From NCBI GenBank assembly GCA_938045805.1, contig CALIBL010000055.1, forward strand, positions 1 to 64,000: a stretch of DNA of 64,000 bases. The letters are read 5' to 3'. Position 1 is the stretch's first letter. Every line of letters starts with the position of its first letter. The position numbers and the translations under genes are program-made. The stretch comes from an uncultured Rubripirellula sp. (GTDB lineage: Bacteria > Planctomycetota > Planctomycetia > Pirellulales > Pirellulaceae). The notes beneath the pieces were generated by a model. The model saw only the letters and a program-made list of their open reading frames with translations. It was not told where the DNA came from and searched no databases. Below are positions 1 through 64,000 of the stretch, in pieces.

Positions 1-9
1 GAAGCCTGC

Positions 10-690
10 TCACTCTTCAAGTTCCGCGAGTCGCCGCTCCAACGCATCAATACGACTCGTCACCTCCTCCAAACGGGCAACGAGTCTATCAACGCTTTGC
101 AGATTAACATCGCTTTCTGACTTGGCGGCAACGGGATCCGCGGCGTGTTTTTTGTCCAGCCTCGCCTGGACAAATTGTTTCTCATGATTCTGATACAAAG
201 TGTGAGTGAATAGCTGACCGCGACCGGGAGGATTCATCGCCTCAACCAAGCCCTTATGACATAGCTGCTCAATCACCGGCTGTAACGCATTTAAGTCGGC
301 AAAGGGATGCATCCGTGAAGCTCGGGTTCGTATCTCACCAACAGTCTGTGGCCCCCTGAGCAATAACTCAGTCATCACCGCCGATTCTGGGCCATCGATA
401 TCCATCCACTCATAAGCTGCATGTCGATACTTGGTAGCACGACCGCTACCTTGTACTTCGCGAGCAGCTTGAACACTCTTTAATTCATCAAGCGCCAGCA
501 TCGCCTGGTCTTCATCAAGATCCATTTTTGGATCACGATTCGACTTTTGATTGCATGCTGTTACGACTGCGTTAAGAGTCAAAGGGTAGTGATCCGGCGT
601 CGTTTTTGCTTTCTCAACAAGGACCCCAAGAACTCGTCTTGCCGCAGCACTTAGTTGACGCGGGTGACTGGACTCATCATGACTCGACAC
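10..690 (-). CDS. YceH family (DUF480) protein
   Basis: The protein is about 226 residues and matches the YceH/DUF480 family, whose members have two tandem winged-helix domains and no settled biochemical role. The family-typical N-terminal stretch is visible (LSAAARRVLGVLVEKAKTTP, then a conserved ACNQKSNRDP block), followed by a second winged-helix region around residues 105-160 (VMTELLLRGPQTVGEIRTR) and a C-terminal coiled coil (SVDRLVARLEEVTSRIDALE). I place the start at GTG 690, because the TTG that would lengthen it by five codons lies inside a TTGAGGGG segment that works better as the Shine-Dalgarno sequence, about 7 bases before the GTG. The gene stands alone and is divergent from the neighbouring sulfatase. 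The family assignment is firm; the cellular role is unknown. Confidence 0.9.
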   Translation of the reverse strand: MSSHDESSHPRQLSAAARRVLGVLVEKAKTTPDHYPLTLNAVVTACNQKSNRDPKMDLDEDQAMLALDELKSVQAAREVQGSGRATKYRHAAYEWMDIDGPESAVMTELLLRGPQTVGEIRTRASRMHPFADLNALQPVIEQLCHKGLVEAMNPPGRGQLFTHTLYQNHEKQFVQARLDKKHAADPVAAKSESDVNLQSVDRLVARLEEVTSRIDALERRLAELEE

Positions 691-998
691 GGATCCACCC
701 CTCAAGAAGGTTCATGTAATTTGTTTGTTGTGTCATGTACGCGGCGATACCTTAGTGAGATTCCATTCGGAGTCTCACCCAAAATCAACCAAACGTGCTC
801 AAAACTCAGCTTACGAAGAACGCAACGCACGCCTTCCCCTGAAAGTGTTATTATCGTGCCGCGTTTGGGACTTTGCAGCAAGACCAGAAGAGCGGGTGTG
901 ATCCGGAGGCTTCTTCAATCAGTGATCCCTGCGTATCGATCCTGCTTCCAACCAATCACGTGCTGCATCCAATCACTATTTCGTGAAGAAAATTGACC

Positions 999-2717
999 AT
1001 GAGAAAAAGTGTTGTTTCGATAGCCAAAACGCACGTCAGTGAACTCGATACGCCTAACCGGTGCATCAGAATACTGTGGAGAAGCCTGATCGCGTTGCTG
1101 ATGGCATTCAACGCTGAGCAATTGATCGGTGCGAATCCCGAAGATTCTTCAGCGAAGACTCGTCCCCATATCGTCATGGCGTTTGCGGATGACTGGGGAA
1201 AGTATGCCAGCATTTACGGAACAATTTCGCCGGGTGAACTCCATGACGTGATCAGCACGCCGCATTTTGATGAAGTTGCAACCGATGGGATTCTGTTCAC
1301 TAACGCATTCGTGAGCGCTCCCTCATGCACACCCTGCCGAAGTTCGCTACTAACAGGGCAACACTTTTGGAGATGCGGCCGAGGATCGATTCTTCAAGGC
1401 GCCATCTGGGACGGATCGATTCCATCTTATCCACTTGAACTCGAGAAATCCGGATATCGCATTGGCCACACCTACAAGGTTTGGAGTCCCGGTTCCCCGG
1501 CTGACGCGCCTCACGGCGGATCGGCAAGAAAGTATCAAAAACACGGAGGGAAATTCAATGGATTCTCGCAGTACGCAATGCGAAAGGACAACCACGAACA
1601 GGCCAAACAAGAACTGCTAAATGAGGTTCGACAAAACGTCCGCTCTTTTCTTGACTCTGATGAGGATCAAAAACTAGATGGCAATCAACCGATTTGCTAT
1701 TGGCTGGGTCCGACCAACACACATCGAAAATGGATTGCGGGAAGCGGTAAGGAACTGTGGGGTATTGACCCTGATTCACTCCGTGGAAAACTCCCACCTT
1801 ACTTGCCCGACGTACCGGTGGTTCGAGAGGATTTCGCAGACTACCTTGGCGAAGTCATGGCATTTGATGCCGGCTTGGGTGTCTTGATTGAAGAACTCAA
1901 GCGAGTGGGTATCTATGACGAGACTTTATTGGTCGTCAGCGGAGACCACGGAGTTCCTGGTGTTAGCCGTGGAAAGTGCAACCTCTATGACTTCGGAACA
2001 CAGGTACCATTAGCGATACGCTGGCCAAATGGCATTAAGGGAAACTCCAGAGTTGTGGACGATCTGGTCTCGCTTCCCGATCTGGCGCCTACCTTTCTCC
2101 AATCGGCTGGCGTCGAAACCCCCGAAACAATGATCGCAAAGTCTCTATTACCAATCTTTGATCACGGAGGATCGGGAAAAATTGAATCCCATCGCGACGC
2201 AATTTTTACGGGGAGAGAGCGACATGTTGCAGCTGCAAGAGCAGAATTTCGGCCGTATCCACAACGGGCAATTCGCACCTACCAACACCTTTACATCATC
2301 AATTTTGAACCGGAGAGATGGCCAATGGGCACCGGCCCTGGTTATGGATCAAAAGCGAGCATGCCCGACTATCTCAGCCTTCAAGAGAACACTTTCGCTG
2401 CCTTCGGTGACCTCGATGCTAGCCCCACCAAAGCGTGGATCGTTACTCGCCGTGAAGAATCACCGAAATACTTCGACTATGCAGTCGGTCGCCGGCCACA
2501 ACGAGAACTTTATGACCTTGCCGTAGATCCACACTGCATGAACAACCTTGCAGATCAGGAAGGCTCCGCCCAGCTCCAAAACTCACTTCACGAGCGGCTT
2601 ATCAAGGAAATGCGCAGTACGGGTGATCCGAGACTTGCCAATCCGGTCCCTTTTGAAATGCCACCTTTTACGGACGCTTTTCAAAAATCGAAGCGGGCAC
2701 CGCAGAAAAACAAATAA
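999..2717 (+). CDS. Type I sulfatase, exported
   Basis: This is a sulfatase of the alkaline-phosphatase superfamily that hydrolyses sulfate esters, probably on sulfated polysaccharides outside the cytoplasm. The metal-binding start (HIVMAFADDWGKYASIYG) follows an N-terminal hydrophobic segment (LWRSLIALLMAFNA). The formylglycine motif is C-T-P-C-R at residues 110-114, with Cys110 as the residue to be converted to formylglycine. A second metal region is seen as VVSGDHG. Length is 572 residues, normal for the family. A TTG two codons upstream (993) is in frame, but ATG 999 is preferred. It ends 7 bases from the converging DciA-like gene. The substrate cannot be read from sequence. Confidence 0.9.
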   Translation: MRKSVVSIAKTHVSELDTPNRCIRILWRSLIALLMAFNAEQLIGANPEDSSAKTRPHIVMAFADDWGKYASIYGTISPGELHDVISTPHFDEVATDGILFTNAFVSAPSCTPCRSSLLTGQHFWRCGRGSILQGAIWDGSIPSYPLELEKSGYRIGHTYKVWSPGSPADAPHGGSARKYQKHGGKFNGFSQYAMRKDNHEQAKQELLNEVRQNVRSFLDSDEDQKLDGNQPICYWLGPTNTHRKWIAGSGKELWGIDPDSLRGKLPPYLPDVPVVREDFADYLGEVMAFDAGLGVLIEELKRVGIYDETLLVVSGDHGVPGVSRGKCNLYDFGTQVPLAIRWPNGIKGNSRVVDDLVSLPDLAPTFLQSAGVETPETMIAKSLLPIFDHGGSGKIESHRDAIFTGRERHVAAARAEFRPYPQRAIRTYQHLYIINFEPERWPMGTGPGYGSKASMPDYLSLQENTFAAFGDLDASPTKAWIVTRREESPKYFDYAVGRRPQRELYDLAVDPHCMNNLADQEGSAQLQNSLHERLIKEMRSTGDPRLANPVPFEMPPFTDAFQKSKRAPQKNK

Positions 2718-2724
2718 TGGGACA

Positions 2725-3075
2725 TCACCGAGACTGAATCCGAAAGCGAAGGTCACTCACTTTACTCTCTGGAAAAGCTTTGACGATCGCCTGCAGGATC
2801 TCTCGCTTTCGGAAGTTTAGTTCCTGAAGAGTGACCGAATCCGTCGCGAAGATATGCAGCTTGCCAGCCTTGAGATTTCCGATCTCCACGGCGTCCTTAA
2901 GACCCTCACCTAAGATTTCTGCAACCACCTCGGACATCGCTTCATTCACGCTCACCTGAGCATAACCACGACGAGCGAGGAGCTGATTGACCCATGAACT
3001 AATCGGGCGGATGGACGTCTCACGTCCTTTTTCAGTTTCTCCGCGGGAATTTGGTTTCTTCTTGGATGGGGTCAT
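2725..3075 (-). CDS. DciA-like DUF721 protein
   Basis: This is a 116-residue DUF721 protein. The family includes DciA, the replicative-helicase operator of bacteria that lack DnaC/DnaI loaders. The family core is visible from about residue 30 to 105: a helix-rich part (WVNQLLARRGYAQVSVNEAM), then the strand-rich part with LKAGKLHIFATDSVTLQEL and FRKREILQAI, matching the usual 'L..g.L.v.v.ss.w..eL' pattern. The N terminus is basic and low in complexity. The start is ATG 3075. It converges on the sulfatase gene with 7 bases between stops and shows no operon partner. The family call is good; the helicase-loading role is inferred from DciA. Confidence 0.75.
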   Translation of the reverse strand: MTPSKKKPNSRGETEKGRETSIRPISSWVNQLLARRGYAQVSVNEAMSEVVAEILGEGLKDAVEIGNLKAGKLHIFATDSVTLQELNFRKREILQAIVKAFPESKVSDLRFRIQSR

Positions 3076-3333
3076 GATCTTTCAAGAATTGTGTTGCCGA
3101 CGCGATTCAGCTTAGCATCTATCTATCTTTCCTCCCACTATCATGCGTAAAACCGTGAGGAATGAGGTCAATGTGGTTGCATTTACCGGCCTTGGAAGGT
3201 TGAATTCCGAGATTGTGAGAATCGAACCGTTGCGAGATCAGTCAGTTTGCAATGAAGCCGAATCATCACCTTGGAACAATCAATCGATCACGGTACCAAA
3301 CCGGTAACGATCTGCTGTTCGTGATCCCGACAA

Positions 3334-3828
3334 TTGAGTGAATCGACCTTGAACGCTCCTCCCGATACGTCCTTACCACCTGAACCGCTTCTCGTCATTG
3401 GCTGGCGAGAATGGGTAAGTCTTCCACAGATTCGTATTAGGCGTATTAAAGCCAAGATCGATACGGGGGCTCGTTCTTCATGCTTACACGCTCCAATCAT
3501 CGAGACCTTCCAAGTTGACGGCCAACTGCACGTTCGCTTCTCAGTGCAACCCATCCAGCGCAATGAAGATTTCTCGTTGACCTGTGAAGCAAGAGTCCAT
3601 GATCAACGTTTAGTTCGGAGCTCTAACGGTGAAGCCTCGGAGAGGTATGTGATTCAAACCAACGTAAAATGGATCGACCAAACTTGGCCAATTGAACTGA
3701 CTCTTGCTGATCGCTCTGAAATGGGCTTTCGCCTCCTACTCGGAAGAGAAGCGATTCGAGGAAAAATGCTTGTGGACACGGCGCGATCATACTTGGGAGG
3801 AAAACCAGAATTTCGGAAAAAGAAATAA
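3334..3828 (+). CDS. rimB: RimB-like retropepsin-fold protease (Zn_protease/DUF785)
   Basis: This 164-residue protein belongs to the family annotated as ATP-dependent zinc protease (PF05618), which has a retropepsin-like fold and includes RimB of the Pseudomonas rimABK operon. The family hallmark is IKAKIDTGARSSCLHA, with the putative catalytic Asp43-Thr44-Gly45 triad; near the C terminus a second family motif is FRLLLGREAIRG. The only usable start I find is TTG 3334; no ATG lies upstream of the conserved WREWVSLP block, so a non-ATG start is likely. The gene precedes the RimK-like ligase by about 100 bases on the same strand, and the pair is a known association. Its likely partner is the RimK system, where RimB is thought to act on the ligase product. 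Confidence 0.85.
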   Translation: MSESTLNAPPDTSLPPEPLLVIGWREWVSLPQIRIRRIKAKIDTGARSSCLHAPIIETFQVDGQLHVRFSVQPIQRNEDFSLTCEARVHDQRLVRSSNGEASERYVIQTNVKWIDQTWPIELTLADRSEMGFRLLLGREAIRGKMLVDTARSYLGGKPEFRKKK

Positions 3829-3927
3829 CAGGCGCTAGCGATATTCATCAGGCAGATTATCAAATAACTTCCGGACTGTTTTTCCCTTTATTGCATTCAT
3901 ATTCTCCTTTCAGTTATCACTTCAAGT

Positions 3928-5136
3928 ATGAAACTAGCCATCTTGTCTCGCAGCTTGGATTGCTATAGTACACGTCGTCTCAAAGAGGCAGCCGTTGGAC
4001 GTGGTCATGCTGTTAAGGTTCTCGATACACTTCGCTTCTCCATCGACCTCGCAAAAGGGGAGCCGGATCTTTTTTACCGCAGCAAACTCCTAAGTCACTA
4101 CGATGCCATCATTCCACGTATTGGAGCATCGGTCACTTATTTTGGCACAGCGGTGGTTCGGCAATTTGAGCAGATGGATATCTTCTCCGTAGCATCCTCA
4201 GCCGGCATCGCCAACTCACGTGACAAACTGCGATGCCTCCAGATTCTAAGTCGGCATCAGATTGGGATACCGGAGACCACCTTTGTTCGTGAAAAACGTG
4301 ATGTCTTGCCTGCTATTGAAAGAGTGGGTGGGGTGCCAATCATCATCAAACTTCTTGAGGGCACACAGGGAGTTGGTGTGATTCTGGCCGAAAGCGTTAA
4401 AATCGCTGAAGCCATCATCGAGACGCTGCAGAGCACAAAACAAAACGTCTTAATTCAGAAATTTGTATCCGAAAGTAAAGGACGAGATATTCGTGCTTTC
4501 GTGATCGGGGATCGCGTTGTGGCTGCCATGCGGCGTGTCGCACAGGGACAAGAGTTTCGCAGCAATGTTCACCGTGGTGGACGCACCGAGCCGATGTTGT
4601 TGGATGAAACCTATTGCGAGACAGCGGTTCGTGCTGCACAGATCATGGGACTCAGGGTAGCCGGCGTCGACATGCTCGAAGGAATTGATGGGCCTCAGGT
4701 GATGGAAGTCAATTCATCGCCGGGTTTGGAAGGAATTGAAACCTGCACTCAGCTCGATATAGCAGGCGCGATTGTCGATTATGTCGCTGCGCAAGTTGAT
4801 TTCCCTGAAGTCGATTTGCGACAGAGACTAACCGTGAGTCGTGGTTATGGAGTTTCGGAGCTCTTGATTCCCGAGGGTTCGGAGTTTGTTGGAAAAACCA
4901 TTGATGAATCAGGGCTGCCAGAACTGGACATCAATGTTTTAACGCTCTACCGAGGCTCCACAGTGATCCCAAACCCAAGACTAAAACGCTCCTTGGAACC
5001 TCAGGACCGACTGCTGTGCTTTGGAAAATTGGAGGCAATGCGAGGTCTCATCCCAGAAAAAACACGACGCCGACGACGTCCTAAATTGCAACAACTCTCC
5101 AGCCAAATATCGGTGTCAGATGTCAATAATCCCTGA
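3928..5136 (+). CDS. rimK: RimK-type ATP-grasp glutamate ligase fused to TrkA-C/RCK_C-like domain
   Basis: RimK enzymes add glutamate to a C-terminal carboxylate (ribosomal protein S6 in E. coli) using ATP. Residues 1-300 carry the family: MKLAILSRSLDCYSTRRL at the start, the PRIGASVTYFGTAVVRQFE block, ATP-grasp lysine region (VPIIIKLLEGTQGVGVIL), IRAFVIGDRVVAAMRR, and the metal/ATP end motif VMEVNSSPGLEGIE. RimK proteins are usually about 300 residues, while this one has 402. Residues 309-375 (SELLIPEGSEFVGKTIDES to DRLLCFGKLEAM) fit the TrkA-C/RCK_C ligand-binding domain. A basic tail follows. It sits between rimB and the aspartoacylase-like gene, overlapping the latter by 17 bases. The ligase call is strong; substrate and ligand of the extra domain are not known. 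Confidence 0.92.
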   Translation: MKLAILSRSLDCYSTRRLKEAAVGRGHAVKVLDTLRFSIDLAKGEPDLFYRSKLLSHYDAIIPRIGASVTYFGTAVVRQFEQMDIFSVASSAGIANSRDKLRCLQILSRHQIGIPETTFVREKRDVLPAIERVGGVPIIIKLLEGTQGVGVILAESVKIAEAIIETLQSTKQNVLIQKFVSESKGRDIRAFVIGDRVVAAMRRVAQGQEFRSNVHRGGRTEPMLLDETYCETAVRAAQIMGLRVAGVDMLEGIDGPQVMEVNSSPGLEGIETCTQLDIAGAIVDYVAAQVDFPEVDLRQRLTVSRGYGVSELLIPEGSEFVGKTIDESGLPELDINVLTLYRGSTVIPNPRLKRSLEPQDRLLCFGKLEAMRGLIPEKTRRRRRPKLQQLSSQISVSDVNNP

Positions 5137-6256
5137 CCATCATTGGAGAGCACCCGCGAAGTCCATTGATACATGGCGTGGCAAAGAGATCCCTCGGAAC
5201 GAGCGTAGCAACGTCTTCCTGCCTGTTAGCGAGAGCTATAGCGGAATCTCCCTTAAAATTCCAATTCAGATTCATCGAGGTCAAGAAGACGGACCGGTGG
5301 TCTTCGTTACCGCTGCGCTACATGGTGATGAACTTAATGGCACCGGTGCTATTCGCGAATTGATTTGCGACGAGAACTTAAAACTACGACGTGGCGCACT
5401 GATCCTCGTACCCATTCTGAACCTTCTCGCATTTGATAGACACAGTCGTTATCTACCGGACCGGCGTGATTTAAATCGTTTCTTTCCAGGCTCCAACAAA
5501 GGTAGCCTTACCGCTCGAATCGCACATAAGATCTTTAGCGAAATCGTTTCGAGGGCGTCTCTTGGTATCGACCTCCATACCGCCTCGGTGCGTCGTACAA
5601 ATTATCCGAACGTTCGTGCCGATCTTTCAAACCCTCTGGCTAAACAGTTGGCGATTGAATTTGGAAGCGAAGTCATTTTGTCAAACCCTGGTCCAGATGG
5701 TTCGCTTCGCACCGAGGCAACAAAACTGGGAGTACCAACCATCGTGATGGAAGGCGGGGAAGTCTGGAAAGTTGAACCGGTAATCGTTGCGACTGCGGTA
5801 CGCGGAATTAAAAATATTCTCTGCAGCCTACAAATGATTGACGGAGTCGTGGATCGCCCTGACACGCAGGTTGTTATCAAAACGACCAAGTGGATACGAG
5901 CCGATCGTGGAGGATTTTTACAGTTCCATGTCAGGCCAGGCCAAATCATTGAACAACACCAGCCTCTAGCCACCAACACAAGCCTCTTGGGGCAGGAAAA
6001 AAATATACTGGTGTCTCCTTTTACCGGTGTCGTACTCGGAATGACTACCCTCCCAGCGGTCAGCCCCGGCGAACCGATTTGCCATATCGGACAACTTGAT
6101 CACGACAGTCACGGATTAGAACTACTCGAGAATCGCGCCGAGGCGAAAAGCTTGGAACGAAGGACGGTGAAAGATCTCGCATCGAACGTTCTGGTCAAAT
6201 CGATGGATACCGGTCCGCCAACGTCGAACGATTCGAAATCAAACCTAAAAGAATAA
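5120..6256 (+). CDS. Succinylglutamate desuccinylase/aspartoacylase-family zinc hydrolase
   Basis: This 378-residue protein belongs to the AstE/ASPA branch of M14-like zinc carboxypeptidases, which cleave amide bonds next to acidic amino acids. The zinc site is visible as AALHGDELNG (His and Glu ligands) and GIDLHTAS (second His). A further conserved segment is TIVMEGGE. The last third (about residues 250-345) forms a beta-rich barrel-like domain seen in related proteins. I chose ATG 5120, which overlaps the rimK stop by 17 bases; the longer reading frame upstream is inside rimK. Given its place right after the glutamate ligase, it may remove the residues RimK adds, but that is inference. It ends 7 bases from the converging mntR. 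Confidence 0.85.
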   Translation: MSIIPDHHWRAPAKSIDTWRGKEIPRNERSNVFLPVSESYSGISLKIPIQIHRGQEDGPVVFVTAALHGDELNGTGAIRELICDENLKLRRGALILVPILNLLAFDRHSRYLPDRRDLNRFFPGSNKGSLTARIAHKIFSEIVSRASLGIDLHTASVRRTNYPNVRADLSNPLAKQLAIEFGSEVILSNPGPDGSLRTEATKLGVPTIVMEGGEVWKVEPVIVATAVRGIKNILCSLQMIDGVVDRPDTQVVIKTTKWIRADRGGFLQFHVRPGQIIEQHQPLATNTSLLGQEKNILVSPFTGVVLGMTTLPAVSPGEPICHIGQLDHDSHGLELLENRAEAKSLERRTVKDLASNVLVKSMDTGPPTSNDSKSNLKE

Positions 6257-6263
6257 GCGGTCG

Positions 6264-6689
6264 TCACGAAATCGATGCGTTGGTTTTACTCCAGTTCACA
6301 AAGCATCGAAGTGTAGCCGGACTCACATGGTGTTCGATTCCCTCAGCATCAATCGCTGCAGTCTGCGGATCAACGCCAATCGCCAGTAAAAATTGATACA
6401 CAATCTCGTGCCGTTCTCGACATCGCACCGCCAGGCGAGCACCTTTCGCTGTTAGACCCACAGGCTTGTAGGGCTCCGTTTTAACTAAGCCTTCATTCTG
6501 CAAACGACCGACAGTTCGATTCACCGTGACATGACTCACGCCAAAATGTTTAGCCAAATCGACAACTCGGCACGAGCCATGCGAGGCAGCGATCTCCGCT
6601 ATTGCCTCAACGTAATCTTCTGCTAACTCCGTCGAATGATCGTTTCGCGTTCTGAGATGTGGAAGCGACTGCTTGGCATGATCAGACAA
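6264..6689 (-). CDS. mntR: MntR-type DtxR-family metal-dependent repressor
   Basis: The 141-residue product closely resembles proteobacterial MntR, a Mn(II)-responsive repressor. Features in order: ELAEDYVEAIAEIA (first metal-binding helix with the Asp/Glu pair), a winged helix (LAKHFGVSHVTVNRTVGRLQNEGLV), GLTAKGARLAVRCRERHEIV, and the C-terminal metal motif DAEGIEHHVSPATL. I start it at TTG 6689, preceded by GGAG 7 bases away; a frame reading back to GTG 6815 would run through the promoter and both operator repeats, so it cannot be the true start. It is divergent from the ABC importer genes and lies next to twin operator-like repeats, which suggests control of both itself and the importer. 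Confidence 0.92.
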   Translation of the reverse strand: MSDHAKQSLPHLRTRNDHSTELAEDYVEAIAEIAASHGSCRVVDLAKHFGVSHVTVNRTVGRLQNEGLVKTEPYKPVGLTAKGARLAVRCRERHEIVYQFLLAIGVDPQTAAIDAEGIEHHVSPATLRCFVNWSKTNASIS

Positions 6690-6765
6690 AGAACCACTCC
6701 ATGCTTCGGATGGATGACAACGGTATACGCCACATCGATTATGCGGGTCCGCAATGAATAATGAA

Positions 6766-6801
6766 TTGACAGAATTGTAGCCACAGCTACAATCTACACA
6801 A
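6766..6801. promoter_or_regulatory. Overlapping divergent promoters of mntR and the importer operon
   Basis: On the + strand TTGACA (6766-6771) and TACAAT (6788-6793) are 16 bases apart, a near-consensus sigma70-type promoter toward the ABC importer. On the - strand TTGTGT (complement of 6796-6801) and TACAAT (complement of 6774-6779), again 16 apart, point toward mntR. The two promoters overlap, and the first inverted repeat fills the space between them, so one bound repressor could block both. Elements were found by eye. Confidence 0.6.
6774..6793. promoter_or_regulatory. MntR-box-like operator 1
   Basis: A perfect inverted repeat ATTGTAGC-CACA-GCTACAAT (8-4-8). The geometry and the inner TAGC/GCTA core match the MntR box known from enterobacteria (half-sites ending ATAGC and beginning GCTAT). 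It covers the -10 elements of both divergent promoters, the expected site for a repressor. Confidence 0.7.
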
Positions 6802-6804
6802 GAC

Positions 6805-6826
6805 ATTTGTAGCACGTGCTACAAAT
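6805..6826. promoter_or_regulatory. MntR-box-like operator 2
   Basis: A 22-base perfect palindrome with half-site ATTTGTAGCAC. It contains the same 8-4-8 core as operator 1 (TTTGTAGC-ACGT-GCTACAAA). The two centres are 32 bases apart, about three helical turns, so two dimers would sit on the same face of the DNA. It lies just downstream of the expected transcription start of the importer operon. Confidence 0.7.
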
Positions 6827-6883
6827 TGCCTGATCGCAGCGAAGCCTAATTCCTGTTTGCTCTCAACGCCAAGCCGCAGCACC

Positions 6884-7888
6884 GTGCCGAACACCATCCA
6901 AACCAATAAAAGTCCTCAAACTTTGTGGATCTCCGTCGCCGTTTTCCTCCTGATAACCATCGCGGGCTGCTCAGATAACCAGCCAAGCCTCCAAGGCGAC
7001 CGGGACATTAAAGCGGACACCATCAACGTCTTAGCGACAACAGGAATGGTTGCCGACTTGATTCGGAAAGTGGGCGGCTCGCAGGTCGACGTTACCCAAC
7101 TGATGGGTTCCGGTGTTGACCCTCATCTCTACAAACCAAACCGTGACGACATCCAGAGCATCCTAGACAGTGACATTGTTTTCTACAGCGGCTACCACCT
7201 TGAGGGAAAAATGACATCGACCCTCAATCAATTGGCATCTCAGAAGCGAGTCATTGCGATTGCCGAACACATAAATGAGGACCAGCTGATTCAAGATCAA
7301 CAAGGTCAGGTGGATCCTCATCTTTGGATGGATATTGAATTATGGTCGAAGCTTTTGCCGCCGATTGCTGAAGAATTAATAAAAATCTCTCCCGATCACG
7401 CCACCGAATTCCGCGACAATGCTTTGGAAGCTGTTGACGAACTTCAACAACTTCACAAGTTTGGGATTGACGCGATCTCAACCATTCCAGAATCAAAACG
7501 GGTTTTAATCACCTCTCATGACGCTTTTCAATACTTCGGGCGTGCCTATCAAATTGAAGTCGCAGGTATTCAAGGACTCTCCACGGAATCGGAGGCAGGA
7601 CTGCAGCGAATCAATGAGTTGGTGGACATGATTGCCTCACGACAAATCTCTGCGATCTTTGTTGAAAGTAGTGTACCTGCCAAGAACATCGACTCATTGA
7701 TTGAAGGTGCGAGTGCTCGATCGCACCAAGTGAAAATTGGCGGTGAACTCTATTCAGATGCAATGGGTGACGTCTCGAGTGAACAGGGAACTTACATCGG
7801 AATGATGGCCCACAATCTGAAAACGGTGGTTCAATCTCTCGGTGGAACAGTAGAACCGTTCTTACCAGATGATCCTTCAACAAAATAA
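6884..7888 (+). CDS. Metal ABC importer substrate-binding lipoprotein (MntA/TroA/PsaA type)
   Basis: This is a cluster A-I metal-binding protein that captures a divalent metal at the membrane. The N terminus is a lipoprotein signal (VAVFLLITIAGC, lipid-attachment Cys29). Metal ligands can be traced as His in GSGVDPHLYKP, His in VDPHLWMD, Glu in GLSTESEAG and Asp in LYSDAMG; this His-His-Glu-Asp set is typical of Mn/Fe binders such as PsaA and MtsA. There is no His-rich loop of the kind seen in ZnuA. The start is probably GTG 6884; TTG 6857 is an in-frame alternative. It is the first gene of a four-gene operon with its ATPase and two permeases, opposite mntR, which supports manganese as the substrate. 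Confidence 0.9.
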   Translation: MPNTIQTNKSPQTLWISVAVFLLITIAGCSDNQPSLQGDRDIKADTINVLATTGMVADLIRKVGGSQVDVTQLMGSGVDPHLYKPNRDDIQSILDSDIVFYSGYHLEGKMTSTLNQLASQKRVIAIAEHINEDQLIQDQQGQVDPHLWMDIELWSKLLPPIAEELIKISPDHATEFRDNALEAVDELQQLHKFGIDAISTIPESKRVLITSHDAFQYFGRAYQIEVAGIQGLSTESEAGLQRINELVDMIASRQISAIFVESSVPAKNIDSLIEGASARSHQVKIGGELYSDAMGDVSSEQGTYIGMMAHNLKTVVQSLGGTVEPFLPDDPSTK

Positions 7889-7922
7889 TATTCCCTTTGA
7901 ACTCATCGGAAGCCACTGATCG

Positions 7923-8720
7923 ATGCAATCCTTGGACAACGAAACCCCAGCGATCTCAGACGCGCCACTTTGCGTTCAAGACCTTACGGTTGCTTACCAT
8001 CGAAAGCCCGTACTGTGGGATGTAGGATTCGAAATACCGCGAGGATCATTGGTTGGAATCATTGGCCCCAATGGTGCCGGGAAAAGCACTCTCCTTAAAG
8101 CCATCATGGGCATTGTGCCTTTGGCATCTGGAAGGGTGCAGATCTTTGGTAAGCCGTATCGCAAATCCAGAGAATCCGTCGGTTACGTTCCGCAAAAAGA
8201 AAGTGTGGATTGGGATTTCCCCGTCACGGTATTGGATGTGGTGACGATGGGTTTGTACAAGAAAATTGGTTGGTGCCGCCCAGTGGGGGTCAAGCATCGC
8301 ACACTAGCTCTTCAGGCTTTGGAATCTGTTGGCATTGCAGATCTCGCGAATCGCCAAATCAGCGAATTATCAGGCGGGCAGCAACAGCGAACCTTTCTAG
8401 CGAGAGCATTGGTTCAGGACGCTAATCTCTACCTGATGGACGAACCGTTTGCTGCCGTCGATGCGGCCACGGAAAACGCAATCATCAGCATGCTCCGAAC
8501 CATGAAGGCAAACGGTCGCACAACGCTCGTCATTCATCATGATCTCCAAACGGTACCTGCGTACTTTGACCACGTGATCCTGCTAAACATGCGAGTGGTG
8601 GCTGACGGGCCGGTCGAAAAGGTTTTTAACGAAGACAATCTCAACAAAACCTACGGAGGGCGCCTAACACTACTTGATGAGGTCTCCGAAGCGATGAGGC
8701 GACGGGAGCGATCTCTATGA
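7923..8720 (+). CDS. Metal ABC importer ATP-binding protein (MntB/ZnuC/TroB type)
   Basis: This 265-residue ATPase powers metal uptake on the cytoplasmic face. Seen in order: Walker A GPNGAGKST at residues 48-56, Q-loop region VPQKESVDWDFP (a signature of metal importers of this class), ABC signature LSGGQQQR from residue 149, Walker B ending in Asp173-Glu174 (YLMDEPFA), and an H-loop IHHDL near residue 206. It starts 34 bases after the binding-protein gene, and its stop overlaps the ATG of the next gene in an ATGA, so translation is probably coupled to the permease. Confidence 0.95.
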   Translation: MQSLDNETPAISDAPLCVQDLTVAYHRKPVLWDVGFEIPRGSLVGIIGPNGAGKSTLLKAIMGIVPLASGRVQIFGKPYRKSRESVGYVPQKESVDWDFPVTVLDVVTMGLYKKIGWCRPVGVKHRTLALQALESVGIADLANRQISELSGGQQQRTFLARALVQDANLYLMDEPFAAVDAATENAIISMLRTMKANGRTTLVIHHDLQTVPAYFDHVILLNMRVVADGPVEKVFNEDNLNKTYGGRLTLLDEVSEAMRRRERSL

Positions 8721-10186
8721 TCGCACAAGGTGCAAATGATGCTTTGATACTCACCTCAATCCACCACATCACTCAGTTGGTGGGGCGGATTGGCCTTTCC
8801 TCATGGGAGCAAGCCTACCGACTCCTCTCTTTTCAGGATCACAATACCCGCGTGGTTCTCCTTGGAACTGCAATGCTTGGCTGTGCTGCGGGTGTCGTGG
8901 GCGTTTTCACTCTGTTGCGAAAGCGAGCCCTCATGGGGGACGCGATTAGTCACGCCACTCTCCCCGGCATCGCGATCAGCTTCCTCATCGCAACGCATCT
9001 TGGCTGGAATGAGAAATCACTTCCCATGTTACTCGCGGGAGCAACCCTCACTGGATTGCTTGGAGTCTTAGCAATTCTGGCAGTGCGAAACTGGACAAGG
9101 ATCAAAGAAGATACCGCTTTGGGGATTGTCTTGAGCGTATTTTTTGGTGCTGGCATTGCCTTACTTGGAATCATCCAACAGATGCCACGCGGGCATGCTG
9201 CCGGTCTAGAGTCCTTCATCTTTGGCAAGACAGCCTCGATGATTTCAAATGATGCCATCCTGATTAGCGTTGCTTCTTTTTTGTGCCTCAGCTTTTGCCT
9301 TCTATTTTTCAAGGAACTTAGGCTGCTCTGCTTCGACGAAACGTTCGCAGGTTCACGAGGTTACCCGACCACGACGCTTGATTTGATGCTGATGGGTTCT
9401 GTGGTGGTAATTTCCATTGTGGGACTTCAAGCAGTGGGACTAATCATGGTAGTCGCGTTATTGGTCATCCCTGCTGCCTCCGCTCGATTCTGGACGGATA
9501 ACCTTGGAAAAATGTCGGCGATCTCCGCGTGCATCGGAACCGTCAGTGGCGTTTGCGGTTCATCACTCAGCGCTATTTATCCACGTCTGCCCTCTGGGGC
9601 AATGATTGTTCTATTCTGTGCGGGATGCTTCTCCCTGAGCTTGACTGCCGGTTCACGTCGGGGACTGGTCATTCGCTCCATCCGAAGAATCAGAATGAAA
9701 CGATCCATAGCAAAGCAGCACTTTCTGAGAACCATGTTTGAACTAACAGAACATCGGGAAGCATCGTTTCAGAACAATGAGATCTCGATGGAAAAACTTG
9801 CCTTGGCTCGACCCTGGAACTCAAGAGAACTCAGCAATACCATTCGTCGGGCAACGCATGCTGAGTGGGTAACACGCATTGGCTCCCAAATACGCCTGAC
9901 CAAAAAAGGCAGAATCGAGGCCGAACGGTTAACAAAGGAGCATCGTCTTTGGGAATTATTTCTCATTCATCACGCCGATTTCGCGCCAAGTAGAGTCGAT
10001 CGCGAAGCTGACCACATTGAACATGTCCTCGAGCCGGAAATCGTTGCGGAACTTGAGTCGCTGCTATCTGAAAATCAAAAAACCATTCCAGAAAGTCCCC
10101 ACCTCTTATCGCATTCTGTCACCGCGGAGTTAAAAGAAGCTCAGTTGTTTGGTGAGCCCACCCATTCTTCAGAGAACGAGGGTTGA
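8717..10186 (+). CDS. Metal ABC importer permease fused to a DtxR/MntR-like domain (first of two)
   Basis: Residues about 45-325 are an ABC-3 type permease with 7-9 hydrophobic segments and the family stretch RKRALMGDAISHATLPGI and VGLIMVVALLVIPAA. Ordinary permeases stop near 290-300 residues; this one has 489. From about residue 335 it continues as a DtxR-like region: a winged helix (HFLRTMFELTEHRE ... IRLTKKGRIEAERLTK) and the dimerisation/metal helices with His409 and Glu413 in HRLWE, then Asp432-His433-Ile434-Glu435-His436. These occupy the positions of metal ligands in DtxR and MntR. Chlamydial YtgC carries such a domain (YtgR) that is released as a repressor. Whether cleavage occurs here is unknown. 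It overlaps the ATPase gene by 4 bases. Confidence 0.9.
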   Translation: MIAQGANDALILTSIHHITQLVGRIGLSSWEQAYRLLSFQDHNTRVVLLGTAMLGCAAGVVGVFTLLRKRALMGDAISHATLPGIAISFLIATHLGWNEKSLPMLLAGATLTGLLGVLAILAVRNWTRIKEDTALGIVLSVFFGAGIALLGIIQQMPRGHAAGLESFIFGKTASMISNDAILISVASFLCLSFCLLFFKELRLLCFDETFAGSRGYPTTTLDLMLMGSVVVISIVGLQAVGLIMVVALLVIPAASARFWTDNLGKMSAISACIGTVSGVCGSSLSAIYPRLPSGAMIVLFCAGCFSLSLTAGSRRGLVIRSIRRIRMKRSIAKQHFLRTMFELTEHREASFQNNEISMEKLALARPWNSRELSNTIRRATHAEWVTRIGSQIRLTKKGRIEAERLTKEHRLWELFLIHHADFAPSRVDREADHIEHVLEPEIVAELESLLSENQKTIPESPHLLSHSVTAELKEAQLFGEPTHSSENEG

Positions 10187-10191
10187 ACAAT

Positions 10192-11520
10192 ATGAACTCG
10201 TTCAATTGGCAACTAGATGGATGGATCATTTTAACCGCCGCGGTTTGCGCGGTCGCGTGCTCATTGGTTGGCAATTTTCTCGTCCTCCGTCGCATGAGCA
10301 TGTTGGGGGACGCCATCACTCACGCGGTGTTGCCCGGTCTCGCAGTTGCATTTGTTGTGACGGAAAGTCGATCCAGCTTTCCAATGTTTGTTGGCGCAGC
10401 GGTTGTGGGGCTATGCACCGCTTTCTTCACGGAATGGATCAGAACCAGTGGACGCGTGGACGAAGGTGCTTCGCTTGGTGTGGTCTTCACCACATTGTTT
10501 GCATTGGGGCTTGTTCTGATTGTCCATTGGATTGACCGAGTTGACTTGGATGCAAACTGTGTGCTGTATGGTTCAATCGAATTGACTCCACTTGAGACCG
10601 TCCAAATCCTGAGTTTTCATGTTCCCAGAGCTTTTCTAATACTGAGTATCGTGCTTGGACTGAATACGCTTGCGATTGTTTGTTTTTATAAGGAGCTAAA
10701 ACTCGCTTCATTTGATTCTGGTCTAGCGTCGAGTGTTGGATTTTCCCCCGCCATCATTCACTACGCTCTAATGACTCTGGTCGCGATCACCGCGGTCGCA
10801 AGCTTTGAAAGCGTGGGAAGCGTTTTGGTCGTAGCCATGATGGTCGTCCCCCCCGCGACGGCATTTTTGTTGACACGCCGACTATCTCAAATGCTAATCG
10901 TTAGCGCTCTGATTGCCTCGCTCTCAGGTATTTTTGGACATCTTTCGGCCATCGCCATTCCAAGTTGGTTTGGTTTCCGAAGCACTTCAACTGCTGGCAT
11001 GATGGCCGTTACAGCGGGACTCTTATTCATGTTGGCAGCCATGTTCGCGCCTCGAGGCGGTATTGTCATCAGAATGTGGCACCAAATCTTGCTTGGCTTA
11101 CACATTCTGGCCGATGACATCGTCGCGTTACTCTACCGAGTCGAAGAAAAGCAGGCGAGAACGGAGTCAGAAGCACACTGGATCCGCGAAGTTCTGCTGT
11201 GCAATCGCCTGGCATTCATGGCGGTCAAGAGGTGGCTGTTGCTCCGTGGAGAATTGAGTATTGAAGGCAATAAACTCTCACTAACAGAACAAGGTCACCT
11301 TCGCGCGCAGAACCTTGTGCGGTCTCACCGTCTTTGGGAGCAGTACCTCTTGGACGAGGTTGGCCTCGATCCAAGTCGAATTCATCCCCAAGCTGAGAAG
11401 ATGGAGCACTACACCGATAAAAGTCTTAGACAAAAACTACACCAGGCGATCGACAACCAAGAGGTTGATCCCCATGGTAGTCCGATACCTGTGGAGCGTT
11501 CCAAAATTCATAAAGACTAG
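10192..11520 (+). CDS. Metal ABC importer permease fused to a DtxR/MntR-like domain (second of two)
   Basis: The 442-residue protein is the second ABC-3 permease of the importer, with the family motif RRMSMLGDAITHAVLPGLA and VLVVAMMVVPPATAF. After the last membrane segment (about residue 290) comes a DtxR-like region to the end: a degenerate winged helix (REVLLCNRLAFMAVKRWLL, then LSLTEQGHLRAQNLVRSH) and a well-kept metal/dimerisation part with His379 and Glu383 (HRLWE), and Glu402, Glu405 and His406 (EKMEH), followed by DPHGSPIP, which matches the end of DtxR. I use ATG 10192, with GAGGG ten bases upstream; TTG 10183 overlaps the previous stop. Having both permeases fused is unusual and suggests metal sensing at the transporter or a released regulator. 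Confidence 0.9.
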   Translation: MNSFNWQLDGWIILTAAVCAVACSLVGNFLVLRRMSMLGDAITHAVLPGLAVAFVVTESRSSFPMFVGAAVVGLCTAFFTEWIRTSGRVDEGASLGVVFTTLFALGLVLIVHWIDRVDLDANCVLYGSIELTPLETVQILSFHVPRAFLILSIVLGLNTLAIVCFYKELKLASFDSGLASSVGFSPAIIHYALMTLVAITAVASFESVGSVLVVAMMVVPPATAFLLTRRLSQMLIVSALIASLSGIFGHLSAIAIPSWFGFRSTSTAGMMAVTAGLLFMLAAMFAPRGGIVIRMWHQILLGLHILADDIVALLYRVEEKQARTESEAHWIREVLLCNRLAFMAVKRWLLLRGELSIEGNKLSLTEQGHLRAQNLVRSHRLWEQYLLDEVGLDPSRIHPQAEKMEHYTDKSLRQKLHQAIDNQEVDPHGSPIPVERSKIHKD

Positions 11521-11620
11521 CTGCTTCTTGACCGCTTCTGAAATCCAAACACGTTATCGTAAGCAGACGGTTGAGTGTTCATCAGCTACGCAATTCCTTG
11601 ACACATCCATCACGAGACAC

Positions 11621-13216
11621 ATGCCAACATTAGCCTCACGATTCTTAGGTTTGTCGTTTGTATTTGCTATGGTTCCGGTAGCTCAATCTGGTCAACCGGA
11701 GCAACCCAATGTTTTGTTGATCATGGCAGATGACCTTGGCTACTCCGACCTTGGATGCTATGGCGGCGAGATCGACACACCCAACCTCGACAAACTTGCT
11801 GGAAACGGCATCCGCTTCTCACAGTTTTACAACACGGGGCGATGTTGGCCGACTCGAGCATCATTGCTAACCGGATATTACCCCCACGGAATCCGGCGGG
11901 ACAAAATTGATGGAACTCAAAGTGGAAATCGTGGCAAGCGGCCTCGGTGGGCACCGTTGATCGTTGAGACTTTGCGTCAGAGAGGTTATCGAAGTTACCA
12001 CACGGGAAAGTGGCATATTGATGGGATGCCAATCGCCTCAGGTTTTGATCGCTCGTACTACCTCAAGGATCAACATCGTTTCTTCAACCCAACATTACAT
12101 TGGAAGGATGACCAACCGTTACCCGCTGTTCCGAAAGGCACAGAGTTTTACGCCACGAACGCTTTGGGCGACCATGTCGTGCAATGCATGGAGGATCATT
12201 TTCTCCAACAAACCAATGCACCTTTCTTTCATTATCTTGCGTTCGCTGCACCACATTTCCCGCTGCAGGCACTTCCTGAAGACATTGAAAAGTACCGCAC
12301 GCGATACCAAGTCGGCTGGCAAAAGATACGTGAAGAGCGATGGAATCGAATCGAGGCACAAGGACTCGTTCATGGGCGACTTTCTGATCCGATGGTTGAT
12401 ATCGGTCCTCCCTACGATTTTCCGGAAGCCCTAGAAATATTAGGTCCTGACGAAATCAATCGTCCGGTTCTATGGGAGTCCCTGACACCATCGCAACAAG
12501 AATTCCAAGCAAACAAAATGGCGATACACGCCGCGATGATCGACCGCATGGATCAGCAAATTGGCCGAATTATTCAATGCCTGAAAGATCATCAACAATT
12601 TGATAATACGATCATCTTTTTTCTTTCCGATAACGGCGCTAGCGCAGAGATCATGGTGCGAGGAGATGGACATGACCGTGACGCGCCCATGGGATCTGCA
12701 GATAGCCACCTTTGCCTCGGTCCGGGATGGTCAACCGCCTCGAATACACCCTTTCGTTATCACAAAACATGGACTCACGAGGGTGGCACTGCTACGCCAT
12801 TGATTGTTCACTGGCCGAAGGGAATACAAGCGCGGGGCGAGGTCAGGGAGCAAGTTGGTCATGTCATTGATCTTTGGCCGACAATTCTTGAATTGACTAC
12901 TGTGGAAAAAAATACAGATCTCGATGAATCGAATCATCCTCGCCCCGGTCGAAGCCTCACGCCGTTCTTCGATCGCGCCGACACTCAGCCACGAACCCTT
13001 TGGTGGTTGCACGAGAAAAACCGTTCCCTTCGCTCCGGCGAATGGAAGATCGCAGCCACAGCTGCTTCACCTGACTGGGAACTCTACAATTTGAACGATG
13101 ATCGAACTGAAACAAACGACCTCATAAATGAACACCCAAAAATTGCAGAGAACCTTATCAAACAATGGGAAACGATTTTAAAACAACAATCCGATTGGGC
13201 AGTTGAGTCAAATTAA
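11621..13216 (+). CDS. Type I sulfatase, exported
   Basis: This 531-residue sulfatase has a clear signal peptide (FLGLSFVFAMVPVAQSGQ), the metal-binding beginning NVLLIMADDLGYSDLGCYGG, and the formylglycine motif C-W-P-T-R at residues 75-79 within GRCWPTRASLLTG. Other family pieces are YHTGKWH, a lysine/histidine site, and FFLSDNGAS. Although the open frame runs far upstream into the permease gene, ATG 11621 is the natural start because the signal peptide begins there. It follows the importer operon by 100 bases but has no visible functional tie to it. The substrate is unknown; close arylsulfatase-like relatives act on aryl or sugar sulfates. Confidence 0.93.
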   Translation: MPTLASRFLGLSFVFAMVPVAQSGQPEQPNVLLIMADDLGYSDLGCYGGEIDTPNLDKLAGNGIRFSQFYNTGRCWPTRASLLTGYYPHGIRRDKIDGTQSGNRGKRPRWAPLIVETLRQRGYRSYHTGKWHIDGMPIASGFDRSYYLKDQHRFFNPTLHWKDDQPLPAVPKGTEFYATNALGDHVVQCMEDHFLQQTNAPFFHYLAFAAPHFPLQALPEDIEKYRTRYQVGWQKIREERWNRIEAQGLVHGRLSDPMVDIGPPYDFPEALEILGPDEINRPVLWESLTPSQQEFQANKMAIHAAMIDRMDQQIGRIIQCLKDHQQFDNTIIFFLSDNGASAEIMVRGDGHDRDAPMGSADSHLCLGPGWSTASNTPFRYHKTWTHEGGTATPLIVHWPKGIQARGEVREQVGHVIDLWPTILELTTVEKNTDLDESNHPRPGRSLTPFFDRADTQPRTLWWLHEKNRSLRSGEWKIAATAASPDWELYNLNDDRTETNDLINEHPKIAENLIKQWETILKQQSDWAVESN

Positions 13217-13273
13217 CGTGCCCCTTTTATGCTCCATTGGGATGCTGGTTAACAACCATGGCAAAGCAATTGA

Positions 13274-14584
13274 CTAAACCTTTGGCTCCCAACCCGGTTC
13301 ATACTCTCGCGTCCAAAGTTTTTCCGCTTTAGGATTATCGATCACGTGGCCATTCAACGGGTCAAGGTTCAAGACGCTGTTGGTTCGATAAGCGATGTTT
13401 CCAAGATGACAGAGCAGGGTGCTTTGATGAGCAATCTCGATGTCTGCATTCGGCAGCTCGCCTGTTCGGACGGAATTAAGGAAATCTGCAAAGTGAGCAG
13501 TATCACCGGCATCACCGGTTCCACTGCCGATCTCCTTTCCTTTCATGTCGTAGATCGTGTAACCCGCTCCACGAATAACGAGCGAACCCTCCGTACCATG
13601 GAAGCTCATACCAAATCCGGTATCGTGCGGCCCCAGAGGTGACCAACTTAACCCTTCCCATGTGATCGTTTTCTGCTCGGGAAAATCCATGGTAACCATC
13701 ATGGTGTCAGGCGTTTCTTGGTCATGCTCATGTCGGTACTTACCACCGCCCGCAGTCACACGAATTGGATAATGGACCTGAAGACCCCAACGTGCTACGT
13801 CGATAGCGTGGACACCGTTATTTCCTAATTCGCCATTACCCCAGTGCCAATGCCAGTGCCAGTTGTAATGGACGATATTGTCTTTGTACTCGCGACGTGG
13901 AGCGGGGCCTTGCCACAAATCCCAATCTAACCAATCTGGGATTGAAGCGATCTTTCCAAAACCAATCGAAGGCCTTCGGTTGTTGTACCAAGTGCGAGAA
14001 TACAAAGCCTTTCCGATTGCCCCGGAATGAATCTTCCCGATGGCTTCCTGTATTCCAGACCATGATCGTCTCTGCGTACCCATTTGAACGATTCGCTGAT
14101 GTTTGCGAGCCGCAGCAACAGCCATCTCACCTTCTGCTGGTGTATGACTGCAAGGCTTCTCAACGTAAATATGCTTGCCAGCGGCACACCCTAATATCGC
14201 TGCGGGCGCATGCCAGTGATTGGGTGCCGCGACCACCAGCACATCGATTCCTTTGTTATCGAGAATTCTCCTGAAATCTCCCACGACCTCGGGTACTCGT
14301 CCCTGTTTGTCACCAACAAGCTGCCCGACTCGAAGGGCGGCACGCGAATCGACATCGCAGATCATTCCAATCTCGGTGTTATCGGCTGCCATCATTCCAT
14401 TGGCAATGGCTGCCCCTCGACCATTAACACCCATGATCCCAAGCACCACTTTCTCGCCTGGTGACTTGGAAGTATTGGCAGGTTGCTCCTGAGCGACCGC
14501 GGACTGTTTTAAACTCGCTGCAACCGCAGTGGCGACCCCTGTCTTTAAAAACAATCGACGATCACGCGCGATGTATTGGTTCAT
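13274..14584 (-). CDS. Gfo/Idh/MocA-family oxidoreductase with twin-arginine signal
   Basis: This is a 436-residue NAD(P)-dependent oxidoreductase, probably acting on a sugar or sugar derivative. The N terminus is a twin-arginine signal (RDRRLFLKTGVATAVAAS then AVAQ), so it is exported folded with its cofactor, as is common in planctomycetes. The Rossmann motif is VVLGIMGVNGRGAAIANG; the catalytic EKP motif is visible in HIYVEKPCSHT. The middle has the repeated WHWHWHWGNGELGNNGVHAIDVARW stretch (shown in part), containing the conserved histidine and aspartate region. AAGG lies near the ATG at 14584. Neighbours are a DUF6807 protein downstream of the opposite end and a sulfatase, fitting extracytoplasmic carbohydrate use. 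Confidence 0.92.
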   Translation of the reverse strand: MNQYIARDRRLFLKTGVATAVAASLKQSAVAQEQPANTSKSPGEKVVLGIMGVNGRGAAIANGMMAADNTEIGMICDVDSRAALRVGQLVGDKQGRVPEVVGDFRRILDNKGIDVLVVAAPNHWHAPAAILGCAAGKHIYVEKPCSHTPAEGEMAVAAARKHQRIVQMGTQRRSWSGIQEAIGKIHSGAIGKALYSRTWYNNRRPSIGFGKIASIPDWLDWDLWQGPAPRREYKDNIVHYNWHWHWHWGNGELGNNGVHAIDVARWGLQVHYPIRVTAGGGKYRHEHDQETPDTMMVTMDFPEQKTITWEGLSWSPLGPHDTGFGMSFHGTEGSLVIRGAGYTIYDMKGKEIGSGTGDAGDTAHFADFLNSVRTGELPNADIEIAHQSTLLCHLGNIAYRTNSVLNLDPLNGHVIDNPKAEKLWTREYEPGWEPKV

Positions 14585-14662
14585 TTACTGACCTTCTTAG
14601 TTGGGTATTGAATCGGTTTATTTGTAAGCTGACTTGGTCTGTATGCTTATGGATCAAATCAC

Positions 14663-15619
14663 TCAAGAACTGACCCGAGTGATCATCGCCTCATGATGAG
14701 GACGTGTGCTTGGCTTAACAGCGTACGCGGAACTCTGAGCGAATGCCTCCGAAATGAGGCTGAGTTGATCATGCTTCGCTGAACCGGCATGTGCATACAA
14801 GAGATACCTCCATGTCACTTCCCGTTCCCGACTTAACAGGACTGGCTGCTGGCGACAAACGGAAGCCCCCATCCAGCCATCATCCCGCACATGCCATTGG
14901 CTTGGATAGGTAAGATTATCGGGGTGGTCAAAATATGTCACACCTTCAATTATCTCGTGGTCGACTTCTCCACTGTAGTCAACCCAAGCAAGTGACTGAC
15001 CAAATAATGCGTCTTCACCGCTTAAACCATTGGATCCTGTAAGTGCTCCGGATCCGAATACTGCTGAAATCGCCTTTGCAACTCGGACGGCGAGTAATCC
15101 AAAGTTGGTTACACCCAACTCTAATTGCTCCGCCACACTTCTTAGAGATGTCTGTACTTCAAGAAAACATTCACCCTTCTCGGCGGGACGCACTGCTGCA
15201 ATCAGTTCTTGCTCAATCAACGGTTCAGGATCATGGCCGTCATACCATGCAAGATCGACCGCCATCCGAGCTTCTTCGTCTCCATCTTCATATGCCTTCC
15301 ACGCTCGCTGCCGGATGAATGCGGTCGATTGATCTGACCAGAAGTCAATCCCCAGCACTCGATGGTGAGCGAACCAAATTGACCGGTGGTGGTCGTGGTT
15401 GGGAGCACCAGGATGCCCCATCCTGGTTAATGACAAACCAGAGGGACCGTTGAACGGAAAGAAATATGGCCGCGGACTCCGGTCAGAGGCGTGCCAACGA
15501 AGTCGCTCAACACCATCAATCGAAAAAGCCAACTGCTGATCTGCCAGAGGAATGACCTGACAACGAGGTTGACGTGAATACACAGGATAGTTCTCCGGAG
15601 CCGAAATGGACCAAAACAT
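14663..15619 (-). CDS. DUF6807 (PmoA-like) protein
   Basis: This is a member of the DUF6807 family, often labelled PmoA family in planctomycete genomes and unrelated in demonstrated function to methane oxidation. Family features are the histidine-rich segment PGAPNHDHHRSIWFAHH, preceded by FNGPSGLSLTRMGHP, and the C-terminal YFDHPDNLTYPSQWHVRDDG. No signal peptide is seen. ATG 15619 is preferred; a TTG four codons upstream (15631) is possible. It lies 78 bases upstream of the Gfo/Idh/MocA oxidoreductase on the same strand, a combination often seen in sugar-related planctomycete loci, so a joint role is plausible. Biochemical activity is not known. Confidence 0.85.
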   Translation of the reverse strand: MFWSISAPENYPVYSRQPRCQVIPLADQQLAFSIDGVERLRWHASDRSPRPYFFPFNGPSGLSLTRMGHPGAPNHDHHRSIWFAHHRVLGIDFWSDQSTAFIRQRAWKAYEDGDEEARMAVDLAWYDGHDPEPLIEQELIAAVRPAEKGECFLEVQTSLRSVAEQLELGVTNFGLLAVRVAKAISAVFGSGALTGSNGLSGEDALFGQSLAWVDYSGEVDHEIIEGVTYFDHPDNLTYPSQWHVRDDGWMGASVCRQQPVLLSREREVTWRYLLYAHAGSAKHDQLSLISEAFAQSSAYAVKPSTRPHHEAMITRVSS

Positions 15620-15761
15620 GTAATTTTGCAAAAAGGTTCACTGCGACAAGGTACCGAAACCATCTGAAGAAAGCGAATTCTTTGAACTGTGACCTAACGT
15701 GTCCAACCGGTCTGGCATGTTAGGCGATCTCTTACACGTCCCGCACAGATTGAGGATTCAT

Positions 15762-16166
15762 ATGAATGATTCAACCGCTCAACAAGCCACTCTGCCGACT
15801 ACTCCGCTAGCGATTTTCGACCCAACCAATCTTAGAAAAATGGAATCCACGGACGAAATTCTATCGTCGCTGAACACCCGCCGCGGTTGCACTACAAATC
15901 ACATCGCTCGCCAAAATCGGTGTCGGTCAAGTGGAATTTCGAATCAAGCGTGGTACATCGAAGGACCGCACCGAGTTGAAAGGACAAAAGATCGAAAGCT
16001 GGTAAAACATCGTCAGTTCTTGCAAATTGCAACTGGCCAGTGGACTTCACCTGAGTACGCAACACGCTTTTCGCGTCGCCGAACGGCAACCTTGTATGCA
16101 CGTGAATATGGATTTTCACCCGACCAAGAGATTCGCGTAACTTCAATGCTATCTGAAAGTGCATAA
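15762..16166 (+). CDS. Hypothetical small protein, possibly frameshifted
   Basis: I do not recognise this gene. The ATG at 15762 has a good Shine-Dalgarno sequence (GAGG, 7 bases before it). The first 38 residues look like ordinary protein (LAIFDPTNLRKMESTDEIL), but the rest of the 134-residue frame is Arg/His-rich and unlike normal coding sequence. The +1 frame is open from the TGA at 15871 to the TAA at 16003-16005 and reads as a natural tail (VALQITSLAKIGVGQVEFRI to GQKIESW). The gene may therefore be an approximately 80-residue protein broken by one extra base between 15874 and 15890, through mutation or sequencing error. It has no evident partner. Confidence 0.4.
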   Translation: MNDSTAQQATLPTTPLAIFDPTNLRKMESTDEILSSLNTRRGCTTNHIARQNRCRSSGISNQAWYIEGPHRVERTKDRKLVKHRQFLQIATGQWTSPEYATRFSRRRTATLYAREYGFSPDQEIRVTSMLSESA

Positions 16167-16272
16167 TTCGCAGGTCACACTGTTTGATAAAATGGAGCGG
16201 GGGAGGTTAAGTCGATCTGATCCAATTACAATTGGAACATTGCCCCTCTGAGCCCTCCATTCATTCACCGAA

Positions 16273-18669
16273 ATGCACCAACAACCATTCAATCTTCCCG
16301 CCGGCATCCGCATATTGTTCATCTTGCTGGTTTGGATCTCCATCCAAACCGCTTTGGTGAACACCGCTGTTTCAACGGAAAAACAGGATGCGTCAGAATC
16401 AGACACTGTGACTGCATTGACCGATACCTTAGCGGGGCATAGCTATCACGGTGAAGCGTTTAATGAAGGTCCCCGTCAGGCAGCAATTTTGCTCCCAAAT
16501 CTGGGATCGATTAGCTTTCCCAGCTCCGCTACACAAACGGAGACTCAGCAATTTATTGAGCAGGGAATTCTTCAGCTGCATGGATTTTGGTATCTCGAAG
16601 CAGAGCGTTCTTTTCGGCAAGCATCGATGCTTGAGCCCAACCTAGCGATTCCTTATTGGGGAATGGCGATGGCGAATCAGAACAATGCGGACCGAGCAAG
16701 AGGCTTCATTGATCAAGCGCTTCAGCGAGTCGCGGAAGGAGCTGACGATCGAGAGGAGCTGTACGTTAAAGCGCTCGATCAGCTGATCCCCAAAAAGCAA
16801 AATGAATCCGATTCCGACAAGAAAAAGGATGTGGATGAAAAGGAGGAGAAAAAACAGCGTGCCGAGCGATATATCGCGGCAATGGAAAAAATCTTAGATC
16901 ACTCACCACATGACATCGAAGCCAAAGCCTTCATCGCAGTGCAAATGTGGATGGCTAATGGATACGGTGTAAAGATTACGAGTCGTTACGCAGTGGATGC
17001 ATTATTGACCGAAGTATTTAACGCGAACCCTGCTCACCCGGCTCACCATTATCGAATTCACCTCTGGGATCGAAATCGGCCTGAGAACGCTTTGGAAGCG
17101 GCTGCTCAGTGTGGCCCCGCTAGCCCGGGCATCGCGCACATGTGGCACATGCCCGGCCACATCTATTCAAAACTAAAGCGATACCAAGATGCTGCCTGGC
17201 AACAGGAAGCGTCCGCGCGAGTTGACCATGCTCATATGATCAATACGCGTCTCATGCCGGATGAGATTCACAACTTCGCGCACAATAATGAATGGCTTGT
17301 CCGCAACCTTGTTTTTGTCGGACGTGTGAACGAAGCAATCACGCTCGCGAAAAATCTAATCTCGCTACCCAAACACCCTAAGTACAACACTCTTGAAAAA
17401 CGTGGCAGTCATAAATTCGGTCGCCAACGTCTTATTCAGGTTTTGACTGAATATGAACTATGGGATCAATTGCTTCAGGAATCAGATGGACCATTTCTAA
17501 CTGTCACCGGTAACGAAGAAGTGGATCAAGAGCGATCAGCATGGATCGCAGTTGCTCACCATCTCCTAGGTCACGAAGAACAAGGCGCAGCAATCTACGA
17601 GTCATTCAAGAAAGAGCTCGATGAGATTGAAAAACAGATTGAGTCAGCGGAGAAACAAGAGCAGGAAGAGACTAAATCCCCCGCAGAGAATACCGAAGAA
17701 TCGGAGCAAAACGATGCGGAATCCAATCAGCCCACAAAAGAAGAACTAGAAAAGAAAAAGCGATCCCTTGAACCCTTGGTCGCTCGAATTCAGTGCGCAA
17801 AATCTGTGTTTGAAGGCAATTTGGAGTCGTTCAAGGAGTCAGAAAAGCAGGCGAAACTCGAAACGATTTTGAAATCACGTTGGCTTGCACGCCTTGGTGA
17901 TCATCAACAGGCATTGGAAATTGCTAAAAAGCAATTCAACAATGACAAGTCTCAAATCAGACCTTTGGCCACGATCACTCAATTACTTTGGGATACCGGC
18001 GAGAAAGAAGAGGCCATCGAAAAATTCCGTCTTCTGCGCCAGGTTGCCGCGTACGCTGACCTGAACACACCGATGCTAGCCACTCTCAAGCCCGTTGCTG
18101 CATCAATAGAATGCCCAGAAGATTGGCGTGCCAAACCAGAACCGGCAAAGGATTTGGGGCCACGACCGCCTCTGCACGAGCTCGGGCCTTTTCGCTGGGA
18201 ACCGTATCAAGCTCCCGCTTGGAATGCGATCACGCCAGATGGTCTGAGTTTTGGCAACGAAGATCACCAAGGCAAGCCAACCATCATCATCTATTACCTT
18301 GGTTTTGGCTGCCTTCATTGCGTCGAACAACTGCATACATTTTCACCCTTACTCGATGAATTCAAAGCATCCGGTATCGATATCATTGCGGTGAGCACGG
18401 AGACGGTAGAGGAACTGAAACACGGAATAAAGAACTTCGACCAGCCCGTTAGCATCCCGTTGCTCGCGAACGCAAAACAAGATGCGTTTAAAAGCTATCG
18501 ATGCTGGGATGATTTCGAAAACCAACCACTGCACGGAACCTTCTTAATCGATGCTCAGGGCCGCGTTCGCTGGCAAGACATTAGCTATGAGCCGTTCAAT
18601 GACCCAGAATTTTTACTAAATGAGTCAAAACGGTTACTGAACCTTCCGTCAAGCGACGAGAAGAACTAG
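16273..18669 (+). CDS. TPR-like protein fused to AhpC/TSA (redoxin) domain
   Basis: This is a 798-residue exported protein with an N-terminal hydrophobic signal (IRILFILLVWISIQTALV). Residues about 95-440 are helical repeats of TPR type (for example GFWYLEAERSFRQASMLEPN and AIPYWGMAMANQNN). Two Glu/Lys-rich stretches near residues 175-200 and 455-500 look like flexible or coiled-coil linkers. Residues about 650-790 are a redoxin domain with C-L-H-C at 680-683, then VSTETVEELK and GTFLIDAQGRVRWQDI. The two Cys are in a thioredoxin-like CxxC spacing. It may reduce or scavenge peroxide on partners held by the repeats; the substrate is unknown. It stands alone between convergent glgC and a small hypothetical gene. 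Confidence 0.85.
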   Translation: MHQQPFNLPAGIRILFILLVWISIQTALVNTAVSTEKQDASESDTVTALTDTLAGHSYHGEAFNEGPRQAAILLPNLGSISFPSSATQTETQQFIEQGILQLHGFWYLEAERSFRQASMLEPNLAIPYWGMAMANQNNADRARGFIDQALQRVAEGADDREELYVKALDQLIPKKQNESDSDKKKDVDEKEEKKQRAERYIAAMEKILDHSPHDIEAKAFIAVQMWMANGYGVKITSRYAVDALLTEVFNANPAHPAHHYRIHLWDRNRPENALEAAAQCGPASPGIAHMWHMPGHIYSKLKRYQDAAWQQEASARVDHAHMINTRLMPDEIHNFAHNNEWLVRNLVFVGRVNEAITLAKNLISLPKHPKYNTLEKRGSHKFGRQRLIQVLTEYELWDQLLQESDGPFLTVTGNEEVDQERSAWIAVAHHLLGHEEQGAAIYESFKKELDEIEKQIESAEKQEQEETKSPAENTEESEQNDAESNQPTKEELEKKKRSLEPLVARIQCAKSVFEGNLESFKESEKQAKLETILKSRWLARLGDHQQALEIAKKQFNNDKSQIRPLATITQLLWDTGEKEEAIEKFRLLRQVAAYADLNTPMLATLKPVAASIECPEDWRAKPEPAKDLGPRPPLHELGPFRWEPYQAPAWNAITPDGLSFGNEDHQGKPTIIIYYLGFGCLHCVEQLHTFSPLLDEFKASGIDIIAVSTETVEELKHGIKNFDQPVSIPLLANAKQDAFKSYRCWDDFENQPLHGTFLIDAQGRVRWQDISYEPFNDPEFLLNESKRLLNLPSSDEKN

Positions 18670-18715
18670 CCTCTCTTGATATTGACAGTGGACTGATGCG
18701 TTTAAGATCAAAGGA

Positions 18716-19999
18716 TCAGCTACGAAAACCAGATTCAACGGTAGCATTCTTGATAACAATCGAGATGCCATCGCGAATCTGAATGGCCTCGTCTTCTCCT
18801 TGATTGTCAATTCCTGCCTGATTCGTGATTGAAACGTTCTCGCCGATTCGACAATTCTTGTCGAGAATCGTCCCGCATATGGTGGTTCCACTACCGATCC
18901 CTACGGGAACACGTCCTGAGGGCAATTGGTCGGAGGTTTCGATATAGTCCGCCCCCATCACCACACTATCTTTAATCGTCACGTTGTCTCCGATCACCGT
19001 TCGAAGACCAATCACGCTGTTCTCAATCGTCACGTTGTCTCCAATACGACAACCATCCGCGATTAAGCTGTTGCTAATTTTTGCATCACCCATAATGGTT
19101 GGCGGAAGGAATCGAGGTCGACTGAAAATTGGAGAATCAGGGTTTCGCAATTCAAACGGAGGTGCTTTACCGGCAAGCGAAAGATTGGCCTCATAGAAAG
19201 CGCGAATGGTTCCAATATCCTCCCAGTATCCGTCAAAAAGATGGACTTGAACTTTGTGGGACTTAATCGCCTCAGGAAAAACCTCCTTGCCGAAATCTTC
19301 GTGCGCCGTTGATCGCAGCAGATCTACCATGACGTCTTTGTTGAAGATGTACAGCCCCATACTTGCTAGGCAGTCCCGTCCTTGGCTCGGGATCCCACGA
19401 GCATCAATCCAGCTTGGATCCATGCGAACCGTTGCAAGTTCTTCTTCAGACTGAGGTTTCTCAACGAATCCCCGAACCTGACCCTCGTTATCAACCTGCA
19501 TGATACCGAGCGAACTGGCATCCTTTCTCGACACTGGAATTCCAGCTATCGTCGCATGTGCTCCCGACTCAATATGGGTCCGCATCATTTCACGGAAATC
19601 CATCCGGTAAAGTTGATCGCCTGACAAAATCAGAACATGCTCGATCCAATCTTCTTCCAAGTGGATGAGGTTTTTTCTGACAGCATCTGCGGTTCCCTGA
19701 TACCAGTCGGTACCTGCATTAACGGTCTCCTGTGCCGCGAGAACTTCGACAAAACCACCGCTAAAATGATCAAACGAATACGTTTGTCGCAAATGTCGAT
19801 GAAGACTTTCCGAAAGAAACTGAGTCAGCACGTAGGCTCGATTTAGGCCGCTATTGATGCAGTTGCTGATCGGGATATCGATTAATCGATACTTTGCTGC
19901 AAGCGGAACTGCTGGCTTTGCCCTAATCTTTGTCAACGGAAAGAGTCTTGTGCCACGCCCGCCACCAAGAATCAAAGCAATCGTTTTGGAAAGATCCAT
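18716..19999 (-). CDS. glgC: Glucose-1-phosphate adenylyltransferase
   Basis: GlgC makes ADP-glucose from glucose-1-phosphate and ATP, the first committed step of bacterial glycogen synthesis. The 427-residue length fits. The nucleotide-binding start is ALILGGGRGTRLFPLTKIRAKPA, with the KPAVPLA and PISNCINSG blocks following. The product-site stretch ILSGDQLYRMD, the GYWEDIGTIRAFYEAN block and a C-terminal left-handed beta-helix with repeated isoleucine-rich turns (IENSVIGLRTVIGDNVTI) are all present. It is a single gene, convergent with the TPR-redoxin gene (46 bases apart), and the other glycogen genes are not in the window. Confidence 0.97.
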   Translation of the reverse strand: MDLSKTIALILGGGRGTRLFPLTKIRAKPAVPLAAKYRLIDIPISNCINSGLNRAYVLTQFLSESLHRHLRQTYSFDHFSGGFVEVLAAQETVNAGTDWYQGTADAVRKNLIHLEEDWIEHVLILSGDQLYRMDFREMMRTHIESGAHATIAGIPVSRKDASSLGIMQVDNEGQVRGFVEKPQSEEELATVRMDPSWIDARGIPSQGRDCLASMGLYIFNKDVMVDLLRSTAHEDFGKEVFPEAIKSHKVQVHLFDGYWEDIGTIRAFYEANLSLAGKAPPFELRNPDSPIFSRPRFLPPTIMGDAKISNSLIADGCRIGDNVTIENSVIGLRTVIGDNVTIKDSVVMGADYIETSDQLPSGRVPVGIGSGTTICGTILDKNCRIGENVSITNQAGIDNQGEDEAIQIRDGISIVIKNATVESGFRS

Positions 20000-20088
20000 A
20001 GCAGAACCTATTAGGGTGTCAAAAACTTTTGATGCACTCAGGTTTTAACCAGCAAGCAGTCGTTTCGATAGATTGTTCGCATTAGTGT

Positions 20089-21138
20089 TTACCAATACTT
20101 CTCGAAACGCACCGATCCCGGCCCTTGCAGGTCGCTACCGTCCTCAAATCCCGCATCACGAAGAACCGAAAGCATCCCCGGAGACGATAACGGCTGACCT
20201 CCCGGCGGAACATATCCAATCATCGCTGGGTTACCGCAGAGAAATACATGCGTATTCGCTGGCACAAATTCGACACCGGCCGCCGAGGCCAATTGGCCAC
20301 TCTGAAAGAGATCCTGCAAATACTGCTTTCCTACGTAGTCGGGATGAGCCGGATCCAAGTTAATTGGATCACGAGTGGTGTAGGGCAGGTAGCGGTACTG
20401 AGAAAACCGACGCATCAACTCGTCGTGCTCGCGCGTGTACCCCAAATCTTCCTTGTGCCGCACGCTCGTCACATTGACCACTCGACCATGATGCCCCCGA
20501 TCCAAAAGGGCAGCCACCATTGCATTGTGAGGCGCTTCGCCCGTGCCGGTGCCGAGCATTAAGACCGTTTCATGCGGTTTGACATCACCCAAAACGTATT
20601 GTCCGGTGATTTTCTTTTGAACCTCGATGCGATCCCCTTGTCCAAGGCAGAACAGTCGTGGCGTAAGAACTGGTGGCTTATTGTCCGGAGAGCTCGCCTG
20701 CCGAACCAGCGTAATATAGAACTCGAGGTAGTCGATCGAATTGACTGGCGTTAGCTTTTGCTCTGCATCAAGTAACGGACAAGAGATTGAATACGCTCGC
20801 CGAGTAAGCTTTCGCAACTTCTTCTCTGGCAGCTCCTCGGCTTGAGTATCTTTGAGCCGAGTTTCCCAATTCCCTAGTCCCAACGCCACATATTGCCCTG
20901 GCTCGAAAGCATGGAACGGAGCGTCCGGTCGGACCCGGAATTTGGCCAAATCAGGATTGATATCAATCCGCTCAATGATCGTTGCGTTGTAGAACCTATC
21001 TCGTAGTTCCGTGGTCTCGCTTCCGCTCAACTTGGACATCTCGGTTGCTTTACTCAACGTATCCATCTCCCGCCACAATACCAAACCTTGCAGGAACACA
21101 TTTAAATCGAGACCGTCTTGATGGCATTTGACGGTCAT
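20089..21138 (-). CDS. Ferredoxin/flavodoxin--NADP reductase family oxidoreductase
   Basis: This FAD-dependent reductase passes electrons between NADP(H) and ferredoxin or flavodoxin. The FAD-binding motif RRAYSISCP is visible, with EPGQYVALGLG ahead of it, GTGTGEAPHNAMVAAL in the NADP part, and HVFLCGNPAMIG near the end. Plant-type FNRs end in an aromatic residue; this one ends in YW. Of three candidate starts (21138, 21066, 21039) none has a strong ribosome site, so the first 24 residues are uncertain. It is 89 bases upstream of glgC on the same strand, without a clear operon link. Role is inferred from the family. Confidence 0.88.
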   Translation of the reverse strand: MTVKCHQDGLDLNVFLQGLVLWREMDTLSKATEMSKLSGSETTELRDRFYNATIIERIDINPDLAKFRVRPDAPFHAFEPGQYVALGLGNWETRLKDTQAEELPEKKLRKLTRRAYSISCPLLDAEQKLTPVNSIDYLEFYITLVRQASSPDNKPPVLTPRLFCLGQGDRIEVQKKITGQYVLGDVKPHETVLMLGTGTGEAPHNAMVAALLDRGHHGRVVNVTSVRHKEDLGYTREHDELMRRFSQYRYLPYTTRDPINLDPAHPDYVGKQYLQDLFQSGQLASAAGVEFVPANTHVFLCGNPAMIGYVPPGGQPLSSPGMLSVLRDAGFEDGSDLQGPGSVRFEKYW

Positions 21139-21473
21139 GTGGGTGAAATGAGCCGCAAAAACAAGCTTGTTTCTCGTTTTTTATGTTCCTCACTGGTGCT
21201 TATAGTTCAATATAATACTCCACCGGAACAGCCTTCGCGTCCGTGAAATGGAATTCTGAATCACTGATAGCCCAAATCTCTCGTGGTTCTGAGAACGCGG
21301 ACGCCGTGATGGGACTTCCGGAAAACCGCAGGCTTGGTTCGATATTATTTGAGCGCGAACGGGCTGCGGAAAATCACTTCCCGATAGAATTTTGTTATCG
21401 GCCGATTGACTTCACCAATCATTCGATACAAGCCCTTTTCTGTTTACCCAAAATCGTTTGAAGATCTGCTGGC
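21139..21473. other. Intergenic region without gene
   Basis: 335 bases between the divergent reductase and SHD1 genes. A TATAAT lies near 21209, but I found no well-placed -35 element, so no promoter is claimed. A 72-codon frame from GTG 21243 has no ribosome site or recognisable protein and is not called. Nothing else stands out. Confidence 0.5.
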
Positions 21474-22802
21474 ATGCCTACTCTACGACCTGTCGCTCGC
21501 TTTTTCGTCTCTCCAGCCATTCTCTTCTCGTTACTTTCGATTGCGATCTTTCCCAACTGGTCTCCGGCAGAAACTTGGACCAGCCTGCGTGGAACCTTTT
21601 CTGTAGAAGCCGAAATGCTGGGGCTTTGGGGTGACTCAGTGATTCTCCAAATGGATGATGGTCGCAGAGTTGCAGTGAACCAACTGGACTTGAAGGCTGA
21701 AAGCCGAATCCAAGCGACGAAAATCGCTGAGCGACTTGCTGAAGAGCGCATGGCTCGCATCGACGAACTGAAAACCCAATCCACTGAGCTTGCTGCACCC
21801 GCGCCCAACCCGCTCCCGGAACCTCCTCCCGCACCTGCCTACAACGCACCGAAAGCTGACACGAATGCGGCGGAGTTCCTTGACCAGGTCGATGCGGCCC
21901 TGATGTCTGGGCATCTCATCGTTCTCTATGATGCTCTACCACCCAGTTACCGGCAAAATGTCGATGAACTGGTCAAACTCTCTGCGAGTAGCCTGGATGC
22001 GAATACCTTTGGAATGGTAACAGGTGTGTTGCATCAGATCGGCGATGTGATCGTTACTCGCCAGCGATGGCTACTGTCGAGCCCTCGCATTGCATCGCTT
22101 GGCCCCGCCGAACAGGAGTTTTTCTCTGGTCCGTTCCTGAACTTTGCCGGACTTCTTCGAAAAGCTTTTGATCCTGCTGCAATGCAACTACAAACGCTAC
22201 AGGACGGTGATTTTCGGCAATGGCTAGAAGCACGAGATCAAGCAATTGCTCCCTACTTAGCTCAACTAATCGATGAGCTCGGCGCCGCTTCTCTTCAGCA
22301 ATTTTCCGTCGAGTCAGAAGAGAATGGAGTCGCGATTGTCAATGCGACCACGGGTGGAGTGAGCATGCAATCAGCCTACGTTCAGGTGGAAGGTTTCTGG
22401 GTCCCACAGTCACTTGCCGATACCTGGGCCGATGATTTTGAGCAGATGAAACAATCCTCCACTCAAGTTGATACTGCTAGCATCGCTACTGCGACGCTCT
22501 TTTTGCAGCCGGCACAGTTGGTACTTAGCCAACTCGCAAATGCGGAAGATGCGAATGCATTCCACCAACAGCTCGAAGCGGTCTTCGCACCAGCCGAAGC
22601 CATGCTATCGACTTTTGCGGGATCGATTGGAGCGAGCTTAGCTGGGAACCAAGCTGGGCCAGCAGGCAACCAAGCCGGCTATGGTGATTATGAAATGGAC
22701 ATGGAAATGGACATGGAAATGGACATGGAAATGGACATGGAAATGGAGCAAGACATGGGACTGGAAATGCGTGGCCTCGACTTCGGAAGCTCACCCCGAT
22801 GA
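21474..22802 (+). CDS. SHD1-type secreted protein with Glu-Met-Asp-Met tail repeat
   Basis: This 442-residue exported protein begins with a signal peptide (ILFSLLSIAIFPNWSPAE) and a short SHD1-like module (TWTSLRGTFSVEAEMLGLWG to VNQLDLKAESR), a beta domain common in planctomycete exported proteins and related to SLA1 homology domain 1. A proline-rich linker (APNPLPEPPPAPAY) leads to a helical body of about 280 residues that I do not recognise. The last 60 residues hold Gly/Ala/Gln-rich sequence and four EMDM repeats then EMEQDM. The 12-base DNA repeat behind them is listed separately. No partner is evident; hemG/hemY follows 162 bases downstream. Function unknown. Confidence 0.8.
   Translation: MPTLRPVARFFVSPAILFSLLSIAIFPNWSPAETWTSLRGTFSVEAEMLGLWGDSVILQMDDGRRVAVNQLDLKAESRIQATKIAERLAEERMARIDELKTQSTELAAPAPNPLPEPPPAPAYNAPKADTNAAEFLDQVDAALMSGHLIVLYDALPPSYRQNVDELVKLSASSLDANTFGMVTGVLHQIGDVIVTRQRWLLSSPRIASLGPAEQEFFSGPFLNFAGLLRKAFDPAAMQLQTLQDGDFRQWLEARDQAIAPYLAQLIDELGAASLQQFSVESEENGVAIVNATTGGVSMQSAYVQVEGFWVPQSLADTWADDFEQMKQSSTQVDTASIATATLFLQPAQLVLSQLANAEDANAFHQQLEAVFAPAEAMLSTFAGSIGASLAGNQAGPAGNQAGYGDYEMDMEMDMEMDMEMDMEMEQDMGLEMRGLDFGSSPR
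22692..22746 (+). repeat. 12-base tandem repeat in coding sequence
   Basis: Four exact copies of the 12-base unit GAAATGGACATG (22692-22739) followed by a partial copy (22740-22746). Each unit encodes Glu-Met-Asp-Met, giving an acidic, methionine-rich tail near the end of the SHD1-type protein. Perfect units suggest recent slippage, so copy number may vary between strains. Confidence 0.95.
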
Positions 22803-22964
22803 CTGTCAACTGTTGAGAATGTCAGATTGCACATTCAAGACTCGCAGCTTACCGTGCCATCGACTCAGCGTGCTGATGGATCGACTGACTCGCAGAGCGA
22901 ATCTGAGAACTAAAAAGGCCGCACCCTTCAGAACCGCCTCACTCAATTGGCACTAACTTCTTTC

Positions 22965-24467
22965 ATGTCGCAGCATCGCAGCGAAATCACCGATGACAAG
23001 AATGCGAGCCTACCTTCGCAACCGAAAATTTGCATTGTTGGTGGTGGGTTATCGGGACTTGCGACCGCATACAGATTGCATCGACTCTTGCCTGACGCTT
23101 CTATCTCGATTTTTGAAGCTACATCCCGAGTCGGCGGAGTGATTCATAGCGAAAGATGCAAAGACTATTTGGTGGACCATGGTGCTGACATGTTCGCAAC
23201 CAATCCACCCGCTGCGATGAGGCTATGCGAAGAGTTAGGTGTAGTTGATGACCTGATTGAACCATTAGTGAAGGGGCGTGGAGCAAAGATTGTTAATGGT
23301 GGCCGTCTGGTCGCACTTCCAGAAGGCTTTGTTCTAATGCGGGCAACTCAGTTATGGCCGATGGTTCGTACTCCATTACTTTCGATCCGTGGAAAACTTA
23401 GGTTTTTAATGGAGCGTTGGATTCCAGTTAAAACCAGCAGAGGACAAGACGAGCAGGACGAATCGATTGGAGACTTTGTCAGACGACGCATGGGTCATGA
23501 GATGCTTGACCGCATTGTTGCTCCGCTCACCGCAGGAATCTATACCGCAGATATTGATCGGCTGAGCATGCTCGCAACCATGGGACCCATTGCAAAAATG
23601 GAAACGACCCACGGATCACTTGCAAAAGCAACCTCAGAACGTCGAAAATCAGGGGAGGATTCGGTAGAGCGAAATAGTGCGGGTGCTAGGTACAGTCAAT
23701 TTCGAGCGTTCCCCGAAGGAATGGTTCAGCTCATTGAATCTCTGGTTTCTCATCTACCCGCCGAGGTGATCAACACTGACACGAAAGTCCTGAGCTTAAG
23801 CCGGTCAACCGTTGAAGGATGGAACTTAAGTTTAAAGACAGACGATGCAGAACGATGTGAATCATTTGATGAAGTGGTTCTTGCGACTCCGCCTCGAATT
23901 ACCTCGAATCTCCTCCAAGGCATCTGTCCGAGTGCTGCCAGTCTCCTCGCTGATATTGAAGCCTCTTCGGTTGCAATCGTTGTCTTGGGAGTCAAACAAA
24001 CACAAATTGCTCGACCTGCGAATTGCTTCGGTTTTGTGGTTCCGTTATCTGAAAAACGCAAGATTTTAGCGTGCAGTTTTGCAAGTGAAAAATTCAGGGG
24101 TCGTGCACCGACTGACCGTGTTTTGATACGCGTCTTTGTCGGAGGTGCCATGCAACCGGAACTGCTCCAACAATCGGATCAGGAACTCTCCAACTTGGTA
24201 CGTGAAGAACTCTTTGAACTAATCGGACTCAGCGGCGAACCTGAAATCACTCAAGTGGTGCGATGGCATGAAGCGATGCCGCAGTATCATGTCGGTCATC
24301 TTGATCGCGTTGCGAAGATTGAAAGTGAACTTACTGAAGTTGAAGGTGTCACCGTGGTATCTAACTCACTCCACGGAGTCGGCATCTCACCTGTGATTGG
24401 TCAAGCGAATACCGCGGCAGCACAAATCGCAAGTCGCTTAAACTCGTCAAGCGACCCGTCGAGCTGA
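22965..24467 (+). CDS. hemY: Protoporphyrinogen/coproporphyrinogen oxidase (HemY/CgoX type)
   Basis: This flavin enzyme oxidises a porphyrinogen to a porphyrin late in heme synthesis. Family features in the 500-residue protein: FAD-binding ICIVGGGLSGLATAYRL near residue 15, RVGGVIHSE, DHGADMF, then the long central block ending PLTAGIYTADIDRLSM, FRAFPEGMVQLIE and the C-terminal GVGISPVIGQANTAA. Protoporphyrinogen versus coproporphyrinogen cannot be decided from sequence by eye. ATG 22965 is preferred over TTG 22947. Its last 21 bases overlap the converging kinase gene. It stands apart from other heme genes. Confidence 0.92.
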   Translation: MSQHRSEITDDKNASLPSQPKICIVGGGLSGLATAYRLHRLLPDASISIFEATSRVGGVIHSERCKDYLVDHGADMFATNPPAAMRLCEELGVVDDLIEPLVKGRGAKIVNGGRLVALPEGFVLMRATQLWPMVRTPLLSIRGKLRFLMERWIPVKTSRGQDEQDESIGDFVRRRMGHEMLDRIVAPLTAGIYTADIDRLSMLATMGPIAKMETTHGSLAKATSERRKSGEDSVERNSAGARYSQFRAFPEGMVQLIESLVSHLPAEVINTDTKVLSLSRSTVEGWNLSLKTDDAERCESFDEVVLATPPRITSNLLQGICPSAASLLADIEASSVAIVVLGVKQTQIARPANCFGFVVPLSEKRKILACSFASEKFRGRAPTDRVLIRVFVGGAMQPELLQQSDQELSNLVREELFELIGLSGEPEITQVVRWHEAMPQYHVGHLDRVAKIESELTEVEGVTVVSNSLHGVGISPVIGQANTAAAQIASRLNSSSDPSS

Positions 24468-25361
24468 AATCGACTCGGTCTCCGGTGTGCCTTTCAAAAC
24501 AACCGATCGGTCAGTTAACGGAAACCGGATGCGACTGAGAGCATTTTGCATTGCTACAGCATCCCGAAAACGCTTGTTTGGCGTCGGGTCGATTGCCTTC
24601 CTGATCAGAGATACAAGTTCTTGAGACAATCCGCGCCGCAGTCGATTAAAACCAGGGAAAGAATCAAAAGGATACTCTGGCGTCTCGCCAGCGAGCATTC
24701 GATAAATCACCAAGCCCAACGAAAATACGTCGCTACGATAGCTTGGCTTACCCATTGCTTGCTCTGGAGCCATGTAGCCAAGTGTGCCGCTAGCCGAGAC
24801 CTCATGCCCTCCACGTTCCACGCGAGCCAAGCCAAAATCACTCATTTGAATCGTTTGGTCCGAAAACAGCACGAAATTTTCTGGCTTGATATCCCGATGC
24901 AAGATCGATTGCTTGTGTGCATAAGCGAGACCGCTGACCATCTGCACGATGTAATGAATCGCAGTGGAACGAGCCATCCGACGCGTCATTCGATCTTCTA
25001 GCGTTTCTTCGCCGAGGGGGAAAACCATGACGAAGTGGCCGTCAATAAATCGTGCATCCTGCAGTGGCAAGATCCCAGGATGATCCAACTTCGCCATGAT
25101 GCGAACTTCTCGCTTCAGATCATCAAATGAGCCTCCCTGTTCGGGGGCGGATAATTGCGGGATTTTCAGTGCGACATGACGATCTACGATTAGATCCCTA
25201 GCAGCATAGACCGTTGCGAAACCTCCCTCGCCCATGCGTTTGAGCAGGCGATACTTATCGAGCCTCGCACCCAGCCTTAATGGGCGAGTTTCGCTTGAGT
25301 TTCCGCGGAATATTTTTAGGGAGGCTGCCACTGACTTCTCTTGAAACGAAAAACACAGCAT
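24447..25361 (-). CDS. Compact Ser/Thr protein kinase
   Basis: A 304-residue cytoplasmic kinase of the Hanks type. Visible: glycine loop MGEGGFATVYAARD, the ATP-site lysine in VALKIPQLS, catalytic HRDIKPENFV, metal-binding DFGLARV, and MAPEQAM. It has no membrane segment or extra domain, unlike many planctomycete kinases. A 30-residue N-terminal stretch precedes the kinase domain. The ATG is at 25361. It ends inside the 3' end of the convergent porphyrinogen oxidase gene (21-base overlap). The substrate and ligand are unknown. Confidence 0.93.
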   Translation of the reverse strand: MLCFSFQEKSVAASLKIFRGNSSETRPLRLGARLDKYRLLKRMGEGGFATVYAARDLIVDRHVALKIPQLSAPEQGGSFDDLKREVRIMAKLDHPGILPLQDARFIDGHFVMVFPLGEETLEDRMTRRMARSTAIHYIVQMVSGLAYAHKQSILHRDIKPENFVLFSDQTIQMSDFGLARVERGGHEVSASGTLGYMAPEQAMGKPSYRSDVFSLGLVIYRMLAGETPEYPFDSFPGFNRLRRGLSQELVSLIRKAIDPTPNKRFRDAVAMQNALSRIRFPLTDRSVVLKGTPETESISARRVA

Positions 25362-25587
25362 GGCTAAATCAGCCTGTGTCCCACTGAGGATTCTATTTTA
25401 AGAATCAATCGCGGTACGACTCAGTTGACCAAAACCATCAAAACATGAGACGCCGTATGGTCTCGTCTCTATAGATCGTCACAATCAACACAAGACCTAA
25501 ATATTTCCGGCCCCTAATTTCAGTCCTGCTTCAGCTGAGAACCTGTACGCGGAACGCTCAGAGTTAATTGAATGTGATTTCTAGCAA

Positions 25588-27384
25588 TTACCGCTCAATA
25601 CGTCGGAATGTCAGCAGTCGCATTTCAACCGTGGCATCTTTATCCACGGCATTTAATCGAAGATCTAGGATCCCTCTTCCTGCAGACAAATCCATTGTCC
25701 CAAGCTTCATGATCCCCCACCGTTTCTCGTAACCCTCCTGCCGCTCGACTCGATCCTCGCTCGCACCCAACAGTGGCGTTTCATGCACCTGATCGATCGT
25801 CGATTCGAGGGTCCGATCGCGAAAACCTAATTCCACCTGAGATCCGAGTGATGACCGTCCGCAGGCGTAATACATTTCAACCTCAAAATGCCCCGGACTG
25901 AGAACCTCCACGTCCCAAGTGATTTGATCCCCATCACGGGCTGACCAATTCATCATGTACGTGGCGTTGGGGAAACGGTTACTCCGCTTAACCTTTCCAT
26001 GTGCCGTTGCATCGCGGGCAGGGATTTGTGTTATTTTTTCTTCGATATGTCCGAGAGTGATCGGCCTCGCTTCAGGATCGATCCGATTACTCGACTGCGT
26101 CTGCCGTAACCAATCCTCCAATGCATCTTGAAGCTCGCTCGCGATTTTCGGGAACTGCTTGGCAACATCCACTAATTCGCCTGGATCTGCATGAAGATCA
26201 TGTAGCTGCCCATCTTTTTGCAAACGAAACCGGTTGTTCCGAACGCTTGCGCGCTGTTTCCAAGAACTAAATAATAAGCGGTCGATTTGCTCAGTTTCTG
26301 AATCCTGCAGGGATCCAGCAAGACTGATCCCATCGATGGTTTTGCTCGGCTGGTACTTGATTGATGCAAAATCTGCCAAAGTCGGCAACAAATCAATCGC
26401 TCCACCAATTTGCTTCACTACCGTTCCACCGGATATTTTTCGAGGGTAACGAACAAAACATGGGCTACGTAAGCCACCCTCGTAGGTTGTTCCCTTTCGC
26501 CCTCTCATGCCTCCATTGAACCGTGATCCATTGGGGCCGTTATCGGAAAAATAAACGACAATTGTGTCGTCGGATATCTCTAACTCTCTCAGGCAAGTCA
26601 AGACTCTTCCCACGTTCTGATCAATATTCTGAGTCATGGCTAACGCGGCACGGGTGTGATTAATCTTTTCACTTCGAGCATTTGCCTCCGCAGTGTCGGG
26701 AGCGATCTCCTTTTCCTTGAACTGATCCCAGTTCGCATCCGGAACCTGCATCGGTGAATGCGGTGTGTTGTAAGGGAGATAAACGAAGAATGGCTGATCT
26801 TTTCTTTCGCGGATAAAATCAATCGCCTGACTCGTCAAGTCGTCAATGATGAAGCCATCGCCTTCGACGATCTCACCATTACGCTCCAGCATCGGAGAAA
26901 AATAATGTCCCCAATGTCCGCTACAAAAACCGTAAAAGTCATCAAACCCGCGTGCATTTGGATGATAGGGAAACTGCATACCGCTATGCCACTTTCCAAA
27001 CGCTGCCGTTGAATAACCTGCTCTACCAAAAACTTCGGCAATGGTTTCTTCATCGGAATTAAATCGTTCGCCACCGGTGGACGTACTAAAGACACCCATC
27101 CGTGTGTGATAACGCCCAGTTAAGAATTCTGCTCTCGTCGGCGAGCATACCGCACAGACATAAAAATGTTCAATGGTTGCGCCATCACGCGCGAGAGAAT
27201 CGATTGAAGGTGTACTCAGATTGGGGTTTCCGTTGACACTCAAGTCTCCCCATCCTTGGTCATCCGCCAAGAAAATCACAACATTCGGTGAACGCTCCGC
27301 CGAGATCCCAACCGATGCTGCGCCGCAGCTAACAGCGGAAAACAAGACAGCCAAACAAAACGCACGATTGAATTCAGAAAACAT
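25588..27384 (-). CDS. Type I sulfatase with C-terminal extension
   Basis: A 598-residue exported sulfatase. The signal peptide is AFCLAVLFSAVSCGAASVG; the sulfatase domain starts NVVIFLADDQGWGDLSVNG, and the formylglycine motif is C-S-P-T-R at residues 80-84 (AVCSPTRAEFLTGR). Later landmarks are GKWHSG, YFSDNGPNGS and a Lys/Arg/His set around PYNTPHSP. After about residue 440 there is an additional stretch of ~150 residues (beta-rich: QITWDVEVLSPGHFEVEMYY), possibly a carbohydrate-binding or adhesion module. ATG 27384 is chosen because the signal begins there. No sulfatase maturase is in the window. Substrate unknown. Confidence 0.93.
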   Translation of the reverse strand: MFSEFNRAFCLAVLFSAVSCGAASVGISAERSPNVVIFLADDQGWGDLSVNGNPNLSTPSIDSLARDGATIEHFYVCAVCSPTRAEFLTGRYHTRMGVFSTSTGGERFNSDEETIAEVFGRAGYSTAAFGKWHSGMQFPYHPNARGFDDFYGFCSGHWGHYFSPMLERNGEIVEGDGFIIDDLTSQAIDFIRERKDQPFFVYLPYNTPHSPMQVPDANWDQFKEKEIAPDTAEANARSEKINHTRAALAMTQNIDQNVGRVLTCLRELEISDDTIVVYFSDNGPNGSRFNGGMRGRKGTTYEGGLRSPCFVRYPRKISGGTVVKQIGGAIDLLPTLADFASIKYQPSKTIDGISLAGSLQDSETEQIDRLLFSSWKQRASVRNNRFRLQKDGQLHDLHADPGELVDVAKQFPKIASELQDALEDWLRQTQSSNRIDPEARPITLGHIEEKITQIPARDATAHGKVKRSNRFPNATYMMNWSARDGDQITWDVEVLSPGHFEVEMYYACGRSSLGSQVELGFRDRTLESTIDQVHETPLLGASEDRVERQEGYEKRWGIMKLGTMDLSAGRGILDLRLNAVDKDATVEMRLLTFRRIER

Positions 27385-27490
27385 CACAAGTAGCTCGCGT
27401 GATTTTGGATTGATGACTCTCAGCCTAAAGGGCATTCGTCCAGTTATCAATCTCCGAGGAGATTTTTCACACTCGCCGCAAAAAAATAAC

Positions 27491-30400
27491 TCAGGCGTCC
27501 CACCGAGATAAATGCTCCGAATATTCTTTTAGCTTGGATTTATATTTCTCCAAAACACTCAAACCGATCAACAATAGCACACCCGTGGTAATTCCAAATA
27601 CCCACCAAGGCCACGACGAACCCAATGAACGGTTTGCGTGCCAAACCATGCTGGTTGTCCCCAAAAATACAAACGAGGCGCCCAAAAAGAGAAAGGCGCG
27701 GACGCGTAGGATGACCCCCGCTAACATTCCCGCGAGCGATAACAAGACCAGCACAATAGGCCCCATCAAACTCACCCCAATTTGCTGTATCAACATGTCA
27801 GCTGTGCTACTTAGGTAGATGGTGAGCATTGAAGCGTACCGGATTGCACTCACAGTATTTTTCCCTAATCGATCACGGTAATGATTCACCGCAAAAAGAA
27901 TGCAGAAGGCCGGTGGAATCATCCACAATTGTGGATGTTCCAAAAATGACCACCCCGGTGTTTGAGTCAGCATGAACCACCATGCAGCGTTCCCCAGAGC
28001 AATGGAAACCAATCGACTCCACGCATGTTTCCATAACTGACTCACCAAACCATAAAAGATCGCGCCAATCATCAGTAGCACGTCGTACCGAATGGCATTA
28101 TTTACCCTCAACCACGGCCCCAGCCAATCCGCATATTGCAACCAAAAACCCAATAGTGGGATCAAGGGCAACAGAAATGCGGTCCTTCGCAAGACCTTCA
28201 ACAGAAGTTGATCTTCGACACGACGAGCAAACTCCGTAACACCCACGCTGAGGAATGCAATCGCCATGACGACAAAATACCAGTTCTCCCTCAGTTCCAA
28301 GTAGAGCCAGTCTGGCCTGCAGAGATACAGATGCAACCAAACACAACCAGCCAGTAGCTCTGCTCCATAAATCACACATTCGCGATTTAAATCGGAAAGG
28401 CTGAAACGCTTTTGCAACGAGAATTTTGGTCCGCTGAAAACAGCAACGCTTGCTAATAGAAGAGTTAGGAACGCAAGAATGCATCCGACTAAGAAGATTT
28501 GGATATCGGGTATCTCAATCACACCTACACTTGAACGAGTCATCACCTCTATACACAGCATGGTGCTAATGGCAAATACAACTGACTGACCCACGGAGAC
28601 GATTCCCCAACGCAAAGCATTATCCCAGTCCTTGAAAATTCGGGTCCCTAACAAGCGCGGAATGATCCATATCATGGACGGCAATAAGATTGCGGAAACG
28701 ACGATCCATCTCATCATCAGACGAAGAATTGATATCTGATCGAGTTGCATATCAACACCGGCCCACAGCGCAACTGCAGTGAGCATTGTTGCAACAGCCA
28801 ATTTGCGTATTTGTTGCTGGTTCATGAACGCAGCAAGCTGATGAGCCGATGCGCACTGGGCTATTGCCCAGCCACCCAGAGCAACACTCGTCACCATCAA
28901 ATGTATTGCACTCGCCTCAAATCTATTTGCGATCATAACGACCACAGCGATTACATCTCCCAGCGTCGTCAAAACGATCAGAGAATAGAGGGATGGATAA
29001 CACGCTGCTGCCGCATCCAAAGAGCAACCCCCTACGCGACTGACCGCTCGAGAAATCGATCCCGACCAGTGAGACAGCAGAGCATTCAACAGTGCGATCG
29101 ATAGGCTCGCAACAACCACTCTATCAATCAAAGGCAACAGCCAATGAGAAGTAACAATTAACGATGCATAAGCCATAACGATTGATAGCTGGTAGAAACC
29201 CAAGAACCAAATGCGTCGCTGTGTAGGACGAAAGATGACCACACTCGGTAGAAAACCGAACGCTACCCACTTTAGATAATGGATTAAAGGGATCCCCGTA
29301 CCACTCGCAATCGAAACTCCTGCACCATCAGAGATCGCTCGCACAAGATCAATCGTAGCAATTACAGATAAAGTGGCGATCACCCCCAAACCTGGACAAA
29401 CGTCCGCGAACTCTCGGTCACCCGTCGAGCGCTCACCGAGACTCGTGTTTCTAACCGACCAAATAAGCAACCAACCCACGGACCAGATTGGAAATAATTC
29501 CAATGTAGATTCGAGTGACACGGATGAAATAAGCGAACTCACGAGAAAGGGACCGATGACCAAAACCCACCAGCCAATGCAGCGAAACATGCCAAATTGT
29601 GAAATACGTATTCGGCGGAGATCACTATCGCAGGAATCGGTCTCTACATGGGTCATCTGCCTAACTAACAGACCACTACTTAAAAGTGAAAACAAAGCAA
29701 GAAGGCAAAACACCTTCTCTGTTGGATAAAGCCACAATGAGATCAATGGTGTCACTACCCCAACACCAATGACATGTAAACGAGAGATGCTCCAAGGTGC
29801 GAACCGCTCTTGATAAAATGCTGCGAATGACGTGGCCACCCACACGAACCCGACGCAAATCCTCGTCTCCGTTTCGTTAAGATTGAAAAGCAAGAAGAAT
29901 ACCCACGCGATCTGACCCGCAAGAAGAGAGACGCTAATAGGCCAACCTGCGACAAGGTACTTTTGGAGAGATTTACCAACGGCGAGATAGCTTGATCCCA
30001 ACGGACTGAGCAGCACGACTGAAGCTACCAAAGAAACGAGCAAGCCAGCCAAAGTCACCGTGAAATACGGAACTTTAACAAAAACGCAAAACGTCGTCAG
30101 CAATGAGGTCAATCCACCGACCAACAAACCAAAACCCAGAGCAAACCTCAACGCAGCACAGGATCGTTCATGATCGTTGCCGTGAACTGCACCAAGGAAT
30201 GTGATCGCCCAAACCAAACATGCAAATGCAGAAACTTGAACAAGTTCCAGTGTCGAAGGAGGCACTAGCAAAGTAGTTGTAATAATCGTTGCCATGACAA
30301 ATGAAGCCAATGACAACACATACCTTTCAGAGTTCACCAAGGCTGATCGACCGTATCGGAACCAAATCGCCCCCAAAAAACTCCAAATTGATACCGGTAT

Positions 30401-33400
30401 CATCGTTAGGAGGAACGGTTGCTCTCCTCGTGAGACCTGGCCGATCCAATCAACCCACATAAAGCGTAGCGAAACGATCAACACTACAACCGTAAAGAAA
30501 ACCTCCCAATTCCTTCGGCCTGCCCGAGAAATTGTCTCGCTTCCCCGAGCTGCAATCCAAGAACAGCCAATAACACCTCCTGCCGACACGAGCGTTGTCA
30601 ATATTAGCAAGTAGGTTCGCCCCTGCGATGAATCCACAACGCTTGAGACGAGGATACCGGCGGCAAGAAAGATGGACATGATTACCAATGAACCAACAGA
30701 CTCAAATCGAGTCTTGCTCGCTTCGCAGTAACTTCCAATGCGGAAGGCTAATACCAACAGAACAATCAAGTCACAACAAACGTAAGTCAATGCGTTCCCA
30801 GCAACTGTGACCACCTCCAAGGTGTAAAGCGTCTGAGAAAAGCCGCTCAACACAGCCGTAAAACCGAGCACGATGGCAGCGTACAAAAGCCCCAGCTCAA
30901 TTAAAAAATCTTGGCCGCTACTCTTTAAATTCGTTAAATCCCAGACCTTGTTTGAACCCCGCGGATCTCCACTTCGCTCAGAAAAATCTGCGAGGCGTTG
31001 AATGAAGGTGTCTGTTGCTCGCTTTGTGAACCACGCGATACTCTCACGCATGAATAGCCAGATTGATAATAGAGCAATCAACGGAACGATAAGTATCCAC
31101 TGTGGATTACCGGCCAGCCAAGATTCGATCGAAAAATACTCAGCTGCAACCCAACCTTCAACACCCAAACCTTGGTACGTGAATAGACCTATTGTTAACA
31201 GGGAGAGCAGTTGCGATACCCGTAGACGTTGCAACGAAAGCGAACTAATCGATGCCAACAACATTAAAAATGTTGCGGCTAGTAAGATGCTCGACACTCT
31301 GTAGAGATCTGCGCACAAACCAACCATTACTAGGCACGCGATGCAGGACACTGCAATGATTCCATCGACGAATGCAAAACGCACCATTCGATCGGTCGCG
31401 ACAGGACCGTCAAGCTGGAACCAAGATCCTGCCTTTAATCGGCGGGCAAGCAATTCCAATGTCCACAACGAAGCACCGGCTAATAACAAGGCCCAAGTCA
31501 ACGGCTCCAAGGACTCGATAGCGAACCAGCCTACTGGCTTGAAAAGAGCCAAGCAGAACAGAATCGTTTGGATCGACGATCCGTAAATCAATTTCGTACG
31601 CGGAAGAGCATCCGGTAGGCAGGCAAGGGTTGCCAGGACCACCGATACACCTAAAACAACCTGTAGACCCCAAAGTGGAAGCGTACCCAAGAAGCTAACT
31701 GGCAATACAACCAAAACACCCGAAATCCCTAACGTTGAACCGGCCCAAAACAGAAGTGATCTCGAAATCCATTTTTTTCGTTCTTGGTTCCTCTCAGCCA
31801 ATGACCACAGTCCCACAAGGCTGGCCATTGAGAGAAGGATTAAGAGTGTTTCACCTGATAAGAGACCACTCCATAGATTCGAAGTAGTACTTACAGCAAT
31901 AACACCGTGCACCTTGACGGAAATGATCGAAGAAAGGGCAGTCGGCAGGGCAACGAGCGCGGACCAATGTGGCTGGCAAGACCGATAACTCGCCCATATT
32001 AACGAAGCAGTTAAAGCGATTGCCCATGACCAAATCCAATCCGCCGATATTGCGGCCGGTACTGCAATTATAAACGCGGGCGTGGTGATCAGGAAAACGC
32101 AAACGTACCCGACCAAACTGTGAGTCGCGATCAGGGACCGCTTCTTCAAATCAAAAGAACTTGCACCATAAGCGACCAAAGCAGGAATCAAAGAAACCGC
32201 TAGTGCAAGATAGTCAGATAGATTTGCGGGCCGCAAGCATAACGCGAAATACGCTGTCGAAATGAAGAGTGAATAAATTCCTAAACCTAGGAAAAGCAGA
32301 CGCACATTGGAAAGAGGACGCCTTAAACCCGTCGACACTCCTCCGTTCATCTGATCAAGCTGGCTAGCTGCCACTTGAATACTCAACGCAACAATGCCGA
32401 AAAGCCAACCCGCCGATGGACCAAGTGACTCAATCGCAGCACGAACAAAGGGCATCAGGCTTATCGGAGCGAGAAAAACAAATGTGACAAGCCAACTGTA
32501 AGCACGATGCGTCACAGCAGTAACACAGAGGTGAGCCAGACGTGAGTAAAACACGATAGCCGCAGCAATAAAAAGCAAAGTGGTTGGATCAGCAGAAGCA
32601 ACAAGTGAAACATCCTTTCCAACGGCTGCGATCCCTGCCAGAACGCTTAAGGGAATTAACAGCACAGAGATGATCAACACTGCACGACTGGTATGCCGAA
32701 GCTTCCATCGCTTTAGGGTGTAAAGACCTGCGGCTCCGATTGCAACATTAGCGACCAAAAAGATCAACGAGGGTATAAGTGGATGGGTAGAAGCGAGTGG
32801 TCTCCAGAGTGTTCGCACCAAACCTATGGAACAAACAACAATCAAGATCCCAGCGACAATTTCTCCCCAACGAATATTGTGTGAAGAAAGGAAAGACTGA
32901 ATCACTTTCGCCAGTGATGAATCCTGAGTTCCTTTAATTGGCCGTTCCGATGCTCGGTCAGAGGATCCTGAATCAACAGACACTTCGGACGTAGTTGGCG
33001 TGGCGAGCGAAACTTTCCTGTCCTCATCGCCGCTAAGCGGTGAAACCAGTAGAGCATCCACAACCTTCGGATCCTGAGAAGATCCTTGAGCGGCGACATC
33101 TCGTTCTCCCGTAACGGGTGGAATTCGCTCTCCACGGTTTGAAGCAGCAGCTTCGACTATCAACTCTTGCGACCGAGCAGATTGTCTTGCAACAAGCTCC
33201 GTATCAACTCTCGAAGCAGGAGCTTCAATATCCCGCTGACCGTTGGATCGAACTCGATGCTCAACCTCACTCGGTCTCGCATCAGCAACTCCCTGACGGA
33301 AACGTATTTTCTGCAGTGCAAGCATGAGCTCATCAGCTCGCTGCTGTGTTAGGTGTCCAGACACTAACAGACGGTTGATTACTCGCTTGGTGGCCTCAAA

Positions 33401-33559
33401 ATCATCTTGCTTCGGCCGAGCACTAATTTGCGATGATGAGGGCTTGGATTCGTCAGGCAGAATCGCCTTAAAGATGGCGGCCACGATCAGCCACGATAGG
33501 TGCCCGACACACGTCACGATTAGCCAAGTCATAAATAGAATCACGAAGATATCCATCAT
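27491..33559 (-). CDS. Very large polytopic membrane protein, function unknown
   Basis: A single 2022-residue open frame starting at ATG 33559 with GGAG just upstream. The N terminus is a hydrophobic anchor (MMDIFVILFMTWLIVTCVGH) followed by about 200 hydrophilic residues (including FEATKRVINRLLVSGHLTQQ, a helix pair resembling a short regulatory domain). Nearly all of the remaining 1800 residues alternate between hydrophobic spans of about 20 residues and short loops; I estimate several dozen membrane segments. Loops are short and I saw no catalytic motif, no P-loop and no conserved charged cluster. Resemblance to DUF2157/DUF2339-type membrane proteins is weak. It may have grown by internal duplication. 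It is upstream of the sulfatase on the same strand, 106 bases away. Confidence 0.9.
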   Translation of the reverse strand: MMDIFVILFMTWLIVTCVGHLSWLIVAAIFKAILPDESKPSSSQISARPKQDDFEATKRVINRLLVSGHLTQQRADELMLALQKIRFRQGVADARPSEVEHRVRSNGQRDIEAPASRVDTELVARQSARSQELIVEAAASNRGERIPPVTGERDVAAQGSSQDPKVVDALLVSPLSGDEDRKVSLATPTTSEVSVDSGSSDRASERPIKGTQDSSLAKVIQSFLSSHNIRWGEIVAGILIVVCSIGLVRTLWRPLASTHPLIPSLIFLVANVAIGAAGLYTLKRWKLRHTSRAVLIISVLLIPLSVLAGIAAVGKDVSLVASADPTTLLFIAAAIVFYSRLAHLCVTAVTHRAYSWLVTFVFLAPISLMPFVRAAIESLGPSAGWLFGIVALSIQVAASQLDQMNGGVSTGLRRPLSNVRLLFLGLGIYSLFISTAYFALCLRPANLSDYLALAVSLIPALVAYGASSFDLKKRSLIATHSLVGYVCVFLITTPAFIIAVPAAISADWIWSWAIALTASLIWASYRSCQPHWSALVALPTALSSIISVKVHGVIAVSTTSNLWSGLLSGETLLILLSMASLVGLWSLAERNQERKKWISRSLLFWAGSTLGISGVLVVLPVSFLGTLPLWGLQVVLGVSVVLATLACLPDALPRTKLIYGSSIQTILFCLALFKPVGWFAIESLEPLTWALLLAGASLWTLELLARRLKAGSWFQLDGPVATDRMVRFAFVDGIIAVSCIACLVMVGLCADLYRVSSILLAATFLMLLASISSLSLQRLRVSQLLSLLTIGLFTYQGLGVEGWVAAEYFSIESWLAGNPQWILIVPLIALLSIWLFMRESIAWFTKRATDTFIQRLADFSERSGDPRGSNKVWDLTNLKSSGQDFLIELGLLYAAIVLGFTAVLSGFSQTLYTLEVVTVAGNALTYVCCDLIVLLVLAFRIGSYCEASKTRFESVGSLVIMSIFLAAGILVSSVVDSSQGRTYLLILTTLVSAGGVIGCSWIAARGSETISRAGRRNWEVFFTVVVLIVSLRFMWVDWIGQVSRGEQPFLLTMIPVSIWSFLGAIWFRYGRSALVNSERYVLSLASFVMATIITTTLLVPPSTLELVQVSAFACLVWAITFLGAVHGNDHERSCAALRFALGFGLLVGGLTSLLTTFCVFVKVPYFTVTLAGLLVSLVASVVLLSPLGSSYLAVGKSLQKYLVAGWPISVSLLAGQIAWVFFLLFNLNETETRICVGFVWVATSFAAFYQERFAPWSISRLHVIGVGVVTPLISLWLYPTEKVFCLLALFSLLSSGLLVRQMTHVETDSCDSDLRRIRISQFGMFRCIGWWVLVIGPFLVSSLISSVSLESTLELFPIWSVGWLLIWSVRNTSLGERSTGDREFADVCPGLGVIATLSVIATIDLVRAISDGAGVSIASGTGIPLIHYLKWVAFGFLPSVVIFRPTQRRIWFLGFYQLSIVMAYASLIVTSHWLLPLIDRVVVASLSIALLNALLSHWSGSISRAVSRVGGCSLDAAAACYPSLYSLIVLTTLGDVIAVVVMIANRFEASAIHLMVTSVALGGWAIAQCASAHQLAAFMNQQQIRKLAVATMLTAVALWAGVDMQLDQISILRLMMRWIVVSAILLPSMIWIIPRLLGTRIFKDWDNALRWGIVSVGQSVVFAISTMLCIEVMTRSSVGVIEIPDIQIFLVGCILAFLTLLLASVAVFSGPKFSLQKRFSLSDLNRECVIYGAELLAGCVWLHLYLCRPDWLYLELRENWYFVVMAIAFLSVGVTEFARRVEDQLLLKVLRRTAFLLPLIPLLGFWLQYADWLGPWLRVNNAIRYDVLLMIGAIFYGLVSQLWKHAWSRLVSIALGNAAWWFMLTQTPGWSFLEHPQLWMIPPAFCILFAVNHYRDRLGKNTVSAIRYASMLTIYLSSTADMLIQQIGVSLMGPIVLVLLSLAGMLAGVILRVRAFLFLGASFVFLGTTSMVWHANRSLGSSWPWWVFGITTGVLLLIGLSVLEKYKSKLKEYSEHLSRWDA

Positions 33560-33861
33560 GCAGGCTCCAAAATGAATTTGCTAAATTGGCGAAGGATGCA
33601 ACCGTGAGAATCATTCGGTCAGCGAATCGAACAATCGCTCGAATCGGGTAACCCATATCGATGGGGCGTGACTGATTCAAGGTGCAGCAAGAAAGTTGCT
33701 TGACTTACCGCTTCCACGCTTGGCGAGCCCAAATCAGGGTACTTAGTGCGCGCATTCTAGGAATTTTCTGATAAAGAGACAAAAAACTGACTCGAATGGA
33801 GAGTTTATAATGTTAACCAGTACTTCAGTTACCTATCTCTCGGACCCGTTCAGCGATCAAT
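33560..33861. other. Intergenic region between divergent genes
   Basis: 302 bases between the giant membrane protein and the kinase. A TATAAT at 33806-33811 lies 50 bases before the kinase start, but no matching -35 element at 16-18 bases is seen. Nothing else, such as a gene or hairpin, could be supported. Confidence 0.5.
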
Positions 33862-35505
33862 TTGAGCCACTCCAATCTCAATGATGACGCCTCACTCGAA
33901 ACTGTGATGGCTCACTACATCGAATGTATCGAGCGTGGGGAACATGCTGACGCCAATCAATACTTAGACCAATTCCCACAGCACGCTGGCGAGTTAAAGA
34001 CCTTCTTCAGGAATCACCACTGGCTGGATGAAAGCGATCCAGAGGAGTCTTCACTCGTTGGGCAAACGGTTGGCCCCTACGAAATTGAAGCGGAACTGGC
34101 CCGCGGTGGAATGGGGGTTGTTTATCGCGCCAAGCAACAGGGTTTGGATCGACCCGTCGCCCTCAAGCTGATCAGCACTGGACGGCTAGCGGGACATGAA
34201 GAAAGACAGCGATTTCGCATTGAAGCCGAGGCGACAGCGGGCCTGCAGCATCCGTGTATCATTCCAATTCACGAGGTGGGAAGCTGGGAAGGGCATGAAT
34301 ACTTCTCAATGCCTCTGATTGAAGGCACAACGCTTCAAAGGCATGTTGCAGCAGATCGACTAAGCGAAGAGCAAGCCGTGTGCATCGTTCTTCAGATTAC
34401 TGAAGCCGTAGCCTACGCCCATGAAGCAGGCATCATTCATCGAGATCTAAAACCCGACAATATTCTGATCAACCAAAATGGTCACCCATTGCTTACAGAC
34501 TTTGGACTGGCGAAATGGCATGGGGATGATGCGACGCTGACCCGCACCGGCCAAGTACTTGGCTCACCACACTATATGAGCCCGGAACAGGCGAGTGGAG
34601 TCGTTGAACCAACAGAAGCGACGGACATCTACTCGCTTGGCGCGATTCTGTATGCGCTTTTGACGGGAACATCTCCCCATCCAGGAGACAGTATGGCTGA
34701 GGTGTTGCGGAGTGTACTGCAGGATGAACCACGACGGCCGAGGGTGATACGAAAAGAAGTTTCTATTGAAATCGAACAGATCTGCCTCAAAGCAATTAGC
34801 CATGAAGCAACCGATCGATACTCGAGTGCGAATGAATTCGCCTCTGACTTGAGACGGTTTTTGAATGGCGATCCAACTCTCGCGGCGAGTGATGGATTAA
34901 TTGACAGGGTTGCAAGAGAGCTTCGTCGAGACCAACACCAGAAATATTTTCGAAAGTGGGGCACTTCACTAGCAACCATCGGTGCGATCATTTTCGCAAG
35001 TCACCTCGGCATGTTTTTACTTAACCAGTGGCAACATCCGTCTTGGCTCTCGTTTTGGCTACCACGTGGTGTCATGCTCTCACTCTTAGGAATTGTGATT
35101 CTTTACGCCCGAGGCGGCTCGCTCCTTCCACGGAGTTCCGCGGAACGACCGGTTTATTCGATCTGGATCGGTTACCTGCTTACCCTCGCGACACTCAATG
35201 TCCTCTCTGAACTCAGTGACACCAATCCCTACCAGATGTTCATGATCGCATCTGCATTAAGCGGCTTTGGTTTTCTTGCGATGTCAGGCCACGTTTGGGG
35301 TGGATCTGCCATTTACGGAATCGTGTTTCTGCTGGTAGCAATCACATCCTATTTTGCACCACCATACAGCCCCATCCTCTTAGGGTTCACTTGGCTGATC
35401 AGCATGTCTTCGCTCGCGATTCATTACAATCGGCGCGACGCAAAAACAGGCGGCCACCACAATGCCGACAATTCCGTAGGATCATCGGAAGCGACTGAGC
35501 AGTAG
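33862..35505 (+). CDS. Membrane-anchored Ser/Thr protein kinase
   Basis: A 547-residue planctomycete-type kinase. Residues 1-70 are the family-specific N-terminal region (AHYIECIERGEHADANQYLD). The kinase domain (about 73-335) shows LARGGMGVVYRAKQQG, VALKLIS, HRDLKPDN with His193 and Asp195, DFGLAKW and MSPEQAS. From about residue 370 come four or more hydrophobic segments (SLATIGAIIFASHLGMFLL and later), anchoring it to the membrane with the kinase in the cytoplasm. The start is TTG 33862, because the conserved N-terminal region must be included and the first ATG lies within it. It is a single gene; the sensor input, if any, is unknown. Confidence 0.92.
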   Translation: MSHSNLNDDASLETVMAHYIECIERGEHADANQYLDQFPQHAGELKTFFRNHHWLDESDPEESSLVGQTVGPYEIEAELARGGMGVVYRAKQQGLDRPVALKLISTGRLAGHEERQRFRIEAEATAGLQHPCIIPIHEVGSWEGHEYFSMPLIEGTTLQRHVAADRLSEEQAVCIVLQITEAVAYAHEAGIIHRDLKPDNILINQNGHPLLTDFGLAKWHGDDATLTRTGQVLGSPHYMSPEQASGVVEPTEATDIYSLGAILYALLTGTSPHPGDSMAEVLRSVLQDEPRRPRVIRKEVSIEIEQICLKAISHEATDRYSSANEFASDLRRFLNGDPTLAASDGLIDRVARELRRDQHQKYFRKWGTSLATIGAIIFASHLGMFLLNQWQHPSWLSFWLPRGVMLSLLGIVILYARGGSLLPRSSAERPVYSIWIGYLLTLATLNVLSELSDTNPYQMFMIASALSGFGFLAMSGHVWGGSAIYGIVFLLVAITSYFAPPYSPILLGFTWLISMSSLAIHYNRRDAKTGGHHNADNSVGSSEATEQ

Positions 35506-35669
35506 GGCTGTTTTCGAACCAAACTCAAAAAACTGTTTTCTTCGGTGATTTGAGTGCTTTATGATATTACCGAGAACCAACCAATCGTTGAGTACATTAC
35601 TGCATCCAAACTTAGGCGAACCTTGTTAAGGGTTCGTCTGTCCACTCACTATTGAAAGTGAATCACTCC

Positions 35670-36662
35670 ATGAAAAATAAACCCTCGTTGAACCGGCGAC
35701 ATTTTCTCGAGAGTACGGCTATCGCCGCCGTTGCAGCCTCCTCGCCCGCCCTTGCTCAAGCGACTCAAGGTCAAACCGCAGAGACACTTGTTGGTGAACT
35801 GTATGAGAGCTTGACTGATAAACAACAAAAAGAGATTTGCTTTGATTGGAATCATCAAGATCCAAATCGTGGTTTACTACGCACCTTTGTCGCGAATAAT
35901 TGGAACATCACCAAAGCGGAGATCAACTCCGATTTTTACACCGATTCTCAGAGAGCAATCGTTAAAAAGATTTTCGAGGGAATCATTGCCCCCGAGTGGC
36001 ACGAGCGATATTACCAACAACTTGAAGATGATGCAGGCGGATTTGGAAATGAACAGTCGGTTGCGATCTTCGGCAAACCTGGTGAGGGGAAGTTTGAGCT
36101 CGTTTTGACGGGCCGACACATGACGCTGAGGTGCGATGGGAATTCAGCAGAACATGTGGCTTTTGGAGGACCAATTTTTTATGGTCACGCACCCACTTTC
36201 AATGAAGATCCACAACACACGGATAATGTCTTTTGGAACCAAGCCGTTGAAGCCAACAAGCTGTATGAGATGCTTGATCGGTCACAACGTGAGGCATCCC
36301 TAGTGGCGAAAACTCCACGTGAGCAAGCTGTCGGATTCAAAGGAACTAAAGGTGGCCTTACCGGATTGCCCGTTGCAGAAATGTCGAATGACCAAAAAGA
36401 ACACCTGCAAAGTGTTCTCGGTCTGCTGACGGAAATGTATCGAACCAGCGACCGAGACGAGGCGATGCAATGTCTCAAAACGCAGGGCGGCTTGGATGCA
36501 TGCAGCCTCTCGTTTTATCAAGATCAAGACCTCGGCAAAGATGGAGTATGGGACAACTGGCGAATTGAAGGACCATCCTTTGTTTGGCATTACCGAGGTG
36601 CGCCCCATGTTCACGTTTGGGTTAACGTCGCGGATAGTGCCGATGTGAAAACCAATAGCTAA
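35670..36662 (+). CDS. DUF3500 protein with twin-arginine signal
   Basis: A 330-residue exported DUF3500 protein, a family without proven function. The signal is twin-arginine (LNRRHFLESTAIAAVAASSP then ALAQ). DUF3500 features include ICFDWNHQDPNRGLLRTFVANNW, then FNEDPQHTD, and the C-terminal WRIEGPSFVWHYRGAPHVHVWV, with several histidines that might bind metal. I use ATG 35670; TTG 35652 is an in-frame extension. A hairpin with a T-rich tail starts 30 bases after the stop. It is a single-gene unit. Confidence 0.88.
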   Translation: MKNKPSLNRRHFLESTAIAAVAASSPALAQATQGQTAETLVGELYESLTDKQQKEICFDWNHQDPNRGLLRTFVANNWNITKAEINSDFYTDSQRAIVKKIFEGIIAPEWHERYYQQLEDDAGGFGNEQSVAIFGKPGEGKFELVLTGRHMTLRCDGNSAEHVAFGGPIFYGHAPTFNEDPQHTDNVFWNQAVEANKLYEMLDRSQREASLVAKTPREQAVGFKGTKGGLTGLPVAEMSNDQKEHLQSVLGLLTEMYRTSDRDEAMQCLKTQGGLDACSLSFYQDQDLGKDGVWDNWRIEGPSFVWHYRGAPHVHVWVNVADSADVKTNS

Positions 36663-36689
36663 GAATGTATTCCAACGCTCACAAACAAA

Positions 36690-36730
36690 AGGCTCACTGC
36701 GTCTATGGATGCAGTGGGCTATTCTTTTGG
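36690..36730 (+). terminator. Rho-independent terminator after DUF3500 gene
   Basis: A stem with arms at 36692-36700 (GCTCACTGC) and 36711-36719 (GCAGTGGGC), one T-G wobble, with further inner pairs leaving a small loop, followed by ATTCTTTT. It lies 30 bases after the stop codon, as expected for an intrinsic terminator. Confidence 0.7.
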
Positions 36731-37079
36731 CACAAAGTGTTAATGATGTGACCATTAAACCGACTGCGGGGTGCTGAGTGGAAAAAATGGCTCAAGTGAT
36801 TTCCCATGATTTGGGTCGGAAAAGTGCTTTTATTTCCCACCTCATTCCAACAATTCGACCGGTACCTCCGTAATAACTTTCAATGGGTTTGGTAAAAACC
36901 TAAACATGTATTTGGGAACGATCACGACCGAGCGGAGTGAGGGAACCCAAAACCCCACCCCTACTTAAAATTACCCAGCTTGAGGTTGGGTCAAAAATCC
37001 ATCTTGAAAAACATCAGTTCTTTAAGCATCCTCATAGTGATCTACCCGTCCACCCTCCTTTTATCCCCCTGAGTTTGAA
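36731..37079. other. Intergenic region without gene
   Basis: The remaining roughly 350 bases before the HMA-like gene. They include a TTGGG...CCCAA inverted pair around 36913-36952 and a pyrimidine-rich stretch just before the next gene. No open frame, promoter match or known RNA could be supported. Confidence 0.5.
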
Positions 37080-37448
37080 ATGCGTGGAGCAGCTTACGTC
37101 GTAGCGGCGATTGCCGCAGTTGGAATCATGTTAGTTATTGCCAATGGCCCATCGGAAGAAGCGAGCACCGACGCTCCTGCTACCACGGCGTCAGCCCCAG
37201 TGGAAACCCTAGAAACTTTGACGTTGAGCGTCCCCGAGATGCACTGCCAGTTTGCTTGTTTCCCTAAAGTGAAGGAGACATTGGAGCAAGTTGCGACGGT
37301 CGAGGGCGTTGAACTCGCAGCGCAAAAAGAAGAAGGGGTTTTGGATAATAAACAAGTGATTATTAAGTACAAAGAAGGTTTTGATTTGGACGAAGCGTTG
37401 GGCCTGCTAGCTGATGCTGGGTATGGCGAAACCAAACTCGTTCAGTAA
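37080..37448 (+). CDS. HMA-like domain protein with CX3C motif
   Basis: A 122-residue protein with an N-terminal signal or anchor (GAAYVVAAIAAVGIMLVIAN), an Ala/Thr/Pro-rich linker, and a C-terminal 65-residue heavy-metal-associated (ferredoxin-like) fold: LTLSVPEMHCQFACFPKV ... VEGVELAAQKEEGVL ... VIIKYKEGFDLDEALGLLADAG. Normal HMA domains bind metal by M-x-C-x-x-C; here the two cysteines are Cys56 and Cys60, spaced CX3C (C-Q-F-A-C). Metal binding may therefore differ or be lost. ATG 37080 is the start. It is a single gene, followed by a strong hairpin at 37474-37503. Function is unknown. Confidence 0.75.
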   Translation: MRGAAYVVAAIAAVGIMLVIANGPSEEASTDAPATTASAPVETLETLTLSVPEMHCQFACFPKVKETLEQVATVEGVELAAQKEEGVLDNKQVIIKYKEGFDLDEALGLLADAGYGETKLVQ

Positions 37449-37473
37449 TCACGTCTCTTCGATCAAGAACTCG

Positions 37474-37503
37474 CTGTGCGTCCGGTTGAAGCCGGACGCG
37501 CAG
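37474..37503. other. Strong hairpin downstream of HMA-like gene
   Basis: A 12-pair stem (one T-G wobble) with arms CTGTGCGTCCGG and CCGGACGCGCAG around a TTGAAG loop, 26 bases after the stop codon. There is no T-tract, so it may be a factor-assisted terminator or an RNA-stabilising element. A second, weaker hairpin (AGTGAC/GTCACT) lies at 37555-37574. Confidence 0.5.
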
Positions 37504-37700
37504 AGGATTCAATTCTTCTGGGCGACGGAAAGAACAGCGTCCAGCCGTCTTCTTAGTGACGGTCAGGAGTCACTGATAGGATCAACTTGCCCGTTACGCT
37601 ACGATGATGGCTTGGCGAATTGATCTCTTCCTGGTCACTGAACTGGTCAACGCGATACCGTATCACGGTCTGAGAATCTACCTTTTCGCGGCACCGAGAC

Positions 37701-38504
37701 TTGAATTTGACCCCACTCCAATCTGAATCTGGCGTTCTTCTTGTTGGGCATGGAACCCGTGACTCATCCGGGACGGAACAATTCATGCAACTGCGAAGTG
37801 AACTGGCGAAAATACTCTCGCCAACGCCGGTTCAAGCCTCACTTCTTGAATTTCAAGAACCCACGATCGAGCAAGGATGGAAAGCATTGGCTGAACACCA
37901 ACTCAGCCACATTCATGTAGCTCCACTCCTGCTTTTTGCAGCAGGTCATGCGAAGCAAGATATCCCGGAAGCGATTCAAAATTGCCAAAGATCGACACCC
38001 CAAATTTCGTACGATCAATGCCGGCCTCTTTCGAGGCATCACCAAATCGTGAAGTTACTCATTCAACGCATTGAGGAAGCCTTTGGTCAGCTCACGATTC
38101 CGCGTCACCGGACCGCAGTTTTGATGGTGGGTCGAGGCAGTCATGATCCGTGCGCCTCAACTGACATGTGGATTCTTAGCGAACTAGTCAAACGTCGCAC
38201 CGATTTCGCTTCAGTTTCGACGGCATTCTATGCGATGGCTCAACCACGCCTACCTGATGTACTTGAGCGATTGGCCTGCAGCGAGCAGTTTGACGCGGTC
38301 ATTGTCCAACCACATCTTCTCTTCGAAGGTCGTTTGTACCAAGCGATTGGAAAGACGGTAAAGGAAATCGCAGAAAGACATTCACGTCAACGCTGGATTC
38401 TCTCCAACTATCTTGGTCCTGATCGGCTAGTAGCACGAGCCTTGGCAACTCGTATTCAACAGGCAACCGTGACTCCAAGTGAGCAAGACACTTCATCGCT
38501 CTAG
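37701..38504 (+). CDS. CbiX-type sirohydrochlorin chelatase
   Basis: A 267-residue chelatase of the CbiX family, which inserts Co or Fe into sirohydrochlorin in cobalamin or siroheme synthesis. Two half-domains are present: the first begins VLLVGHGTRDSSGTEQF, with a His-rich IHVAPLLLFAAGHAKQDIP, and the second VLMVGRGSHDPCA, where Arg replaces the first-position His, as in other two-domain CbiX. TTG 37701 is used; another TTG lies two codons further. No other cobalamin or siroheme genes are nearby. It converges on the next gene with a 12-base overlap. Confidence 0.88.
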   Translation: MNLTPLQSESGVLLVGHGTRDSSGTEQFMQLRSELAKILSPTPVQASLLEFQEPTIEQGWKALAEHQLSHIHVAPLLLFAAGHAKQDIPEAIQNCQRSTPQISYDQCRPLSRHHQIVKLLIQRIEEAFGQLTIPRHRTAVLMVGRGSHDPCASTDMWILSELVKRRTDFASVSTAFYAMAQPRLPDVLERLACSEQFDAVIVQPHLLFEGRLYQAIGKTVKEIAERHSRQRWILSNYLGPDRLVARALATRIQQATVTPSEQDTSSL

Positions 38505-41291
38505 CTCGAGAGTAAAATCCACTACCAATCGATCGTCGAGTTGCGTTAGACGTGATTCAACGCCATGAAACCATCTCAAGACAGGAGCTTGATACTCGTC
38601 AGGCACTTCAAGTGGTGCTTCTTCCGCATTCCACGCTGAGCTAATCCAAACGGCGGGATCTGTAGCCGTCGTCCGGTAATCACCCCCCAAGGTACACTGC
38701 ATCTTTGCATCGAGGATCTCTTCGGCCACTCGCATTGCATCGTCATGACGGATTGGCAAACTCTTAGCGAGCAGATCAAGATAAGCCGCGCCTGCGGTGC
38801 TTGATTCACTTGCACGCTGATACAACTGCTCGTTCACCCACGACCTCAACTGGCTTCCTCCGAGATCTCCTATTTTCAATCGAAGCTGAGCTGAGTCTTG
38901 CGAATCGGTGGCGGCGAGATGCGGCAAACTAGCGGCAAGCACATCTGGATGAAATGAGACCACACTGAATTGGCCATCGTTATAGCGAAATAGTCCACCC
39001 ACTAACTTTGTCATCCCCGGCCCAACAGGACGACCGCGTCCCAGACCAAGTGGCAGGCGATCGAGCGCACCTGGCTGTGGCCAAGCACCCAAATATCCCG
39101 GGATCTGCTTGATTGATAGATAAGTCTTTAGCACTCCAGAAAATCGTGACGGATCGGGAGGTATCGTATCTTTAATCGCTGCAAACAGATGTGTGGGTGG
39201 CCCCAACCATTCTGATGCGACATGCCCCTGCAGAGAGACAATGTCGTCTGGAGCGAATCGCATCTCCGTTCGTGTGGGGGGGCCTAACTGCTGTGCGTAT
39301 TGACCATACTTCCCCGGATCCCATGGCGCGACTTCCGCATGAACTGAGACCTGCTGTTTTCCAACCGCCTGGTCCACCCATCGACGTTGAACCCCCACCA
39401 TCACCGGATCAAAATTACTGAATTGCTCCGAGTAAGATTTTGCAATTCGTTGATACCAAGCTGCTTCCTCCTCAGTGGTTTCATCTATATCAATGTCGCA
39501 AATCGGGATGAAAGTGCCGCGAGCGCCTCGAAGTGAGTCGACAATCTCATCGCCAACCTCAAAGACTCCACTACCATCAAAGCGATCGCCAAATTGAGCC
39601 GGTAAAAAGCGATGCTGAATCAGGTAATCGAGACTAGTAACATCCGCTGAATCAGCATCCGAATCCACGGTGTCAACGCTTGGTAAAACATTGTCTCTGG
39701 CAAGCAGCCTAGAAAGCTGCACCATGATCAAGTCCGCTTTTGCAAATAGCCGACGCCTCAGCTCAATCATGTAGCCTGGTGAGACTAGCCCCTGAAAGAA
39801 CTCAGGTGAAAAATACGCGAACACGGTATCATCGCGACTCAATGGCATGTACTTGCGGGCGTTGTGAAATGAGCTGGTCTTAGCGAGTGAATTACCTGTT
39901 TCTGAGACTTCAAAAAAACGTTCGACGATACGTCTGCTGTTGGATACCAGCAAGTAATCACCTTCCATTGCCAGGAACGAACGGACGTTTCCATCCGGCC
40001 TGCTCAGAAATGACACAGCTCGATCCGCGATCATCACCTCCTTGATCGTCAACTGATCATCTTCGGCAGCAATTTTTCGCCGATCCGCAGACATCGATGC
40101 ATGGAGTACGCCGGGGTTGGCAGACTGAAAAAGCACGCCCAATGCGGCCCCATCGGTCAGATACAAATCTCGACCAATTAATGCTTGATCCTGCACCAAG
40201 GTGCCTCCGAGAACACGAGAAAGTTGGGTCATTCGAAATGCCAACTGCCTCTCGACTCGTCCCGAAACATTCCTCTCAACTCCTCGGAGAGTCACTAACT
40301 TGGAAATGTCACCACCATTGGCTTCCGAGAGATCCTTGAACCAGAGATAATTCTCGAAGGATCCATATCGCATGTAAAAACATTCGGGCGGAACACGACT
40401 AGCAATTGGCTCGAGAGGAATTGAATCATCGAGCTGAGCCTCATCCAGCAACGGAGTCCAAGTTGGAGGCTGCGGCAAACCTTGTCGGCCGGCAGTCGCA
40501 TCACGCGGCATTCCCACTGCCGCCAACCGAAAAACGGCTTCGCTTACCTCCTCAGCTCCACCTATTAACTTAAGAGCATCGACTAGATTGTTTTCCACAT
40601 CATTGGGCTCGATGAAAGATTCCGGCAAAGGCAGCTGATTTTGACGGGCAAGTGTTGCGAGCAAGTAACTTTCCAACACCGTTGGATAATCCGCTTGGGC
40701 AATCTGTTTTTGAACAGCCTTTACATACCCATCCCACCACGCCACAAGTCGCTCTCGGTGCATTGCCGGTTCTTCGCTCGGCTCAACTAAAAGCTCTCCG
40801 TAAGTTCTCTTCTCATCCCAAATCTCAACACGAAAAGGCTCACTGCTCCGATAAAGGAAAAAAATCCGTCGCGCAACGGTTTGAAAACGCGTCGAATCAT
40901 CGCCAGAAAGCTCCCGAAAAAGTTCTCCTACACGCTCAAGTAAACGCCCGCCACCGGCGGGTGGCAATTCCCGTTGGGACGGTGGAGCCACCTCAATGAT
41001 CAAATCATGGCTCACTGGAAACAGAACCTGATTGCTCACCCGGATGTCGCCAGCCATGCGAACAGAAAGCGGTAATTCCCCGCGACCTGATACGGGGTTC
41101 AGGACTGGTATCTCAACCATTGCCACGCCGTAGGGCTCACCCAACACGGCTGTGACCGTAGGATTCTGACCCAATAGTGGTTGAGAAATGACGAGGCTGA
41201 ATAGGATAAACAGACAGCCAAACGGTCGTAATTTCCGTGTCATTCGTTCACGAATCACTGACAATCGATCACTGCTAAGTACTCGGGACAT
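38493..41291 (-). CDS. Large secreted protein of unknown function
   Basis: A 932-residue protein I do not recognise beyond planctomycete-type hypothetical proteins. ATG 41291 has AGGA 8 bases upstream; a second ATG at 41243 would give a shorter signal. The signal peptide is FGCLFILFSLVISQPLLGQ. The body is soluble, without repeats or known catalytic motif; scattered landmarks are PPECFYMRYGSFENYLWF, SLAKTSSFHNARKYM, and DIDIDETTEEEAAWY. The middle and C-terminal parts look globular. It is cotranscribed with nothing obvious; its 3' end overlaps cbiX, and its 5' end is divergent from argH. Confidence 0.8.
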   Translation of the reverse strand: MSRVLSSDRLSVIRERMTRKLRPFGCLFILFSLVISQPLLGQNPTVTAVLGEPYGVAMVEIPVLNPVSGRGELPLSVRMAGDIRVSNQVLFPVSHDLIIEVAPPSQRELPPAGGGRLLERVGELFRELSGDDSTRFQTVARRIFFLYRSSEPFRVEIWDEKRTYGELLVEPSEEPAMHRERLVAWWDGYVKAVQKQIAQADYPTVLESYLLATLARQNQLPLPESFIEPNDVENNLVDALKLIGGAEEVSEAVFRLAAVGMPRDATAGRQGLPQPPTWTPLLDEAQLDDSIPLEPIASRVPPECFYMRYGSFENYLWFKDLSEANGGDISKLVTLRGVERNVSGRVERQLAFRMTQLSRVLGGTLVQDQALIGRDLYLTDGAALGVLFQSANPGVLHASMSADRRKIAAEDDQLTIKEVMIADRAVSFLSRPDGNVRSFLAMEGDYLLVSNSRRIVERFFEVSETGNSLAKTSSFHNARKYMPLSRDDTVFAYFSPEFFQGLVSPGYMIELRRRLFAKADLIMVQLSRLLARDNVLPSVDTVDSDADSADVTSLDYLIQHRFLPAQFGDRFDGSGVFEVGDEIVDSLRGARGTFIPICDIDIDETTEEEAAWYQRIAKSYSEQFSNFDPVMVGVQRRWVDQAVGKQQVSVHAEVAPWDPGKYGQYAQQLGPPTRTEMRFAPDDIVSLQGHVASEWLGPPTHLFAAIKDTIPPDPSRFSGVLKTYLSIKQIPGYLGAWPQPGALDRLPLGLGRGRPVGPGMTKLVGGLFRYNDGQFSVVSFHPDVLAASLPHLAATDSQDSAQLRLKIGDLGGSQLRSWVNEQLYQRASESSTAGAAYLDLLAKSLPIRHDDAMRVAEEILDAKMQCTLGGDYRTTATDPAVWISSAWNAEEAPLEVPDEYQAPVLRWFHGVESRLTQLDDRLVVDFTLELER

Positions 41292-41483
41292 CGAATGAAT
41301 CCTAGACACCAAGAGGGCATTGACGCGGTCAATTTGGAACTCAAACTGAAAGTATGCTTTATCATGGTCGCAATTTGATTTTCGAAACAGTGGAAACTCT
41401 TTCCTCACCGCGTGGTTTCCGCCAAGAAAGCCACCTAACTGGGGTCGTCTTTTCGAGATGCAGCACGATAATGTGATTCAAAG

Positions 41484-42929
41484 ATGACGACGAACACGTA
41501 CGGTGTTCCAACGCGTTCCCCCCTTCCTCTTACCAATGACGGAATCGAAGTGAATAGTCCATCCCGAAGTGGTGTCTTTCAAGCGAGCGCGGATGAACGT
41601 ATGGAAGCTTTTGGGGAGAGCATTAGCTTTGATAGGCGTCTGTACCGACACGATATTCAAGGCTCAATCGCTCACGCTGAGATGCTCGCCGAGGTTGGGT
41701 TGCTGAGCAAGGAAGAAACTTCTCTCATTTCAAAGACCCTTCGGGAAATTGAGGAAGAACTCGATGCAAATCAGCTTCCCATTCGCTTTGAACTGGAAGA
41801 TATCCACATGCACGTGGAACAAGCTTTGATTGACCGAATTGGTGACACGGGAAGAAAGCTTCATACCGCTCGCAGTCGCAATGATCAAGTCAGCACAGAC
41901 ATCCGGATGTGGGTTCGCGACGCCCTAGACGAAATTGATCAGAAACTGGAGGGGCTACAGAACGCATTTCTTGGTCGGTGCGAGAAAGATTTTGATACCA
42001 TCCTTCCAGCTTACACGCATCTTCAACGCGCACAGCCCGTCCTCGCACCGCATTACTGGCTTGCATACATCGAGAAATTTGCGCGTGACCGCGAACGCGT
42101 TGCAGATTGCAGAAAACGAGTCAATCGATGTAGCTTGGGTGTTGCGGCGGTCGCTGGAACAACATTACCCATTGACCGCAGCCTGACAGCCGAAAAATTG
42201 CATTTTGAGAGCGTGACGGCGAACAGCCTCGATACCAGTTCCGATCGTGATTTCATGATGGAGACTGCTTTTGTTCTTTCAGTCATTGCGTCTCACCTGA
42301 GCGGATGGGCGGAAGAATGGATCTTGTGGTCGACGGTGGAGTTCAATTTCATCAAGCTTCCGCAAACATTCTGCACCGGCAGCAGCATCATGCCGCAGAA
42401 AGTCAATCCTGATGCGTTGGAATTGAGTCGCGGTAAGTCCGCAAGAGTCATGGGTAACCTGCAGACTCTCATGCTCTTAGTTAAGAACCTTCCAATGGCG
42501 TACAACCGTGACCTACAAGAAGATAAACCACCACTATTTGATTCATTCGATACGATCTTTGCGATGCTCGACATTGCGACCCCAATCGTAGAAGGTAGCG
42601 AACTGCAAACCGAATCGATCGCCAGCCGACTCGAAGAAGGCTATCTCGATGCAACAACACTCATGGAGTGGATGATCAAAAAGGGAATGCCCCAACGTCG
42701 GGCTCATCATTTAGTGGGCGCCATTGTGGGCGCGGCAATGGAGAGAAAGGTTCCGCTGAAAGACCTCCCACTTGAAACACTTAAAGAACATGCACCAGAG
42801 CTAGACGAGAGTGTTTACGAGTGCTTGGGAACACAAAATGCGGTAGCGGCGTTTGTCAGCTATGGTTCAACGGCTCCAACACAAGTTCGAAATCAAATTG
42901 ATCACTGGAAATCGATCCTGAAAAAGTAG
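41484..42929 (+). CDS. argH: Argininosuccinate lyase
   Basis: ArgH cleaves argininosuccinate to arginine and fumarate, the last step of arginine synthesis. The 481-residue length fits. Visible motifs: SFDRRLYRHDIQGSIAHAEML, LHTARSRNDQVSTDIRMW, the PAYTHLQRAQPV histidine region, and the family signature GSSIMPQKVNPD. The ATG is 41484, with an unremarkable ribosome site. The N terminus is 15-20 residues longer than in E. coli. It is a lone arg gene here, divergent from the large secreted protein gene. Confidence 0.97.
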   Translation: MTTNTYGVPTRSPLPLTNDGIEVNSPSRSGVFQASADERMEAFGESISFDRRLYRHDIQGSIAHAEMLAEVGLLSKEETSLISKTLREIEEELDANQLPIRFELEDIHMHVEQALIDRIGDTGRKLHTARSRNDQVSTDIRMWVRDALDEIDQKLEGLQNAFLGRCEKDFDTILPAYTHLQRAQPVLAPHYWLAYIEKFARDRERVADCRKRVNRCSLGVAAVAGTTLPIDRSLTAEKLHFESVTANSLDTSSDRDFMMETAFVLSVIASHLSGWAEEWILWSTVEFNFIKLPQTFCTGSSIMPQKVNPDALELSRGKSARVMGNLQTLMLLVKNLPMAYNRDLQEDKPPLFDSFDTIFAMLDIATPIVEGSELQTESIASRLEEGYLDATTLMEWMIKKGMPQRRAHHLVGAIVGAAMERKVPLKDLPLETLKEHAPELDESVYECLGTQNAVAAFVSYGSTAPTQVRNQIDHWKSILKK

Positions 42930-42979
42930 TCTTGATCGGCATGTCTTTCAGCTATTCATTCATCGATTCACAACTTCAA

Positions 42980-43291
42980 TTAAATGCCCTGAATCTGACG
43001 GATCGTCCACCAACAGATCTGAGCGACCACCCAAATCAAAGCTGCTGTATATAAAGAGACAGTGACGCTCCAAAAGATTCTCTCAAACGTTGTGAACGTT
43101 TTACAGAGCCACAAAAGGGGCAAGCCGAGCACACCAGTTACCAAGAACAAGATTGCGAGTACCACACCACGATTCTGAATTCCAGCTGACGCCCTATCCT
43201 TTGCATGTGATGGATCAACAACCAACTCTGCTTCAATTGGTTGATCTTCAGAAGCATTCAAACTTGTATTCTCAGAATCCACGGACATCAT
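42980..43291 (-). CDS. Small two-helix membrane protein
   Basis: A 103-residue protein with about 45 polar N-terminal residues (MMSVDSENTSLNASEDQPIE), then two hydrophobic segments (GVVLAILFLVTGVLGLPLLWL and ERIFWSVTVSLYTAALIWVV). I do not recognise a family. Such proteins are common in planctomycetes. It lies between argH (convergent) and the grpB-like gene upstream on the same strand. Start could be either of the first two ATGs (43291 or 43288). Confidence 0.6.
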   Translation of the reverse strand: MMSVDSENTSLNASEDQPIEAELVVDPSHAKDRASAGIQNRGVVLAILFLVTGVLGLPLLWLCKTFTTFERIFWSVTVSLYTAALIWVVAQICWWTIRQIQGI

Positions 43292-43370
43292 TGGGCACTA
43301 GGTTCATTTACCGATCAAAACGGCGACGATGTTCCCTCAAGCATTCATTCGAGATTGATTATCAGGAAGC

Positions 43371-43934
43371 TCACGCGTTTGGGGGTGGTGATTGTCGGCT
43401 TGCGCGTATCTGATCCACTAAGTGCGTGAGGTACGTTGATTTGGCGGTGTCGTATTGCTTGCGATCGCCGCCACACCGCTTCCAGTGTAGCATTTTAATC
43501 TCCTCATATTTCAAGGCGTCTTCAGCCGACGATCGCAGATAATCCCGCACGATCATTGCCTGCTCCCAAATTGGCGAATCAATCGTCGTCAAAAAGACCC
43601 GGTGAGTTGGCTCCGACTGACCCTCTAAGAGTCTGCGTGGCTTCGTCAAAATATAAGAAGGATTCGAGGATGCGTCTGATTCAACAGCGAAGAAGTTCAG
43701 CCCCTCAATCCGAGGTCGCACCTCCTCCATTTCATCTTGGTTACGAACTCCTGCAAGGACATCAATCGTAGGCTGTGCAATCAAACCGGGAATCGAGGTA
43801 CTTCCGATGTGCTCCACTTCCGAAAGCCAGCCTTCGCATGCGTAAAGGAGACTGCTTCGCGTTTGTGCGTACTCTTGGGGCCAAGTCGGATCATAGTGCA
43901 TCAACCGCACAACGGATGGCTCTTCACTCGTCAT
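43371..43934 (-). CDS. GrpB family (UPF0157) protein
   Basis: A 187-residue protein of the GrpB/UPF0157 family, related by fold to nucleotidyltransferases. Seen: VRLMHYDPTWPQEYAQTR at the start, EHIGSTSIPGLIAQPTIDVL (the metal/nucleotide-like G-S-T-S and D-V motif) and later HRVFLTTIDSPIWEQ, LRSSAEDALKYEEIKM. No substrate is proved for most members. The ATG is 43934. It stands next to the small membrane gene but shows no firm operon. Confidence 0.9.
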   Translation of the reverse strand: MTSEEPSVVRLMHYDPTWPQEYAQTRSSLLYACEGWLSEVEHIGSTSIPGLIAQPTIDVLAGVRNQDEMEEVRPRIEGLNFFAVESDASSNPSYILTKPRRLLEGQSEPTHRVFLTTIDSPIWEQAMIVRDYLRSSAEDALKYEEIKMLHWKRCGGDRKQYDTAKSTYLTHLVDQIRASRQSPPPNA

Positions 43935-44299
43935 TTCAATTTCTCTGTACCGCGAAAACGGAGTCTGATGCTCCGCGAGAATGATTAATACCAGTCAAGC
44001 CGAAACGGTGTCCCCCCAGAATTGCTGCTGTCTTGGATCTAAAACAGCACAAGCTGGAATTTGAAGCGAATAACCGCCTATGGACCATGCACATCCGCGA
44101 AGTAAATATTTCCGAGCGATGTGGAAGTCGCTATGATTCATAGCATCTTAGGCATACAAGAAAGCACATTCCATCAACCTCACAGACTTTGCCGCAGAAC
44201 CCATCAGGCGTTTAGTACACACATCGGGATCATTGCGACCGGATTTCATTTGATACTTCGCCGAGATGCCCACACCATCACACTGCCAGAACGATTTCA
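43935..44299. other. Intergenic region with one inverted repeat
   Basis: 365 bases upstream of the histidine kinase. A perfect 15-base repeat GCTATGA-T-TCATAGC is at 44130-44144, about 155 bases before the kinase start, and could be an operator. A 71-codon frame at 44121-44336 overlaps the kinase start and lacks protein-like sequence, so it is not called. No promoter is supported. Confidence 0.5.
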
Positions 44300-46087
44300 A
44301 TGCTGCGTTTCATACCAAGATTATTCGCCTCGATGAGCTTGGAACGAAAATGCCTATTGTTCTTCGGTTCGGCACTGATGGTCCTGATGTTTGGTGCGTT
44401 CCTCGTCGTAGAAAAGCTTGGGCGTGAATTGGTTAAAAACACCACCCGCACAAGGGCCCGGGACTTTAGTGCTGCCGAAGTCTTACGGATTCACTCGGAC
44501 GCAACCTGGTCAAGTGGTCATGATGATGAGCAAGTTGAATCCAAAAGGGAAACACTAAGCGCACTGCGCGAAGTACTGCTTGATGACAATCTCGATGCTG
44601 CGACAGAGTACGAGATCTTAGCACTGGATAACGGTAAACGATTCGAGCAATTGCCATCCAATTTCACTAATGATGCTAGTGAAATCGTATTGCTTGAAAA
44701 ACTTGAACAGGATTACCGATCAAGGCTCGCGGAACGGATCAAAGTTGACCGTCCGGATGTGAGCAGGCCTTTGGACTTGGCTGAAAACGAGCCGATGAGC
44801 CAGATTGGTCCTAGCCTTGCATCACCCTTGTATTCCGAAGAAGGCCCCGTCGACGGTAGATACATCTACTACACGCCGATTTTCTTCACGCTCGAGTGCA
44901 TGGCATGTCATCACTCACCTGAATCCTTAACAATCGATCCCAACGCTGATCCATTTCAGTTGGCATCACAGTTTCCATTCAGGGTCTTTAAAGTGACGAT
45001 GCCATACAAGCAGACCCATGACCAAACGACAGCGATTCGAGCGATCGTCGTCGCACTTGGCATGCTGATTGTCGCGGTCACTCTATTTGTACTTCACGCC
45101 ATTGTGCGTTATCTAGTTCTGTATCCGATGTATCATCTGCGAGATGTCAGTGACGCTATTACACACGGAAACACCAATCTTCGAGCGGCAATCGAAACCG
45201 AAGATGAATTCCGAGAATTAGCTGACGCGTTCAATCGAATGCTGCGGCACATGACGGAAACGCAGACAGAGATTGAACATGTAAATACCGAACTCGATGC
45301 TCGCGTCGACCAACTTGCTCAACTCAACCTTCAACTCTATGAAGCCAACCGCCTCAAAAGTGACTTTCTTGCCAACATGAGTCACGAACTGAGGACGCCC
45401 TTGAATAGCATCATCGGCTTTTCTGAGGTTTTGCAGGGGATCGACGCATTAACCGATAAACAACGTCGCTACGCATCAAACATTCAGAAAAGTGGACGAC
45501 TTTTGCTAGAAATGATCAATGACATTCTTGACCTTGCCAAAGTGGAAGCGGGCAAGATGGAAGTCAAATGTACTGAGTTTGATTTGAAGCGTCTCGTTTC
45601 AGCTCAGTGTGACATGCTGCATTCACTCTCTGAAGACAAAAACATTTCACTCTCTTTTGATATGCCAAGTAATCTTCCTCTGGTTTGCCAAGATCCCAAC
45701 AAATTAGGGCAAATCGTAAATAACCTACTGAGCAACGCGATTAAATTCACCCCCGAGGGCGGAATGATCACCGTGAAAGTTTCGGATCTTAACGACGGAC
45801 GCTTTCAACTCCTTGTGCGCGATACAGGTGTTGGGATTGCCGAAGAGGATCAACCCATCATCTTTCAGAAGTTTCGACAAAGTCGCAAGGTTCTCGACGG
45901 AGAGGGACTCACTCGCGAATTCTCGGGAACGGGTTTGGGCCTGTCAATCGTCAAAGAAATCGCCGTTTTACTTGGCGGCACTGTCGACTTTGAGAGCGAG
46001 CTTGGAACGGGAAGTTCATTCTGGGTATCACTCCCTTGGCGGTATCAACCAAACATCAATCAAAACTTGGCAAACGATTTGCGTTGA
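44300..46087 (+). CDS. Sensor histidine kinase with periplasmic CXXCH heme-like motif
   Basis: A 595-residue membrane sensor kinase. Transmembrane segment 1 is LLFFGSALMVLMFGAFLVV; the extracytoplasmic domain (about 45-245) ends in a CMACH motif at residues 200-204 (FTLECMACHHSPE), a c-type heme attachment pattern as in DUF3365/Tll0287-like sensors. Transmembrane segment 2 is VVALGMLIVAVTLFVLHAIV, followed by HAMP, a short coiled coil and HisKA with phospho-accepting His362 (SHELRTPLNSIIGF). The ATPase has N-box (IVNNLLSNAIKFT), G1 (DTGVGIAEEDQ) and G2 (GTGLGLSIVKEI). It is an orphan here, with no response regulator nearby. It may sense redox state or a small gas through heme; that is inference. 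Confidence 0.93.
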   Translation: MLRFIPRLFASMSLERKCLLFFGSALMVLMFGAFLVVEKLGRELVKNTTRTRARDFSAAEVLRIHSDATWSSGHDDEQVESKRETLSALREVLLDDNLDAATEYEILALDNGKRFEQLPSNFTNDASEIVLLEKLEQDYRSRLAERIKVDRPDVSRPLDLAENEPMSQIGPSLASPLYSEEGPVDGRYIYYTPIFFTLECMACHHSPESLTIDPNADPFQLASQFPFRVFKVTMPYKQTHDQTTAIRAIVVALGMLIVAVTLFVLHAIVRYLVLYPMYHLRDVSDAITHGNTNLRAAIETEDEFRELADAFNRMLRHMTETQTEIEHVNTELDARVDQLAQLNLQLYEANRLKSDFLANMSHELRTPLNSIIGFSEVLQGIDALTDKQRRYASNIQKSGRLLLEMINDILDLAKVEAGKMEVKCTEFDLKRLVSAQCDMLHSLSEDKNISLSFDMPSNLPLVCQDPNKLGQIVNNLLSNAIKFTPEGGMITVKVSDLNDGRFQLLVRDTGVGIAEEDQPIIFQKFRQSRKVLDGEGLTREFSGTGLGLSIVKEIAVLLGGTVDFESELGTGSSFWVSLPWRYQPNINQNLANDLR

Positions 46088-46248
46088 CTCGCATGAAAAA
46101 CTAACACCGCTTAATTTGACGTATTCATTGCAAACCGAGACAATGCATGGCTCGCGGAGTTGGAAAATGACTTTAGCCCGCACAAAAGATCCCTTGATAG
46201 GATTATTACCGAATTCACCTTTTTCGAACCACCACCTTCACCAATCGA

Positions 46249-47784
46249 ATGATTCTTAAATACTTCTCTTCGTCTTTGGCGATCCTATTTCTTCTGACAA
46301 ACGCCGAACTACAATCCGCTGAAAGACCGCCCAACATCGTCGTCATCATGGCGGATGACTTGGGCTACGGCGACCTATCATGCTACGGCGCGACCTCCCT
46401 TGAAACACCGAATATTGATCGTCTAGCTCATCAAGGTCAGAGATTTACAAGCGGGTACTGCAGTGCGTCCACCTGCACTCCGACTCGTTATTCATTCTTA
46501 ACAGGCACCTACGCTTTCAGAAAAAAAGGCACGGGGATCGCTCCTCCAAATAGCCCCGCCTTAATTAGCGAAGGCACGACAACCATTGCTTCGCTACTGC
46601 AATCTGTGGGCTACAAAACAGCTGTCATCGGCAAATGGCATCTAGGACTAGGGACGCAAGAACCGGATTGGAATGGTGCTCTGAAACCAGGTCCACTTGA
46701 AATTGGGTTTGATCGCTGCTTCTTACTTCCCACAACAAATGATCGGGTTCCACAGGTCTATGTAGAGAACCATCGCGTTCTTAATCTTGACCCCAAGGAT
46801 CCTCTTTGGGTTGGCAAGAAGAAACCAAGCGAAGATCATCCCACGGGAATTACTCACCGCGAAACACTCAAAATGGATTGGTCTCATGGGCATAATTCGA
46901 CGATCCATAACGGCATTAGTCGCATTGGTTTTTACACCGGTGGTCATGCTGCTCGCTTTCGGGACGAAGACCTCTCTGATAAGTGGGTGGAACAATCCAT
47001 TGATTGGATAGAAGCAAACCGAGAAAACCCATTCTTTCTTTTTTTCTCCTCCCACGACCTACATGTGCCTCGAATTGTCCACGAAAGGTTTCAAGGCTCA
47101 ACGTCTCTCGGCCCCAGAGGGGATGCAATTGCCGAACTTGACTGGTGTGTTGGGGAACTAACCAAAACACTCGAAAGACTCGAACTCGCAGAGAACACTC
47201 TGGTTGTATTTTGTAGCGACAATGGCCCCGTCATGGACGATGGTTACAAAGATGACGCCATCGAGAAGCAAGGCTCCCACCGGCCTGCTGGACCCTATCA
47301 AGGTGGCAAGTACAACGTCTACGAGGGTGGCACACGAACACCGTTCATCACTTACTGGCCGGGACAAATTTCACCCGGCGAATCCGATGCTCTGGTCTGC
47401 ACCATTGATCTTGCCGCAAGTTGTGCGGCTCTTGCAGGTGCATCCCTACCACAAGAAGCATGCCTTGACAGCTTCAACCTTGCTGACGCTCTTCTTGGAA
47501 AGAAAGGTGCAAATGGCCGCGATCATCTAATTCAACAAGACAATGGCCAAGGAGGCAATTACGGTTTTCGAGTTGGGAATTGGAAGCTATTACGACATGA
47601 CTCAAAACGCACGAAAAATACCTCACTTCGTTTACAAGGTCGTCAGGTCAACCAGTATCAACTCTTTAACCTCAAGACGGATCCCTCAGAGAGCACCAAT
47701 GTCATCAATGAGAATCAAGAGATCGCCTCGCAGATGAAAAAGCAGCTTGAAGCGTTGATTGCAGCGGGACGAAGCCGGTCTTAG
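46249..47784 (+). CDS. Type I sulfatase, exported
   Basis: A 511-residue arylsulfatase-like enzyme with a signal peptide (SLAILFLLTNAELQSA), IVVIMADDLGYGDLSCYGAT and the formylglycine motif C-T-P-T-R at residues 76-80 (ASTCTPTRYSFLTGTY). Further landmarks are GKWHLGLG, FFLFFSSHDLHVPR and VFCSDNGPV. The conserved pieces are close to the family consensus. It is at ATG 46249 and is followed by an inverted repeat at 47804-47842 shared with the convergent DUF1080 gene. Substrate unknown; the neighbouring DUF1080 gene suggests polysaccharide processing. Confidence 0.95.
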   Translation: MILKYFSSSLAILFLLTNAELQSAERPPNIVVIMADDLGYGDLSCYGATSLETPNIDRLAHQGQRFTSGYCSASTCTPTRYSFLTGTYAFRKKGTGIAPPNSPALISEGTTTIASLLQSVGYKTAVIGKWHLGLGTQEPDWNGALKPGPLEIGFDRCFLLPTTNDRVPQVYVENHRVLNLDPKDPLWVGKKKPSEDHPTGITHRETLKMDWSHGHNSTIHNGISRIGFYTGGHAARFRDEDLSDKWVEQSIDWIEANRENPFFLFFSSHDLHVPRIVHERFQGSTSLGPRGDAIAELDWCVGELTKTLERLELAENTLVVFCSDNGPVMDDGYKDDAIEKQGSHRPAGPYQGGKYNVYEGGTRTPFITYWPGQISPGESDALVCTIDLAASCAALAGASLPQEACLDSFNLADALLGKKGANGRDHLIQQDNGQGGNYGFRVGNWKLLRHDSKRTKNTSLRLQGRQVNQYQLFNLKTDPSESTNVINENQEIASQMKKQLEALIAAGRSRS

Positions 47785-47803
47785 CGTGTCTTGACTAACA
47801 ATA

Positions 47804-47842
47804 AAAAAGCCACCATCAGGCTCTATCCCGATGGTGGCTTGT
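47804..47842. terminator. Bidirectional terminator between convergent genes
   Basis: A 9-pair perfect stem (GCCACCATC at 47809-47817, GATGGTGGC at 47830-47838) with AAAAAA before it and TTGTT after. It is a strong intrinsic terminator for the - strand DUF1080 gene (T-rich on that strand) and a weaker one for the + strand sulfatase. Confidence 0.85.
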
Positions 47843-47868
47843 TCTGCATCAAAAATCGATTGATGATT

Positions 47869-48612
47869 CTACTTGATCGCACGAAGTCGAATATTTTTGA
47901 ATTCGGTCCACATTGGCTTACCCGCGTGCAACTGCAAAGCGAGCACCCCTTCGCTGAATGCTTTTTCTGGATGATGATCCTTGAAGTCAAGCACAAGTCG
48001 TCCGTTGAGGTAGTGCTGAATATGACTACCTTTGGCAATGATGACTACATCATTCCAATCGTCGACCTTCATCAACTCTTTGAACTCAGCCGCTGAGATC
48101 AAATCATCCTTCAGCACTTTCTTACCATCAGCATTCCAGACAGCTTGTTCGCCGACTAGGCAGATCCGTCCTCGAGTGCCCTTCTCGTCATAGATGAATG
48201 AAGGAACGTTTGGAAAATCTTCTTCATTACGGATCTCGTGCTGATAGCCGCCGACTACCCAAGGATTCGTTGCTCGCTTGCCTTCGGTGATGCGTTTGGA
48301 GCGATACTGAATTCCAGAGTTGTTGGTAGCGGTGCATCGAAAAGATAATCTCAGCTCAAAATCTGATACATCTCCACCCTTCCAAATCAGAAACGTGTTG
48401 CCCTTGGCGGGATTCTCTGGCGTCGTCTCTCCGTGAATCACTCCATCACGCACTGACCACATCGATGGATCACCGTCCCATCCATCTAAATTCTCGCCGT
48501 TGAAGATGGCCTTCAGTTCAGATGACTCAGCGGGTGCTTTCAAAGACAACTCTTCTGCCACGGAAACGCTGGCAAGCAGAGCAAGTGTGGCCATCGTCAA
48601 TGTTCGAAGCAT
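47869..48612 (-). CDS. DUF1080 (3-keto-disaccharide hydrolase-like) secreted protein
   Basis: A 247-residue exported protein with a signal peptide (LTMATLALLASVSVAEE) and a DUF1080 domain (LKAIFNGENLDGWDGDPSMW, then WKGGDVSDFELRLSFR and NSGIQYRSKR, ending WTEFKNIRLRAI). Some DUF1080 proteins cleave 3-keto-disaccharides; others have unknown roles. ATG 48612 has AGGAG 8 bases upstream; the frame runs further upstream but without signal. A sulfatase and an M49-like peptidase flank it, in keeping with an extracytoplasmic carbohydrate role. The terminator at 47804-47842 lies after the gene. Confidence 0.93.
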   Translation of the reverse strand: MLRTLTMATLALLASVSVAEELSLKAPAESSELKAIFNGENLDGWDGDPSMWSVRDGVIHGETTPENPAKGNTFLIWKGGDVSDFELRLSFRCTATNNSGIQYRSKRITEGKRATNPWVVGGYQHEIRNEEDFPNVPSFIYDEKGTRGRICLVGEQAVWNADGKKVLKDDLISAAEFKELMKVDDWNDVVIIAKGSHIQHYLNGRLVLDFKDHHPEKAFSEGVLALQLHAGKPMWTEFKNIRLRAIK

Positions 48613-48730
48613 ATAGCAAACTCCTATTTGGAAGAAAAAATCAAATGCGTCCCAACGGGCACGCAGTATGATCCATCGAAGAATACAACTCAAATCCCAA
48701 CCGGCACTTAACGTTCCGAATCAGATAAAT

Positions 48731-50365
48731 TTAGCGCAACCCCAGAGCCTCAAGGCCTTGCTCAAAGACAACATCAACAGGAATTTTTCGATCTTCGAGC
48801 AGTTTCAATTCTGACGCTAATTGCTCACCAATCACACCTTTCTGCTCCACCAATTCCGCTGCCTTCTGGTAATCGCCATCCCCCTGAATGGTTAACAACC
48901 TATTCGACAGCGCTTTGGTTGCCTCGCCAAACCGATCGATATTGACTCGATACTTACCATCCGACTGTCGCTCAAATGCTCCTTGCTCACGGAAGAAATT
49001 AAACCGGATCATGTTTGCTTTTCCATGAGCGCTCGATGCACCAAATCGAACGCTACGAAAAATCCCAGCCATAAAGGTCACATAAAAATCCTCGAGATCC
49101 GCTTTGATTTCTCCCTGCTCATGTAGTTGCTGAATCATAAACAAACCGAGAATGTCCGCTTTCCCTTCCTCGATCGCACCGGAGTGTTCTTTCAATGCTT
49201 TACGAACACTTCCGCGACCATTAATGGTGTTCTTGATGCCCAGCCCATGCGCAACCTCATGAAACATTGTATTGCTGAAAAAAGCGTCAAAGGTGACATG
49301 CTTCCTCTGATCGGTCGCGATTAATTCATCTGCAATTGGGAGCAAGATTTTGTCGAATTTAGCCCGCATTGCATTCTTTAATTGCAACCGCCGAGTTCCT
49401 TTTTGAAGTTGCACCTCTTCGTCATTAGGAAGATTAATCGCGATCGTCTTGGATCCAGAATTGCAATCCCCCGCGTAATAGATGACATCGTATGCATTCA
49501 ACTCCGTATCGGTGCCTGGTTTCTCCATTCGATAAGCTTCAGGGACGGGCAGCGAAGACTGCAACTGTGGCAAAAACTCGGAATACCTTGCTAACCGTTC
49601 ACTCCATGCCGTGTCTTTGATCAGGATATAGCAGGTATGGGCAGCCTTGTATCCGAACAATTTATCTTCGTAAGTTTCAATGGGTCCGATAACGACGTCG
49701 ATCGTATTCGTTTTCATATCCAGCCACGCGAGATCGCTCGGTTGGTAATCATCGGTAAGGAGCGAATCAGCCCGCAATCGCAAATACCTCGCCAGACCAG
49801 GATCCTCGGCTAACATTGCAGCCTCATTTAACAAGGCAGCGGCTACCCGCATCTCTTCGTCAAATGCTTCACGATAAGGAATGGTTTTTAACTCTCCATC
49901 GGCTCCACGCCTTATAAAGGTATAGAGATCTGCTTTTCCTGATAGCTTTGCTTCATCAAACTCTTCGCGGGTCATATCTTGCGGATAAAAATTTGCTCCG
50001 AGAGGTTTATCAGAGAAGCCTTCAATGAAAGGCTTATTCCCATCTAATCGGTCCCATGGCCCATAATTGATACTCGTGAGTTTCCGTGCGTTTGGATCCT
50101 TCAATTCGCTCAATAGAGGCTGCGGATCCCCGTAGGATTCATACCAAAAGCAACGCTCCATAATCTCTGCGGCTCTGATCAACAGAGGCAGCATCTTCTT
50201 TTGCTTCTCGGTAAGCTTTGTGAGATCAGCTGTCAGCTTTACAGGAACATATTGCCGGACCCTGTCGGATACATCAGACAGTCCCTCTGCTGCAGAGAGA
50301 CACGTTGTCGAGAAAATCGTTAATAACCCGATCAGAGAAAAGTTTAGAAGATTTCGGTGATGCAT
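48731..50365 (-). CDS. DPP III-like (M49-type) zinc metallopeptidase
   Basis: A 544-residue exported protein with a signal peptide (LLNFSLIGLLTIFSTTCLSAA). It resembles dipeptidyl-peptidase III relatives from bacteria. The zinc motif is HEVAH at residues 369-373 (FHEVAHGLG), and the second ligand motif is EEGKAD, near residues 398-403 (IEEGKADILGLF). Classic M49 enzymes have HEXXGH, with one additional residue; this HEXXH is a shortened variant. Earlier regions YESYGDPQPLL, NFYPQDMT and IGPIETYEDKLFG are also M49-like. ATG 50365 has GAGG 6 bases before it. It likely cleaves short peptides outside the cytoplasm; activity is inferred. Confidence 0.8.
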   Translation of the reverse strand: MHHRNLLNFSLIGLLTIFSTTCLSAAEGLSDVSDRVRQYVPVKLTADLTKLTEKQKKMLPLLIRAAEIMERCFWYESYGDPQPLLSELKDPNARKLTSINYGPWDRLDGNKPFIEGFSDKPLGANFYPQDMTREEFDEAKLSGKADLYTFIRRGADGELKTIPYREAFDEEMRVAAALLNEAAMLAEDPGLARYLRLRADSLLTDDYQPSDLAWLDMKTNTIDVVIGPIETYEDKLFGYKAAHTCYILIKDTAWSERLARYSEFLPQLQSSLPVPEAYRMEKPGTDTELNAYDVIYYAGDCNSGSKTIAINLPNDEEVQLQKGTRRLQLKNAMRAKFDKILLPIADELIATDQRKHVTFDAFFSNTMFHEVAHGLGIKNTINGRGSVRKALKEHSGAIEEGKADILGLFMIQQLHEQGEIKADLEDFYVTFMAGIFRSVRFGASSAHGKANMIRFNFFREQGAFERQSDGKYRVNIDRFGEATKALSNRLLTIQGDGDYQKAAELVEQKGVIGEQLASELKLLEDRKIPVDVVFEQGLEALGLR

Positions 50366-50621
50366 CAATTTCCTCAAGTACTGCGAATACAAACGAACAT
50401 TGCCCGCACGCGTGCCCTTAATCATAACTCGCTGCGGCATCGAATTGCTAATCGATCACCAAGCTAATCCAATCGATGGCCGTTTTAAAACCCAGAGTTC
50501 AATGAACAAAGCCTGCAAGCTTACCGTAACGCATATGCAACCGTTCCGGTGCGATAATTCCACCGCACTGCAGCTATCACTAAGTAGTTGCAAAGTCTAA
50601 GCCTGCGGAAAAACTTTCCCG

Positions 50622-51992
50622 CTACGGCTGACTCAGGCTTTTGCTAAGAAGCATACCGTCAATTTCGATATGGGCGATTCGGAGAGTCTCGATCGCGTCA
50701 AGATAGGCGAGTCGGTGATTTGCGTAATCACTTTGGGCTCGCAGTAAATAAACAAAATCGACTTCACCTAATTCAAAAGATTGTCTCGTCAGAGCAAACA
50801 TTTCCTCCGTTTTGGGAAGTATTTTACTCCGATATCTGTCTACTTGATCTGCTGCGATGCTGTAGCGTTTAAATGCATCAGCGAGTTGACTAGCAATCTG
50901 TACCTCAATTCGCTCCAAGTCTTTTTGAGCCACGATTAAGGCTGATTTCGCGGCACCGATACTGCCTTGATTTTTATTCCAGACAGGAATCGGGATGCTC
51001 ACTGCAAGACCTCCATTTGGACGGCCGCCTGCACCGTTATCTCTCCAATTAAATAAGCCACCCACTGTTACATTAGGCCTCGATTCTACGGTCTGCCGCT
51101 GAACTTTCCTTTTCGCTGTTTCAATAGCGGCACGTGCAGAAATCACCTCCGGGCTCTGGGAGAGAAGTTGACCAAGGCAATCCTGATACACCAATTCCGG
51201 TGGGATCGAGTCCAAGTCACCAAGCAGTTGCTTCCTATGTATCTGCACAACACCCGTGAGTGCGACCATCTCTCGCCGAATAGCCTCTTGGGTCGCAATC
51301 GCACGATGGTTTAAGATATGCGTGGATTCAATTTCTACTTCCGCTTGAAGCACATCCATACGGCTCACTTCTCGCGCCTGCAACAACTCCGTGGTCAACC
51401 GCAAGCCTTTCTGAGCCGAAGCAACGAGTTGATCCGTAATCGCAACCTCCTTCGCAGCACGTAAACCGCGTAGATGAAGTATTCGGATGTCGGTTAGGAC
51501 GCGTTGCTTGACTTGGTTAAGTTCCGATTCAAGACGATGGATTTCAGATTCAGAGATGGATTGATTCAGACGCCTCTTTTCCGCGACGGTCAATTCTTGA
51601 CTTACCGTAATGCCGTATTGTTCCGCCTGCCCATCGGAACCGAGCTGCTGGAAATCAATCCCCGCTTCCGGATTATTTGGCAACCCAGCTTGAAGAAGAC
51701 GCCACTTCTCAGCCTGCAACTTGGAAGCCGCTTGATGTACTGCGGGACTAAGTTTCAATGCCTCAGCTTCAAGCATCTCGAGACTATAGCCATCCGTGGT
51801 GTCCGCTGAAACATGCTGAAAGGAACGCTGCTTGTCCGAGCTGTAACGTTCTTGCTCGAATCCTGCGTATCCAGAATTTCCTTGCCGGAATTCAGGTGCG
51901 GCAATAACCACTTGCGCAGACAGCTGTCGGCTCGGCATCACCAAACCGGACAGAGTCATTACGGAAATGAAAATGGATTGTTTTATCAGCAT
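50622..51992 (-). CDS. TolC-family outer-membrane efflux protein
   Basis: A 456-residue outer-membrane factor of the TolC/CusC type. The signal peptide is SIFISVMTLSGLVMPSRQLSAQ. Two repeated helical halves contain the family texture (LSPAVHQAASKLQAEKWRLLQAG; FELGEVDFVYLLRAQSDYA; VSIPIPVWNKNQG). TolC partners normally include a periplasmic adaptor and an inner-membrane pump; none lies here. It lies upstream of the M49-like gene on the same strand with a 256-base gap, so a separate promoter is likely. A start at ATG 51992 is based on the signal peptide. Substrate unknown. Confidence 0.88.
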   Translation of the reverse strand: MLIKQSIFISVMTLSGLVMPSRQLSAQVVIAAPEFRQGNSGYAGFEQERYSSDKQRSFQHVSADTTDGYSLEMLEAEALKLSPAVHQAASKLQAEKWRLLQAGLPNNPEAGIDFQQLGSDGQAEQYGITVSQELTVAEKRRLNQSISESEIHRLESELNQVKQRVLTDIRILHLRGLRAAKEVAITDQLVASAQKGLRLTTELLQAREVSRMDVLQAEVEIESTHILNHRAIATQEAIRREMVALTGVVQIHRKQLLGDLDSIPPELVYQDCLGQLLSQSPEVISARAAIETAKRKVQRQTVESRPNVTVGGLFNWRDNGAGGRPNGGLAVSIPIPVWNKNQGSIGAAKSALIVAQKDLERIEVQIASQLADAFKRYSIAADQVDRYRSKILPKTEEMFALTRQSFELGEVDFVYLLRAQSDYANHRLAYLDAIETLRIAHIEIDGMLLSKSLSQP

Positions 51993-52275
51993 CGTGGATT
52001 GCACTGTGGGACAATGACGGTTCGCCCAACAAGGAGTATCCCAACATGCTTTACATCGAGGCGTTTGCACAGGGAATGACTTCTTTCGTCACATCGCCCC
52101 CTTGGCAAAGCCAACTTGAATGACCCTCATACATAACAATAACAATAAAACCACGACCACCGTTACATTCGTTAAAGTTTATCTGACCGTTATCACAGTT
52201 CGACTTCGATCTTTAGGTGATAGCGCTAAAACCAAGAACAATACATATCCATCTAGTGGCGTCGGAAATTCGGCA

Positions 52276-54276
52276 ATGGATGCCACCTCTACCAGTAGAC
52301 TCAATTTGATGCATACCCCCAACTACCAGGCTAAACCGACCGTGTCAGAAGTACACTCCAATCAAGTGACCCGACAAATCCTGACGCAAGTGATGGTCGT
52401 GACAGCTATCGTGTCTCTAATTATCACCAGTTCTGCGAATCGATCGTTTGCAGAAGAACAAACCCGTCCCAACATTCTTTGGATCTTTGCCGAAGACACT
52501 TCACCTTGGATGGGATGCTACGGCGACCGTGTCAATGAAACAGGAACACCAAATATCGACTCAATCGCGGATCGAGGGGTACGCTTCTCACGAGCATTTG
52601 TACCCGCTCCGGTATGTTCTGCCTGTCGATCTGCTTTGATGGCCGGCCAAAATCAGATACGTATCAACGCGCACGAACACAGATCTTCTCGTGGACCCGT
52701 TGCAATCAACCTACCCGAGCACACGCGTCTACTGCCCCAGTTGATGAAAGACTCTGGCTATTTCACTTTCAACGCTGGCAAGACTGACTACAACTTTGCT
52801 TGGGACGAAGGTGCGACTTACTCGTTGCTCCAAAGTTCTCGAAAAGACGTGCCATGGAGCACGATCAAACAAAACCAACCTTTCTTCGGTCAAATCCAAA
52901 CAGCGGGCGGGAAAAACAACACCAAATCATTTCCCAAGAGTCGCCGTACCGATCCTGCGTCAGTCACGGTTCCAGCCGACTACCCACAAAACCAACTCTA
53001 CAGAGAAGTCGTAGCGCAGCACTACGATGCGATCCGCAAGGATGATGACTTCATTGGCGACGTACTCCAGCAACTGAAAGAAAACGGGCTGACCGAAAAT
53101 ACGATTGTGGTCTACTTCTCCGACCACGGCGCGAACAATCTCGTCCGCCACAAACAAATGCCAACAGAAGGTGGGTTACATGTCCCTTTTGTCTTGATGG
53201 GCCCGGACCCTTATATCCCTGCTCCGTCCGTCAGGGATGACCTTGTGAACCTACTTGATCTCTCTGCCACCACATTACATTGGGGTGGCGTCGAGATCCC
53301 TCAATGGCATGAAGGACAGAACCTGTTCGCAGAGAAATTAATACCTCGCAGTGAAGTCTACGCCGCGAAAGACCGGCTCGATCACACGATTGATCGAGTT
53401 CGGAGCGTAAGAAGCGATCGATTCCGTTACACCAAAAACTTTAAGACCGATCGCATCCTACTGCAGCCTCAATATCGTGACCCCAAAGACTATGTCATTA
53501 ATTTGAGAGAGCTGTACGCGAACAATCAGCTAACACCGCTCCTAAAGAAAATCTACTTCGGTGAACGGCCCGAAGAGGAATTCTATGATGTCGTCGCAGA
53601 CCCTAGCCAAATCAATAATCTAATCGACAATCCTGAGTTTCAAAAAGAAGTGAATCACCATCGACAACTACTTAGCGATTGGTTAGCTAAAGGTGACTTT
53701 GGATCGAAAGAGGAACCAATTGAAGAGTTGGCTTATCAGGCAAACGGTCATAAATGGGGAGAGGGGGTCAACCCGGAATATGAATTGGTGAGAACCGATG
53801 GTGATGGCGATGGACTCTCTGATGATTGGGAACGCATTAACGGTCGCGACCCGAGTGACAGCAAGCTGATCTTTTTGTTTGACTGTGGTGGCTGGCAAAC
53901 AGAAGGTTGGGTTGGCGAACCAAAACTGGGTAACCTCGCAGGATACCTTGGGTTTCTTGATTTCATCCTTCCAGATGGAACAGGCGTGATTCGTCGCGAT
54001 CGACTGAACATCACCCCAGAACATTACCCAGAGCACTGGACGATCCAGGCTCGAGTCTCGAACATGACAGACCTGACTTTGGTCGCGAAATTCGAACATA
54101 GCGATGAGCACCACGTGATCGCCTCGACGAGGATCATGCCCGCAGATGCTTTCAAGTCAATTTCAATACGTCCACTTATTACAGAACACTCGTGGGGCGC
54201 GATCACTGAACTGCAAATTCGTTTCTTAGCTGATGGAGAAACTCTAGTCGAACTGGACTCGCTTGTGGGTAACTAA
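52276..54276 (+). CDS. Type I sulfatase with C-terminal calcium-like repeat
   Basis: A 666-residue exported sulfatase. The hydrophobic segment VMVVTAIVSLIITSSANRSF precedes the sulfatase domain (NILWIFAEDTSPWMGCYGD). The formylglycine motif is C-S-A-C-R at residues 114-118 (PVCSACRSALMAG), with Ala in the place where most enzymes have Pro. Further landmarks are FNAGKTDYN and VVYFSDHGANN. After residue 520 the protein continues with VRTDGDGDGLSDDWERI, a calcium-binding repeat of thrombospondin type 3 kind, and a ~120-residue beta domain. The start could be ATG 52276 or 52309; I prefer the first. It is divergent from the TolC gene. Substrate unknown. Confidence 0.92.
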   Translation: MDATSTSRLNLMHTPNYQAKPTVSEVHSNQVTRQILTQVMVVTAIVSLIITSSANRSFAEEQTRPNILWIFAEDTSPWMGCYGDRVNETGTPNIDSIADRGVRFSRAFVPAPVCSACRSALMAGQNQIRINAHEHRSSRGPVAINLPEHTRLLPQLMKDSGYFTFNAGKTDYNFAWDEGATYSLLQSSRKDVPWSTIKQNQPFFGQIQTAGGKNNTKSFPKSRRTDPASVTVPADYPQNQLYREVVAQHYDAIRKDDDFIGDVLQQLKENGLTENTIVVYFSDHGANNLVRHKQMPTEGGLHVPFVLMGPDPYIPAPSVRDDLVNLLDLSATTLHWGGVEIPQWHEGQNLFAEKLIPRSEVYAAKDRLDHTIDRVRSVRSDRFRYTKNFKTDRILLQPQYRDPKDYVINLRELYANNQLTPLLKKIYFGERPEEEFYDVVADPSQINNLIDNPEFQKEVNHHRQLLSDWLAKGDFGSKEEPIEELAYQANGHKWGEGVNPEYELVRTDGDGDGLSDDWERINGRDPSDSKLIFLFDCGGWQTEGWVGEPKLGNLAGYLGFLDFILPDGTGVIRRDRLNITPEHYPEHWTIQARVSNMTDLTLVAKFEHSDEHHVIASTRIMPADAFKSISIRPLITEHSWGAITELQIRFLADGETLVELDSLVGN

Positions 54277-54474
54277 GAACTTTGGCACATGCGTTAGAGT
54301 AGACGCTGCAGATGTACCCCCCCTCATCTGAGCCAGCCGGTTTCTTCGGCCACGAGGGTCGGGCAGGGAAGCGATACCCTTAAATGCATTTTAAAGGTGC
54401 TTTTTCTACCCAGAGAGACTTACTGAATTGCTAACGACTGCTAGGCGCAGATAATCCACGGAAACAGACACGGA

Positions 54475-54494
54475 AGTTAGTTCATCAACTAACT
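54475..54494. promoter_or_regulatory. Perfect 8-4-8 inverted repeat upstream of small redox gene
   Basis: AGTTAGTT-CATC-AACTAACT lies 55 bases before the start of the small CxxC protein gene. It could be an operator or an RNA hairpin in the leader; there is no T-tract. No regulator can be assigned. A second self-complementary stretch AAATGCATTT lies near 54382-54395. Confidence 0.4.
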
Positions 54495-54548
54495 CGGGAT
54501 TCATTTTGAAGATTAGCGATTCTGACATCGAGTTTTTTCTAACCAAAC

Positions 54549-55118
54549 ATGTATCACTTCAAAAGTCATCACATCGCACCGATCGCTGGGTTGCTAACCC
54601 TCGCATTAGCACCTGTATCTCTTCAAGCGATGAAGATCATAAAAAGAGGCGATTCAATCGGCGTGTTTTACGTCACCAAAATTACCGGTGCTGAATCCGA
54701 TGGCGTTAAGCCAGGACAGCGACTGTGCTATCGCTGCCGCTTCGGGACACGCCCAATGGTGATGCTATTTGCGCGAAGGGCGGATGAGAGACTTGACGAA
54801 TTGGTGTGTCATATCGATCGATTCGTGGCTGAGAACCGGCAATCTAAGCTCAAGGGTTTGGTGACTTTAATAGGGGAGGATCAAGGGGATCTGGAACAGC
54901 AGGCTCTTCTTCTGCGTGAGAGAACCCAAGCGAGAGAGGTTCCGTTTGCAATAGCGACCGAACAGGGCGTCCGAGCCAACCAGTATCAGTTGCCCGAAGA
55001 AGCTGATGTCACGATTGTGATCGCAAAGGATGGTCGTGTTTTAAAAACACTCCTATCCAACCTCAAGCAAATCGACCTTTCGTTGGTTGATAACGACCTA
55101 GAGCAATTGCTGCAATGA
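54549..55118 (+). CDS. Small secreted CxxC thioredoxin-like protein
   Basis: A 189-residue protein with a signal peptide (IAPIAGLLTLALAPVSLQA) and a domain resembling thioredoxin/peroxiredoxin folds: GDSIGVFYVTKITGAESDG then a C-Y-R-C pair at Cys60 and Cys63 (LCYRCRFGTRPMVMLFAR), later GLVTLIGEDQGDLEQQ and the C-terminal VTIVIAKDGRVLKT. Similar proteins occur in planctomycetes as hypothetical proteins. CxxC suggests a redox or disulfide role, but no substrate is evident. ATG 54549 is used. A repeat lies just upstream. It has no clear partner. Confidence 0.7.
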   Translation: MYHFKSHHIAPIAGLLTLALAPVSLQAMKIIKRGDSIGVFYVTKITGAESDGVKPGQRLCYRCRFGTRPMVMLFARRADERLDELVCHIDRFVAENRQSKLKGLVTLIGEDQGDLEQQALLLRERTQAREVPFAIATEQGVRANQYQLPEEADVTIVIAKDGRVLKTLLSNLKQIDLSLVDNDLEQLLQ

Positions 55119-55464
55119 TGGCGGCGATTTAGGCCGATGCCAATGATATAAATCCTCGGCTCGATTGAACAAGCACTATCTGCTGTTCGATTGTGCAATC
55201 AATTTCGTTTTTGAGTACGGGCTCTCGGTGTTAAATCTAGGGTCGGAATGCGTTGAGACTGGTTTCATCGCTGATAATCCTCAATTTAGGGCTTGAGGGT
55301 GTTGAGAAAGATCGGGATTGGGATAGGCTGAAGCAGTTAATTCGTGGTTCGCTTTTTTGCTGCGAGCCGTTTTGTGGCCTTGGTGCAATCGCCTAACCTG
55401 GAACGATTTTCCGAAAGGTAAACACCTCCTCATTCAGCTTTTCCAACTTCCTTCGCCCTGCATC
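55119..55464. other. Intergenic region without gene
   Basis: 346 bases between the CxxC gene and the MMPL gene. I see no consensus promoter, terminator or RNA. Part of it is in frame with the MMPL gene, but no start with a ribosome site is seen there. Confidence 0.5.
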
Positions 55465-58197
55465 ATGACACCATCGCTATCCGATCGCTGGGCAACGAAC
55501 GTGCTTCGGGGAAGAATTTGGATCCTCTTGATCTGGATCGTTATTGCATGCGCGATTCGACTCACAGCTCCCACATGGAACGAAGTAGCGTTCGACGGTG
55601 ATTTTGAATACCTACCGGCACAGATGAGTAGCGTCGAAGGAGGACGCCTGTTAGATGAAGCTTTCCCAGAGGTACGCAGTCGAAGCCAGATTGTTTTAGT
55701 ATTGGGACGAGACAGTGAACCGCTGAATAAGAAGGATGAGATTGTCTCTTTCGACCTGCTTCGGCGACTGCATCACCGGTACGGCGAAATCTGCTGGAAA
55801 CGAGCGATCGAACTAGGCTACAACGGTGGACCAACCGACCAATCAAAAGGCGGAGCATGGGCGGCACTTGCAAAAGAGTCTTTTGATCGTGCCATTGATG
55901 CCGACGAAAATTTTTACGCGCGCGTTGGTGAACTTCTGCCGGAAGCTTCACCCAATCCTCGCGAGCCTCGAATGGCAATCGCATACTACGATCGAGGTAG
56001 TCTGCTTGAGAGTATTGGTGATGCGGAGGATATGGTTGGAAGTGATTTCGAATCCGCACTTGTACTCTATCCTGATCTACCCAAAGTCATCGAAAGAATC
56101 GCAGAGCGTGACCTGAGTGTTTGGGAACCGCTGCTGGAACTTGTCTCCTATGACGACTCTTTGATCGGCACAAGCCTGAGCCATCCGAGCGCACGACTAG
56201 TAGTACTTCAGCTCTCGACTGAACTTGCTGCGACCAGCAACATTGAATTGATTGAAGCGTTGGAGGGTATGCTGCGTGAGATTCGTTCCTACAGTATGCA
56301 ACATACGGAACCTGGACTGCAGTTACGAATGACGGGCTCCGCCGCGATTGGTGGAGAAACCTTGTTAGCATCACGGGACGCTATTCGATACACGGAATGG
56401 ATTACCGTGGCAATGATCCTTGTCCTGCTAACGGTCGTGTATCGCGCGCCGATGCTCGTTGCTGTTCCGATGATCTCGATTGCCTTTGCCGTGATTGTTT
56501 CAACATCTTTGGTGGCATTACTGACGAAGTGGTCCGTGACTGAATTTATCCCTGGATTAGACCTCCGTATTTTCACCACCAGTCGTATCTTTGTGGTGGT
56601 GATCCTTTTTGGTGCTGGGACAGACTATTGCCTATTTCTAATTGCGCGGCTCCGTGAAGAGGCAATGAGATTACCATGGAACGAAGCCTGTCGTATGTCC
56701 TTGCGAGAAGTCATGGGGGCGTTAACCGGCAGCGCACTCACGACCGTCGTTGGCCTTGGGATGCTATGGATTGCGAGCTACGGTAAGTTTCATTACACAG
56801 GTCCGATCATTGCCATTTGCCTGCTCGTGGGATTATTAGTTTGCACCACCTTGACGCCCGCGCTGATTTATCTCATCGGCCCCAAGGTTTTTTGGCCGGC
56901 AAAAGTTTCACCCGACATGCTTCAGCCGCGTGTTGGTTTTTTCCAATCCCCAACTAGCGCTGTTTCACCAGCCAGTGGTTTCTGGAGCTGGATTGCGCTT
57001 ACTCTTACTCGTCACCCGATCACCACTCTTGCAATAGGACTTGGACTACTCATCCTACCAGCTTGGCATGGGGTTCAAAATGAACAGAACGTCACCTACG
57101 ATCTCAGCAGCCAGTTAGATAAAGCGTCGGAGAGTCGAGGGGGACTCACTCTACTCTCAAAGCACTTTGATATCGGCAAAATTAATCCCGTCACGATTCT
57201 CTTGCTGCGACCAGAAGCAAGCACGGTAGATCAATTTGAGGAGCAGATCCGAAAACTCGGTGAATCACTCTACTCTATTGAAGGACTCAGCACGGTACGA
57301 TCCGCGGATGACCCGTTAGGAGATTTCCCGCCGGAACGTAATATGAGCCTGCTGAGCAAGGACGCATGGAGGCGTCGAGCACTTCGAAGTCACCGAATGT
57401 CAGAGCGACATTTTTTCTCAACGATCCCCGCGTATGAAAATCGACTTGCGCGACTCGATATCACAATTGATGGAGATCCTTTTTCAGATGAAACCGCAAA
57501 CGTCGTTAATCGGCTCAGTGACCACCTCGAGCAGCAAGCCGCATCGGAAGATTCTGTCTGGAATGGATCCACCGTCTTGCTGACTGGAACGACCCCATCG
57601 ATTATTGACCTACGTACCGTAACACTCCAAGACAACCAGCGAATCAAATTAGCTGTAATTGTCGCGGTTTTTGGCATCCTCATGATTGTGATTCGACGCT
57701 GGGAACTATGCCTATATCTGATAGCAACGGTGTTAATCAGCTATTACGCAACACTAGGCCTCACGCACCTATTTTTTGCATCACTTTATGGAAGCGACTA
57801 TGTAGGGCTCGATTGGAAGCTTCCGCTCTTTCTCTTTGTGATTCTTGTTGCGGTCGGGCAGGACTACAACGTCTATCTAGTCACTCGAATTGTTGAGGAG
57901 CAGCGACGACTGGGATGGCTCTCGGCGCTTCGTCGAGCGGTAACGAGGACAGGAGGCATTATCACGGCATGCGGTTTGATTATGGCGGCCACCTTTTTCA
58001 GCATGACATCTTCAGCTTGGTTGCCGCTGCTATTGGATCTAGCCGCAATCGAACACGCCTCTAGCGGGCGAACATTAAAGGGAATTATCGAGCTGGGATT
58101 CGCTCTAGGATTGGGCGTACTAATTGATACGTTTTACGTCAGAACTATTCTTGTCCCAAGTTTTGTTGCGATGCGTGGCAGTCGCGTGGCGGGTTAG
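55465..58197 (+). CDS. MMPL/RND-family inner-membrane transporter
   Basis: A 910-residue MMPL-type member of the RND superfamily, transporters of lipids or hydrophobic compounds driven by the proton gradient. Two halves each have a membrane helix, a large extracytoplasmic loop and a bundle of five helices. The first half has GAGTDYCLFLIARL, the second AVGQDYNVYLVTRIVEE: these G-x-x-x-D-Y motifs in helix 4 are the family hallmark. The N-terminal helix is IWILLIWIVIACAIRL. ATG 55465 is preferred although no ribosome site is strong; the frame extends 36 codons upstream. It is a single gene; the cargo is unknown. Confidence 0.9.
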   Translation: MTPSLSDRWATNVLRGRIWILLIWIVIACAIRLTAPTWNEVAFDGDFEYLPAQMSSVEGGRLLDEAFPEVRSRSQIVLVLGRDSEPLNKKDEIVSFDLLRRLHHRYGEICWKRAIELGYNGGPTDQSKGGAWAALAKESFDRAIDADENFYARVGELLPEASPNPREPRMAIAYYDRGSLLESIGDAEDMVGSDFESALVLYPDLPKVIERIAERDLSVWEPLLELVSYDDSLIGTSLSHPSARLVVLQLSTELAATSNIELIEALEGMLREIRSYSMQHTEPGLQLRMTGSAAIGGETLLASRDAIRYTEWITVAMILVLLTVVYRAPMLVAVPMISIAFAVIVSTSLVALLTKWSVTEFIPGLDLRIFTTSRIFVVVILFGAGTDYCLFLIARLREEAMRLPWNEACRMSLREVMGALTGSALTTVVGLGMLWIASYGKFHYTGPIIAICLLVGLLVCTTLTPALIYLIGPKVFWPAKVSPDMLQPRVGFFQSPTSAVSPASGFWSWIALTLTRHPITTLAIGLGLLILPAWHGVQNEQNVTYDLSSQLDKASESRGGLTLLSKHFDIGKINPVTILLLRPEASTVDQFEEQIRKLGESLYSIEGLSTVRSADDPLGDFPPERNMSLLSKDAWRRRALRSHRMSERHFFSTIPAYENRLARLDITIDGDPFSDETANVVNRLSDHLEQQAASEDSVWNGSTVLLTGTTPSIIDLRTVTLQDNQRIKLAVIVAVFGILMIVIRRWELCLYLIATVLISYYATLGLTHLFFASLYGSDYVGLDWKLPLFLFVILVAVGQDYNVYLVTRIVEEQRRLGWLSALRRAVTRTGGIITACGLIMAATFFSMTSSAWLPLLLDLAAIEHASSGRTLKGIIELGFALGLGVLIDTFYVRTILVPSFVAMRGSRVAG

Positions 58198-58303
58198 AAG
58201 CAGAACGGAGCGATCAAGGCTCAGATACAGACACCTCGCCGTCATCACCACAAAAACGTAGAGCGATTAGCAGATAGATTCAAACTTTTTAGCGATCAGC
58301 CTT

Positions 58304-59248
58304 CTAGAAAAGTGAGACCTCATCCAGTGACTTGCGGCCAGATCGCAGTAGGTGCAACCTGTCTACACCGAGTGCAACGCCAGCACATTGCGGCAAACCG
58401 TCACTAATTTGACTCAATAGCTCGGCGGGCATCTCGGCAATTGGTTTCCGTCCCAGCCGCTCACGTTTCTCATGCACCATGCGAGCACGTTCAGCTAGCT
58501 CGGCCACATTATTGAGCTCATCGTATCCATTGGCCAATTCAACTCCACTAACAAACAATTCAAATCTTGCTGCACATTGTGGATCGTCACTTGAAACCTT
58601 AGCGAGAGCGGCCTGAGAACGAGGGTAATTTCGCAAAACCATTGGGCCGTGGAGTCCCAGAGTTGGCTGAACGAATTCACTCATCAAATAATCAAGCAAA
58701 CCATCACGGTCTGTCGCCAATGAAGACGCTAGTGTTGCATCACACTGCGATGCAACACTAACCAGCTCTGGCAAACTTGAGTCAATGGGATCAATCTCGA
58801 GGGTCCTTAAAAATGCCTGCCGATAATCCAACACCTCGTAATTGGAATGACCGAGTAGATCACAGGCAAATTCCCCAAGTAGACGAACAGCGTCATTCTC
58901 AACCGCTCCCACTTGGTACCACTCCAACATAGTGAATTCAGTGCGATGGAGTTGTCCTTTTTCTTCTGCTCGAAACGCAGGACCAATTCCATAGATCGAG
59001 GATACGCCAGATGCGAGGAGCTGCTTCATTGCAAGCTCTGGGGATGTCTGAAGATACTGCCGGGACGGTGTTTTCCCACTAGTCTCAACCTGATCCCCTA
59101 CAACTTCAATCGGATCGATGTAAGCGTCCACAATTGCATGAGCTAGCAGGCAGGGGGTCTGAACCTCCAAAAAGCCTCGAGTATCGAAAAAATGCCTTAT
59201 CTGCTGTAGCAGAAGAGACCGTTCACGAACAATTTCAATACCTTTCAC
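58304..59248 (-). CDS. epmA: EpmA-type (GenX/PoxA) lysine ligase for elongation factor P
   Basis: A lysyl-tRNA synthetase paralogue of about 314 residues that attaches lysine (beta-lysine) to EF-P, without the tRNA-binding domain. Class II motifs can be seen: HFFDTRGFLEVQTPCL (motif 1), FRAEEKGQLHRTEFTMLEWY (motif 2, with arginine), and GVALGVDRLHLL near the end (motif 3). I prefer GTG 59248, with AAGG 7 bases before it; a TTG at 59323 would add 25 residues. The genes for EF-P and EpmB are not in the window. It is divergent from the ThiF-like gene. Confidence 0.88.
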   Translation of the reverse strand: MKGIEIVRERSLLLQQIRHFFDTRGFLEVQTPCLLAHAIVDAYIDPIEVVGDQVETSGKTPSRQYLQTSPELAMKQLLASGVSSIYGIGPAFRAEEKGQLHRTEFTMLEWYQVGAVENDAVRLLGEFACDLLGHSNYEVLDYRQAFLRTLEIDPIDSSLPELVSVASQCDATLASSLATDRDGLLDYLMSEFVQPTLGLHGPMVLRNYPRSQAALAKVSSDDPQCAARFELFVSGVELANGYDELNNVAELAERARMVHEKRERLGRKPIAEMPAELLSQISDGLPQCAGVALGVDRLHLLRSGRKSLDEVSLF

Positions 59249-59466
59249 ATTACGGCCTTTAATGACTGGAAAGAGACAAAACAGAGCGATGTTTCGAGCC
59301 ACTTCTTCGATATGATTCGCCAATCGAGCGCATCGTGGCGAAGGTCCATTACTTGTGGACCGAGAGGATCTGTCCCCAGAGTTTTAATAGGGATTATCCA
59401 CAGGAACCATGAGCGACTAAGATAAACAGATTGACCTAACTCGCCCACCGAACTTCAACTCCCCGC

Positions 59467-60513
59467 ATGAAGAGTAATCAAAGTTCAAATCGTTACGCAC
59501 GCCAAATCCAATTTTCTCCTATTGGTGAAAACGGACAAGCGGGCATCCGACAATCAACCGTAGCCATCCTTGGTTGCGGCGCACTAGGTACTGTCGTTGC
59601 AGAAATTCTGACACGCGCGGGCGTTGGCGAACTCCGACTGATTGATCGTGATGTTGTGGAATGGTCAAACCTTCAACGCCAAGCTCTTTTTGATGAAAAC
59701 AATGCCACGGAGGGACATAGTAAAGCCGAAGCCGCCAGTCTTCATCTAGCCAGAATCAATTCAGAGGTCCGAATTGAACCGATTGTTCTAGACATCACCT
59801 CCGAAAACATAGAGCGAACCCTAAGTTCTTCCGATCTTGTTATCGATGCGGCTGACAATTTTCTCTTGCGTTTTCTTCTAAACGATTGGTCGCTCAAACA
59901 CCATCGGCCGTGGGTACACGGAGGGTGCGTCGGGGCCACGGGTCAGGTGTATCTTTTTGATGGGAATGGTGGACCCTGCTTTAGATGCTTGGTACCGGAA
60001 CCACCACCTGCTGCTGCAGTCGACACCTGTGACACAGCCGGGGTCGTCGGTAGCGCGACCCACGCAATCGCTAGCCTACAGGCAACTGAAGCAATCAAAT
60101 GGCTTTCAGGTAATCGCGAGATGAATCGAACAAAATTGTTATCAATCGACCTGTGGAACAATCGCATCCGTGAACTCAGTCTCCCACCACAACTTCGAGA
60201 CCACTGCGTTGCTTGCGGCAAGCATCAATATGATTTCCTTGAAGGTACGCACGCAGTCGCCTCCGAGTCTTCTGCTGTGCTATGTGGTCGCGACGCGGTT
60301 CAATTACAAACAAACGAAGAGGGTGTTGACTTCGTTCGAATAGCGGAGAGATGGCAAGCAGCGGGTAGGGTACAACAGACTCGATTCTTCGTCCGCTTGC
60401 ATCTCAACGATGAACAAAGCCTGACCCTGTTCAAAGATGGTCGGGCGGTCATCACGGGCACAGACCAAATTGCCACTGCGAGATCTATACTAAATCGTTA
60501 CTTCGGCGGCTAA
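59467..60513 (+). CDS. ThiF/MoeB/HesA-family E1-like adenylyltransferase
   Basis: An E1-like enzyme that adenylates the C terminus of a ubiquitin-like sulfur-carrier protein (ThiS or MoaD type). The 348-residue protein has YARQIQFSPIGENGQ, the nucleotide loop GCGALG at residues 36-41, LIDRDVVEWSNLQRQ, the ADN motif (IDAADNFLLRF), zinc-binding CFRC and CVAC pairs, and catalytic Cys188 in DTCDTAGVVG. After about residue 260 there is an extension of some 85 residues, where many family members carry a rhodanese domain; this one is shorter and lacks the rhodanese Cys loop. The gene is followed by the esterase with no clear connection. Confidence 0.9.
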   Translation: MKSNQSSNRYARQIQFSPIGENGQAGIRQSTVAILGCGALGTVVAEILTRAGVGELRLIDRDVVEWSNLQRQALFDENNATEGHSKAEAASLHLARINSEVRIEPIVLDITSENIERTLSSSDLVIDAADNFLLRFLLNDWSLKHHRPWVHGGCVGATGQVYLFDGNGGPCFRCLVPEPPPAAAVDTCDTAGVVGSATHAIASLQATEAIKWLSGNREMNRTKLLSIDLWNNRIRELSLPPQLRDHCVACGKHQYDFLEGTHAVASESSAVLCGRDAVQLQTNEEGVDFVRIAERWQAAGRVQQTRFFVRLHLNDEQSLTLFKDGRAVITGTDQIATARSILNRYFGG

Positions 60514-60563
60514 TTGAGAGTAGTCATTGATTAACCGAAACCATCCCAACTGACGACTCTATC

Positions 60564-61496
60564 ATGCCACTGACGCCGCAAGCCAAAGCATTCCTCAAAG
60601 ACCTCGAAGAACAGAACGCTACCCCGGTGGAAAGTCTTCCCGTCGATCAAGGGCGGCGGATGTTCGCGGCGTTAACGAGATGGCATGGAATTAAAACCGA
60701 TTTGGAATCAGTGAGAGATTGCCTGCTACCAGGCAACACCCGAGGTCGTATCTATCGCCCTCATTGCGATTTCATAGCCGGTGATGATCCACTGCCAGCA
60801 ATTATATTTTTTCACGGTGGTGGTTGGGTTCTCGGCGACCTCGAAACCCATGATGCTCTATGCAGGCGTCTTGCGAGCGAGGCTAAGTGTACCGTTATTG
60901 CGGTCGATTACTCACTGTCTCCCGAAGCCCGTTACCCTACAGCGTTAAATGAGTGTTACGAGGCTACCGTCCATGTCATCGAAAACGCGTCTCAATTCAA
61001 TGTCAGACCTGATCGCGTCGCTGTTGCCGGCGATAGCGCTGGCGGGAACTTGGCAGCGGCAGTAGCACTGCGAGGAAGAGATCTAGGTTTCCAGAAAATT
61101 GACCTACAAGTTTTGATCTATCCTGCTTTACTTCCAGACTATGAGCAGGCATCCTACTTGGAGTTCAAGGATGGATTTGGCTTGACTCGGCAACGAATGA
61201 TCTGGTTTTGGCAGCAGTATTTAGGTCGCACTGAGCCAGATGTTTATGCCGCGCCATACCTCGCAAAAAATCTTGATGGATTACCTGAGACGTTTCTAAT
61301 CACGGCCGAATATGATGTTCTTCGCTGTGACGGAGAAAGGTTTGCAAAACGATTAATTGATTCCGGAGTCCGAACGACATATCGACGCTACCATGGTAAT
61401 CTCCATGGCTTTGTTCACTTTGCAGGAATCTTCGATGATGGGACGTTAGCTATAGCTGAGATTGGCTGTCAGTGTCGACAACATCTTCATCGGTGA
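60564..61496 (+). CDS. HSL-family alpha/beta-hydrolase esterase
   Basis: A 310-residue cytoplasmic esterase/lipase of the hormone-sensitive lipase family. The oxyanion motif is HGGGW beginning at His84; the nucleophile is Ser158 in GDSAGGN; the acid is probably the Asp in TAEYDVLRCDG; and the catalytic His is in NLHGFVHF. Such enzymes hydrolyse short-chain esters. No signal peptide is visible. The ATG is 60564, 50 bases after the ThiF-like gene; co-transcription is possible. The next gene starts 40 bases after the stop. Confidence 0.92.
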   Translation: MPLTPQAKAFLKDLEEQNATPVESLPVDQGRRMFAALTRWHGIKTDLESVRDCLLPGNTRGRIYRPHCDFIAGDDPLPAIIFFHGGGWVLGDLETHDALCRRLASEAKCTVIAVDYSLSPEARYPTALNECYEATVHVIENASQFNVRPDRVAVAGDSAGGNLAAAVALRGRDLGFQKIDLQVLIYPALLPDYEQASYLEFKDGFGLTRQRMIWFWQQYLGRTEPDVYAAPYLAKNLDGLPETFLITAEYDVLRCDGERFAKRLIDSGVRTTYRRYHGNLHGFVHFAGIFDDGTLAIAEIGCQCRQHLHR

Positions 61497-61536
61497 CGCA
61501 TCAATCCATCACAAACACCCGTAACGAGGTTCTGAG

Positions 61537-64000
61537 ATGAATGGTTTACCAAGTACTTTCATCATTCGTTCACTCCTCTTGATTGCCTGTTTCTTTTTTG
61601 TCCCCTGTCGTGACGTGCTTGCTGAAAATCATTGGCGAGCTGGACTGGCAAAGCTAGACATCACACCACAGCAATCGGTTCGACTTTCTGGATATGGCAG
61701 CCGGACTCAACCAACCAGCGTCGTTGCAACACCACTGCACACTCGCTGTCTCGCCATTCAAGATCACTCCAAGGCAACTCATCTGCTGATAGCGATCGAG
61801 ACTATCGGTTTACCTAGTGAAATGACACGGGAAATCACCCAGAGGATTGAACAGGAGCACAAAATTCCCAGAGAGCGAATCGTCGTTTGCTCGACTCATA
61901 CTCATTGCGCGCCGGCGTTGGGGAAACAATTGAACAACATTTTCAAAGAACCACTCAACGAGGAAGAACAAACCGCAGCTAGTCAATACTGCGATTATCT
62001 GGTTAGCCAAACCCTTGCGGCAGCTAATCGAGCAATTGACTCACTGCAGCCCGCCAATGTTTCATTTGTACGTGGGCAGGTGAACTTTGCTTCCAATCGC
62101 CGGGTGCTTGCGGATGGAAAATGGACCGGATTTGGAGTCCAAAAAGATGGCCCGGTAGATCATCAACTTCCATTGATCAAAATCACTGACCGGGAGCAAC
62201 AGTTGATTGGATTGGTATTCAATTACGCATGCCACTGCACCACCCTAGGAGGTACGTACAACGAAGTTAACGGTGATTGGGCGGGATACGCATCCAGAAT
62301 TTTGGAACAGAGTTACCCGGGTTCTATTTCACTCTGCACCATTGGATGTGGAGCCGATGCGAATCCCAATCCTAGAGGACAGCTATCGGACGCAATCACT
62401 CATGGCCAAACACTAGCTGACGAAATACAACGTCTTATCAAAGAGCCAAGTGATGAGCTCCACGGCCCATTGGTATCTAGCTTTGATTATGCGTCTCTAT
62501 GTTTTGAATTACCGACGCGAGAAGAACTGACCGAGCGTCTAACCGCCGACGATCCTCAGACTCAACGTCATGCACAGCAACAACTGCAAGTACTTGAGCA
62601 ACATGGGCGTCTTCCCGCAACCTATCCATTGCCAGTGCAGTCATGGAAATTCGCCACCCAACTCGGAATGGTATTCGTCGGTGGAGAAGTGGTTGTTGAT
62701 TACGCCCACCGACTGCGCCGAGAACTCGATCAACCACATCTTTGGGTCACCGCCTACGCGAATGACGTCATGGGCTATGTACCCAGTGAACGAATGATCG
62801 ACGAAGAGGGATATGAGTACTCGCGAAGCGGGATTTACTATGGCATACCTGGCCCGTGGGCTTCAGGGACGGAAGATGCGCTAGTCGCGAAGATCATGGA
62901 CATCTATCTCAACGGCGGGCGACCTCGTCCCATTGCTGCAAGCGAATCACTGCAACACCTAGAGGTCCCTGCTGGCTACACGGTCGAACTGGTTGCATCG
63001 GAACCGCTGATCCAAGATCCAATCAACATTGCATTTGATCCTTCGGGTGACCTTTGGGTGGTCGAAATGGGGGATTATCCGGAAAAAGAAAAAGGCGGGC
63101 GCATCAAACGCTTGAGCGATACAAATCAAGATGGCAAATACGATCAAAGCCATCTCTTCATCGATGAGTTGAGCTATCCCACCGGTGTGTTACCGTGGCG
63201 AGATGGAGTTTTGATTTCCGCTGCTCCTGATATCCTGCGTGCGGTGGATACGGATCACGATGGTGCTGCAAATCTCGTTGAAACGTTGTTCACTGGGTTC
63301 CGTCTAGCAAACCCGCAACACCGCATTAACGGGTTCACCTACGATCTTGATCACTCAGTTCATCTCGCTAGTGGTGACAACCTGTCCGAAATCAAAAGCG
63401 TACTCAAGAATGAGACCATCAATGCGTCTGGCCGCGATGTTCAGATCTGGCCAGATGATGGCCACATAAAATTGACGTCTGGACGTTCCCAATATGTGCG
63501 TAGTCGCAATGACTGGGGAGAATGGTTTGGAAACGATAATTCTCGACCGCTATTTCATTTTCCAGTCGAAGATAAATACCAAAAGAGGAATCCACACATT
63601 CGGTTATCCGCAAATCTACAAAACTCATTTGATCCTCCCGTCGCCCCGCCGATCTATCCGCTGACCAGCACAAATGAGCGCTTTAACGATCTTTTTGCTG
63701 CCAGTCGGTTCACTTCCGCATGCAGTCCTGTCATCGCACGCGCACCTAACTTTGGACCAACTGAAACTGACCCGAACTTGATTGCTTTTATCTGCGAACC
63801 GGTTCACAACTTGGTTCATCGATCTCAGCTCAAACACGTTGGCTCGACTTACTCCGCTACTCGGATGGACGTTGAATCAGAGAGTGAGTTTTTGCGAAGT
63901 CGCGATCCATGGTTTCGTCCGGTCCGTGCTGCAATTGGACCTGATGGCTGCCTCTACATTGTCGATATGTATCGGGAAACGATTGAGCATCCCGAATGGA
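61537..64000 (+). CDS. Ceramidase-like N-terminal domain fused to PVC-type dehydrogenase (cut by window end)
   Basis: An open frame with no stop to the window edge (821 codons, incomplete), starting at ATG 61537 with GAGG 7 bases upstream. The signal peptide is FIIRSLLLIACFFFVPC. Residues about 30-450 match the neutral/alkaline ceramidase-type N-terminal domain: GLAKLDITPQQSVRLSGYG, the metal motif STHTHCAPAL (His121 and His123), NYACHCTTLGG and GADANPNPRG. From about residue 470 it becomes a PVC-type (putative membrane-bound dehydrogenase) domain: YTVELVASEPLIQDPINIAF, then EMGDYPEKEKGGRIKRL and FRPVRAAIGPDGCLYIVDMY. It may act on sphingolipids or other amides, but that is inferred from the family. 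Confidence 0.85.
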   Translation, partial: MNGLPSTFIIRSLLLIACFFFVPCRDVLAENHWRAGLAKLDITPQQSVRLSGYGSRTQPTSVVATPLHTRCLAIQDHSKATHLLIAIETIGLPSEMTREITQRIEQEHKIPRERIVVCSTHTHCAPALGKQLNNIFKEPLNEEEQTAASQYCDYLVSQTLAAANRAIDSLQPANVSFVRGQVNFASNRRVLADGKWTGFGVQKDGPVDHQLPLIKITDREQQLIGLVFNYACHCTTLGGTYNEVNGDWAGYASRILEQSYPGSISLCTIGCGADANPNPRGQLSDAITHGQTLADEIQRLIKEPSDELHGPLVSSFDYASLCFELPTREELTERLTADDPQTQRHAQQQLQVLEQHGRLPATYPLPVQSWKFATQLGMVFVGGEVVVDYAHRLRRELDQPHLWVTAYANDVMGYVPSERMIDEEGYEYSRSGIYYGIPGPWASGTEDALVAKIMDIYLNGGRPRPIAASESLQHLEVPAGYTVELVASEPLIQDPINIAFDPSGDLWVVEMGDYPEKEKGGRIKRLSDTNQDGKYDQSHLFIDELSYPTGVLPWRDGVLISAAPDILRAVDTDHDGAANLVETLFTGFRLANPQHRINGFTYDLDHSVHLASGDNLSEIKSVLKNETINASGRDVQIWPDDGHIKLTSGRSQYVRSRNDWGEWFGNDNSRPLFHFPVEDKYQKRNPHIRLSANLQNSFDPPVAPPIYPLTSTNERFNDLFAASRFTSACSPVIARAPNFGPTETDPNLIAFICEPVHNLVHRSQLKHVGSTYSATRMDVESESEFLRSRDPWFRPVRAAIGPDGCLYIVDMYRETIEHPEW

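Follow-up and report, generated by a model that had tools for sequence, protein, structure and literature searches.

The closest described relatives of the protein analysed here are the RimK ligases of Pseudomonas (PDB codes 7qyr and 7qys), which belong to the RimABK system and comprise a Rimk_N domain and an ATP-grasp core. In the available parts of PMC11957791, RimB is described as stimulating the synthesis of poly-α-glutamate by RimK and trimming glutamylated RpsF, and a RimBK hybrid enzyme is reported. Known RCK_C domains, such as those of KhtT, KtrA/KtrC, MthK and BusR, are parts of K+-transport systems or of a transcription repressor.

The 64,000-nucleotide stretch of an uncultured Rubripirellula sp. 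analysed here, termed the window, encodes a RimK that combines both types of module. It shares with Pseudomonas RimK the Rimk_N and ATP-grasp core, the key residues and a rimB partner gene but, in contrast to the Pseudomonas enzymes, whose response to c-di-GMP needs no such tail, it carries a C-terminal RCK_C domain. This domain has the same profile and, in the predicted model, the same fold as those of KhtT, KtrA/KtrC, MthK and BusR (Z about 10-11), yet it is joined to a ligase. The RimBK hybrid is likewise a RimK fused to another domain and tied to RimB; there, however, the fused partner is the RimB protease on the N-terminal side (as in hybrids L209 and L210, below), whereas the window protein carries an RCK_C tail. 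The genes are arranged in the order rimB, rimK, AstE/AspA-like gene, with the following features:

3334..3828, + strand: rimB-like gene for a retropepsin-type aspartic peptidase, 164 aa, DTG motif (PF05618, Zn_protease, E 3.3e-36)
3928..5136, + strand: RimK with RCK_C tail, 402 aa (ORF and Pfam)
3928..4209, + strand: Rimk_N pre-ATP-grasp domain, residues 1-94 (PF18030, E 1.2e-35)
4219..4785, + strand: RimK ATP-grasp domain, residues 98-286 (PF08443, E 2.6e-56)
4855..5040, + strand: TrkA_C / RCK_C domain, residues 310-371 (PF02080, E 5.5e-9; fold matches)
5056..5103, + strand: basic C-terminal extension, residues 377-392, KTRRRRRPK region (charge conservation)
5120..6256, + strand: AstE/AspA-like hydrolase (PF24827, E 5.9e-35)

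Domain architecture and predicted fold

The rimK ORF begins with ATG at position 3928 and its stop codon ends at 5136, no other ORF of at least 80 aa being found on either strand within this interval. All three Pfam domains exceed their curated cut-offs, the TrkA_C match scoring 36.2 bits against a cut-off of 27 in the whole protein and 39.7 bits with the isolated tail, and no RCK_N domain was found by Pfam. The protein passes TIGR00768 (241 bits, cut-off 143) and lies below the cut-off of NF007764, the S6--L-glutamate ligase equivalog (313 against 331 bits). Its best solved relatives by sequence, the RimKs of Pseudomonas and E. coli, match residues 1-287 only, and the Pseudomonas proteins, with chains of 309-314 residues, therefore lack the RCK_C tail. 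As judged from these matches, the window protein is a complete RimK (Rimk_N plus ATP-grasp) followed by a genuine TrkA-C/RCK_C domain. The first-pass annotation had read the ORF as a RimK of 402 residues with a TrkA-C/RCK_C-like tail at residues 309-375; length and tail are borne out, the bounds being correct to within a few residues of the Pfam match with the basic extension beyond, and the tail was recovered both by the PF02080 search proposed there and by structure prediction. The tail joins RimK at the C-terminal end of the core; a region that includes this end influences the ATPase activity of the P. syringae enzyme (PMC10092738, available in part). The extension that follows the RCK_C domain has a net charge of at least +4 in 69 of 78 relatives.

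TrkA_C was matched by all 34 tails of the window and 33 same-order relatives at E ≤ 0.1, and by 52 of 52 tails at E ≤ 0.001 in a cross-phylum alignment of the window and 51 of the 78 available tails, picked by us for spread. An AlphaFold2 model of the full-length protein from 40 sequences presented a mean pLDDT of 82.6, with ten-residue blocks over residues 311-370 at 85-93, and a tail-only model from the 52 cross-phylum sequences a mean of 77.9. The full-length model aligns with RimK structures across 283-292 columns. Foldseek TM-scores of the tail model (normalised by query length) were 0.64-0.76 to MthK, KhtT, KtrC and BusR among the matches listed, and VIA-align superposition on the RCK_C domains of KtrA (4xtt), MthK, KhtT and BusR gave Z scores of 10.3-11.4 over 76-85 residues, among them 11.3 for the RCK_C of S. 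aureus KtrA (81 residues) and 10.9 for KhtT (76 residues). In these models the tail adopts the RCK_C fold. Replacement-site differences between the window tail and five relatives (0-0.20) are far below the silent-site differences (0.61-0.89, silent sites being near saturation), and the tail is thus under purifying selection. Five tail columns are invariant across the 52 sequences, including N349 and P350 beside the usual pocket.

The ATP-grasp domain of the window protein retains K100, K141, R189, D248, E260 and N262, and all 50 tailed cores have the catalytic K100, K141, D248, E260 and N262 without exception. Seven glutamate-contacting residues are named for P. aeruginosa RimK in the available part of PMC10092738, and the window protein has all seven; S7, S14, R64, S68, R189 and N262 are kept in 46-50 of the 50 tailed cores and R8 in 27. 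Two positions separate the tailed cores from 29 tailless ones, six long-branch or hybrid rows having been removed from this comparison and retained in the tree described below: position 251 is Glu in 50/50 tailed cores and Arg in about 97% of the tailless, while position 178 is Lys or Arg in 42/50 tailed cores and Glu in 26/29 tailless.

Distribution and single branch of tailed RimKs

A scan of genome contigs yielded 588 confirmed loci, and the tail is present in 79 of the best 80, one (L127) reaching a contig end with no tail visible and another (L122) being cut within the tail; since loci were ranked by their resemblance to a query alignment with a tailed protein at its head, 79/80 is no measure of tail frequency among RimKs, which was gauged instead from actinobacterial and gammaproteobacterial samples. 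The titles of carriers among these 80 include Planctomycetes, Gammaproteobacteria, Desulfopila, several Actinomycetota, Acidobacteria, Verrucomicrobia, Omnitrophota, Rhodothermaeota, a Deltaproteobacterium and Oligoflexia, the closest titled relative of the window protein being from a Rubripirellula bin (97%). Isolates or complete chromosomes with the tail represent at least five phyla (Planctomycetes Pla163, Microbulbifer, Desulfopila, Phycicoccus and Pelagicoccus).

In 99 genomes of relatives, a set biased towards the genus and family of the window, the tailed form occurs in 29 (own genome included; G014, cut at a contig end, is counted and G087, with residues 1-151 only, is left out) and a tailless RimK of 48-53% identity in six, weaker ATP-grasp matches of at most 36% identity not being taken as RimK. 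No genome among the matches listed for this sample has both forms. A one-off or assembly fusion was rejected in view of the 29 tailed genomes of this sample and of the isolates and complete chromosomes among the carriers. A second, diverged tailed paralogue (~70% identical) was observed in five related genomes of the 29 (L032, L033, L034, L035 and L036); the 8-8.5 kb examined around it yielded no RimB match.

Among 296 actinobacterial genomes 16 have a tailed and 11 a tailless RimK, one of them both, whereas among 274 gammaproteobacterial genomes three are tailed and 120 tailless, the three among them. The tailed RimK is an added paralogue in these three, because each also has a tailless RimK, of the ordinary kind among those scanned in G599 and G658 and a RimB-RimK hybrid in G101 (Microbulbifer). 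At E ≤ 1e-50, identity is 74-100% for tailed against at most 54% for tailless proteins in the actinobacterial genomes and 81-100% against at most 57% in the gammaproteobacterial ones, with no intermediate values in either sample. In a maximum-likelihood tree of residues 1-290 from 49 tailed loci plus the window and 35 tailless proteins, all rows picked by us, one branch (97/86) divides tailed from tailless cores, and 95% of the 200 bootstrap trees show a single change from one form to the other. A single origin is probable on this unrooted tree, in which the bootstrap had not fully settled and four tailless end branches are long. The taxonomic survey suggested in the first-pass annotation thus revealed a distinct RimK branch across several phyla. 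A search of the open-licence literature retrieved no paper joining RimK with RCK_C, ATP-grasp with TrkA_C, or ribosomal protein S6 modification with TrkA-C, and none combining three of RimK, Zn_protease, aspartoacylase and ATP-grasp, although domain databases may well list the architecture; the available part of PMC11957791, on RimB and RimK, has no mention of TrkA, RCK, Actinobacter or Planctomyc.

Gene neighbourhood

The start codon (TTG) of the window's rimB-like gene is uncertain, and RimB is the best NCBIfam match of its product at 127 bits, below the 200-bit cut-off. The ATG at 5120, our choice of start for the AstE-like gene, makes it overlap the end of rimK by 17 bases; the nearest solved relatives of its product are 3cdx and DoeB. 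As in the RimABK system, rimB adjoins rimK here, and it lies near rimK in 42 of the 58 loci for which both flanks span 2.5 kb; among these an AstE-like gene lies near 28, both genes near 24 and neither near 12; gene order and strand vary. Elsewhere in the window, a DciA-like gene (2725-3075, PF05258) lies on the opposite strand, divergent from rimB. By translations only, a DtxR/MntR-like regulator stands opposite a metal ABC transporter set at 6264-11520 (binding protein, ATPase and two permeases seemingly with regulator-like C-terminal parts), and two sulfatase-like ORFs occur at 993-2717 and 11315-13216.

An all-against-all comparison of flanking ORFs placed MscS in 9/80 and CorA in 7/80 loci, one each being confirmed by Pfam. 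Both families, together with S6 and the DAC and GGDEF domains discussed below, were surveyed in 50 of the 80 genomes, picked by us for spread. Relative to an expectation based on the gene count of each family in each genome and on random placement, MscS lies in the flanks of 8/49 loci (0.42 expected, P 1.5e-8; six loci, P 3e-6, when three Microbulbifer count once) and CorA in 5/49 (0.12 expected, P 1.6e-7), P values that apply to chosen families because both were picked after the flanks had been inspected. The 49 are without L135, which replaced L136 after its neighbours had been seen; with it the counts become 9/50 and 6/50, while L111, with CorA nearby, is outside the 50. In L126 and L135 rimK, rimB, astE-like, mscS and corA all lie on one strand. 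The link may nevertheless be to a shared stress island, because MscS-CorA pairs also occur away from rimK in some tailed genomes, and inspection by eye of the ORFs of positions 1-12000 found neither gene beside the window's rimK.

Tailless RimKs on Salinivibrio and Vibrio plasmids (L204 3546-5960; L208 3001-6267) were seen beside RimB-like, AstE-like and mechanosensitive-channel genes, and because these keep similar neighbours the ionic setting cannot specifically account for the tail. RimB-RimK hybrids were noted in a Microbulbifer genome with a tailed RimK and on a Thioclava plasmid (L210 285-1601, L209 2446-3885). Glutamine synthetase lies near five Microbacterium-like loci (by eye), all of one genus and so not counted as a link, and glutamate dehydrogenase in the flanks of 5/80 loci, three of them Microbulbifer.

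Substrate, ligand and proposed role

The explanation that we prefer, at a probability of roughly one half, is that the tailed RimKs form a distinct branch of poly-α-glutamate ligases in which the RCK_C domain regulates or assembles the enzyme in an ionic or osmotic setting. The protein is predicted to be an ATP-dependent α-L-glutamate ligase that would make poly-α-glutamate, free or on a protein end. RCK_C domains would most likely pair between subunits within a RimK tetramer and tune the ligase to an ion or osmotic cue or to a small ligand, which would be no cyclic dinucleotide, or at least none common to all members. The neighbouring RimB may trim or stimulate, and the AstE-like hydrolase may remove or recycle the product. 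This proposal is weakened by the minority of loci that MscS and CorA adjoin, the window not among them, and by the 12 of 58 loci with neither RimB nor an AstE-like gene nearby. K05844 presumably denotes rimK. It is among the genes commoner in brackish than in marine genomes in the available part of PMC10219603, the tailed form not being distinguished there. RloA enzymes, secreted relatives of RimB, are needed under hypo-osmotic stress, a loose parallel because rimB deletion showed no genetic interaction in that setting (PMC12239564, available in part).

The reading of the protein as an ordinary S6 (RpsF) glutamylase docked on the ribosome by its tail would agree with its identity of up to 54% to the P. 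aeruginosa enzyme across the structural alignment, and with the 99 relatives, where, with no genome among the matches listed pairing the tailed form with a tailless one of ~50% identity, the tailed protein could fill the usual role. S6 itself was found in 49 of the 50 surveyed tailed genomes, all but G116 (the frames of G108 and G123 were re-read and that of G147 rests on length agreement), and ends in Glu in 12 of the 49, the window's S6 having an acidic end (...EETEEATAEA), though its last residues are ATAEA. The other 37 have different ends, the S6 of Nocardioides, Knoellia and Phycicoccus stopping directly after the folded domain; ordinary RimK is kept in two of the three tailed gammaproteobacterial genomes and a RimB-RimK hybrid in the third; and the window protein scores below the S6-ligase equivalog cut-off. 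With S6 ending in Glu in so few tailed genomes, S6 is doubtful as a general target, to judge, indirectly, from these sequences, and we regard this alternative as rather unlikely. A tail that needs no ligand and only holds subunits together through RCK_C dimerisation, or serves as a docking module, is the alternative to which we give most weight, though we still consider it improbable: BusR RCK_C is dimeric without ligand (PMC8517857, available in part), RimK is a tetramer (PMC10092738, also in part) and most relatives have a strongly basic stretch after the domain, but the five invariant columns, N349 and P350 included, exceed what dimer packing would obviously need.

The first-pass annotation had fairly presented RCK_C domains, often ligand-binding regulatory modules, as binders of small ligands, and had pointed to cyclic dinucleotides. 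Its statement that Pseudomonas RimK is influenced by c-di-GMP agrees with the stimulation described in the available parts of PMC7343187 and PMC10092738; as a hint to the tail it fails, since the RimK that responds is tailless. Thus, c-di-GMP as the tail ligand was rejected as very improbable, although GGDEF proteins occur in 38 of 50 tailed genomes: the remaining 12 lack them, and no c-di-GMP binding was seen for BusR, which binds c-di-AMP through its RCK_C domain, in the available part of PMC8517857. The same source names KhtT, KtrC, the S. aureus KtrA RCK_C and BusR, all four among the top solved matches to the cross-phylum tail profile, as c-di-AMP-binding, and the tail might accordingly be imagined as a c-di-AMP receptor like KtrA, KhtT and BusR, coupling glutamylation to c-di-AMP where it is made. 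In the alignment a proline of the pocket coincides with the invariant P350, and a DAC domain is encoded in the window's genome and in 29 of the 50. However, the narrower same-order profile best matches a KtrA entry (7zp9) and the Ca2+-gated MthK, and in alignments with KtrA and BusR, from which alone the pocket residues were read across a one-residue gap, the polar residues rimming the BusR pocket are not conserved, and the phosphate-binding histidine probably has an acidic residue, E/D332, close to its position. DAC was not found in 21 of the 50 genomes, including 11 of 11 gammaproteobacterial ones, a class that we assign by title or family name and partly assume, and L077 ('Proteobacteria'), while L097, titled 'uncultured proteobacterium', has it. 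Neither DAC nor GGDEF, the two synthase domains surveyed, was found in five; many surveyed genomes are metagenome bins in which an absence may be a gap, but isolates of Parahaliea, Aquisalimonas, Agromyces, Microbacterium and Curtobacterium and three of Microbulbifer lack DAC, and those of Agromyces, Microbacterium and Curtobacterium lack GGDEF too. Whether or not the genome has DAC, the tails share their strongly conserved columns (e.g. N349, P350, D360 and G366), and so do those of the five genomes with neither domain. The earlier link between the tail and cyclic dinucleotides is therefore unsupported, the tail being conserved throughout; general sensing of cyclic dinucleotides across the family is improbable, and c-di-AMP reception limited to lineages with DAC, the window's among them, seems unlikely.

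A poly-α-glutamate ligase with a regulating or assembling RCK_C domain remains the preferred reading. In a broader and more tentative form, the tailed RimKs would be a widespread class of poly-α-glutamate synthases apart from ribosome modification, in which an RCK_C domain taken over from K+ regulation reads the ionic or osmotic state and sets the production of an anionic polymer, RimB and the AstE-like hydrolase reverse the reaction, and MscS and CorA cooperate. The joining of a ligase to a K+-regulator domain would link the chemistry of glutamate polymers or protein tails to ion homeostasis in several phyla, and suggests for the RimK-family protein of some genomes a purpose other than the modification of ribosomal protein S6.
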